A DNA stretch of 36,098 nucleotides, from contig JAFVBA010000006.1 in NCBI GenBank assembly GCA_017480245.1, positions 1-36,098 on the forward strand, in the 5' to 3' direction. A program made the translations under genes and the position numbers. Of this stretch, positions 1 through 36,098 are shown piece after piece. Source of the DNA: Bacteroidales bacterium. GTDB taxonomy: Bacteria > Bacteroidota > Bacteroidia > Bacteroidales > P3. The stretch's first letter is position 1, and each line of letters begins with the position of its first letter. Under the pieces are notes generated by a model. That model made no database searches, was not told where the DNA came from, and was given only the letters and a program-made list of their open reading frames with translations.

Positions 1-306
1 TTCTTGATTTGAACAAATCTGATATACATATTTCATATATTTCCTGAGTGGCATTTTGAAACTGGTATTATTATATATGTTGATACTTGTTAGCGTAACG
101 CTATCATCGTATGTAGCATAAGAAATAATACTGTCATTATCAAAACAAAGTTTAGCTATATCATTTGTGTTTAAATCAAGAAATATACAGGTATCATAAC
201 TCAATAATTGAGTTGTCCTGACTTTTTGAGCTACTCCGTTAAAAGTAATCGCAAGTATTACTATGCAAAAACAAATGCACCTTGAAAGGCATTGAAAACG
301 TTTCAT
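1..306 (-). CDS. Secreted protein of unknown function, 5' part only
   Basis: The reverse strand is open from ATG at 306 to the window edge, giving 102 codons with no stop, so the gene is cut by the window. The product starts MKRFQCLSRC and has a hydrophobic stretch to about residue 25 ending NGVAQ, which looks like a Sec signal peptide. The remainder (YDTCIFLDLNTNDIAKLCFD) has no motif I recognise. The aromatic and Asn/Asp-rich mature part resembles the outer-surface proteins elsewhere in this window, but a T9SS C-terminal domain, if present, lies outside. A good promoter precedes it at 327-359. Function unknown. Confidence 0.7.
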   Translation of the reverse strand, partial: MKRFQCLSRCICFCIVILAITFNGVAQKVRTTQLLSYDTCIFLDLNTNDIAKLCFDNDSIISYATYDDSVTLTSINIYNNTSFKMPLRKYMKYVYQICSNQE

Positions 307-326
307 TTTTATTAATTTATTTTTTG

Positions 327-359
327 CAAAGGTAAATACAAAAATTTATATCCACCAAA
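327..359 (-). promoter_or_regulatory. Bacteroidota-type promoter for the gene at 1-306
   Basis: On the minus strand a TTTG box (plus-strand CAAA 356-359) is followed after 21 bases by TACCTTTG (plus-strand CAAAGGTA 327-334). It fits the Bacteroidota consensus TTTG...TAnnTTTG and lies about 20 bases before the ATG at 306. Confidence 0.6.
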
Positions 360-423
360 TTTTTTTCGCAATTTTTGGCGAATATTTTTATTTTATGCCG
401 AAAATACAAGAAATAAAACCTAT

Positions 424-1509
424 CTATTTGATAGTGGGAGAGTTGTTGTGTGGTTTCTCGGGAATAAGAACCGATGCCAAGATACTTATAAGCAGTATTC
501 CGATAATAATAAGCAATGACGCCACAATAGGAATATCAATATTTATAGGCTCACACTCTATTATCATTTTAACACCGATAAACAGCAGAAGAAAACTCAA
601 TCCCACTTTCAAAAAGCGGAACATTCTTATTATACTGCTTACTAAAAAGAACAGAGAACGCAGCCCTAATATTGCAAAGATATTACTGAAAAAAACTATA
701 TAAGGGTCTTTTGTTACAGAGAAGATTGCCGGAATACTATCTACGGCAAACAACACATCGGTAAATTCAATTACTATCAAACAAAGCAGTAACGGGGTGA
801 TAACTCTGCGTCCGTTAATTTTGCGGACGAATGAATGGTCGCGGATTTCGTTAGTTACTGGAAAGATTTTAGAAAAAAATTTGACAACAGGGTTATTTTG
901 CGGATTTACATCGTCTTTCTTATTGCGCTGAACGAACATTTTTATTGCCGAATATATAAGAAATATTCCGAAAACGGCAAGTATCCATTCGTATTTGGCA
1001 ACCAATGCTCCGGCAGCGAAAATAAATATAAACCTCATCGCCATTGCGCCCAATATTCCCCACATCAATACACGTTTATAATATTCTTGCGGCACGGCGA
1101 ACGAAGAAAATATAAGTATCATCACAAAAATATTGTCTATACTCAACGAATATTCTATCAAATAGCCTGTAAAATATTCCAAAGTGCTTTGTTTGCGGTA
1201 GGCATCCAATGCTTTTTCGTAATCTGCCGCCTCTACTTTTTGTGCAAGTGCGTGTCCGTGATATTGATTGACTATTTCGGTTAAAGATTGTTTGTCTTCT
1301 ATGCCGTGCATCTGCTCTCCTGCAAAACGAAGAACCAATCCGAACACTGCGGCAAGGACAATCCAAATAAACGTTGTACATAATGCACGTTTGAATGATA
1401 CAATTTTGTCTTTCTTTTCAAAAACGCCCAAATCCATTACGAGCAGTCCTAAGATAAGAACCATAAACCCGCATAAGAAAAGTCCTTGTATCAATCCTGA
1501 ATTGTGCAT
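424..1509 (-). CDS. TerC/Alx family integral membrane protein
   Basis: 361 residues with about eight to nine hydrophobic segments. Two acidic membrane motifs mark the TerC family: SLSIDNIFV at about residues 121-129 and FTDVLFAVDS at about 249-258. These acidic residues are thought to bind metal; family members (E. coli Alx, YkoY, TerC) are linked to manganese export, pH response and tellurite resistance. A soluble insert at about 66-108 (ending before EYFTGY) and a charged loop at about 195-232 separate the two halves, as in Alx. The gene stands alone and is divergent from the Fe-S protein gene at 1601. A -7 box TAATTTTG lies about 20 bases before the start. Family assignment is firm; the substrate is not readable from sequence. 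Confidence 0.9.
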   Translation of the reverse strand: MHNSGLIQGLFLCGFMVLILGLLVMDLGVFEKKDKIVSFKRALCTTFIWIVLAAVFGLVLRFAGEQMHGIEDKQSLTEIVNQYHGHALAQKVEAADYEKALDAYRKQSTLEYFTGYLIEYSLSIDNIFVMILIFSSFAVPQEYYKRVLMWGILGAMAMRFIFIFAAGALVAKYEWILAVFGIFLIYSAIKMFVQRNKKDDVNPQNNPVVKFFSKIFPVTNEIRDHSFVRKINGRRVITPLLLCLIVIEFTDVLFAVDSIPAIFSVTKDPYIVFFSNIFAILGLRSLFFLVSSIIRMFRFLKVGLSFLLLFIGVKMIIECEPINIDIPIVASLLIIIGILLISILASVLIPEKPHNNSPTIK

Positions 1510-1528
1510 AATTTTATTATTTAGGTTG

Positions 1529-1566
1529 CAAAATTACATAAATTCTGAAAATTTGTACTAACTTTG
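1529..1566. promoter_or_regulatory. Divergent -7 boxes for the terC-like gene and the CCG-domain gene
   Basis: The minus strand carries TAATTTTG (plus CAAAATTA 1529-1536) ahead of the TerC-family gene. The plus strand carries TAACTTTG at 1559-1566 ahead of the gene at 1601. Both match TAnnTTTG. I could not find a TTTG box at the usual 19-21 base spacing for either, so only the proximal elements are supported. Confidence 0.4.
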
Positions 1567-1600
1567 CCGAATATTTGACACTATTACACGAAAAAAGTAA

Positions 1601-2341
1601 ATGAATAAGGATATTGACATATTTATTCCTTGCGGCGTTGATCAGTTTTGCCATCAAATCGGTTTTGATTTGATAGATTTGGTGGAGAGTTTGGGTTTTA
1701 AGGCAAATTATAACGAAAATCAAACCTGTTGCGGACGAATCCTTTACGATAATGGCAATTGGGATATGGCAAAAGAGGTCGGCGAAAAATTTATTGAGGA
1801 TTTCAAAGGCTCAAATACCGTTGTCGGCTGTTCTACTTCGTGTATAGGATATATCAAAACCAAATGTGCCAATTTGTTTTACAATACTTCCAACCACAAT
1901 TCGCACAAATCTTTGGCTAATCGTATAATGGACATAACGGAGTTTATCCATTGCGTGCGTCCTGACTGTGATTTGGGAGCGGAATTTCCTTTTAAAGTCT
2001 TTCTTCACAACAATTGTCATTCCCTTAACGAATACAACGTGGAGCAGGAGACACGTTTGATTCTTTCCAAAGTAAAAAATCTTACTTTAGTCAATGAAGA
2101 AGGCAATAACTTCTGTTGCGGATGGGGTTCGGGATTGGAAATATACAATAAAGCGGTAAGTGATGAACTTGCAAGGCGTAAAATAGAATATGCTTTGTCG
2201 TTGGGAGCGCAGTATATCACCTCTACCGATACTTCGTGCTTATTAAAACTTCAGAACTACATAGATAAAAACAATTTGGATTTGAAAACCATCCATATCG
2301 TCTCACTTCTGCGCTATTCAAGCAAGAATAATAATGAATAA
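1601..2341 (+). CDS. LutA/YkgE-like CCG-domain iron-sulfur protein
   Basis: 246 residues with two CCG (cysteine-rich) domains. The first has Cys11, Cys43-Cys44-Gly and the GCSTSC motif at 76-81. The second has HNNCHS, then FCCGWG and TDTSC. Such domains bind 4Fe-4S or related clusters in LutA, GlpC and heterodisulfide reductase subunits. LutA acts with LutB and LutC in lactate oxidation, but neither partner lies in this window; the neighbour is a radical SAM gene overlapping by 8 bases, so the two are probably co-transcribed. The ATG at 1601 follows the -7 box TAACTTTG at 1559. The Fe-S role is well supported; the substrate is open. Confidence 0.85.
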   Translation: MNKDIDIFIPCGVDQFCHQIGFDLIDLVESLGFKANYNENQTCCGRILYDNGNWDMAKEVGEKFIEDFKGSNTVVGCSTSCIGYIKTKCANLFYNTSNHNSHKSLANRIMDITEFIHCVRPDCDLGAEFPFKVFLHNNCHSLNEYNVEQETRLILSKVKNLTLVNEEGNNFCCGWGSGLEIYNKAVSDELARRKIEYALSLGAQYITSTDTSCLLKLQNYIDKNNLDLKTIHIVSLLRYSSKNNNE

Positions 2342-3296
2342 TCTTTATCCTTGGCAAACGACACGACCGTTTAACGCATATTCCAACTATATGCGCAAAA
2401 GGTTTAACACACGTATTCAAAAATTATCAATAGACGCGGGCTTTTCCTGCCCTAACCGCGACGGCAAATTGTCAAAAGGCGGTTGTACATTCTGCTCCAA
2501 CGATGCTTTCAATCCTTCTTATTGCCGAAGATTTGCAAGTATAACCACCCAAATAGAAGAAGGAATAAAGTTTCATTCGTGGCGATACAAGAAAGTAGAT
2601 AAATACCTTGCCTATTTTCAACCTTATTCCAACACCTACGCTCCGTTAGACGTTTTGAAACAAAAATACGAAGAGGCATTGGCACATCCGCAGATTATCG
2701 GCTTAGTTATCGGTACGCGCCCCGATTGTGTGGATAACGAAAAGTTGGATTATTTGGCGCAGTTGAACGAAAAATACCATATAGTCGTAGAATACGGCAT
2801 TGAATCCTGCTACAACAAGACTTTGCAATGGATAAACCGCGGCCATAGCTTTGAATGCACTGTCAAAGCCATAGAAGAAACCCACAAAAGAGGATTGGAA
2901 ACGGGCGGACACTTGATTTTCGGTTTCCCGACCGAAACACAGCAAGATATGTTGCAAGAAGCGGAGATTTTGTCATCATTGCCTATTGACAATTTGAAAT
3001 TCCACCAACTGCAAATCCTTGACAATACTACTATGAAAGAAGATTATCTGCAAAACAAAGGCAAATACCAATTCTTTTCCTTTGAACAGTACGTTGATTT
3101 TATTATTTCTTTTCTTGAACGATTGAATCCGAATATTATCATTGAACGTTTTGCCTCCGAAGTCCCGCCGCGCTATAATATAGGGCAGAGTTGGGGAAAG
3201 ATACGCAATGAACAAATAGTTCAACGTATAGAACAGCAGATGACAGAACGCAACACCTACCAAGGAAGATTATTTGCAAAGACAAACAATCTTTAG
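2334..3296 (+). CDS. yhcC: YhcC-type radical SAM protein (TIGR01212 family)
   Basis: 320 residues. The cluster-binding cysteines sit in the spaced pattern of this family: Cys39, then CTFC at 51-54, within a context SCPNRDG...GGCTFC, rather than the classic CxxxCxxC. Further radical SAM strands are visible (GLVIGTRPDCVD, VVEYGIES, GGHLIFGFPTET). Length agrees with E. coli YhcC (about 310). The family is widespread, and the reaction is not known to me with certainty. Start ATG 2334 lies inside the 3' end of the Fe-S protein gene, suggesting translational coupling. No gene follows on the plus strand until 12265; possible terminator structures lie at 3474-3602. Confidence 0.88.
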   Translation: MNNLYPWQTTRPFNAYSNYMRKRFNTRIQKLSIDAGFSCPNRDGKLSKGGCTFCSNDAFNPSYCRRFASITTQIEEGIKFHSWRYKKVDKYLAYFQPYSNTYAPLDVLKQKYEEALAHPQIIGLVIGTRPDCVDNEKLDYLAQLNEKYHIVVEYGIESCYNKTLQWINRGHSFECTVKAIEETHKRGLETGGHLIFGFPTETQQDMLQEAEILSSLPIDNLKFHQLQILDNTTMKEDYLQNKGKYQFFSFEQYVDFIISFLERLNPNIIIERFASEVPPRYNIGQSWGKIRNEQIVQRIEQQMTERNTYQGRLFAKTNNL

Positions 3297-3322
3297 TCTT
3301 TAACTTTCTATATAACAGCATT

Positions 3323-3410
3323 AAAATAAAACCCCGAATCAGAAAATTCTTTTCTGAAATTAGTAGATTCTTTTCAAAAAATAATTTACTGAAGCGACAC
3401 TTTATTTTTG
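3323..3410. repeat. Dispersed palindromic intergenic repeat, copy E1
   Basis: About 88 bases framed by AAAATAAAA... and ...ACTTTATTTTT. It holds a perfect hairpin CAGAAAA-TTC-TTTTCTG and the block TTCTTTTCAAAAAATAATTT. The same framework recurs at 20927-21014, including TCTTTTCAAAAAA and AATTTACT at matching spacing, and a related, more palindromic version lies at 25363-25448. All three are in non-coding DNA close to gene ends. No ORF and no transposase signature is present. Confidence 0.6.
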
Positions 3411-3473
3411 GGGAGTTAAGAAAATTTTGTGTTGTTGAGAATTTTTGGAACGTTAATGTTTATGAGGTTGCTA

Positions 3474-3602
3474 CGTTTTTCGGCGTTTTTTTGAGAAATC
3501 GGCGAAAAACGATGACACCTATGACACGTTGTTTTGAGGTTCCACACAGGTTGCACAGCCTTTGTACATAAGGGTTGCGGAACGTTGTGGAACCTTTTTT
3601 TC
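3474..3602 (+). terminator. Two-hairpin structure with U-tract, possible terminator or small RNA
   Basis: Hairpin 1 pairs CGTTTTTC (3474-3481) with GAAAAACG (3504-3511). Hairpin 2 pairs AGGTTCCACA (3537-3546) with TGTGGAACCT (3586-3595), ten perfect pairs around a 39-base loop, directly followed by a run of seven T. The shape suits an intrinsic terminator on the plus strand, but it lies 240 bases past the yhcC-like stop, so it may instead end a separate small RNA. The rest of 3297-3826 shows no convincing gene. Confidence 0.45.
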
Positions 3603-3745
3603 AATTTTAAACTTTTTTATATATAGAAAAAAATATTTACTTAAATGTAAAGTTTAATTAACAATATGTAAATCGTTGATTATTAATTAATATAATGTTG
3701 TGTAACCTTATAGACACGTTGCATATAGGTATATATTAAGAAAAA

Positions 3746-3768
3746 ACCGTTGCAATGGCTGCAACGGT
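3746..3768 (-). terminator. Intrinsic terminator of the surface-protein locus
   Basis: Perfect 9-bp stem ACCGTTGCA (3746-3754) with TGCAACGGT (3760-3768) and a 5-base loop. A-tracts on the plus strand on both sides give a U-tract after the stem on the minus strand. It lies about 60 bases past the stop of the last gene (3827) of the sigma-factor locus. Confidence 0.8.
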
Positions 3769-3826
3769 AAAAAACCAAATCATTTTACTAATACTAATTC
3801 TAAATACGGTTTTTTGTTACGTTATT

Positions 3827-4717
3827 TTATTCTATTACTACTTTCTTTGTTGTTTGTCCTTTGTCGGTTTGGATTTGTACTAAGTAGTTGCCTTTTTCAA
3901 AGGAGGCAGTGTTGATAGTTGCGGTTTTGCTATTCTCTGTTGAAGAATAAACCGTCTGTCCTGCAAAGTTAGTAATTTTCAATGAATGTATAACCTCCGA
4001 AGAAGAAATATTTATAACGTCTTTTGCAGGGTTCGGATAAACAGAAGTTATGTTATTGTCATCTATATTGTTTAATCCTAACAAATGATTCTCACAATCG
4101 TTATATTTTGACGAATCGTGATATATCAATACCCCTTCATATTCATAACAGCGCAAATGCCCGTTAGAACCTCCTGTTACAAAATGTTGTAGAACATCAA
4201 ATAAAAGCCCTTCCGTGTTGCCAATTCCTTCTATCCATTTTGCAACAACATTATTTTCTTGGCATGACAAAGTCCATTGCCTACGTTTTCCATTAGCAAC
4301 TTCAATAGTGTCTATACTTTGAACTTGCAAAGGATAGCCGACCTCTCCTATAAGAAACGTATCTTGAATGTTTAGAGCAAAATCATAAAGCAGTTGTTCT
4401 CCATAAGCACCTAAAACAAACACTTGTTTATTACTTTCTCTCATAAATACTTTATAAAACTGCTCTTTGTGTGTAGAATCCATCACTGAATAATCCATGC
4501 AATAGACATCTATTATTTTATAAAGCGTTCCATCTATTGTTGTGTCGTTAGATGTTTCTGCTCTATAAAAAGATTTTGCTCCATCGGTCGAAACGTCCCA
4601 AATCCAAACTTGTTCTCCTTCTTTGATTAAAGGAATGTAATTGTCATCTGTTTGAGCTTTCAGTGCATTTGACAATAGCAGGATTAAAACCATTAATATT
4701 TTATTTACATTCTTCAT
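3827..4717 (-). CDS. Secreted T9SS cargo protein, unknown body
   Basis: 296 residues from ATG 4717, chosen because MKNVNKILMVLILLLSNALKAQ is a clean signal peptide; the longer reading needs a TTG. The body is not a domain I know. The last about 75 residues form a type A T9SS sorting domain: SVYPNPAKDVINISS, then a strand with FAGQTVYSS, and the ending TDKGQTTKKVVIE. Such domains direct export across the outer membrane by the Por machinery and are then removed. A 110-base stretch of the sorting-domain DNA (3909-4018) is identical to 8229-8338 in a sister gene. The small gene at 4701-4844 overlaps its start. Last gene of the locus, before the hairpin at 3746. Confidence 0.8.
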   Translation of the reverse strand: MKNVNKILMVLILLLSNALKAQTDDNYIPLIKEGEQVWIWDVSTDGAKSFYRAETSNDTTIDGTLYKIIDVYCMDYSVMDSTHKEQFYKVFMRESNKQVFVLGAYGEQLLYDFALNIQDTFLIGEVGYPLQVQSIDTIEVANGKRRQWTLSCQENNVVAKWIEGIGNTEGLLFDVLQHFVTGGSNGHLRCYEYEGVLIYHDSSKYNDCENHLLGLNNIDDNNITSVYPNPAKDVINISSSEVIHSLKITNFAGQTVYSSTENSKTATINTASFEKGNYLVQIQTDKGQTTKKVVIE

Positions 4718-4844
4718 ATATCCATTCTCCAATTACCACTTTACCGTAATCACCTTTGACTTTCAATTGTGCAAAAGAATTATTTGCAAACGATAGGCAG
4801 AATAATCCTAATGTTACTGCCAAAATTTTTTGTGTTTTTTTCAT
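4701..4844 (-). CDS. 47-residue secreted peptide or N-terminal remnant of a secreted protein
   Basis: ATG at 4844 opens a 47-residue frame: MKKTQKILAVTLGLFCLSFA as a strong signal peptide, then a short mature part AQLKVKGDYGKVVIGEWIYE, and a TAA stop inside the start region of the next gene (16-base overlap). In the parallel modules at 9188 and 6703 this position, just after the 230-bp repeat, holds a lipoprotein gene of 155 or 396 residues. The frame may therefore be a decayed or recombined gene, or a short exported peptide. Absence of a lipobox separates it from its counterparts. Confidence 0.5.
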   Translation of the reverse strand: MKKTQKILAVTLGLFCLSFANNSFAQLKVKGDYGKVVIGEWIYEECK

Positions 4845-4864
4845 TGTATTTATAATATAATTTT

Positions 4865-5094
4865 GTGGTTCTTAACTAATTTTTAACTATGAATAACGAT
4901 ACAAGAACCAACATTGAATTACCGTTATTCTTTTGGTTTAAAGATGTTCTGAAAAATACTTATTTATACAATATTACATCTTCTTTTACGTTGTTTTGTA
5001 CAAATAAGTTTCCTAAAGCTTATTTGTTTCAGAACTTCTTTAAACTTCTCTATGAGTTTAGAAGTTCTTTTACATTACCTTACATCCTTTTTTA
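4865..5094 (-). repeat. 230-bp structured intergenic element, copy 1 of 3
   Basis: Near-identical to 7917-8146 and 9677-9905. It fills the gap between the stop of the upstream (minus-strand) gene and the start of the next. Inverted repeats: 4867-4873 with 4903-4909 (GGTTCTT/AAGAACC); 4946-4954 with 5027-5035 (GTTCTGAAA/TTTCAGAAC), enclosing 4958-4965 with 5002-5009 (ACTTATTT/AAATAAGT); and 5031-5039 with 5060-5068 (AGAACTTCT/AGAAGTTCT). The last two share AGAAC, so they cannot form together. A plus-strand 68-codon frame through it is probably accidental. Possible roles are a 5' leader, processing site or recombination site. Confidence 0.8.
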
Positions 5095-5095
5095 A

Positions 5096-6706
5096 TTATT
5101 CAATAACTATTTTCTTTGTGGAAAGACCTTTGTCGGTTTGGATTTGTACTAAGTAGTTGCCTTTTTCAAAGTTTTGGGTATTGATAGTTAAGTTTTTGCT
5201 TTTCTCTTTTGAAGAATAAACTATCTGTCCTGCAAAGTTGATAATCTCTACTTCGTTTATCTGCTCCGAAGAAGAAATATTTATAATGTCTTTTGCGGGG
5301 TTAGGATAAACTAACGTAAATATATCTTCCTTATCCAATGTTTGCAAAGAAACAACCCCGTTTGGCATATATTTCATTATTCTTTCAGTCCATCTTAACG
5401 GGTCTTCATAGTCATAATTCTTGTCAAACATATGTCCGGCAATAATAATTCCTCCGTCGTTAGTAGCAAAGATGTCATCAATATGTTCATAACTTACATC
5501 TGAAAATCTTTGTACAAAATTGAGCGTGCCATTGATTGAGAAATTAACTATTATTAATGCATTTTTATTAGAATTTGGGTCTGTCTCTTCACTTAATACC
5601 AAGTAAATAGAGTCCGGATTTGTAAAATTGAACGGAGTTGGTTTTTTGCCATCTTCCCTTGAATGACAATTACCCATAGTTCTTATATTTATAGTATCTA
5701 ATACCACACAATGTTTGGTATCAATGATTGCTATCTTAAGAACTATACTATCCGGGTATTGTAATCCTGTTGCTGTATTTGTTGTTACACCGATAGAATC
5801 ATTTATCATCAGTCTATTAAACATAAACTGCAGGACAGAATCTTTTTCCGGATATAAAAAAGTATCTGTTACTTGTAATGTGTTATTATCTATATGATAA
5901 GAAACCAAAGGACCACGTTCAAACAACCACTCAAAAAATGTACTATATACATCTATTTCCATATCACCTTTGTTGGTATAGAAACCACAGCGGAATGCTG
6001 TATTATAGTGTTCATTACGTTGAGAATAGTCTCCGCAATGAATATTGATAGTATTGGTTGCTAAAAGATTGCCGTTAGTATCAATTTTCTGTAATTCACA
6101 CAGCCACATAGTATCTTCATAAGGAACTTTATTTACTATGACAAAGCAAGTATCTGAGGTTAGTTCTACTTCGGTGCAATAATGATATGACGGGAACTCA
6201 TGTCCTGGAAGATTGCGCCAATATGTTAATTTCCCGAAATGAATACTATCCAAGTATGTCGCCTGAAAATTTCTTTTGTACATAACATATTCATTGCAGT
6301 TAGTATCTTTACCGAAACTATAAAATGTTTCTCCTATCTTATAGTTCGCATAGGCATCAGTAAGTTCTCTCGAAGAATCTATAACGTTTAAGTCTTTGTC
6401 AATTCTAAAAAAAACATTCAAATTAGTTTCTCTTTCAAATGTCCCACTGCTGATAGAATCAGCATAAACACGGGCTGCTCTGCTGGCAGTAAAATAGATA
6501 TTCTCATGGTCATTTTCCAACCAATTCTTTGCAAACCTACCGTTATAACTTCTGAAAAACCCGTAGCCCTCCTGTTCTTCTTGAGAAAAGAATGTTTTAC
6601 GTATTAACTTATTTTCTAAGGTATCGCACAATGTTTGTGCCGATAAATTACCATAGGTTATAGTTAAAACTATGGTAATGATTACAATATTTATTATCTT
6701 TTTCAT
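5096..6706 (-). CDS. Secreted T9SS cargo protein, 536 residues
   Basis: Signal peptide MKKIINIVIITIVLTITYGNLSAQ, a long body of unknown family, and a C-terminal T9SS sorting domain (VYPNPAKDIINISS ... GNYLVQIQTDKGLSTKKIVIE). The body has strand-rich stretches such as ATNDGGIIIAGHMF and GNLLATNTINIHCG that recall beta-propeller or Kelch-like surface proteins, but I cannot assign a family. Its ATG overlaps the TGA of the lipoprotein gene at 6703 by four bases (ATGA), so the two are translationally coupled and probably act together at the cell surface. Confidence 0.85.
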   Translation of the reverse strand: MKKIINIVIITIVLTITYGNLSAQTLCDTLENKLIRKTFFSQEEQEGYGFFRSYNGRFAKNWLENDHENIYFTASRAARVYADSISSGTFERETNLNVFFRIDKDLNVIDSSRELTDAYANYKIGETFYSFGKDTNCNEYVMYKRNFQATYLDSIHFGKLTYWRNLPGHEFPSYHYCTEVELTSDTCFVIVNKVPYEDTMWLCELQKIDTNGNLLATNTINIHCGDYSQRNEHYNTAFRCGFYTNKGDMEIDVYSTFFEWLFERGPLVSYHIDNNTLQVTDTFLYPEKDSVLQFMFNRLMINDSIGVTTNTATGLQYPDSIVLKIAIIDTKHCVVLDTINIRTMGNCHSREDGKKPTPFNFTNPDSIYLVLSEETDPNSNKNALIIVNFSINGTLNFVQRFSDVSYEHIDDIFATNDGGIIIAGHMFDKNYDYEDPLRWTERIMKYMPNGVVSLQTLDKEDIFTLVYPNPAKDIINISSSEQINEVEIINFAGQIVYSSKEKSKNLTINTQNFEKGNYLVQIQTDKGLSTKKIVIE

Positions 6707-7893
6707 AATGCAAGAACATTGTTATCTAACGTTATAAAAGAAAAATAAGATGAGAACCAGTCATAAGACGTTTCTAAATGTCCGAAGAAAGTTTTTCTGT
6801 ATTTATAAGTAAAAGTTTCTCTTGGAATTTCATGGTCGTATATTATGCAACCAACTTGATAGAAATATCCAAGCGAATAACCTAAATCATGAACTACAGC
6901 CGCATAGTCATCAATATTTTTTCTTTGTCCTGTAGGGTCAATAGAAACAGCAATATTCCAATACTCACTAAATACTCGTTTTATGTATTTTAAATAAGAC
7001 GGAATAATTCGTGTTTCTATCTCATGAGAGGTAACGATAGGATAATAAGGACCACTGCCATCTACACTATCATAATCTGTTTTAAGAAGGAAGTTGTCAT
7101 GATTAATATCCGTAATATAACGTTCATACGGATATATAGTTTCGTCAGCAGTAATATCAGTAGATCTGATATTAACAGTTACTCCATGTTGAGTTTGTTG
7201 CATGTAATAGATTAAATTCGTTATAGTTGCTTCGCCTTCTTCGTCATAGCCGCCCAACTCCCAATCGTTAGGATTAATAGTAAAGTTAGACGGAACATAT
7301 ATTGCGTCTCCGTAATTTTTCATGTAAGTTGCTTTAGGGCCTAATTGGTCATGTAAAATATTAGGTTGTCGAGTAAAAGGAAGAATGACTAACTGAAAAG
7401 TTACAATATTGTTCTCGAATCTTGTTACGGAGAAATCTCCCACATTTAAACATTTACCTTGCATCGCATTGAAGACATTTCTTAGGAATAATTTAAAGTG
7501 AGAACGCAAAGTGGAACCTTCTATTGTTCCATCTTCCTCTTGGACAGGAACAGAAAATCTAAAAACTTGCTCAGAGTAAGAATCTCCTACAGTTAATGAT
7601 TGTTTTGCAACAATACCATAGTTCCAAAAGGTCTCCATTGTAATTAATGCATCTTTTATTGACATATCTCTCAATGAATCTCCATTGAATCCATTACTAA
7701 AAGTAACTGTTTTTCTGAAGATGTCTTCTGTGGAATCTTCGATGTCTTCAAACCGAGACAAATCAATTACACTTTCTGTTTTTTTAAGACTATCTCTTTT
7801 AGAGATTTCATCTTCGTCGTTGCAGGATGTAAATGTTATTGTTCCTGCGGTAAGCAGCATTATCGCTGCTATTGTTTTTATTGATTTATACAT
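6703..7893 (-). CDS. Acidic-signal lipoprotein, 396 residues
   Basis: The first 29 residues almost equal those of the gene at 9188: a signal peptide with KTIAAIMLLTAGTITFTSC, lipobox cysteine at 24, then NDEDE. Acidic residues right after the cysteine match the lipoprotein export signals known to send Bacteroidota lipoproteins to the cell surface. The body contains a region YMQQTQHGVTVNIRSTDITA and many aromatic residues; no domain is recognised. It begins 24 bases after repeat copy 2 and overlaps the T9SS gene downstream by four bases, forming one lipoprotein-plus-cargo module. Confidence 0.8.
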   Translation of the reverse strand: MYKSIKTIAAIMLLTAGTITFTSCNDEDEISKRDSLKKTESVIDLSRFEDIEDSTEDIFRKTVTFSNGFNGDSLRDMSIKDALITMETFWNYGIVAKQSLTVGDSYSEQVFRFSVPVQEEDGTIEGSTLRSHFKLFLRNVFNAMQGKCLNVGDFSVTRFENNIVTFQLVILPFTRQPNILHDQLGPKATYMKNYGDAIYVPSNFTINPNDWELGGYDEEGEATITNLIYYMQQTQHGVTVNIRSTDITADETIYPYERYITDINHDNFLLKTDYDSVDGSGPYYPIVTSHEIETRIIPSYLKYIKRVFSEYWNIAVSIDPTGQRKNIDDYAAVVHDLGYSLGYFYQVGCIIYDHEIPRETFTYKYRKTFFGHLETSYDWFSSYFSFITLDNNVLAL

Positions 7894-7916
7894 ATTTTAT
7901 TATATTTTTAATTGTT

Positions 7917-8146
7917 GTGGTTCTTAACTAATTTTAAATATGAATAACGATACAAGAACCAACATTGAATTACCGTTATTCTTTTTGTTTAAAGATGTTC
8001 TGAAAAATACTTATTTATACAATATTATATATTCTTTTACGTTATTTTGCACAAATAAGTTTCCTAAAGTTTATTTTTTCAGACCTTCTTTAAACTTCTC
8101 TATGAGTTTTAGAAGTTCTTTTACATTACCTTACATCCTTTTTTAA
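7917..8146 (-). repeat. 230-bp structured intergenic element, copy 2 of 3
   Basis: Same element as 4865-5094. It again abuts a T9SS gene stop (8147) and precedes a gene start (7893). Compared with copies 1 and 3 it has AGACCTTCT instead of AGAACTTCT, which breaks one pair in both of the alternative stems without a matching change opposite; this argues that copy 2 is either young or under weaker structural constraint. Similarity continues a short way into the coding 3' end of the gene at 8147, which is almost identical to the 3' end of the gene at 5096. Confidence 0.8.
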
Positions 8147-9118
8147 TTATTCAATAACTATTTTCTTTGTGGAAAGACCTTTGTCGGTGGAGATTTGTAA
8201 TAAATAAGAACCTTTTTCTAAGTTCTGAGTGTTGATAGTTGCGGTTTTGCTATTCTCTGTTGAAGAATAAACCGTCTGTCCTGCAAAGTTAGTAATTTTC
8301 AATGAATGTATAACCTCCGAAGAAGAAATATTTATAACATCTTTTGCGGGGTTAGGATAAACAGATATATTGATAAGGGCAATAATGTTCTCTACTGAAA
8401 CATCTTTTGCAGAGAATTTCAAAATAGCCCCGTCACCTATTTCATTAAAAGCATTAAGTGGCACAGCGACGAATGTCAGTTCCGTTTCTTCATCAAAAGG
8501 TATGTTAAAGGCTTTTGATTTAGTTATCTTATTGACGGAACCTTTAATAATTTCGTCTATATTCTCTTTCACGTAGTCCAAATCGTCAAAACCAACTTGT
8601 GCGAAATAGTCCGTCTTTCCTACAAGCATATAGCAAATAGAAGTAGCGCTATTGATAGTAACATCAAGCCTTATTGACGTGTCAGTAGCGGGGGTGATGG
8701 CTAATTCAACATGTGCCTGCTCGTGTCCTAAATCACATACGATTGTTTTGCAATAGAAAACAGAATCATTATCCTTTGTAATAGCAAGGATATTGATATC
8801 GTAATTATCTATTGTTTCAGGCAAAGAGCTAAATATAATAGTATCTATATTACTGTTGTAGTAAATAGAATCTTTTATGGAAGCAAAGATATCCGCAGCA
8901 GAATTGTTTTCATCAATATAACCCGAAACTGCTCCTTCAGGAGTTAGAAAAAGTCCGTACCTGACGCAGTTACTGTCTATAGACAATGCAATTTCAACAC
9001 TTCGTCCTGTTTCTTTCTTACTCCATGTAACGCCTTTTACTGTTACTAACGAATCTTGGGCAAATGCTATTACCGTTAAATAAACAGTAAATCCTAAAAA
9101 TAATAATAACTTTTTCAT
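8147..9118 (-). CDS. Secreted T9SS cargo protein, 324 residues
   Basis: Start ATG 9118 gives MKKLLLFLGFTVYLTVIAFAQ, a standard signal peptide; the longer frame to 9187 would add 23 unlikely residues. The body has two segments of roughly equal size, each with strand-like runs (DSLVTVKGVTWSKKETGRSV; HVELAITPATDTSIRLDVTI) that could be Ig-like repeats. The C-terminus is a T9SS sorting domain (VYPNPAKDVINISS ... TDKGLSTKKIVIE). Its DNA is a mosaic: 8229-8338 is identical to 3909-4018, while the very end matches the gene at 5096, which points to gene conversion. It follows the lipoprotein gene at 9188 by about 70 bases. Confidence 0.82.
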   Translation of the reverse strand: MKKLLLFLGFTVYLTVIAFAQDSLVTVKGVTWSKKETGRSVEIALSIDSNCVRYGLFLTPEGAVSGYIDENNSAADIFASIKDSIYYNSNIDTIIFSSLPETIDNYDINILAITKDNDSVFYCKTIVCDLGHEQAHVELAITPATDTSIRLDVTINSATSICYMLVGKTDYFAQVGFDDLDYVKENIDEIIKGSVNKITKSKAFNIPFDEETELTFVAVPLNAFNEIGDGAILKFSAKDVSVENIIALINISVYPNPAKDVINISSSEVIHSLKITNFAGQTVYSSTENSKTATINTQNLEKGSYLLQISTDKGLSTKKIVIE

Positions 9119-9187
9119 TTTATTAACCTTTCTTTTAAAAGTAGTGCAGTAGTTCTTATGTTGTACTGCACTACAAACATTAAACAA

Positions 9188-9655
9188 CTATTCTCTTGAA
9201 TCGTCTTCTTCATTTGCAACAAAGAATCCTGCCATCTCTTCTTCTGTATAAGCAGCTAAGACATTATCATTTCTATCTACAAATGTGAATTTACCTTCGT
9301 TTGGATTATCTCTGTCATCAGGACCTATGCAGTAAATTATATCACCAGTCAGATTACCCTCAGAGTCTCTGACAAAAATAGGTTGAGGACTAAGTATTAT
9401 TTCACCTGTTAGATAGTTATATGTTCCTGCAACTATAGCATATATATGTCTAATATTGCCATTTGCATCACGGACAATGATATCAACATAGAAAAGACCT
9501 CTGCTTGCACTTAAGTCCTTCTGTGTTACAGTATTTTCAGAATTCCAACGATTGATGTTGTTAGACATTTCATCTTCATCATTGCAGGATGTAAATGTTA
9601 TTGTTCCTGCGGTAAGCAGCATTATTGCTGCTATTGTTTTTAATGTTTTTTGCAT
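9188..9655 (-). CDS. Small acidic-signal lipoprotein, 155 residues
   Basis: Lipobox FTSC with Cys24, then NDEDE as in the gene at 6703. The mature part has a repeated strand pattern (VRDANGNIRHIYAIVAGTYN; DRNDNVLAAYTEEEMAGFF) and ends in an acidic tail. It is a divergent relative of the lipoprotein at 9941: both have D.NG..R, a TG turn, D-rich DNP followed by a FTFVD/VTVID strand, and an acidic end. Sits 22 bases after repeat copy 3 and heads the module with the T9SS gene at 8147. Function unknown; a surface-exposed lipoprotein is the best reading. Confidence 0.8.
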   Translation of the reverse strand: MQKTLKTIAAIMLLTAGTITFTSCNDEDEMSNNINRWNSENTVTQKDLSASRGLFYVDIIVRDANGNIRHIYAIVAGTYNYLTGEIILSPQPIFVRDSEGNLTGDIIYCIGPDDRDNPNEGKFTFVDRNDNVLAAYTEEEMAGFFVANEEDDSRE

Positions 9656-9676
9656 TTTATTATATTTTTAATTGTG

Positions 9677-9905
9677 GTGGTTCTTAACGATTTTTAAATA
9701 TGAATAACGATACAAGAACCAACATTGAATTACCGTTATTCTTCTTGTTTAAAGATGTTCTGAAAAATACTTATTTATACAATATTACATATTCTTTTAC
9801 GTTGTTTTGTACAAATAAGTTTCCTAAAACTTATTTTTTTCAGAACTTCTTTAAACTTCTCGCATGGTTTTAGAAGTTCTTTTACATTTCCATTACCTCC
9901 TTTCT
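9677..9905 (-). repeat. 230-bp structured intergenic element, copy 3 of 3
   Basis: About 90 percent identical by eye to copies 1 and 2. GTTCTGAAA/TTTCAGAAC and AGAACTTCT/AGAAGTTCT arms are intact. The plus-strand frame that spans copies 1 and 2 (68 codons) ends at 58 codons here (TAG 9871), which speaks against it being a conserved gene. It differs from the other copies in following a lipoprotein gene (9941) and not a T9SS gene, with about 35 extra bases before that gene's stop. Confidence 0.8.
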
Positions 9906-9940
9906 TGGTTATAGAAGATTATATAACAGAATGTAATCAG

Positions 9941-10384
9941 TTATTCGTCTTCTCTTGTTTCTACTAAGGCGTCCAAGAAATCTTCAACTGTCATCTTAAC
10001 ATAACATTGTGAGGAGTCAGTATCAATTACTGTTACATAACCTGGATACGGATTATCATCATCTCTCTCATTATATAACTGAACATTTACCCTTTCGCCA
10101 TCCACAGTGGAATAAGTCCTTGTACTTAACTCAAAGAAATTTCCTGTGTCCGTATCAAAAAAGTGTAACACATGAATTGTAACTTCACGTTCAACACCAT
10201 TTCTGTCGGTAAAAGTTTTTACTAATGTTCTACTACCTAAGTAAACTAATTCATTAGTTCCATTTTGAGACTTATTGGTAATAACTCTCCTGTTTATTTC
10301 ATTTTCCTCGTTGCAACTTGTTAATGTTGTTGCAATCATTGTTAAACTTGCGATAGAAAATACCGCTACCCAAACTTTTTTCAT
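9941..10384 (-). CDS. Small lipoprotein next to the sigma/anti-sigma pair
   Basis: 147 residues. Signal peptide MKKVWVAVFSIASLTMIATT, lipobox LTSC with Cys24, followed by NEENE. Distant relative of the lipoprotein at 9188 (shared DRNG, DDDNP and VTVID features, acidic tail). It starts 22 bases after the stop of the anti-sigma-like gene, so it is the first target-type gene of the operon and the likeliest to be tied to signal sensing at the surface. No known domain. Confidence 0.8.
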   Translation of the reverse strand: MKKVWVAVFSIASLTMIATTLTSCNEENEINRRVITNKSQNGTNELVYLGSRTLVKTFTDRNGVEREVTIHVLHFFDTDTGNFFELSTRTYSTVDGERVNVQLYNERDDDNPYPGYVTVIDTDSSQCYVKMTVEDFLDALVETREDE

Positions 10385-10406
10385 GGCTTTTCTTTTTTTG
10401 TTTATA

Positions 10407-11507
10407 TTATTTGTTTGTTATTATGTTATCTACAATACAATATACCAAAGAATTTTCTATGTCCTCGTATATTTTAAAATGAATATTTCCTTCTTTTATA
10501 TCTTCTATTTCTTGCATCGCAAGAAGTAGCTCTTGAGATAAATCTTCCTTTCGAACAAATCTTACATCATATTTTGCAGGATTAATAGATCCATCTATTG
10601 CTGAGAAATTTTTTTTTAAAAATTTAGTGGAGGCTAAATTCTTTCCCTCTTGTTCTTGAACTTGTTTTTGAATATCGTCTCTGACTTTGGTTAATAGTTC
10701 TTTTGCAACTAAATTATCTTTAGTGTTGTTCTTTTTGTCTTCAATTTGTTTATGAATTATCTTATCTATGTCATATAATTGCTCTAAAGAAGGGGCAGAA
10801 TATTGGATACCCATAAAATCTTGCCTACCTATGATTTGTTTATCATAAGGGTTATATGCAACCGTATGAATAAAACCATTATTCGAGTTATCTTTGTATA
10901 TAAATTGGCTGCCACCTATAGATAAATTGTCAGTATTTGCAAATTTCATCCGTAGCGGATAATCTGTTTCTCTGTCTTTTTCAATAGTTATCATACCTGC
11001 TGTTTGTAAATTGTTATTAAACTTTCTGTCAAATTCTTCAAATAAATCTTTTTCTATTTTTATAGTATCTCGTATAATAGTTGTATCTCTTAAATATGTA
11101 GTGTCGTTTATATAATAAACTGTTCTTATTTCTTTTGTTATGTTTTGTGTATTATTTTGTGCAATTGCAGAAATATTATCTTGGGTTGGAGGAACAATCA
11201 TAACAATTAATAAAACAACTGCTGCGACAGAAGAAATTGTTGTCATAACACGCATAATATTTCTTTGCTTTTTCATCTTTTGGCCATAGACTTTTAGTTT
11301 TATCACCTCGGGAGTTATCTTCTTTTCTTTGTCCGTACGTTTAGGCATCGGTAAAGTTATCTTTCCGTCATAGTTCTCTACATCTTGTTTGTAAGTAGGG
11401 TTTTGTTCCAAAAACTCTTCTACTTCTTTTCTCTTTTCTTGCGGCAAGTTATTTTCTACATAGTCCAATAGCGTCGCATAAATCTCAGTTTTATTTTCCT
11501 TATCCAT
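10407..11507 (-). CDS. Membrane-bound anti-sigma-like protein
   Basis: 366 residues. The N-terminal cytoplasmic part (1-84) has the pattern of anti-sigma N-domains (LLDYVENNLPQEKRKEVEEF, about residues 13-32) but lacks the zinc-binding His-Cys-Cys set. One membrane segment lies at 85-106 (MRVMTTISSVAAVVLLIVMIV). The large remainder is periplasmic and has no carboxypeptidase-like or FecR domain I can recognise. The gene starts 13 bases after the ECF sigma stop, the usual arrangement for an anti-sigma factor. Role inferred mainly from position and topology. Confidence 0.7.
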   Translation of the reverse strand: MDKENKTEIYATLLDYVENNLPQEKRKEVEEFLEQNPTYKQDVENYDGKITLPMPKRTDKEKKITPEVIKLKVYGQKMKKQRNIMRVMTTISSVAAVVLLIVMIVPPTQDNISAIAQNNTQNITKEIRTVYYINDTTYLRDTTIIRDTIKIEKDLFEEFDRKFNNNLQTAGMITIEKDRETDYPLRMKFANTDNLSIGGSQFIYKDNSNNGFIHTVAYNPYDKQIIGRQDFMGIQYSAPSLEQLYDIDKIIHKQIEDKKNNTKDNLVAKELLTKVRDDIQKQVQEQEGKNLASTKFLKKNFSAIDGSINPAKYDVRFVRKEDLSQELLLAMQEIEDIKEGNIHFKIYEDIENSLVYCIVDNIITNK

Positions 11508-11520
11508 TTCTTTTACTTTT

Positions 11521-12000
11521 TTATATTTCTTTGTATCTAAGTTCTCTTAATCTCTTTCTTGCTCGGAATATATTGCTTTTTACTACTGCTTTGCTTATAT
11601 TCAGCATTCGGGCAATCTCTTCGTAGGAATATCCTTCCCAAGTGTGCAACATAAGACATTGTTTCCATTCGGCAGGTAGCAATGAAGTAATAGCCTCTAT
11701 ATAGTTTTGGTCTTCCCAAGTCATATCGGCATAAGTATCACTCACTTCAAATATTCCGTTTGCCATCATCTTCCGTTTCTTTTGTATATGAAACTCTTTC
11801 TTTACCAGATTATGTGCTGTGTTAAACAAAAATGCTTTAGACTGCTCTACCGATATTTCTTCATACTTCTTCCACGTAATCATAAAACACTCCTCCACTA
11901 TATCATACGATACAGTTCTATCTCTAAGAAGATTGAAGACATATCCATACAGTTCATCTTCAAACTCTCTTATCAACCGTTTGTAGTCATATTCGGTCAT
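11521..12000 (-). CDS. ECF-type RNA polymerase sigma factor
   Basis: 159 residues. Region 2 spans about 8-72 (EDELYGYVFNLLRD, VEECFMITWKKYEEI, AFLFNTAHNLVKKEF) and region 4 about 100-155, with the helix-turn-helix YSYEEIARMLNISKAVVKSN and the basic end RARKRLRELR. Length and missing regions 1 and 3 place it in the extracytoplasmic-function group. First gene of the minus-strand locus that runs to 3827; the direct targets are probably the lipoprotein and T9SS genes behind it. Promoter recognition motif not determined. Confidence 0.92.
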   Translation of the reverse strand: MTEYDYKRLIREFEDELYGYVFNLLRDRTVSYDIVEECFMITWKKYEEISVEQSKAFLFNTAHNLVKKEFHIQKKRKMMANGIFEVSDTYADMTWEDQNYIEAITSLLPAEWKQCLMLHTWEGYSYEEIARMLNISKAVVKSNIFRARKRLRELRYKEI

Positions 12001-12264
12001 CTTCTTTTGTTCATTTCAGTTTCTCCAGTCATTTTTTAGTTACTTTTTACACAATTGCCTATATAACTAAATACTTTTTTCGGGCAAAAAGTTGCAAAAA
12101 TAATAAAAAAAATTACACTTTTTTTCTAATTCTTTATATTTCAATAAAATAATTTTGCTTTTTTTTTACTTTTTTTAATCTATTCTCATCTTATTCCTCG
12201 GTTTTGTCTTTAGGATATTATGATTTTTCGTAAATTTGCAGACAAATAACAAAGACATTGGATT
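12001..12264. promoter_or_regulatory. Divergent intergenic region, sigma factor and rlmN
   Basis: AT-rich gap of 264 bases. On the plus strand TAAATTTG at 12231-12238 is a -7 box for rlmN, with a TTTG at 12203-12206 but a long 24-base spacer. On the minus strand TATTTTTG (plus CAAAAATA 12095-12102) could serve the sigma-factor gene, leaving a leader of about 90 bases. No gene seen. Confidence 0.45.
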
Positions 12265-13299
12265 ATGCAAGTATTACTTGGACAAACTTCTGAACAGATA
12301 ACCACCATAGCAAAACAAACGGGCGCACCGTCATTCACCGCAAAACAAATCTGTGAGTGGATATACAAAAAAGGTGCAACCGACATAATGCAAATGAGCA
12401 ATCTGCCCTTAAAACTAAGGGAGAAGTTGGCGGAATCTTACACTGTAGGCAGGACACTTTACTCCAAAGAAGTCATATCCGCCGACGGTACGCGCAAATA
12501 TTTGTTTGAGTATTCGGGAGGTGTATTGGTGGAAGCGGTGCTTATCTTTGACGGAAACAGAGTAACGCTTTGCATATCCACACAAGCGGGTTGCAAAATG
12601 AACTGTGCTTTCTGCGCTACGGGAAAGATGGGATTCGTGCGTAATCTTTATGCAAACGAAATTCTTAACATATACAGCGAACTCAACAACCGCTGCCGTG
12701 AAATCAATTCCTTGCTTAAAATAGACAATATTGTTTTCATGGGAATGGGAGAGCCGTTGGATAATTACCAAGAAGTTAAGACATCGCTTGACATTCTTAC
12801 TGCACGATGGGGATATGCCCTTTCTCCGCACAGAATAACCGTATCTACGTGCGGATTTCTTCCTAAGATGAAAGAATTTCTTGACAACACACAGACAGAT
12901 GTTGCCGTTTCGCTGCACAATGCAATCCCTTCGGAAAGAAAAGATATAATGCCGATAGAGAAGGCCTTTCCGATAGAAAAGGTTGTTGAACTGTTGCGGC
13001 AATATGATTGGAAAAAGCAACGCCGCCTTACCTTTGAGTACATCGTATTTAACAATCTCAACGACACTGCCCGTCATATCAACGCAATTGCAAGACTTTT
13101 GAACGGATTGCCTTGCCGCATTAATTTGATACCTTTCAACACCGTACCCGAGACTCTTTTTGTAGGAGCAGATAAAGACAGTATGCAGCAATTTGCCGCC
13201 AAACTTAAAAGCAAAGGTTTCAATACTACAATCCGCCAAAGCAAAGGAGCGGATATTTCCGCCGCCTGCGGCTTGTTATCAACCAAAGAAAGAAATTAA
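12265..13299 (+). CDS. rlmN: 23S rRNA (adenine-2503-C2) methyltransferase RlmN
   Basis: 344 residues, the normal length. Radical SAM cysteines are in AGCKMNCAFCATG (Cys110, 114, 117). The glycine-rich GMGEPLDNY motif binds SAM. The C-terminal AACGLL motif supplies Cys335, the second catalytic cysteine that forms the methyl-enzyme intermediate with the counterpart near the substrate. Methylates A2503 in the peptidyl-transferase centre of 23S rRNA and A37 of some tRNAs. Ends one base before the convergent stop of the FemAB-like gene. Confidence 0.96.
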   Translation: MQVLLGQTSEQITTIAKQTGAPSFTAKQICEWIYKKGATDIMQMSNLPLKLREKLAESYTVGRTLYSKEVISADGTRKYLFEYSGGVLVEAVLIFDGNRVTLCISTQAGCKMNCAFCATGKMGFVRNLYANEILNIYSELNNRCREINSLLKIDNIVFMGMGEPLDNYQEVKTSLDILTARWGYALSPHRITVSTCGFLPKMKEFLDNTQTDVAVSLHNAIPSERKDIMPIEKAFPIEKVVELLRQYDWKKQRRLTFEYIVFNNLNDTARHINAIARLLNGLPCRINLIPFNTVPETLFVGADKDSMQQFAAKLKSKGFNTTIRQSKGADISAACGLLSTKERN

Positions 13300-13300
13300 T

Positions 13301-14224
13301 CTAATAAACGTATTTGGAAATCACTGGTCCTAAACGTTTGGTAAGGATAAACGGCAATTTGCTCCACATCCAATACAGCAGTTTGTTATTTCTAATGTTT
13401 TTCTTCTTATTGGAATATGACCAATACAGCGGAATCTCTTCTCCTTTAAAATGTTTCTTGTAATTATGTACGCTGCTGCCACGCGTACTCCGCCCCAAAG
13501 AATAATAAATTGCGGATTGGTCTTTGGCAAATTGCATCATAGCATAGTGAAGTGCGTAGGAGACGTAGTGTTTATTGTATTTACTTAAAGAAGCAAGCAA
13601 TCCGTTGGCATAGACATCGTTATTATATTTATTAAGTGTCGCTCCGCCCGTGATTTCTTTGCCTTTGTATGCAACGAATACAGTAGTTACGCCTGCCTTA
13701 ACACCGTTTGTAACAATTTTTTTGCTGCTCGGTGCTACGTTTATCTCATGCATACGTTGGCAATAGACTTTATAGAAATCTCTTATCAGTCTTTTACCCG
13801 TTCCCGTCTTGATAACAATTCCGTCTTTTTCGCTCTTGCGGATTTTTCTTCTGATGTCAGAAGAGAGAATTTGCATCACGCTGTCTTTTTCCGACAAGTT
13901 TTTCCAGATAAACAACTTGTCGGCATAGATATAAGGGGAATGGGCAAGCGTATCTCTGATTTCCCACTGCTTTTTTGAGGTGGAGATAATATTTCCTTCC
14001 TCCGTCTCAAAAAGCATAAACGCCGCAGATTTTCTATCCGTAACTTTGTTTTCCATAACTCCCAACGAAAGATAAGGAAGTGAGATAAAAGTTCTGCCGC
14101 ATTGACACATCAAGATGGTTTTTCTTGTTCCCTCTTTGGTAGTATAAGGTATTCGGACGATTTTTTTGGAATATACCGTCTCAAATTGCTTTATAAATTC
14201 ACCGGCATCTGCAAATTCTATCAT
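13301..14224 (-). CDS. FemAB/GNAT-like transferase (VimA-like candidate)
   Basis: 307 residues from ATG 14224; the longer reading needs a GTG. The second half carries the FemAB-type fold signature: GGATLNKYNNDVYANGLLAS, then YSLGRSTRGSSVHNYKKHFK and EEIPLYW, and a basic hydrophobic tail ending LGPVISKYVY. Proteins of this superfamily use acyl-CoA or aminoacyl-tRNA to acylate sugars or peptidoglycan. It lies 46 bases after a WbpB-like gene and with a WbpD-like gene beyond, so a role in modifying an N-acetylated uronic-acid sugar is likely. In Porphyromonas a protein called VimA acts in A-LPS and T9SS cargo anchoring; this gene could be its counterpart, which is an inference. Confidence 0.75.
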   Translation of the reverse strand: MIEFADAGEFIKQFETVYSKKIVRIPYTTKEGTRKTILMCQCGRTFISLPYLSLGVMENKVTDRKSAAFMLFETEEGNIISTSKKQWEIRDTLAHSPYIYADKLFIWKNLSEKDSVMQILSSDIRRKIRKSEKDGIVIKTGTGKRLIRDFYKVYCQRMHEINVAPSSKKIVTNGVKAGVTTVFVAYKGKEITGGATLNKYNNDVYANGLLASLSKYNKHYVSYALHYAMMQFAKDQSAIYYSLGRSTRGSSVHNYKKHFKGEEIPLYWSYSNKKKNIRNNKLLYWMWSKLPFILTKRLGPVISKYVY

Positions 14225-14270
14225 AATGTCAATTTTTAAAAACCCTATACTACATACCACCCATTACATT

Positions 14271-15242
14271 CTACATATTAAACGGGTGCGGTGCTAAAGG
14301 AAGTCTTGCCAATGGGTGATAATCGCCTTTCAGTCCGATAGGAGCGGAATTTCTTATCGTGCTGACAATCTCAATGCAGTTTCTGGCGTCTTCCAATCCA
14401 AATCCGTTGCCTGCAAGTATATTTTTATAACTTTCGGTGTGCAATTCGGTAAATCCACCTGAGAATTCAATTTCTTCTCCTTCGCAAGTAATTTTGCGGT
14501 ATGTTCGTTTGCCTTCGGCTTTTATCTCTTCAGGAATCGTATCATAGTTAATGGAAAGAAAATATCTGACGCGGGCGCGTTTGAACTGCAAAAAACCTGC
14601 CGCTCTGTCGTGCGTATAAATATGAACCGTGTTTTCCTGCAATTCTCCAAATATCCAAGAAAGCATATCATAGAAATGAACGCCGATATTTGTAGCAACA
14701 CCGCCCGATTTGCTGACATCACCTTTCCAAGAAGTGTAATACCAAAGTCCGCGTGAGGTAATATAAGTCAAATCAACGTCAAAAATCTTGTCCTGCGGAG
14801 CATTGTCAATTTTTTTCTTCCACTCAATAATCGCAGGATGCAAGCGCAATTGCAAAATATTATAAACCTTGTGTCCCGTTTCCTTTTCCATCTGTTCCAA
14901 AGCGTCAATATTCCAAGGATTCAACACAATAGGTTTCTCGCAAATGACATCGCAATCATTTTTCAACCCGAAACGGATATGCGAATCGTGAAGATAATTA
15001 GGAGTGCAGACCGTAACGAAATCAAGTTTCTTGTCCGTGCGTTTAATCTTATCTACATAACGGTCAAAACGCTCATACTCGGTATAAAACGAACATTGAG
15101 GAAAATAAGAATCCATAATACCTACGCTGTCAGACTTATCCAAAGCGACAACTAACTCATTACCCGTATCTTTTATGGCTTTCAAATGACGCGGTGCGAT
15201 ATAACCGCCGACACCTATTATTGCAAAATTCTTTTTATTCAT
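14271..15242 (-). CDS. wbpB: Gfo/Idh/MocA oxidoreductase, WbpB/WlbA-like
   Basis: 323 residues from ATG 15242 (MNKKNFAIIGVGGYIAPRH, a Rossmann GxGG motif). The catalytic EKPIVLNPWN motif falls near 100, as in Gfo/Idh/MocA enzymes, and GGVATNIGVHFYDML is the C-terminal half signature of WbpB/WlbA, which oxidises UDP-GlcNAc-uronate at C3 using NAD. The product feeds the transaminase and acetyltransferase steps to UDP-2,3-diacetamido-glucuronate. A WbpD-like acetyltransferase is just upstream; the transaminase (WbpE) and the dehydrogenase that makes the uronate (WbpA) are not in the window. Confidence 0.85.
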   Translation of the reverse strand: MNKKNFAIIGVGGYIAPRHLKAIKDTGNELVVALDKSDSVGIMDSYFPQCSFYTEYERFDRYVDKIKRTDKKLDFVTVCTPNYLHDSHIRFGLKNDCDVICEKPIVLNPWNIDALEQMEKETGHKVYNILQLRLHPAIIEWKKKIDNAPQDKIFDVDLTYITSRGLWYYTSWKGDVSKSGGVATNIGVHFYDMLSWIFGELQENTVHIYTHDRAAGFLQFKRARVRYFLSINYDTIPEEIKAEGKRTYRKITCEGEEIEFSGGFTELHTESYKNILAGNGFGLEDARNCIEIVSTIRNSAPIGLKGDYHPLARLPLAPHPFNM

Positions 15243-15328
15243 ATCAACTTGATTGTTTCTGTATCTTTCCTTATTATCTATCGGTTTGCAAAGATACACA
15301 TTTTATTTTTCTTAATGAAAATCTATTA

Positions 15329-15904
15329 TTATTTTATTCTTTCTACTTTGTCGTTTTCTAATTTATAAACAAAATTACTTTCTTTTTCGGTTGCAATTCC
15401 TTCTTCGTTGAATATAAGACGGTGTCCGTACTCTCCAACCCAACCTAATCTAAAAGCAGGATTACCAATCCAACATTCGTAATCTTTAATGTCCTCACGG
15501 ATGACAGCACCGGCACCTATAAGACAGTATTTGCCTAAAGTATGACCGCAAACTATGGTAGCGTTGGCACCGATTGAGCAACCTTGTTTCAATATTGTAG
15601 GTTTGTATTCGTCTTTACGGGGAACGGCACTGCGGGGATTGATAACATTGGTGAAAACACACGAAGGGCCTAAAAAAACATCCTTTTCACACTTGACACC
15701 TGTATAAACACTGACATTATTCTGTACTTTGCAGTTATCACCCAAAACTACATCGGGAGAAATTACCACATTCTGTCCTATATTGCACTTTTCACCGATT
15801 TCACACCCTTTCATAATATGGGAAAAATGCCAAATCTTAGTTTCTTTTCCTATTTGACAACCTTCATCTATGATTGCCGTTTCGTGTGCAAAGTATTCTT
15901 TCAT
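15329..15904 (-). CDS. wbpD: Hexapeptide acetyltransferase, WbpD/WlbB-like
   Basis: 191 residues. Left-handed beta-helix repeats of the hexapeptide type run from about 10 to 150 (IIDEGCQIGKETKIWHFSHI, IGQNVVISPDVVLGDN, IGANATIVCGHTLG, LIGAGAVI). FTNVINPRSAVPRKDEY is the loop typical of WbpD/WlbB, which acetylates the 3-amino group of UDP-2-acetamido-3-amino-glucuronate. The next gene downstream encodes the WbpB-like dehydrogenase of the same pathway, after an 86-base gap with its own -7 box (TATCTTTG, plus 15289-15296). Family firm; exact sugar inferred. Confidence 0.85.
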   Translation of the reverse strand: MKEYFAHETAIIDEGCQIGKETKIWHFSHIMKGCEIGEKCNIGQNVVISPDVVLGDNCKVQNNVSVYTGVKCEKDVFLGPSCVFTNVINPRSAVPRKDEYKPTILKQGCSIGANATIVCGHTLGKYCLIGAGAVIREDIKDYECWIGNPAFRLGWVGEYGHRLIFNEEGIATEKESNFVYKLENDKVERIK

Positions 15905-15936
15905 TGCAATTGATTATTTAATTTGTTAAATCCGTG

Positions 15937-15968
15937 CAAAGTTAAGAAATTTTCAGATAAGAGGACAA
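15937..15968 (-). promoter_or_regulatory. Promoter of the wbpD-wbpB-FemAB-like group
   Basis: TAACTTTG on the minus strand (plus CAAAGTTA 15937-15944) with a TTG (plus CAA 15966-15968) after 21 bases, about 33 bases before the ATG at 15904. Confidence 0.5.
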
Positions 15969-16084
15969 TAGAACGACAAATTTCCGTCGTTTTGTCAAGA
16001 AATAATAATGTAAAGCGAAATAATTTTACCGTGATACTTATTCACAGAAAAATGTTAAGAAAACGTCGATTTTTGATAAAAAGT

Positions 16085-16115
16085 TTTGTCAGTTAATTAT
16101 TTAGTTGTAAATTTG
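16085..16115 (+). promoter_or_regulatory. Consensus promoter of the rplM-rpsI-rpsB-tsf cluster
   Basis: TTTG (16085-16088), exactly 19 bases, then TAAATTTG (16108-16115). This is the full Bacteroidota consensus and has the same spacing as the promoters ahead of rplU and the 23S rRNA gene. The ATG of rplM lies 165 bases on, leaving a long leader. Confidence 0.8.
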
Positions 16116-16119
16116 CAAA

Positions 16120-16175
16120 CTCTGAAATTGCGTCGGTTTAACCCGTTAATCCATAGCTGACGTGTTGTTTCAGAG
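16120..16175 (+). promoter_or_regulatory. Structured leader of rplM, candidate r-protein autoregulatory element
   Basis: Right after the promoter CTCTGAAA (16120-16127) pairs perfectly with TTTCAGAG (16168-16175). Inside, GCGTC and GACGT pair (five pairs, one G-U). The hairpin sits at the very 5' end of a 165-base leader. Leaders bound by their own ribosomal protein are usual for L13 operons in several phyla, and I recall one proposed for Bacteroidia, but I cannot confirm a match. Confidence 0.5.
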
Positions 16176-16279
16176 GAACTTGAGTGCCGAAAATATTTCT
16201 TATTGGCCTTTGAAATATTTTGAAAAGTGCATTCATTTTAGGTAGATTTTGTAAAATTTTAGTAATTTTAAACAAAAGA

Positions 16280-16738
16280 ATGAGCACATTAAGTTATAGA
16301 ACACAAGTTGCAAAACCTAGTTCTATTGAAAAGAAATGGATTGTTATCGATGCAGAAAACGAAGTTGTAGGACGTTTATCTACAAAAGTTGCTAACATAC
16401 TTCGCGGTAAGCACAAACCATCTTTCACTCCTAATATGGATTGCGGAGACAACGTTATCATTATTAACGCTGAGAAAGTTAAGTTTTCAGGAAATAAATA
16501 CACTGAAAAACAGTATGTACGCCACACCGGATACCCAGGAGGTCAGAGATTCGCCACTCCAAGATTGTGGTTGGATAAATTTCCTGTAAGAGTATTGGAA
16601 CATTCTATAAAAGGTATGTTGCCAAAGAACAAATTGGGTGCAAAATTGTACAGAAACCTTCACGTAATTGTAGGACCGGACTACAGCAAGTACAATGGAG
16701 TTAAACCGGAAGTAGTAAATCTTAATACAATCAGATAA
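16280..16738 (+). CDS. rplM: 50S ribosomal protein L13 (uL13)
   Basis: 152 residues from ATG 16280; an upstream in-frame ATG at 16220 would add 20 residues not found in L13. Hallmarks: WIVIDAENEVVGRLSTKVA, GDNVIIINAEKVKFSGNK, HTGYPGG, and the Bacteroidota-type ending VVNLNTIR. First gene of the cluster, sharing one base with rpsI (TAATG). Confidence 0.96.
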   Translation: MSTLSYRTQVAKPSSIEKKWIVIDAENEVVGRLSTKVANILRGKHKPSFTPNMDCGDNVIIINAEKVKFSGNKYTEKQYVRHTGYPGGQRFATPRLWLDKFPVRVLEHSIKGMLPKNKLGAKLYRNLHVIVGPDYSKYNGVKPEVVNLNTIR

Positions 16739-17127
16739 TGGAAGGCGTAATAAACACAATAGGAAGAAGAAAGACTGCTGTTGCAAGAGTTTATATGAAA
16801 ACTGGCAACGGTAATATCGTTGTTAATGGCAAGGATTACAAAGAATATTTCACTACGGCTCCTTTGCAGTATATCGTTCGTCAGGCTTTTGAGACTATAG
16901 ACGCAATGGGCAAATTTGATGTGAAAGCTAACCTTGACGGCGGCGGGGTTACCGGTCAGGCACAGGCATTAAGAATGGCTATTGCAAGAGCTTTATGTGA
17001 GGTTAATGCAGAAGACCGTCCTGCTTTGAAAGCTAAAGGACTTCTTCGCAGAGATTCTCGTATGGTTGAGAGAAAGAAACCTGGTCAGAAGAAAGCAAGA
17101 AAACGTTTCCAGTTCTCAAAACGTTAG
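16738..17127 (+). CDS. rpsI: 30S ribosomal protein S9 (uS9)
   Basis: 129 residues. Begins NTIGRRKTAVARVY and ends KKARKRFQFSKR, the conserved C-terminal tail that reaches the P-site tRNA. GGGVTGQAQALRMAIARALC is the central motif. The start codon overlaps the rplM stop by one base, so translation is coupled. Confidence 0.97.
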   Translation: MEGVINTIGRRKTAVARVYMKTGNGNIVVNGKDYKEYFTTAPLQYIVRQAFETIDAMGKFDVKANLDGGGVTGQAQALRMAIARALCEVNAEDRPALKAKGLLRRDSRMVERKKPGQKKARKRFQFSKR

Positions 17128-17167
17128 GATATTATTTAATATATTCATTATATGGTTTAGTATCCAA

Positions 17168-17209
17168 ATCAATAAGATTTGCACGGTAGTAAGGCAACTA
17201 CTTATTGAT
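17168..17209 (+). promoter_or_regulatory. Hairpin in the rpsI-rpsB gap, candidate S2 leader
   Basis: ATCAATAAG (17168-17176) pairs perfectly with CTTATTGAT (17201-17209), and TAGT (17187-17190) with ACTA (17197-17200) inside. The gap between rpsI and rpsB is 127 bases, long for this compact cluster. No U-run follows the stem, so it is not an ordinary terminator; an S2-binding or RNA-processing site would fit. Confidence 0.45.
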
Positions 17210-17254
17210 TGATTCAGTTAAAAGATTAACAAGGAAAGTAAACACAAGAAAGAA

Positions 17255-18070
17255 ATGTTAGAATTTGAAAAAATGTTAGACGCAGGTGTTCATTTCGGAC
17301 ACTTGAAAAGAAAATGGAATCCTAAAATGGCTCCTTATATCTTTACGGAGCATAACGGTATGCACATAATTGATTTGTATAAAACTGCTGCTAAAGCTGA
17401 GGAAGCTGCAGCTGCTTTGAAGCAAATCGCAAAATCCGGCAAGCAAATCTTATTTGTTGCTACCAAAAAGCAAGCTAAAGATGTTGTTGCTAATACCGTT
17501 AAGGAAGCTAATATGCCTTATGTAACGGAACGTTGGCCTGGCGGAATGCTTACTAACTTCGCTACAATCCGTAAGGCTGTTAAGAAAATGAGTTCTTTGG
17601 ATAAATTGCTTAATTCAAAAGAGAATAACTCAATTTCTAAACGTGAGCGTTTGCAAATCACACGTGAGAAAGCTAAATTGGAGAAAAACTTAGGTTCTAT
17701 TGCATCTTTGAACCGTTTGCCTGCAGCTTTGTTTATCGTTGATATAAACAAGGAACACATTGCAGTTGCAGAGGCAAAGAGATTGAATATCCCTACATTT
17801 GCAATCGTAGATACCAATTGCAATCCTGACCTTATCGATTTCCCTATCCCTGGTAATGATGACGCTTCAAAATCCATTGCATTGATTGTTGAATATATGT
17901 GCAAGGCTATTGAAGAAGGAACTCAGGAAAGAAAACTTGACAAAGACGCACAGGCAGAAGGACAGGAGAAAGACACAGTTGAGGAGAATGCAAACGAAGA
18001 AAATGCAGACAAAACTGCAAAAAGACGTCCGAGAAGAACAATTGCAAAGAAACCTGCCGATAAAGAATAA
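17255..18070 (+). CDS. rpsB: 30S ribosomal protein S2 (uS2)
   Basis: 271 residues. MLEFEKMLDAGVHFGHLKRK, WNPKMAPYIF and WPGGMLTNFATI are diagnostic. The conserved core ends near residue 227; the remaining about 45 residues are a Glu/Asp/Asn-rich then Lys/Arg-rich tail (ENADKTAKRRPRRTIAKK), as in many Bacteroidota S2 proteins. Followed after 19 bases by tsf, the near-universal partner. Confidence 0.97.
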   Translation: MLEFEKMLDAGVHFGHLKRKWNPKMAPYIFTEHNGMHIIDLYKTAAKAEEAAAALKQIAKSGKQILFVATKKQAKDVVANTVKEANMPYVTERWPGGMLTNFATIRKAVKKMSSLDKLLNSKENNSISKRERLQITREKAKLEKNLGSIASLNRLPAALFIVDINKEHIAVAEAKRLNIPTFAIVDTNCNPDLIDFPIPGNDDASKSIALIVEYMCKAIEEGTQERKLDKDAQAEGQEKDTVEENANEENADKTAKRRPRRTIAKKPADKE

Positions 18071-18089
18071 ATAAAAAGGAGAAAAGATT

Positions 18090-19085
18090 ATGGCAAATAT
18101 AACAGTTCAAGACATAAATAATCTTAGAAAACGTACCGGAGTCGGTATCATGGATTGCAAAAAAGCCTTGATAGAAAGCGACGGCGATGTTGAAAAAGCG
18201 ATAGATTATTTGAGAGAGAAAGGTCAGAAACTTGCAGTTAAGAGAGCTGACCGCGCAGCAAACGAAGGCGTTGTTTTGGCAAAGACTACTGAAGACAAAA
18301 CATTCGGTGCTGTAGTAATGATAAACTGTGAGACAGATTTCGTTGCTAATAACCAAGATTTCATTGCCTTTGTACAGAGCGTTATGGACGCTGCCGTAAA
18401 TGCAAAAGCAAAGACTATAGAAGAAGTTAATCAATTGGAGGTTAATGGAACTAAGGTTGAAACTTTGGTTATAGACCAGTTGGCTAAGATAGGTGAAAAG
18501 ATAACTCTTTCTGCTTACAGGGCAATTGAGGCTCCTGTTGTTTATTCTTACATTCACCCGGGTAACCGTACGGCATGTGTTGTCGGTTTGAATAAAACGG
18601 GATTTGATGAAGTCGGAAAGAATATTAACTTCCAAATCGTATCTATGAAACCTGAGGCATTGACTAAAGATGAGGTTCCTCAAGAGGTTATAGACAATGA
18701 AATGAAAGTTAATATCGAAAAGACAAAACAAGAACAAGTTGAAAAGGCTGTTGAAGCTGCGTTGAAGAAAGCTGGAATCAATCCTGCACATGTTGATAGC
18801 GAAGACCACATGGAAAGCAATATGGCAAAGGGATGGATTAGTGCTGAAGACGTTGCTAAAGCAAAAGAAATAATTGCAACAGTTTCCGAAGAAAAGCGTG
18901 CTAACCTTAACGAGAATATGATTCAAAATATTGCTAAAGGCAGATTAGAGAAATTCTTTAAAGAAAGCACTTTATTGTCTCAAGAATATTTCATTGACAA
19001 CAAGAAAACCGTTGCCGAGTATCTTAAATCTGAGAACGCAGAACTTGCAGTTACGGCATTCGCAAGATTAGAACTTGGCGCATAA
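18090..19085 (+). CDS. tsf: Elongation factor Ts
   Basis: 331 residues. N-terminal UBA-like domain with RKRTGVGIMDCKKALIESDG, then the INCETDFVANN motif (the TDFV residues contact EF-Tu). EF-Ts is often about 280 residues; the extra length lies between the core repeats, as in other Bacteroidota. It recycles EF-Tu from GDP to GTP form. Last gene of the cluster, before the terminator at 19107. Confidence 0.96.
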   Translation: MANITVQDINNLRKRTGVGIMDCKKALIESDGDVEKAIDYLREKGQKLAVKRADRAANEGVVLAKTTEDKTFGAVVMINCETDFVANNQDFIAFVQSVMDAAVNAKAKTIEEVNQLEVNGTKVETLVIDQLAKIGEKITLSAYRAIEAPVVYSYIHPGNRTACVVGLNKTGFDEVGKNINFQIVSMKPEALTKDEVPQEVIDNEMKVNIEKTKQEQVEKAVEAALKKAGINPAHVDSEDHMESNMAKGWISAEDVAKAKEIIATVSEEKRANLNENMIQNIAKGRLEKFFKESTLLSQEYFIDNKKTVAEYLKSENAELAVTAFARLELGA

Positions 19086-19106
19086 TAACAAAATAAGCGT
19101 TATTAA

Positions 19107-19140
19107 AAAGGAGATGGATTTTCGTTAATTCATCTCCTTT
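19107..19140 (+). terminator. Terminator of the rplM-tsf cluster
   Basis: AAAGGAGATG (19107-19116) pairs perfectly with CATCTCCTTT (19131-19140), 14-base loop, followed by CTTTTATC. It lies 22 bases after the tsf stop. Confidence 0.8.
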
Positions 19141-19207
19141 CTTTTATCCTATGATGCACAATAGTTGTTTGATAGAAGGGGAGTTTAAAGTGAAAAGATA
19201 CAAAATT

Positions 19208-19241
19208 AAAGTGCGGGATTAACAAGATAATCCCGCACTTT
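19208..19241. terminator. Strong bidirectional hairpin before the choice-of-anchor-L gene end
   Basis: Fourteen perfect pairs, AAAGTGCGGGATTA (19208-19221) with TAATCCCGCACTTT (19228-19241), loop ACAAGA. T-rich on the plus-strand 3' side and A-rich on the other side, so it can end transcripts from both directions. It sits about 28 bases past the minus-strand stop at 19270 and backs up the tsf terminator. Confidence 0.85.
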
Positions 19242-19269
19242 ATTTTATTAATCACGCATTTTAACTGCG

Positions 19270-20745
19270 TTACTTCTGAATGTTTAGTTTTCTTGATACG
19301 GAATTGTTGCCTGTAGTTATGTTTATGATATATGTTCCCGTAGTTAAAGAAGATATATCAATGCTGTTGGACGTCAATTTCTCCTCTTTTACAACCCTAC
19401 CGTAAGTGTCAAAAATCATTACGTCGGAATTGTACTCTGCACCCTCAACAAACAAAACGTCTTTTGCAGGATTAGGATATATTTTCAACAAGTCTTTAGT
19501 TGTTTCATTCAATCCGCTGCCTACACATTCCACTTCCATAGTTTCATTACCCCATTCAACATTATAAACTACGGTAGAATCACAACCAAGCCAAGTGCTG
19601 TAAGTTATAGAGTACGTACCGGGTGCTGCAATGTTCATATAGTCAAAATCAAAGTTGTCGCCGCTTTTTAGTTTCCAGCAATGATTTTCAAGAACAGTAG
19701 GATTAACATGCAGAGTTACATTTATAAGGGAATCACCTCCCGTTATGTTTTCAAATATATATTGATAAGAACCTGCTTGTGTCAAAGGCTCATCAAAACC
19801 AGGTATATAATAATCTACATTCTCGCAGATGGTAGTATCAATATTTACTGTATCGAAACGTCTCATATCTTTAGAAATGAAAAGTCCTGATTGCAATGCT
19901 TCGTCGGATATATTGCAGACTGCAATATCAATTTTGTAGTAAGCATCGGCAATAACTACCGTTGTAGCGGTCGGAAGTTTCTTCGTCCATTGACTGAATC
20001 CGCAACTTTGTTTGCAACTACCTGTAGGAGCAATATGATATTGTTGATTTTTTGGTCCGTTGGATTTTCCACCGCCACTATGAACAGTATTAATCATCAC
20101 CGGAGTTTGAGTACCGGGTATCAATGCCAAGTTTTGCATAGTGTAAGCAGCAGAACCTTCTACATAATTACCGTATTCATCGTATGGACCGGAAAAGAAA
20201 AAGCCGAAGAAATCATTATAGTCATACTCTACATAAGTAGGATATTCATCAGAGGCGAAACAATAAGAGAATTGGAAATTATCAATAACCGGTTTTATCC
20301 AAAAGGAAAGATAACCAACATTATTAACTGACATAATTGTCATATTATTCTCTATACAATATTTAGTATAGGTCCAATAGAAAACACTATCAGGCATATT
20401 GGATACATTGAACTTTGGAGAGCAACTATATCCGTCACCCGAGCCATTAGGTTTAGCCTTTTCTATAGGACAGGTTGTAATCACAAGACCGGTATCCATA
20501 GGCATATCACAACTATTTTTAATCTTGTTTGTAAAAACACCTAATTGGTTACTGGTAACAGTCTCTTGTAATTGGAAAGTTGATTTATGAGCAGAGTCAT
20601 TAACTAACACAATATTAGGACCTATCAAATAATCTTGCACAAGGTCTGCTGTTTTCTTTGTTTTAACACTTGCAACGCTTACTTGTGCAAATGCGCTTAC
20701 CGAAAGGATAGTAAGCATAACCGAAAGTGATATTAATCTTTTCAT
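19270..20745 (-). CDS. Choice-of-anchor-L domain surface protein with T9SS sorting domain
   Basis: 491 residues from ATG 20745 (MKRLISLSVMLTILSVSAFAQ, a clean signal peptide). Residues about 20-260 form a choice-of-anchor-L domain: DYLIGPNIVLVNDS near the start, then FQFSYCFASDEYPTYVEYDY and a FFFSGPYDE strand. A middle part has two cysteine-containing repeats of the type seen in adhesins (TICENVDYYIPGF; GCDSTVVYNVEWG). The C-terminus is a T9SS sorting domain (IYPNPAKDVLFVEG ... GNNSVSRKLNIQK), of different sequence from the locus at 3827-9118. Monocistronic, with its own promoter and terminator. Probably a surface adhesin or matrix protein. Confidence 0.9.
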   Translation of the reverse strand: MKRLISLSVMLTILSVSAFAQVSVASVKTKKTADLVQDYLIGPNIVLVNDSAHKSTFQLQETVTSNQLGVFTNKIKNSCDMPMDTGLVITTCPIEKAKPNGSGDGYSCSPKFNVSNMPDSVFYWTYTKYCIENNMTIMSVNNVGYLSFWIKPVIDNFQFSYCFASDEYPTYVEYDYNDFFGFFFSGPYDEYGNYVEGSAAYTMQNLALIPGTQTPVMINTVHSGGGKSNGPKNQQYHIAPTGSCKQSCGFSQWTKKLPTATTVVIADAYYKIDIAVCNISDEALQSGLFISKDMRRFDTVNIDTTICENVDYYIPGFDEPLTQAGSYQYIFENITGGDSLINVTLHVNPTVLENHCWKLKSGDNFDFDYMNIAAPGTYSITYSTWLGCDSTVVYNVEWGNETMEVECVGSGLNETTKDLLKIYPNPAKDVLFVEGAEYNSDVMIFDTYGRVVKEEKLTSNSIDISSLTTGTYIINITTGNNSVSRKLNIQK

Positions 20746-20772
20746 TTTGTAAAAATTTTTAATTACTTGCGG

Positions 20773-20804
20773 CAAAGGTAGATAAATTTTTTGAACCGAC
20801 CAAA
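20773..20804 (-). promoter_or_regulatory. Promoter of the choice-of-anchor-L gene
   Basis: TTTG on the minus strand (plus CAAA 20801-20804), 20 bases, then TACCTTTG (plus CAAAGGTA 20773-20780), 28 bases before the ATG. Confidence 0.65.
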
Positions 20805-20926
20805 TATTTCTTAAAAAAAGTTTAATGATTTTTTAATTCACAAAGAAAAACTACTGTTATACAAAGATATTATCCGTATTTCTGTTGTTTTTGTAACATA
20901 ATGAAAAACAAATAACTAAAAGCACT

Positions 20927-21014
20927 GAAATAAAGTGCCATTTTACGAAATTCTTTTCAGAAAACATTTTACTCTTTTCAAAAAACAATTTACTAATTCG
21001 CCACCTTATTTTGA
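20927..21014. repeat. Dispersed palindromic intergenic repeat, copy E2
   Basis: Same orientation and layout as 3323-3410: GAAATAAAGTG... at one end and ...CACCTTATTTTGAT at the other, with GAAATTCTTTTCAGAAA and TCTTTTCAAAAAACAATTTACT between. It fills part of the 365-base gap between two divergent genes; the remainder holds only their promoters. Confidence 0.6.
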
Positions 21015-21110
21015 TGTAATCAAAATTGCAATAAAATTTTGAAGGAAAAGAATATCGTTTGTTTAAAATTAGTTACTTTTGCACTTCAAACAAAAAAGAA
21101 AATCCTTGCA

Positions 21111-22244
21111 ATGAAAATAGTACATATAACAACGGTGCATCAAAGATTTGATTCGCGTATTTTTTATAAGGAATGTCTGTCGTTGAAAAGAGAATTTGAC
21201 GATGTAACTCTTATTGTTGCCGACGGCAAAGGTGATGAAAATGTGCAAGGAATAAATATTATTGATATAGGAGCGGATGCAAACAGATTGAAACGGCTGT
21301 TGTTTGCTTCCAAACGGGCGGTAAAAAAAGCAATATCACTAAAAGCGGACGTATATCACTTTCACGACCCCGATTTACTTATCGTCGCAAGAAAATTGAG
21401 CAGATACGGCAAGGTTATATTTGATTCCCATGAGGATTTTCCTAAACTTATGTTGCAAAGACCTTATATCCCTAAGTTTTTACGGAAGATTTTTTTCACC
21501 ATAGCAACAAGGACGGAAAAGAAAACTTATGAAAAATTGTCGGGAGTGGTAACTGCGACGGAGAATATAGGCAAGAAATTTTTAAATTACGGAAATAACA
21601 ATGTGGTTTGCGTAAAAAACTATCCGATAATTGATATAAATAACCAAATATCACAAAAGGACATAAAAAATTCGCCATTTACTGCCTGTTATGTTGGTGG
21701 TTTGACGGCAATAAGAGGTGTTAAGGAAATGATTGTCGCCTGCGAGAAAGCGGAGACTAAACTTATCTTGGCAGGACCTTTCGATGATAAGATGTTTTTG
21801 GAAGATATGAAACAACTTTCGGGTTGGAAAAATGTAGATTATCTCGGCATTGTCAAACACAGTGAATTGAAAGACAAGGTATATCAAAAATCTCACATAG
21901 GATTGAATATGCTTTTATCGGCACCTAATCATACGGACGCCATTCCTATAAAACAATTGGAATATATGGCTGAAAGTTTGCCTGTGGTGGCTACTAAACA
22001 TATCAAATTCTGTATTGAGGTTACTAAGGAGACCGATTGCGGAGTTTTGGTAACGCCGGAAAATAGCGAAGAGTGCTGCCGTGCCATCAAATACCTCAAA
22101 GATAACAAAGAAGTAAGAAAGCAAATGGGCGAAAACGGGAAAAACGCAGCCCTTAACAAATATAATTGGAATAAAGAGGCAGGAAAACTTATTGAATTGT
22201 ATAGGCAATTAAGCAAACAGTCTTTTACAAGTAATAAGCAATAA
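21111..22244 (+). CDS. GT4-family glycosyltransferase
   Basis: 377 residues from ATG 21111, preferred over a TTG at 21039 because MKIVHITTVHQRFDSRIFYK is the usual N-terminus. Two Rossmann-like halves: YHFHDPDLLIVARKL and FDSHEDFPK in the first, and the nucleotide-binding EYMAESLPVVATKHIKF with GVLVTPENSEECC in the second, as in GT4 retaining enzymes of polysaccharide and LPS clusters. A -7 box TACTTTTG lies at 21074-21081. Ends overlapping the convergent mntP gene by 20 bases. The sugar transferred is unknown. Confidence 0.88.
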   Translation: MKIVHITTVHQRFDSRIFYKECLSLKREFDDVTLIVADGKGDENVQGINIIDIGADANRLKRLLFASKRAVKKAISLKADVYHFHDPDLLIVARKLSRYGKVIFDSHEDFPKLMLQRPYIPKFLRKIFFTIATRTEKKTYEKLSGVVTATENIGKKFLNYGNNNVVCVKNYPIIDINNQISQKDIKNSPFTACYVGGLTAIRGVKEMIVACEKAETKLILAGPFDDKMFLEDMKQLSGWKNVDYLGIVKHSELKDKVYQKSHIGLNMLLSAPNHTDAIPIKQLEYMAESLPVVATKHIKFCIEVTKETDCGVLVTPENSEECCRAIKYLKDNKEVRKQMGENGKNAALNKYNWNKEAGKLIELYRQLSKQSFTSNKQ

Positions 22245-22797
22245 CGTTTTTAACTCCTATTGCGATAAGAATCAATCCTCCTATCACCAGCGCAAAACGC
22301 GGTTTGATAAAATTAACCCTTTCTCCGCTTTTCCAACCGATGAGCGACATAATAAAGGTAATAAGTCCGATAATCATTCCGCTTAGAAGTTGTCTGCAGA
22401 CATTGTATTGCATACTCATTCCCATACCTGTTACAAAGGCGTCAATACTTGTTGCAATACTCAAAAGCAATATTACTTTCAAACTGCTGACATCAAAAGT
22501 CTTTGTCTTAATTGAGAAACTTCTGCCGTCCATTATCATTTTCAAACCGATGATAAACAACAGCGAAAAAGCAATCCAATGACTTACGGATTCCACAGAA
22601 GATTTGAATACTCCTCCTAAGCCACCTCCGATTATCGACATCAAACCTTGGAACAATCCGAAGAAGAATGCTATCAATAAAGCGCGTTTTAACTTTACCG
22701 TTTTCTGTAATCCGCAAACTATACTGACCGTAAAACAATCCATTGCGAGTGCTAAGCCCAACAAAACGGCTTCTAATAAAAATCCTATGCTAATCAT
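22225..22797 (-). CDS. mntP: Manganese efflux pump MntP
   Basis: 190 residues, six membrane segments. Two half-repeats carry the membrane aspartates of the family: LGLALAMDCFTVS (Asp20) and SIDAFVTGMGMS (Asp119). Exports Mn2+ from the cytoplasm. Mn export genes are often governed by a yybP-type riboswitch, but this gene starts 8 bases inside rsmA, so no room for one exists here and it must depend on the upstream promoter. Length and motifs are normal. Confidence 0.93.
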   Translation of the reverse strand: MISIGFLLEAVLLGLALAMDCFTVSIVCGLQKTVKLKRALLIAFFFGLFQGLMSIIGGGLGGVFKSSVESVSHWIAFSLLFIIGLKMIMDGRSFSIKTKTFDVSSLKVILLLSIATSIDAFVTGMGMSMQYNVCRQLLSGMIIGLITFIMSLIGWKSGERVNFIKPRFALVIGGLILIAIGVKNVIAYYL

Positions 22798-23557
22798 TGT
22801 AAATCTCTTTTGTTAATGTTATAAAATCCTGCGTATTCATTTGTTCTGGGCGCAAAGTCAAAAATCTTTCTTCCACATTTGCCAAACTTTTTTGCAGAGG
22901 TTTTAAACTCTGACGCAACATTTTTCTTCTTTGGTTGAATGCCGTTTTAACCACTCTTACAAAATCTTCTTCCTTTACGCCTAAATCCGTAACATTGTTG
23001 CGCTTCAATCGGATAACTGCACTTTGCACTTTAGGCGGAGGGTTAAAGACTTGATTGGAAACCGTAAAAAGATACTCCGTTTCATAAAAAGCCGAAAGCA
23101 ATACGGACAATATTCCGTAGGTTTTGTTTCCTGATGTTGCAACAACTCTTTCTGCAACCTCCTTTTGAAACATTCCCACAACCTCGTCAATTAAAGATTT
23201 ATTCTCAAATACTTTAAACAAGATAAGATTTGAAATATTGTAAGGGAAATTGCCGATTAGGGAGAATTTTTCAGAATTAAACAAGTCGTTAAGCGAAATT
23301 TTTAGAAAATCTCCTTCAATTATTTTGTCTTTAAGTGCAGGGAAATTGGCGTTGAGGTAATCAACGCTTTCGCTGTCTATTTCCACTATCTTGAAATCTT
23401 CTGTCTGCGGAATAAGATACTTTGTCAGCACACCCATTCCTGCTCCTATTTCCAAAACTTTTGATTTCAATTGAAGCGAATCAACAATCCTTTGCGCAAT
23501 TGTTTCATCGGTAAGAAAATGTTGCCCTAAAAATTTCTTGGCTCTAACTTCTTTCAT
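22790..23557 (-). CDS. rsmA: 16S rRNA dimethyladenosine transferase RsmA (KsgA)
   Basis: 255 residues. Starts MKEVRAKKFLGQHFLTD, the invariant KxxGQ-FL region. SAM-binding VLEIGAGMGVLTKYL follows, then IVEIDSE and the active-site IGNFPYNIS (an N-F-P-Y form of NLPY). PPPKVQSAVIRL is the C-terminal signature. Dimethylates A1518 and A1519 of 16S rRNA. Overlaps licD by 14 bases and mntP by 8, so the three form one operon. Confidence 0.96.
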   Translation of the reverse strand: MKEVRAKKFLGQHFLTDETIAQRIVDSLQLKSKVLEIGAGMGVLTKYLIPQTEDFKIVEIDSESVDYLNANFPALKDKIIEGDFLKISLNDLFNSEKFSLIGNFPYNISNLILFKVFENKSLIDEVVGMFQKEVAERVVATSGNKTYGILSVLLSAFYETEYLFTVSNQVFNPPPKVQSAVIRLKRNNVTDLGVKEEDFVRVVKTAFNQRRKMLRQSLKPLQKSLANVEERFLTLRPEQMNTQDFITLTKEIYND

Positions 23558-24428
23558 AATGAATTCCCCGTTTAACTTTTTGCTTTACTTTTTCAATTGT
23601 CAATCTTGAATAAAGATTGATATATAAATCCTCATGAACGGAAACTCTTTTCTCAACAGGAGGCAAAGTCATATAATCACCGTAAAGAGATGTCAAATAA
23701 TTGTCATACCCTGCGGGAATTTTCAATTGCATATCCTCAAAATTTCCCTGTATCGTCCTGTCAAACCATTCACAGCGGAATACACACCCTTTAGCAGTGG
23801 TAAGACTTGCGCATTTTGTGCCTTTATTATCCGTAACATGCTTTTCAAAATCCAGAAAACGCTGTTTGTATTTCTCTGCCGTGTTTTTAAAAAATTTAGT
23901 CTGCAAAGCAATAAATAAAATTATGAATCTGAATAAATAAAGATACCTGAAAAGAGATTTCAATGTTATCTCGCTGACCGTTGTTTGGTATCTGCGGAAC
24001 AGTCTTCTCGCTTTCTTTTGGTATTTCGTTATCTGTTCATTATCTGTAGAGAAACGGTCAATAGGGAATATGTCAATAAACGTTCCCGTCAGGAAAGGAA
24101 ATTTTTCTTTTTCCCAAATAGTAGTGCGGGGATTGATAATCTTGGCGAAAGATAAGTAATAACCGTCATCATCTAACGATTGAAGGCAATAATTTTGCTT
24201 TAGGATTTCGTCTTTCAACTCAAAAAGTTTTTGATAATCCTCGCGGTAAAGATAAATGTCTATATCATCGTCCCAAGGTATGAATCCCTTATGGCGGATT
24301 GCCCCCAAAAGAGTACCTCCGCACAAAATATATCTCAGATTGTGCTTTTCACAGAAACTAATTACAAACTTAAACGTTTCAAGTAACTTTTCCTGTATTT
24401 CTTTTGTATTATATCCGTTTTCTGTCAT
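23544..24428 (-). CDS. LicD-family protein (phosphotransferase of surface glycans)
   Basis: 294 residues. The LicD core is CGGTLLGAIRHKGFIPWDDDIDIYLYREDY at about residues 36-65, a nucleotidyltransferase-like fold with the DDDID metal-binding motif. In other bacteria LicD adds phosphocholine or similar groups to LPS or teichoic acids. I see no choline kinase or cytidylyltransferase genes (LicA, LicC) nearby, so the group transferred may differ. A -7 box TAACTTTG (plus 24442-24449) lies in front, inside the end of the next gene. Probable first gene of licD-rsmA-mntP. Confidence 0.88.
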   Translation of the reverse strand: MTENGYNTKEIQEKLLETFKFVISFCEKHNLRYILCGGTLLGAIRHKGFIPWDDDIDIYLYREDYQKLFELKDEILKQNYCLQSLDDDGYYLSFAKIINPRTTIWEKEKFPFLTGTFIDIFPIDRFSTDNEQITKYQKKARRLFRRYQTTVSEITLKSLFRYLYLFRFIILFIALQTKFFKNTAEKYKQRFLDFEKHVTDNKGTKCASLTTAKGCVFRCEWFDRTIQGNFEDMQLKIPAGYDNYLTSLYGDYMTLPPVEKRVSVHEDLYINLYSRLTIEKVKQKVKRGIHYERS

Positions 24429-24446
24429 AATATTATTTTTGCAAAG

Positions 24447-25313
24447 TTACTCAATATTTTTTTCTTTTGCCTTTATAATTCCTACATAAGTCAATAAAAC
24501 TACATTCATCATCAAGGCATAAATCACGGCAGGCTCCGCAATAACGTTATTGTTGAATATAAAGGGCGAAGATGCCACGGCAATAGCCTGCGCTGCGTTT
24601 TGCATACCTACTTCTATGATAATTGTGCGCTGTTGTGTCTTTTTCAAAGCAAAGATTTTTGATAACAAATAAGCGCAGAGGGTTGTCAAAATCAAAAGAG
24701 CAGTAACCACCGTTCCCAATTGAAGAAAATTATTTACAATTGAAGAAAAATTCTGAATAAAGAATATTCCTGCCAAAAGCATAAGCAAAGGGAATGCAAG
24801 TTTGCCTAATATCTTCTCAATCTTTTTTGATATTTTCTCCTTTTTATACCTTAGCACCATACCCAATCCTATAGGCAGAAAAACCAAAAGCAAGTTTTGT
24901 ATAAGCAGGTTCTTTACCGGCAGATTGATTTGCGCTGCGGCGGAAGTATCTATCATATTCACGGCGATATTCATTATAAAAGGCAGAGTGAAAAGCGTAA
25001 TAACACTGCTCAATGCCGTCAGTGTTACACTGAGTGCTACATCTCCTTTTGCCAAATACGAAAAAACATTGCTGGAACTTCCTCCCGGACAACAGGCTAT
25101 TAGTATCAACCCGATGAAAAGTAACGGCGGTAAATTAAACAGCAATCCTAAACCAACCGCAATTAACGGCAAAAGTATGATTTGCCCGAACAGAGCTACC
25201 AATACGGGTTTGGGATTGGAGAATATCAAAGAAAAATCTTTCAATTGCAGAGTCAATCCCAATTGAAACATCAATAAGGTCAGTATCGGCAGAACTATCA
25301 AAATGCTGTTCAT
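24447..25313 (-). CDS. Bile acid:sodium symporter (BASS) family transporter
   Basis: 288 residues, nine to ten membrane segments. Family marks: MFQLGLTLQLKDFSLI near the start and IACCPGGSSSNVFSYLAKGDVALSV, the crossover motif in the first half. The second half has IEVGMQNAAQAIAV, the matching motif that builds the sodium site. Bacterial members carry diverse organic anions, not necessarily bile acids. A -7 box TATCTTTG (plus 25353-25360) lies in front. Substrate unknown. Confidence 0.9.
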   Translation of the reverse strand: MNSILIVLPILTLLMFQLGLTLQLKDFSLIFSNPKPVLVALFGQIILLPLIAVGLGLLFNLPPLLFIGLILIACCPGGSSSNVFSYLAKGDVALSVTLTALSSVITLFTLPFIMNIAVNMIDTSAAAQINLPVKNLLIQNLLLVFLPIGLGMVLRYKKEKISKKIEKILGKLAFPLLMLLAGIFFIQNFSSIVNNFLQLGTVVTALLILTTLCAYLLSKIFALKKTQQRTIIIEVGMQNAAQAIAVASSPFIFNNNVIAEPAVIYALMMNVVLLTYVGIIKAKEKNIE

Positions 25314-25362
25314 ATTTATTTTTTTTAAATTTAATCACACAATTTCAAGTTGCAAAGATACA

Positions 25363-25448
25363 AAAATAAAACGGCGTTTCAGTAAATTCTTTTTTCATTT
25401 TATTTTACTGAAACGTAGCTTTATTTTCGTAAAGTGCCGTTTTATTTT
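25363..25448. repeat. Nested palindrome, dispersed repeat copy E3 and likely terminator
   Basis: Outer arms AAAATAAAACGGC (25363-25375) and GCCGTTTTATTTT (25436-25448) pair perfectly over 13 bases. Inner arms CGTTTCAGTAAA (25375-25386) and TTTACTGAAACG (25404-25415) pair over 12. The outer arm overlaps the last codons of the HMA-protein gene (stop 25442), so on the minus strand this also acts as its likely terminator. The AAAATAAA-xCGGC motif recurs in the hairpins at 26529 and 27570. Confidence 0.75.
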
Positions 25449-25813
25449 GAGCAGCCCTTATCTGTGCCGTGGTGTGAGCCGCCTTCACCCTTGCAACAAG
25501 CAGGTAGTTTTGCTCTTGCGTCTTTATCGGCTTTTATTTCGCCTGCATCGTAACCTACTTTGGCTACTGCCTGCGATATTTTCTTCACGTTGGTAAGTTT
25601 CTCGTTGTAATCCAAAGTCAATTCCTTGGTATTAGCGTTCCAAACAGCCGTCTTAACGCCTTTAACACTCTTTGCGGCTTTCTCAATCTTGGTCTTACAC
25701 ATACCGCATACGCCATTAACTTTGATTTTTGCGTCTTTTGCTTCAACATTTGCGAAACTCATTGCAGCGAAAATGAATGCTGCTACCGTAATTACTCTAA
25801 ATGCTTTTTTCAT
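25442..25813 (-). CDS. Secreted heavy-metal-associated (HMA) domain protein
   Basis: 123 residues. Signal peptide to about 25 (MKKAFRVITVAAFIFAAMSF, ending NVEA). One HMA ferredoxin-like domain follows, with metal site GMC at Cys36-Gly-Met-Cys39 and GYDAGEIKAD at its end. The tail has a Cys-Cys pair, two His and a further Cys (ACCKGEG, SHHG, GCSK), which may bind extra metal. Probably a periplasmic copper chaperone linked with the efflux operon at 27621-33760. Has its own -7 box (TAATTTTG, plus 25858-25865). Confidence 0.85.
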   Translation of the reverse strand: MKKAFRVITVAAFIFAAMSFANVEAKDAKIKVNGVCGMCKTKIEKAAKSVKGVKTAVWNANTKELTLDYNEKLTNVKKISQAVAKVGYDAGEIKADKDARAKLPACCKGEGGSHHGTDKGCSK

Positions 25814-25947
25814 TTGATATAATGTTTTTATATTTTGTTAATTAATTTTCTCGTTTGCAAAATTATACAATTTATTATATGCCGAAAATATATTTTTTTG
25901 TAAAAAACTTACAACATTCTGCAAATTCAATGCCACAATTCGCCGTT

Positions 25948-26409
25948 TTATAAAATCGGTAAGTCCTCAGGCATTAACCATAGCGCCTCAAACTCATTAT
26001 ATTTATTCAAAGAAATAATACAATTTGTCATAAACTCAACCGAGATTCTTATATCATCTGAAAAAAGTTTCCCTACGCATAAACATTTCTTGGCAAAATC
26101 TACAAAAACAGAGAATTTGTTATCGTGAGTAATGTCGTAAGTAAAACCTTTTTCCAATTCATCAATAACTTTCAGTACTCCTTTTCTGTGAGGTGGTATT
26201 TGCAAATTGCATTGCATATCTTTTGATACAGGGAAACAGCCCCAGATTTGATGGACTTGGCGGTTTATAACCGTTAGATTCAAATAGTTTATTTCTATTG
26301 TAAAATCTGAAGAATTAATAACAGGAAGCGTTTCTATAGAATAGTCTTCCTTTTCATAAACCAACCGAATATCTGGTATGTTTTTATTATAATCAACGGT
26401 AAATTTCAT
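25948..26409 (-). CDS. Unknown small cytoplasmic protein, 153 residues
   Basis: ATG 26409 opens MKFTVDYNKNIPDIRLVYEK; the longer frame needs a TTG. No signal peptide or membrane segment. Strand-rich; features are INYLNLTVINRQVHQIWGCF, a Cys-rich spot KKCLCVG and the end LWLMPEDLPIL. I do not recognise the family. Small single-domain proteins of this look next to variable DNA are sometimes immunity proteins, but nothing here proves that. Driven by the promoter at 26484-26513 that is part of a duplicated segment. Confidence 0.6.
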   Translation of the reverse strand: MKFTVDYNKNIPDIRLVYEKEDYSIETLPVINSSDFTIEINYLNLTVINRQVHQIWGCFPVSKDMQCNLQIPPHRKGVLKVIDELEKGFTYDITHDNKFSVFVDFAKKCLCVGKLFSDDIRISVEFMTNCIISLNKYNEFEALWLMPEDLPIL

Positions 26410-26483
26410 AGTAGTATCATTATTATCCCCTTTTGCAAATATATAATTCGTATTAATCAAACTATCTCTTGCTTAAATCTCTA

Positions 26484-26513
26484 CAAAAGTACAAAATGTT
26501 TTTGAATTGACAA
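26484..26513 (-). promoter_or_regulatory. Promoter of the unknown gene at 25948
   Basis: Minus-strand TTG (plus CAA 26511-26513), 19 bases, TACTTTTG (plus CAAAAGTA 26484-26491). Identical -7 and TTG boxes with the same spacer in the copy at 27522-27551. Confidence 0.7.
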
Positions 26514-26528
26514 GAAAACAATAAAATA

Positions 26529-26559
26529 AACGGCAAAGAAAACTATTTTCTCTGCCGTT
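26529..26559 (-). terminator. Terminator of the membrane protein gene at 26584
   Basis: AACGGCA (26529-26535) with TGCCGTT (26553-26559); the stem continues with GAGAAAA/TTTTCTTT-type pairs. On the minus strand TTTATTTTATTG follows. It lies 25 bases after the stop at 26584. Confidence 0.75.
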
Positions 26560-26583
26560 GGATGTAATTTTTCTGCCTCATTT

Positions 26584-27231
26584 TTATATTGCATTTCTAA
26601 ATATTGTAACCACATAAAATTGCAGAATACTGATAGTAATGATTATTATTAAGTCTGTTGTACTATAAGTTCTTTTTTCTTTAGGAATAATCTCATTAAC
26701 ATTTTTAGAAAAAAAGAAATAGAAGCAAAATAATATGCTTATTGCAAATCTTGTAATGGATAGAGTCCCTGTAGATATTAATGTTTCCATTAACAATAAA
26801 TATTGTATAACTACGGAACAACATATAAATTTGGCAAAAAATATTGCATTAGATTTTTTCTTATATAATAAATAAGTTGCATATATAAATACCAAAGAAG
26901 TACATATAGAGTTTACTAAAAATATCGAATTATCGATTAATGTATGGATTCTAAATCCTGTAAATAATTCGTAAATTCCACCTATAAATAAGAATATTAT
27001 GTAGGCATAATATAATGGATATGTGTTCTTAGGAGTATCTTCTTTGTTTCTTTTATTATTGATAAGTGCAGTAAACATTGCTAATGAAGAAGCAGGAATA
27101 TTTCGTTGCTTTAATTCTTCGCATATATCATCAATATACTCCGTTTCATATTTTTCCGATTCATTAAGAATGGTTATTAATTCTTCAGTTGTTTTGCCAT
27201 CAATTAGATGTCTGTACTTTGAATTTGACAT
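26584..27231 (-). CDS. Four- to five-helix membrane protein with N-terminal helical domain
   Basis: 215 residues from ATG 27231 (MSNSKYRHLIDGKTTEELIT); the longer TTG frame would begin inside a hairpin of the leader. Residues 1-50 form a cytoplasmic helical part (TEELITILNESEKYETEYID, DDICEELKQRNI) seen at the front of many small Bacteroidota membrane proteins. From about 75 onward there are four or five membrane segments (YYAYIIFLFIGGIYELF; ISILFCFYFFF). Distantly like DUF2569-type proteins, but I would not insist. It is preceded by an unusually long structured leader (27232-27520) and flanked by the duplicated cassette. Confidence 0.65.
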   Translation of the reverse strand: MSNSKYRHLIDGKTTEELITILNESEKYETEYIDDICEELKQRNIPASSLAMFTALINNKRNKEDTPKNTYPLYYAYIIFLFIGGIYELFTGFRIHTLIDNSIFLVNSICTSLVFIYATYLLYKKKSNAIFFAKFICCSVVIQYLLLMETLISTGTLSITRFAISILFCFYFFFSKNVNEIIPKEKRTYSTTDLIIIITISILQFYVVTIFRNAI

Positions 27232-27520
27232 TTTTATTGTTTTTCCCAGTGGTTTCAAAGGAAGAGGTCGCTCCTTAGACCTATGTTTAAATTATACAAA
27301 GAAAGCGTGAAACCACTAACATATATGATAAATTATACCCTAACTATTAGGTGCGTGAGAAATAAACCTGTTCTAAAAGATATAACTATAGTGGAAAATC
27401 ACGCCATAGCAGACGTTGATATTGCCACTAAATTATAACTTGTTAGAACTAAAGTTTCTCACGCTTTATAGTACAAGTTACAATATATGACCGCTTTCGC
27501 TTACCAACTGATAAGCACCT
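27232..27520 (-). ncRNA. Long structured 5' leader or non-coding RNA with alternative folds
   Basis: The promoter at 27522-27551 would start RNA near 27516, about 285 bases before the ATG. Plus-strand positions: arm A 27455-27467 (TTTCTCACGCTTT), arm B 27353-27362 (GCGTGAGAAA), arm C 27302-27317, arm D 27248-27257 (AGTGGTTTCA). A pairs with B over 10 bases and C (27308-27317) with D over 10. But A (27459-27467) also pairs perfectly over 9 with C (27302-27310), which excludes both. Nested inside A:B are 27370-27376 with 27443-27449 and 27389-27394 with 27425-27430. A further 8-base pairing, 27436-27443 with 27473-27480, conflicts with A:B. D lies 17-26 bases before the start codon. No ORF seen. 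Whether this is a leader switch or a separate RNA cannot be told. Confidence 0.6.
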
Positions 27521-27521
27521 G

Positions 27522-27551
27522 CAAAAGTACAAAAGTTTTTTGAATTGACAA
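27522..27551 (-). promoter_or_regulatory. Promoter of the structured leader and membrane protein gene
   Basis: Minus-strand TTG (plus CAA 27549-27551), 19 bases, TACTTTTG (plus CAAAAGTA 27522-27529). Confidence 0.7.
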
Positions 27552-27569
27552 GATATAGACAATAAAATA

Positions 27570-27600
27570 AACGGCAAAGAAAAGTGTTTTCTCTGCCGTT
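27570..27600 (-). terminator. Terminator of the copper efflux operon
   Basis: AACGGCA (27570-27576) with TGCCGTT (27594-27600), extended by A/T pairs, then a U-rich TTATTTTATTG on the minus strand. Lies 20 bases after the CusB-like stop. Confidence 0.75.
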
Positions 27601-27620
27601 GGATGTAATTTTTTTGCGTC

Positions 27621-28886
27621 TTATCTATTACTGAACGAGCGTTTGCCTTCTAATTGGGCGGCGGCATCTATTTGGAATACACCGTTTGTTGCTATTTCGT
27701 CGCCTTCATTCAATCCGCTCAGCACAATATACGCACCGTTTATCGCAGGACCTAACTCGACTTCCCTCATTGCAAATGTCGGTTGCTCTTGTTCTGTGGC
27801 TTTTACATAGACTACACTTTTCTTTCCGCTCCAAAGTACTGCACTCTTAGGGATTATCATTTTGCCTCTGTATTCTTTTAAATCTGCCGTGATGTTTGCC
27901 GTTGCGTACATATTGGGTTTAAAAATGTTTCCGCCGTTAGATAATTCCACCCTGACGTCTGCCGTACGTGTTTTGGCATTGACAAAAGCGTCTATATAGG
28001 CTATTCGTCCTTTGAACACATTTCCTTGCAATGCTTCACAGGAGAATGTTATCGTCTGGCCGACTTTTAAAAACGGTAGGTCTTTTTCATAAGCTTTCAA
28101 GATAAGCCATAGGTTTGACAGGTCTGCTACTTTAAACAACGCCTTGCCTTGCGAGATGTAATCGCCTTGATTTACGTTTTTCTCCACAACCACTCCGCTT
28201 GTGTTGGCTTTAAGTTCCACGAAAGGCGTGGCTTTCTTCGTTGCTATGATGTTATCTATCTGTGCAGGCGTAAGATTCCAAAGCAATAATTTTTCTTTTG
28301 CCGATGATACCATCACTTCTTTTTGTGCGTTATCGGGATAATCCAATGCCGAAACCAATTCCTGCGTTGCGGTATAGACTTCGGGCGAATAAACGGTGGC
28401 GAGAGTCTGTCCTTTAATAACTCTGTCGCCTACTGCGGTAACGTTTAACTTCTCTATTCTGCCATTTACGTATGCCGTCTGCACTTGAGAGGAACGCTGA
28501 TTGACGTCTATGTTTCCGTAAAGCGTCAAAACTTTTTCGCCGTCTTCTTCCCAAACCACCATCGTTTCAATATTAGCAAGTGCCGAGGCTTCATCGCTTA
28601 ACATCACTGCATTTTCATCTACTGCGTTGTGGTCAGTCTTTCCGACCTCCGTCAAATCCATTCCGCACAAAGGACATTTGCCTTCCTTATCCTGACGTAT
28701 CTGTGGGTGCATGGAACAAGTATATTCTTTCACGCCTTTCTGCTCCGAAGAATCTTTTGTTTTAGATGGAGCGAAGACTAAATAACCGACAAAGAAACCC
28801 ACTAATAATAAAATAATGACTTTAACGCCGTTCGGAATTTTTACATTTTTAATTCCTTTACCCGAAATCAAATTAAATTTCTTCAT
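27621..28886 (-). CDS. cusB: CusB-like periplasmic adaptor of an RND metal efflux pump
   Basis: 421 residues from ATG 28886. N-terminal membrane anchor at about 22-39, then a heavy-metal-binding domain EYTCSMHPQIRQ...CPLCGMDL with Cys57, Cys71 and Cys74. Barrel-sandwich and beta-barrel domains of the HlyD family follow (GRIEKLNVTAVGDRVIKGQT; LWLILKAYEKDLPFLKVGQT). The protein joins the inner-membrane pump to the TolC-like channel and hands over Cu(I) or Ag(I). The start overlaps the TolC gene by 14 bases. Length and domains are normal for CusB with the metal-binding domain fused at the front. Confidence 0.92.
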   Translation of the reverse strand: MKKFNLISGKGIKNVKIPNGVKVIILLLVGFFVGYLVFAPSKTKDSSEQKGVKEYTCSMHPQIRQDKEGKCPLCGMDLTEVGKTDHNAVDENAVMLSDEASALANIETMVVWEEDGEKVLTLYGNIDVNQRSSQVQTAYVNGRIEKLNVTAVGDRVIKGQTLATVYSPEVYTATQELVSALDYPDNAQKEVMVSSAKEKLLLWNLTPAQIDNIIATKKATPFVELKANTSGVVVEKNVNQGDYISQGKALFKVADLSNLWLILKAYEKDLPFLKVGQTITFSCEALQGNVFKGRIAYIDAFVNAKTRTADVRVELSNGGNIFKPNMYATANITADLKEYRGKMIIPKSAVLWSGKKSVVYVKATEQEQPTFAMREVELGPAINGAYIVLSGLNEGDEIATNGVFQIDAAAQLEGKRSFSNR

Positions 28887-30144
28887 AATCCGATACCATT
28901 GTTTGAAGTTTTGCAATAATCTTGTTAATATTCGCCACTGCGGAGGCTTTTTTCAATTTATAATCCAACAGTTTCTCTTCAATACTGAATAAATCCGTTA
29001 CCGATGCTTGATTATTTGCATACGAAACGTTAAGAATCTTTATGTTTTCTTCAATTAACTGCATCTGCCTTTCGTATAACGCAATTTTCTTCTTTTCATT
29101 AAGATAGTTCTGCTGTAAATTCAAAAACTCCGCCTTAATATTGTCTTTTGTTTGTTCGTAATTTGACGCAATGCTTTCGCTTTTCAACTTCGCCGCCGCA
29201 ATATTGGAATTGAACTTCTTACGGTTCAACGGCAAAGAAACTTTAAACATCGCCATAAACATATTTTTGCCGTTCATATCTTCCATTTTCGGCATTGCGG
29301 TTTCCTTGTTAATCATATACTCCACACCAACACCAATCATAGGCAAAGACATACGTTTTTGCATCTCAACTGCGTGCATTGAGGCTTTGGAATCCGCCCG
29401 TAACATCGCAAGCATCGGCGACATATTCTCTATTTTCTCAAATGTAAAAGCATCCGCATCATACATATCTTCAACTACCGAATCCGCAACCTTAACACTC
29501 AGATTTTCGTCCCTATGTAACAAAACGTTAAAGGCTTTTTTCTTTACCGCCAAGTTGTCTTTCAAAGTTTCCAAATTAAGATTCAATTCCTCTGCTTTAA
29601 GTTGCAGATTTATCAACTCAGGTAACAGTGATTTCTGTTTGCTGTTAGGGTTTGCGGACGCATATTTTTGATACGCACTCTCGGTTGTTTGTTTCAAAAG
29701 CGCCGATTTCTGCTCTGTAATCTTTATTTGTTCATTCAAAAGCACCATTTCGTAATACGCAGACTTGACTTTATAAACCAAATCCGCAGTTATTTTCTTT
29801 TTTGTCTGCGAAAGTCCGTCCGTCATACACTGCATTTCTTTTCTTTGATTGCTGAGCGTACCGGGGAAAGGGAACATTTGCATAAGGGACAGCGTTGCAA
29901 TTTGTTCGCCATTGACATTCATCATCGATTCGGGCAGAATATTCACTCCGAACTCCGCATCCTGCAACGCCGACTTACCGTTTATATTTTCTTTCGCCGC
30001 CGCAATCTCACTTGATTTCGCTTTTATCTCTTGCGAGTTCTCAACCGCAATTTTTATATAATAGTTTAAATTTTCTATCTGAGCATAAAGATTTCCGCTA
30101 TACAATATTATACTATATGTAAGTATCAAAAAATATTTTTTCAT
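28873..30144 (-). CDS. TolC-family outer membrane channel (CusC-like)
   Basis: 423 residues. Signal peptide MKKYFLILTYSIILYSGNLYAQ. The body is mostly long amphipathic helices in two repeated halves (AVENSQEIKAKSSEIAAAKE near the start; IKILNVSYANNQASVTDLF near the end), as in TolC trimers. No lipobox is present, unlike Proteobacterial CusC. The stretch rich in Met (PMIGVGVEYMINKETAMPKM) may touch metal. Starts 4 bases after the pump gene stop; the operon order is pump, channel, adaptor. Confidence 0.9.
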   Translation of the reverse strand: MKKYFLILTYSIILYSGNLYAQIENLNYYIKIAVENSQEIKAKSSEIAAAKENINGKSALQDAEFGVNILPESMMNVNGEQIATLSLMQMFPFPGTLSNQRKEMQCMTDGLSQTKKKITADLVYKVKSAYYEMVLLNEQIKITEQKSALLKQTTESAYQKYASANPNSKQKSLLPELINLQLKAEELNLNLETLKDNLAVKKKAFNVLLHRDENLSVKVADSVVEDMYDADAFTFEKIENMSPMLAMLRADSKASMHAVEMQKRMSLPMIGVGVEYMINKETAMPKMEDMNGKNMFMAMFKVSLPLNRKKFNSNIAAAKLKSESIASNYEQTKDNIKAEFLNLQQNYLNEKKKIALYERQMQLIEENIKILNVSYANNQASVTDLFSIEEKLLDYKLKKASAVANINKIIAKLQTMVSDYEEI

Positions 30145-30148
30145 TGTT

Positions 30149-33100
30149 CTATAGTTTATTTTGTCTTTTTCTTACTGAATTTCTCCACGTGTATTGCAAG
30201 ACGGGAACGACAAACATCGTCATAACTTGCAAAAGCATACCGCCGAAACACGGAATTGACATCGGTATCATTATATCTGCGCCTTTTCCCGTTGAAGTCA
30301 GTACAGGCAATAAGGCAATCAAGGTCGTGGCAGTTGTCATAGCGGCAGGACGCACTCGTTTTTTGCCCGCTTTAACAACGGCTTCAAGGATTTCTTGTTT
30401 GGTTTGAGGCTTGTCTTTGAGAAATACCTGATGAATATACGTCCCCATAAGCACGCCGTCATCGGTTGCAACGCCGAATAACGCAATAAAGCCTACCCAT
30501 ACCGCAACGGAGAGATTAACGGTGTGCATATTGAAGATTTCGCTACGCAGATTAACTCCGAAAACAGAGAAATTCAAGAACCAATCCTGCCCGTAAAGCC
30601 AAAGAAGTATGAATCCGCCTGCGAAAGCCACAAAGACGCCCGAAAAATGTATCAAGGAGGCTGTAACGCTTTTGAATTGGAAGAAAAGAATCATAAGGAT
30701 GATAAGAAGAGCGATAGGAATGACGAGCATTAATTGTTTTGCAGCGCGGTGTTGTTGTTCATAGTTGCCTGCGAACTTGTAGGATACGCCGTCAGGTATT
30801 TTTATCTTGCCCTGTTTTACCAAGTTGTCAAGATGTTTCTTCGCAGAATTGACAACATTCACTTCGGCGATGTCGCTTTGTTTGTCAAAGATAACGTAAC
30901 CAACAAGAAAGGTGTTCTCGCTTTGAATCATCTGCGAACCTTTTGTGTAGTTGATGTCAGCGACTTGCGACAACGGTATCTGTGTCATTGATGAGGTCGG
31001 AACAAGGATATTTTCTATTGCTTCGGGATTTTCTCTTAACTCTTTTGGATAACGAACGCGTACGTTGTAACGCTCTCTGCCCTCAACGACTGTTGTCATA
31101 GGCATGTTGCCTATTGCACCCTCAATTATGTCCTGCAAAGTTGTGATGCTAACGCCGTATCTCGCCATCTTCTCTCGGTTACAAGTGATTTCAAGATAAG
31201 AAGAGGAAAGACTGCGGTCATAAAACACGCTCGCAGGATTTATTTCCTTGACGTTTTTGAGTTCTTTCTCAAAGACAAGTCCTGCTTTTTCTATGTCTTC
31301 AAGTGTAGGTGCGTATATCTTAAGTCCCATCGGGGCGCGCATTCCTGTTGAAAGCATCACCATTCGCGTAGCAATAGGCTGAAGTTTAGGAGCGGTTGTT
31401 ACGCCCGGGATAGTTGCCGCCTTGGATATTTCGTTCCAAATGTCGTCTGTTGATTTTATTGAGTTGCGCCATTGACGTAAGTAACTGCCGTAAGAACTCT
31501 TTATCAGGGAATCTTCCGTAAGGATTCGGAACTCGTGTTTAGCATCGTACATTCCGCCGTTTTTGAGGATGAATCTTCCTTTGGAATCGGTTTTAAACCT
31601 TGCTCGCTTACCGTTTTCGTCAAGTAAGTATTCGGGACGGTAATTTATGGTCGTTTCATACATTTGTACGGGTGCAGGGTCTAATGCTGAATTGACGCGT
31701 CCCCATTTGCCTACCACGGTTTCAACTTCGGGGATGTTCTTTATCCGTCTGTCCATTATGCCGATATATTCCAAGTTCTGCTCAACGCCACTGTGAGGCA
31801 TGGAAGTAGGCATTAGCATAAAACTTCCTTCATCTAAGGTAGGCATAAACTCATTGCCCGTATTCTTCCATATAAATACGCCAGCAACTAAACAAAGTAA
31901 AGGTATAAGAAGGAATTTCACCCTGTTGTTTAAGCACCAACGCAGGATTTTTTCGTAATAAATAACCAATAGCCACAATACCGCTAAGATAAAAGCAATA
32001 ATCAACGCCACAAACAATACATTTAACAATATACCTTTGCCAGCCCCTAACGGCATCCACGCAAAAGACAACACATAAACGGCAAAAGATAATACAAGAG
32101 CAAAAACAAGTTTTTTGTTTATCTTGTTTGTCAGTTTAGTATGCCAATAAGTCTTATGAGAGTTATAAGTCCAATGTTTTTTGACAGAAAATATCCAATA
32201 AATTAAAGTAGGCAAGATAACAATTCCTAATAAAAAGGCGGAAAGAAGTGCAAATGTTTTTGTGAATGCCAAAGGTCGGAACATTTTTCCTTCTTGTGCC
32301 TGCATTACAAAGACTGGAAGGAATGAGATTATCGTTGTTGCCATTCCCGTAGTAACGGCAGGTGCGACTTCATCTACACTTGCGTTTATCGTTTTCAGAA
32401 GTGTCCGTTTGTAATTGTACGCTCCTTGCTTCAAATTACGCAAAACATTTTCTGTAAAGACAACTCCCACATCCACCATAACACCTATGGCTATCGCAAT
32501 GCCGCTTAAAGCGACTATATTTGCTTGCAGTCCCGTCAGTTTCATAATTATAAACGTCAATAACACGGCTAACGGCACCATAGCGGAAATTACCAAGGAC
32601 GCCCTGAGATTTAAAACCAACACAAGTACAACTATTATACATATTATTATTTCGTGCAACAGCGAAGACTCCAATGTGCCGATTGTTTCCTTTATTAACT
32701 GCGTGCGGTCGTAAAAAGGAACTACCGTTACCTTACTTACCGTGCCGTCTTTGAGAGTTTTCTGCGGCATTCCTGCGTATGACTCCTCTATTTTAGCTTT
32801 TACGTTGTTTATTACTTCCATTGGATTGCTTCCGTACCGTGCAACGACAACACCTCCCGTTGCTTCGATGCCCTCTTTGTCCAGTCCTCCTCGTTTTTCT
32901 GTCGGTCCGATATTTACTTTCGCTACATCTTTAACGCAAACAGGCACTCCGTCCCGAGAAGTTATCACAGCGTTTTCCAAATCTTCTGTACTCTTAATGT
33001 AACCAAGCCCACGGATAAGGTATTCCACGCGGTTTATCTCCGTAGTTCCTGCACTCACGTCAAGATTACTGCTTTTTACCGCACCCATCACTTGCATTAA

Positions 33101-33760
33101 GTCAATATTGTACGCAAGCAATTTCTGCGGATCAACATCTACTTGGTATTCTTTGACCTGTCCGCCAATGGAAGCCACTTCCGAAACGCCCTCTGCCGAA
33201 GATAACGAATATTTTACGTAATAATCCTGTATCGTTCTTAACTCTTCCTGCGACCAACCGCCCGTTGGCTTATTTGTTTTGGGATCTTTGCCCTCCAAAG
33301 TGTACCAAAAGATTTGCCCAAGTCCCGTTGCATCGGGTCCGAGTGTGGGTTTGACGCCCTCAGGAAGCAATCCGTCAGGCAGAGAGTTAAGTTTCTCCAA
33401 AATACGAGAGCGTGAGAAATAAAACTCTACATCATCGGAAAAGATAATATATATAAAGGACATGCCGAGCATAGAAGTGGAGCGTATGGTTTTAACTCCG
33501 GGAATACCCAATAGTTGGGTCGTCAAAGGGTATGTTACTTGCTCTTGAATGTCTTTGGGACTTCTGCCCATCCATTCGCACGTTACTATCTGCTGATTGT
33601 CTCCTACGTCAGGGATTGCATCAACGGAAACAGGATTACGCAGAAAAAAATATGTATTCCAATTAAACGGTGCAGTGTATATACCTCCTGCAATGATGAT
33701 TATCAAAAGTATTGCCGTAATTACACGGTTCTCTAAAAAATATCTTATTATCCTTTTCAC
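30149..33760 (-). CDS. cusA: CusA/CzcA-family RND heavy-metal efflux pump
   Basis: 1203 residues, somewhat longer than the usual about 1050; extra residues lie in the central region between the two halves (after LIYWIFSVKKHW). Twelve membrane segments in RND order. TM4 reads GIAIAIGVMVDVGVVFTEN, the CusA (Cu+/Ag+) form rather than the CzcA form with an extra Asp. PAPVQMYETT and RMVMLSTGM place Met residues where CusA has two of its three metal-binding methionines. Proton-driven export of monovalent copper or silver is therefore likely. First gene of the operon, with two palindromes in front. Confidence 0.93.
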   Translation of the reverse strand: MKRIIRYFLENRVITAILLIIIIAGGIYTAPFNWNTYFFLRNPVSVDAIPDVGDNQQIVTCEWMGRSPKDIQEQVTYPLTTQLLGIPGVKTIRSTSMLGMSFIYIIFSDDVEFYFSRSRILEKLNSLPDGLLPEGVKPTLGPDATGLGQIFWYTLEGKDPKTNKPTGGWSQEELRTIQDYYVKYSLSSAEGVSEVASIGGQVKEYQVDVDPQKLLAYNIDLMQVMGAVKSSNLDVSAGTTEINRVEYLIRGLGYIKSTEDLENAVITSRDGVPVCVKDVAKVNIGPTEKRGGLDKEGIEATGGVVVARYGSNPMEVINNVKAKIEESYAGMPQKTLKDGTVSKVTVVPFYDRTQLIKETIGTLESSLLHEIIICIIVVLVLVLNLRASLVISAMVPLAVLLTFIIMKLTGLQANIVALSGIAIAIGVMVDVGVVFTENVLRNLKQGAYNYKRTLLKTINASVDEVAPAVTTGMATTIISFLPVFVMQAQEGKMFRPLAFTKTFALLSAFLLGIVILPTLIYWIFSVKKHWTYNSHKTYWHTKLTNKINKKLVFALVLSFAVYVLSFAWMPLGAGKGILLNVLFVALIIAFILAVLWLLVIYYEKILRWCLNNRVKFLLIPLLCLVAGVFIWKNTGNEFMPTLDEGSFMLMPTSMPHSGVEQNLEYIGIMDRRIKNIPEVETVVGKWGRVNSALDPAPVQMYETTINYRPEYLLDENGKRARFKTDSKGRFILKNGGMYDAKHEFRILTEDSLIKSSYGSYLRQWRNSIKSTDDIWNEISKAATIPGVTTAPKLQPIATRMVMLSTGMRAPMGLKIYAPTLEDIEKAGLVFEKELKNVKEINPASVFYDRSLSSSYLEITCNREKMARYGVSITTLQDIIEGAIGNMPMTTVVEGRERYNVRVRYPKELRENPEAIENILVPTSSMTQIPLSQVADINYTKGSQMIQSENTFLVGYVIFDKQSDIAEVNVVNSAKKHLDNLVKQGKIKIPDGVSYKFAGNYEQQHRAAKQLMLVIPIALLIILMILFFQFKSVTASLIHFSGVFVAFAGGFILLWLYGQDWFLNFSVFGVNLRSEIFNMHTVNLSVAVWVGFIALFGVATDDGVLMGTYIHQVFLKDKPQTKQEILEAVVKAGKKRVRPAAMTTATTLIALLPVLTSTGKGADIMIPMSIPCFGGMLLQVMTMFVVPVLQYTWRNSVRKRQNKL

Positions 33761-33837
33761 TTAGCGAAGATTTAAAATGATAAACATATAATATAAATTT
33801 TCAGGTTGCAAATTTACACTAATAAATCCTTTACTCC

Positions 33838-33875
33838 TTTACAATATTTTGTAAAAAATTTATGTAATATTACAT
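33838..33875. promoter_or_regulatory. Tandem palindromes in front of cusA, candidate operator
   Basis: TTTACAA-TATT-TTGTAAA (33838-33855) and the 14-base perfect palindrome ATGTAATATTACAT (33862-33875), about 80-115 bases before the cusA start. A -7 box TAAATTTG (plus CAAATTTA 33809-33816) lies between them and the gene. Could be sites for the HMA-AraC protein encoded next door, although AraC proteins more often use direct repeats. Confidence 0.45.
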
Positions 33876-33900
33876 TGTGATGAAATAAATTGGGTCTTTA

Positions 33901-34016
33901 TTTTTGAAAAACCTATGTATTTTATTTAAAAAACCTATGTTTTTCGTTCAAAATACCATGGTTTTTTGAATAAAATACATAGGTTTTTTGTTGCAAAAAC
34001 ATAGGTTTTTCAAAAA
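33901..34016. repeat. Nested inverted repeat built on CATAGGTTTT
   Basis: TTTTTGAAAAACCTATGT (33901-33918) pairs perfectly over 18 bases with 33999-34016. Inside, 33906-33935 can pair with 33960-33989 at about 28 of 30 positions, around a central CCATGG. The core AAAACCTATG occurs four times, two per strand, with a truncated form in the middle. It lies between the AraC-like gene's stop (34078) and the palindromes before cusA. Possibly a terminator for the regulator gene, or a mobile palindromic element. Confidence 0.8.
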
Positions 34017-34077
34017 TGATTCTTGACTTTAATGCGATAAAACGGTATATTGCGGTGATTTTATGCAGTAATGTTTT

Positions 34078-34644
34078 CTAAATACTATCTAAAAATTTTC
34101 TGTCTTTGGATTTGGATGCCTTGTATTGAGAAGGCGTCATTCCCGTAACTTGTTTGAATTGAGCAGAAAGGTATGCTGCGGACGAATAATTGAGTTTGAA
34201 TGCAATCTCATTCAATGTCAATTCACCGTAAGATAACAATTCTTTTACCTTTTCCGTTTTCTGTGCAATGAAATACTTTTCTATTGTGATATTTTCCTGT
34301 TCGGAAAACATTTTACTCAAAGATGAATAATCCGAATGCAGTTTTGAAACTATGTAATCCGAAAGATTTTGGTTTAAATTATCTTCTTGGTAATGCACGA
34401 ACTCAACTACTGCGTTTTTTATCCGTTCAACCGTCTTTGTTTTTCTGTCATCAAGCAACTCAAAGCCCAAATCCGTCAAACCTTTTGCAATAATATCCTT
34501 TTCTTTGGAGTTTATCTCTTTGTCAATTACGGCTTTGCCCAACTCAACCGACAAAACGTTAAAATTATTTGATTTCAAGAAATTATCAACTGCCGCAACA
34601 CAGCGCGGACATACCATATTCTTTATATATAACGTGTTTTCCAT
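34078..34644 (-). CDS. HMA-AraC fusion transcription regulator
   Basis: 188 residues. The first about 70 form an HMA-like metal-binding domain with MVCPRC (Cys12, Cys15). A linker follows, then an AraC-type DNA-binding domain at about 115-185: LTLNEIAFKLNYSSAAYLSA and FKQVTGMTPSQYKASK. A metal-binding domain fused to a DNA-binding domain suggests direct sensing of Cu(I) or a like ion, and the efflux operon downstream is the obvious target. Same strand, 317-base gap. A -7 box TATTTTTG (plus 34704-34711) lies in front. Confidence 0.88.
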   Translation of the reverse strand: MENTLYIKNMVCPRCVAAVDNFLKSNNFNVLSVELGKAVIDKEINSKEKDIIAKGLTDLGFELLDDRKTKTVERIKNAVVEFVHYQEDNLNQNLSDYIVSKLHSDYSSLSKMFSEQENITIEKYFIAQKTEKVKELLSYGELTLNEIAFKLNYSSAAYLSAQFKQVTGMTPSQYKASKSKDRKFLDSI

Positions 34645-35058
34645 AGTTGTAATTGTTATGCTTTATTTCCTTATTGCCACGCGGGTATGTTGTTATTAAA
34701 TTGCAAAAATACAAAAATTCTTAAAAACGTGATACTTTTAAATATCTGTGTAATAAAAAACTAAAGTAATAGAAAAAACATAGTATTTAATGTAGTGTAT
34801 TTATAATTTCAAAACATTATATTAATATCTATTCTATTAGGTAAATGAAATATAGTTCTGTTTTTATACATGGAAGTTGCTTTATTGTGAAAATTTTGCT
34901 TATTTTTTGATAAAAAAACTGTAAATTGAACTTAAATTATATGAAATTTGGCATATAAATTGATGAAAAGTTTAAAAATTTTACTATTTTTATTTATTTG
35001 AAAAACAAAAGAATAGAAAAATTTTATTAAATTTATTAACATTTTTTTGTAAATTTAT
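34645..35058. other. AT-rich gap without recognised gene
   Basis: Very AT-rich DNA between the AraC-like gene and the rplU promoter. I see only the -7 box of the regulator gene (34704-34711) and poly-A/poly-T runs; no ORF with coding character, no tRNA, no strong hairpin. Confidence 0.6.
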
Positions 35059-35089
35059 TTTGTCGGTATCAAAACTTGTTGTAATTTTG
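35059..35089 (+). promoter_or_regulatory. Consensus promoter of rplU-rpmA
   Basis: TTTG (35059-35062), 19 bases, TAATTTTG (35082-35089), 55 bases before the rplU ATG. Confidence 0.8.
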
Positions 35090-35094
35090 CAATC

Positions 35095-35119
35095 CGTTTC
35101 AGAGATAAATTTTGAGACG
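35095..35119 (+). promoter_or_regulatory. Small hairpin in the rplU leader
   Basis: CGTTTCA (35095-35101) pairs with TGAGACG (35113-35119), seven pairs with one G-U, at the very start of the transcript. Like the rplM leader it opens with a TTTCAGAG motif. May be a short r-protein leader; weak evidence. Confidence 0.35.
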
Positions 35120-35144
35120 ATAATAAATTAAAGATTTTTAAAAA

Positions 35145-35453
35145 ATGTACGCAATAGTAGAAATAGCAGGACAGCAATTCAAGGTTCAAAAAGATCAAAA
35201 GATATTTGTAAACCGTCTTCATCAAGATGAGAATACAGATGTTACTTTTGACACCGTAATGCTCAAAGCAGATGGCGGCAAAATAGAAGTTGGTGCGCCG
35301 AAAATAGCAGGAGCAAGCGTAGAAGCACACATTATCAAACATATTAAAGGTGATAAAGTGTTAGTTTTTCATAAGAAAAGAAGAACTGGGTATCAAAAAA
35401 TGAATGGTTTCCGTCCTTTCTTGACACAAATTCAAATAAAGGACATTAAATAA
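35145..35453 (+). CDS. rplU: 50S ribosomal protein L21 (bL21)
   Basis: 102 residues. MYAIVEIAGQQFKVQKDQKI is the conserved opening; KVLVFHKKRRTGYQKMNGFR is the C-terminal RNA-binding motif. Followed by rpmA after 36 bases, the standard pairing. Confidence 0.97.
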   Translation: MYAIVEIAGQQFKVQKDQKIFVNRLHQDENTDVTFDTVMLKADGGKIEVGAPKIAGASVEAHIIKHIKGDKVLVFHKKRRTGYQKMNGFRPFLTQIQIKDIK

Positions 35454-35489
35454 TAATTTGTTGAACTTAAAATAGAAAGGGATTGAGAT

Positions 35490-35747
35490 ATGGCACATAA
35501 AAAAGGTGTTGGTAGTTCAAGTAACGGACGTGAATCACAGAGTAAAAGACTTGGTGTTAAGATATTCGGCGGTCAAAAATGTATTGCAGGTAATATTATA
35601 GTACGTCAAAGAGGCACTGTTCATAATGCAGGCGAGAATGTCGGAATGGGAAAAGATCATACTTTGTTTGCTTTAAAAGACGGTGTGGTTGAATTCAAGA
35701 GAGGTAAGTTTGATCGTTCTTATGTTTCAGTAAAAACTGAGGCGTAG
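35490..35747 (+). CDS. rpmA: 50S ribosomal protein L27 (bL27)
   Basis: 85 residues. [20 protein letters not shown] is the conserved N-terminus that reaches the peptidyl-transferase centre, with no cleavable extension of the Firmicutes type. [20 protein letters not shown] follows. A 23S rRNA gene comes next on the same strand. Confidence 0.97.
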
Positions 35748-35767
35748 TAAAAAATAAAGATTAAAAT

Positions 35768-35798
35768 TTTGTCAGTTGAGAATATTGCAGTAAGTTTG
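35768..35798 (+). promoter_or_regulatory. Consensus promoter directly before the 23S rRNA gene
   Basis: TTTG (35768-35771), 19 bases, TAAGTTTG (35791-35798). Placed after rpmA and about 220 bases before the start of 23S rRNA, with no other gene between. Confidence 0.75.
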
Positions 35799-36016
35799 CA
35801 AACTCAATTTAAAAAAGATAGTTCTTTCACAAGACAAAATTAAAATAAGCAGACATAAAAAGAGATTTTTATTCTGCGCGCATCTACGGGAAAGGATATT
35901 TGCAATATTAAACCGATCCAAATTAGTCGTGAGATTAAAAAAAGTTGCAAGTATTTAAGTAGATTAAAGATCATTGACAAGAGAGAGACATACAAAAGCG
36001 AGAGCACGAGGAGAGA
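35799..36016 (+). other. Leader between promoter and 23S rRNA
   Basis: Holds no 16S rRNA and no tRNA. The stretch GATCATTGACAAGAGAGAGA just before the rRNA resembles the last part of 16S-23S spacers in Bacteroidota, which usually contain a TTGACA-like block, and purine-rich DNA follows that could form the 23S processing stem with its 3' flank. Confidence 0.5.
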
Positions 36017-36098
36017 GAAGTTAGATAAGAGTACATAGGGGGATGCCTAGTGGCTTTCAGAGGCGAGGAAGGACGTAACAAGTTGCGAAAAGCTGCGG
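36017..36098 (+). rRNA. 23S ribosomal RNA, 5' end
   Basis: From GGGGGATGCC at 36039 the sequence follows the universal 23S start: TCAGAGGCGA, then GAAGGACGT and TTGCGAAAAGCTGCGG, equal to E. coli positions about 23-80. Alignment to E. coli places the mature 5' end near 36017. The gene continues past the window. Confidence 0.95.

What the first reader, a model, noticed from the sequence alone, without database searches (positions are those of the whole stretch)
27232..27520. Leader RNA with mutually exclusive long pairings ahead of a membrane protein gene
A consensus promoter would start an RNA near 27516, but the gene begins at 27231. In between, four arms can form A:B (10 bp) plus C:D (10 bp), or A:C (9 bp), which excludes both; a fifth pairing (8 bp, 27436-27443 with 27473-27480) also conflicts with A:B. 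D lies 17-26 bases from the start codon. Four perfect matches of 8-10 bases in one 240-base stretch are hard to explain by chance. This is the layout of a switch: a riboswitch, thermosensor or protein-controlled attenuator, or else a separate small RNA. I do not recognise a known class.
Basis: partly seen in the sequence, partly recalled or inferred. Interest (0 to 1): 0.75.

Follow-up and report, generated by a model that had tools for sequence, protein, structure and literature searches.

The report
Widespread pseudoknotted leader RNA in Bacteroidota
The stretch is one copy of a large, knotted RNA structure that sits at the front of many unrelated genes in bacteria of one phylum; it matched no catalogued RNA family searched here and probably controls how those genes are expressed.

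Summary
The window leader (27242-27516, minus strand) is one of about a dozen copies in its own genome and belongs to an RNA family found across Bacteroidales (101 of 295 genomes sampled) and, thinly, beyond (22 same-class and 1 same-phylum genomes of 392). No copy tested reached a gathering score in Rfam 15. On 113 sequences, 67 pairs including pseudoknots are kept in 86.5% of cells, with 723 double-sided changes against 264.5 +/- 15.5 in shuffles. The rival A:C pairing is not supported by covariation. Copies carry a promoter box (147 of 155 vs 13% at random positions) and end in a pseudoknot whose last stem stops a median 17 nt before the start codon. Downstream proteins are largely unrelated (154 in 104 clusters) but enriched in hydrophobic N-termini (107/156 vs 177/614). 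Best reading: a new class of cis-acting leader RNA controlling translation initiation, perhaps riboswitch-like. Ligand or partner unknown; no expression data.

The parts
27520..27533 (-). Promoter-like element TTTGTACTTTTGCA (TACTTTTG at 27522-27529; recalled as the Bacteroidota -7 type of box)
   Evidence: the box TA(n)1-2TTTG lies within 120 nt upstream of the core in 147 of 155 copies vs 203 of 1550 random positions
27499..27516 (-). P1, 5' hairpin GCTTA...TAAGC (sequence varies between copies)
27302..27497 (-). Structured core, closed by P0 (27492-27497 with 27302-27307)
   Evidence: R2 match to 27302-27497; P0 98.5% of cells paired in A6; in 38 divergent copies 213 of 228 cells, with AAAGCG/CGCTTT, AAAGTG/CACTTT and AAGGTG/CACCTT
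27436..27480 (-).
   Evidence: 90.6% of cells paired in A6
27343..27472 (-). P3: 27468-27472 with 27343-27347 (5 bp in this copy, longer in many others)
   Evidence: 96.7% of cells paired, all 7 pairs with double changes in A6
27353..27464 (-).
   Evidence: 95.1% of cells paired, 7 of 9 pairs with double changes in A6
27370..27449 (-). P6: 27443-27449 with 27370-27376, variable stem extending P5
   Evidence: double changes at every pair but 58.9-78.0% of cells paired in A6; base 27443 is shared with the 8-bp form of P4
27385..27433 (-). P7/P8 hairpin, approximate limits (27425-27433 with 27385-27394; inner 27412-27416 with 27401-27405)
   Evidence: 88.3% and 88.5% of cells paired in A6; P8 varies mostly on one side
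27333..27385 (-). P9 pseudoknot TTATATC/GGTATAA: 27379-27385 with 27333-27339
   Evidence: nearly always paired in the genus set; 80.9% of cells for its main block in A6
27248..27317 (-).
   Evidence: 82.4% of cells, all 7 pairs with double changes in A6; complement found 7/7 in 73 of 132 copies vs 3.75% for shuffled strands
27265..27282 (-). P12 hairpin with AAGGA in its loop (27272-27276); absent from 2 of 25 genus copies (L007, L031) and, by eye and not counted, from most copies of A6
27243..27263 (-). P13: 27260-27263 with 27243-27247, last stem before the start codon
   Evidence: stem of at least 5 bp around the P11 3' strand in 79% of 109 copies vs 33% at random positions; 64.7% of cells in A6
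26584..27231 (-). Downstream gene, 215 aa, read as a membrane protein from its sequence; no Pfam match (a TTG-started frame reaches 27258)

Best explanation
The leader is one copy of a new, widespread class of structured 5' leader RNA. Shown by comparison: a core closed by P0, a long stem P3-P5-P6 crossed by two pseudoknots (P4, P9), a P7/P8 hairpin, and a 3' pseudoknot P11/P13 ending about 17 nt before the start codon. Inferred: the RNA is transcribed with the gene and works in cis. The core senses a general cellular signal (a small diffusible ligand or an RNA-binding protein) and, through P0 and the P11/P13 pseudoknot at the edge of the ribosome's footprint, sets translation initiation. The target genes are diverse and mostly look exported or membrane-bound, so the signal is more likely a global one than the product of one pathway.
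For: Covariation: 723 double-change cells vs 264.5 +/- 15.5 shuffled and 152-219 in slid controls, on 113 sequences. Range: 12 of 14 genomes of the genus, 108 of 190 of the family, 101 of 295 of the order, and 22 same-class plus 1 same-phylum genomes in a sample of 392. Leader position: ATG of an ORF of at least 60 aa between -30 and +60 nt of the RNA end in 135 of 157 vs 412 of 1570 random positions; promoter box in 147 of 155 vs 203 of 1550. P13 end to ATG: median 17 nt, quartiles 13 and 22, n = 100. Conserved unpaired bases, as expected of a binding site: UUAUGC next to P0, AA facing ACC between P3 and P5, and single bases (13 columns at 90% or more). Targets: 107 of 156 with hydrophobic N-terminus vs 177 of 614 other ORFs; 154 proteins in 104 clusters.
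Against: No transcript, ligand or partner has been shown; no conserved alternative fold was established in the main class. Gene diversity is unlike metabolite riboswitches. P13 is among the weakest helices (64.7% of cells in A6); in 23 of 132 copies the P11 strand finds at most 5 of 7 matches, and L092 and L150 seem by eye to lack its partner. 194 of 295 genomes sampled in the order gave no match, under stricter filters, and most of the phylum sample (366 of 392) gave none. The N-terminus test is a crude hydrophobicity scale, and the two sides were chosen by slightly different ORF rules; for ORFs of at least 100 aa it is 101 of 139.
Confidence: 0.6

Rival explanations
1. The RNA is not a switch but a constitutive, portable expression module of accessory genes: it protects the transcript (from RNases or Rho-dependent termination) or helps the ribosome, so that newly acquired genes are expressed.
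For: Diverse downstream genes, some on mobile DNA: behind a MobV relaxase gene and ahead of blaMUN-1 on pBUN1, ahead of a DUF4433 gene on a P. distasonis plasmid. At the window locus a close relative has other RNA-led genes in the same place after cusB.
Against: Conserved unpaired bases and elaborate pseudoknots are more than a protective hairpin needs. Accessory status was not tested gene by gene.
Confidence: 0.2
2. The RNA is a self-cleaving or otherwise processing ribozyme that trims the mRNA to a short 5' UTR.
For: The structure ends a median 17 nt before the start codon, and a passage of PMC7366714 states that most B. thetaiotaomicron mRNAs have a 5' UTR of 23 nt. Nested pseudoknots are common in ribozymes (recalled).
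Against: No conserved sequence was noticed at a possible cleavage site next to P13 (by eye); no biochemical data.
Confidence: 0.07
3. It is a mobile element or recombination site that carries genes along as cassettes.
For: Many dispersed copies; 110-nt direct repeats (87%) flank the RNA-gene unit in the window.
Against: Such repeats were found for 4 of 74 copies, the window included. Covariation and a fairly fixed spacing to the start codon point to function as RNA.
Confidence: 0.06
4. One reading: A:B plus C:D in one state, A:C in the other.
For: A:C is 9 perfect base pairs in this copy and keeps 188 of 200 cells in the genus set.
Against: 9 of 25 genus sequences have a C-C mismatch in A:C while A:B is compensated; in A6 none of 113 keeps all 8 pairs.
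Confidence: 0.03
5. A trans-acting small RNA that happens to lie upstream of genes.
For: Multi-copy RNAs that act in trans exist in Bacteroides (FopS, PMC11697453 passages).
Against: Start codons are enriched right after the RNA. By eye no hairpin with T-run follows the RNA in the copies read; no terminator scan was run.
Confidence: 0.04

Closest known systems
Second-messenger riboswitches such as GEMM (c-di-GMP) (recalled; not fetched)
   Same: Several copies per genome ahead of unrelated genes, many for surface or exported proteins
   Different: No Rfam match, so not that family; larger, with pseudoknots P4, P9 and P11/P13; ligand unknown
FopS, RF04319, multi-copy sRNA family of Bacteroides (PMC11697453, passages read)
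   Same: Multi-copy RNA family in the same bacteria; one FopS lies in locus L091
   Different: FopS has a 71-position model, acts in trans and ends in a terminator hairpin; ours is about 200-285 nt, pseudoknotted, at gene starts
Candidate structured RNAs from human microbiomes (PMC8040213, passages read)
   Same: Reports 3161 candidates, 508 directly upstream of genes, some in Bacteroidetes
   Different: The passages read describe no such element; the supplements were not open to me, so fragments of this RNA could be among them
Processive antitermination leaders (EAR, put) (recalled)
   Same: Structured RNA at the front of a transcript that could act without regard to the gene
   Different: No Rfam match here; mechanism untested

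Membership tests
Any Rfam 15 family | Match at or above the gathering score | tested here: not met
   Window, 20 genus and family loci, 14 named or virus-collection loci, 18 loci of the phylum sample: no match over the RNA. Permissive searches of the window copy and one Bacteroides copy gave only hits far below gathering scores
Riboswitch (as a kind) | Conserved aptamer-like structure with covariation and conserved unpaired bases | tested here: met
Riboswitch (as a kind) | Located in the 5' leader of a gene | tested here: met
   (DNA evidence only)
Riboswitch (as a kind) | Direct binding of a small ligand | not testable with these tools
   needs in-line probing or similar
Riboswitch (as a kind) | Ligand-dependent alternative fold (expression platform) | tested here: inconclusive
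A local hairpin that would use up P0's 5' strand is possible in 106 of 113, but 61% of partly shuffled sequences also allow one. A divergent leader in L255 has an 18-nt direct repeat, 17 identical, between a core strand and its start-codon region, but only 6 of 156 main-class leaders have even a 12-nt repeat of this sort
Metabolite-feedback riboswitch | Target genes share a metabolic pathway | tested here: not met
   154 proteins fall into 104 clusters; 65 Pfam families among 117 proteins
RNA thermometer | Short local hairpin masking the start region, no sequence-conserved core (definition recalled) | tested here: not met
   Large conserved pseudoknotted core; the stretch of about 17 nt before the start codon lies outside it
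Mobile cassette | Shared ends or repeats flanking each unit | tested here: not met
   4 of 74 copies

The most novel reading that the evidence does not exclude
A kind of regulatory RNA not yet described: an old, portable leader module, spread over the Bacteroidia and perhaps beyond, with up to about 20 matches per genome, that couples very many unrelated accessory and exported genes, including cargo of mobile elements, to one global signal at the step of translation initiation in bacteria that hardly use Shine-Dalgarno pairing (last point recalled).
Probability: 0.35. Interest if true: 0.92.

Novelty: new variant of a known kind. Interest (0 to 1): 0.8.

Why it matters
A structured RNA of this size, spread over the Bacteroidia, a main group of gut bacteria, and repeated up to about 20 times per genome, would be a layer of gene control that annotation now passes over. 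It gives a handle on how these bacteria control surface and acquired genes, and on what signal they share. Because it leads genes in named species (Bacteroides acidifaciens, B. stercorirosoris, Phocaeicola coprophilus), the question can be tested directly.

Tried and rejected
Nested-only folding: the RNAalifold consensus of six copies mixed real and wrong pairs (it closed TTTATA with TATAAA, which the wider set does not keep well); a hand model with pseudoknots replaced it. An early reading of the segment after ACC as a local hairpin (P10) was dropped when it proved to be the 3' strand of P3. Shine-Dalgarno masking by P13 was considered because of AAGGA in the genus; outside it P13 keeps pairing in many copies while its sequence drifts (by eye), so it is not general. 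Group I intron, IscB/TnpB guide RNA and retron readings were set aside for want of Rfam matches or an attached enzyme gene noticed in the loci read; no dedicated search was made. A defence link was checked with PADLOC: of 45 families, the 25 shown match one protein each, save one weak match to two. In one family of 12 downstream proteins RNA and protein similarity correlate (Mantel r 0.51, p 0.0002), but species kinship confounds this and nothing is built on it. A search of papers for exact motif letters found three papers, unrelated by title.

Rows dropped: of 31, 84 and 81 matches, opposite-strand duplicates, matches cut by contig ends, matches below about 41 bits and repeats of the same DNA were left out, and L152 by oversight, leaving 157 distinct copies. 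Of 121 non-redundant copies chosen, eight (L103, L105, L148, L160, L166, L167, L232, L240), mostly for length, were left out of A6 by hand before any pair count; A6 shares no sequence with the 25 genus sequences of A2, but at least 8 of its 113 are divergent copies from the same genus. A7 was thinned likewise. could test 132 of 157. In one search P0 was first counted on 30 hand-picked divergent copies (173 of 180); one search repeated it on all 38 fetched: 213 of 228, six of six in 27 of 38. In one search the A:C test was run one base out of register; one search has the right one. Order, family and phylum searches used stricter filters, and the order and phylum ones samples. Match counts per genome include weak and some opposite-strand hits: the core is nearly palindromic in places and copies often match weakly on the other strand too.

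Full report
What was checked. The leader folds far better than shuffles (z -6.49). The wording that the fifth pairing conflicts with A:B is wrong: the two cross and can coexist as a pseudoknot.

It is repeated in the genome. A search of the window's own genome (a 1.75-Mb draft, completeness 69.55%) found the leader again, over most or part of its length, at C6, C25, C12 and twice on C26, at 68-77% identity, each ahead of a different gene. Among 61 genomes (the own one and 60 relatives) BLAST found it in 8, all of the same genus. An alignment of six copies and then of 25 showed a common structure.

Structure. From the 25 sequences I derived by hand: P0 closing the core; P3, P5 and P6 as one long interrupted stem; P7/P8 as a hairpin; P4 and P9 as pseudoknots crossing that stem from either side; P11 and P13 as a 3' pseudoknot in which the loop of P13 pairs with the strand before P0; P12 a hairpin between them, missing in 2 of 25 genus copies and, by eye, in most others. 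In the genus P5 changes on both sides: one pair is G-C in 14 and C-G in 9 of 25, its neighbour C-G in 17 and T-A in 8. On 113 further sequences, at least 8 of them divergent copies of the same genus, 86.5% of 7054 cells pair; 49 of 67 pairs have double changes; double-change cells number 723 against 264.5 +/- 15.5 in shuffles and at most 219 in slid controls. P3 is the strongest case (7 of 7 pairs with double changes, 96.7% of cells). P6 (58.9-78.0%) and P13 (64.7%) are the weakest, partly from poor alignment there. In 38 more divergent copies (all 20 fetched and 18 fetched) P0 pairs in 213 of 228 cells, fully in 27, and shows clean compensation, AAAGCG/CGCTTT, AAAGTG/CACTTT, AAGGTG/CACCTT. 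The structure string was derived from one member and the alignment was made by MAFFT without structure; the shuffles do not remove relatedness.

A:C keeps 188 of 200 cells in the genus, which looks good until one sees that C does not follow when P5 changes: 9 of 25 sequences have a C-C mismatch. In the 113-sequence set the same place pairs in 659 of 904 cells, but no sequence keeps all 8 pairs and 16 keep 7. I do not count A:C as part of the RNA. Another exclusive pair, a local hairpin that would use up P0's 5' strand, is possible in 106 of 113 sequences, but partly shuffled sequences allow one in 61%, so this is only a lead.

Range. Model R1 found matches in 12 of 14 genomes of the genus, 108 of 190 of the family in 11 of 12 genera and 56 of 295 of the order. 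The order-wide core model R2 raised the last to 101 of 295 genomes and 65 of 178 genera. A phylum sample gave 26 of 392: the own genome, 2 of the same order, 22 of the same class and 1 of the same phylum only. Of 18 loci from that sample that I read (17 of them outside the order), the core is recognisable, and in 12 the first ATG-started frame of at least 60 aa printed by the script starts between -21 and +56 nt of the core's end; in 6 it does not. Two virus-collection contigs match, as do 7 plasmid-collection records and 1 phage record. With permissive filters named genomes hold several matches each, e.g. 12 in B. stercorirosoris, 9 in B. acidifaciens, 13 in Prevotella sp. MGM2, 18 in an uncultured Alistipes; the window genome 13 and its relative G001 20. 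These counts include weak and some opposite-strand hits. One genome of the window's genus is Candidatus Scybalousia scybalohippi, judged by identical match positions.

Known or not. No Rfam 15 family reached its gathering score over the RNA in the window, in 20 genus and family loci, in 14 loci of named species and virus contigs or in 18 loci of the phylum sample; permissive scans of two copies gave only weak hits. Literature searches by motif letters and by topic showed no description in the listings; I read passages only of PMC8040213, PMC7366714, PMC10994844 and PMC11697453. Supplements were not open to me, and subscription papers are mostly not held, so a listing of this RNA elsewhere cannot be excluded.

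It is a leader. In 157 distinct copies an ORF start lies between -30 and +60 nt of the RNA end in 135, against 412 of 1570 random positions; the box TA(n)1-2TTTG, recalled as the Bacteroidota -7 element, lies within 120 nt upstream of the core in 147 of 155, against 203 of 1550. The strand before P0 finds a full 7-nt complement downstream in 73 of 132 copies against 3.75% for shuffled strands, and at least 6 of 7 in 109 of 132 against 40%. Around that complement a stem of at least 5 bp is found in 79% of 109 against 33%. That stem, P13, ends a median 17 nt before the ATG (quartiles 13 and 22, n = 100). So the structure stops at about the edge of an initiating ribosome and leaves the start region free. 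I infer control of translation initiation, not masking of the start codon.

What it leads. 107 of 156 downstream proteins have a hydrophobic N-terminal stretch against 177 of 614 other ORFs in the same loci (odds ratio 5.4, p 1.8e-19). The ORF rules differ a little (downstream frames from 40 aa and any start codon, others ATG-started and at least 100 aa); of downstream frames of at least 100 aa it is 101 of 139. Apart from that they are mostly unrelated: 154 proteins fall into 104 clusters, 82 of them single, the largest with 16 and 12 members. Pfam gives 65 families among 117 proteins, 25 of them shown: BspA-type leucine-rich repeats in 5, type 9 secretion tails in 5, Cro/C1 HTH in 3, Sel1, WG repeat and cNMP-binding in 2 each, and single cases such as DarT, DUF805, LemA and MBOAT. 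On plasmid pBUN1 the RNA lies between a MobV relaxase gene and blaMUN-1; on a P. distasonis plasmid ahead of a DUF4433 gene. At the window locus the cus-like efflux genes match relative G001 at 91% up to the end of cusB; then the two differ, and G001 too has RNA-led genes there. The direct repeats around the window unit are local, found for 4 of 74 copies.

How it may work. The conserved unpaired bases (UUAUGC beside P0; AA facing ACC between P3 and P5; a G before P7; the A between P11 and P0) look like a recognition site. P0 and the P11 5' strand are neighbours, so folding of the core could set whether the P11/P13 pseudoknot forms beside the ribosome. A divergent relative in L255, ahead of an exported protein, offers a strand exchange: 17 of 18 bases of its P3-P5 5' strand are repeated at the start codon, and the 3' strand can form 15 or 16 of 18 pairs with either. 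That is one case, and only 6 of 156 main-class leaders have even a 12-nt repeat. I rate cis-acting control of translation as most likely (0.6), without deciding between ligand and protein as the signal.

Verdict. A real and widespread RNA class that I could not find described; function inferred from anatomy.

Noticed in passing
L255:6751-6960 (relative G001, just after cusB): A divergent, shorter leader of the same general plan (P3-P5-P6 stem, P8-like hairpin) whose core strand is repeated, 17 of 18 bases, at the start codon of an exported-protein gene: a possible strand-exchange switch.
   Followed up: partly
window 26481-26587 and 27519-27628: About 107-110 bp of promoter plus terminator-like sequence repeated (87%) on both sides of the RNA-gene unit, suggesting a local insertion or duplication after the cus-like efflux genes.
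   Followed up: partly
L005 about 1500-1610 (own genome, C4:16830-16881): Promoter and P1 hairpin 96% identical to the window's over 52 bp, but without the core, ahead of what looks like an exported protein; a divergent full RNA copy lies nearby at C4:15979-16161.
   Followed up: no
window 25442-33760: Efflux genes of CusA/CusC/CusB type (ACR_tran, OEP, HlyD_D23 with heavy-metal-binding domain) and an HMA-domain protein, with the RNA-led gene and an unknown gene between cusB and the HMA gene.
   Followed up: partly
L237:4001-4217 (Bacteroides uniformis plasmid pBUN1): A copy of the RNA lies directly ahead of the beta-lactamase gene blaMUN-1 and behind a MobV relaxase gene; whether it affects that gene's expression is not known.
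   Followed up: no
L058, L061, L246: Three copies lead small helix-turn-helix regulators that cluster together.
   Followed up: no
12 loci incl. L072, L078, L089, L115, L216: A family of exported-looking proteins with a GIPVDG-like N-terminal motif follows the RNA repeatedly in several genomes; no function known.
   Followed up: partly
L091:1865-1931: A FopS sRNA (RF04319) lies about 4.5 kb from a copy of this RNA in Bacteroides acidifaciens.
   Followed up: no
L145: A contig binned as Candidatus Saccharibacteria carries a typical Bacteroidales copy; probably a misbinned contig.
   Followed up: no
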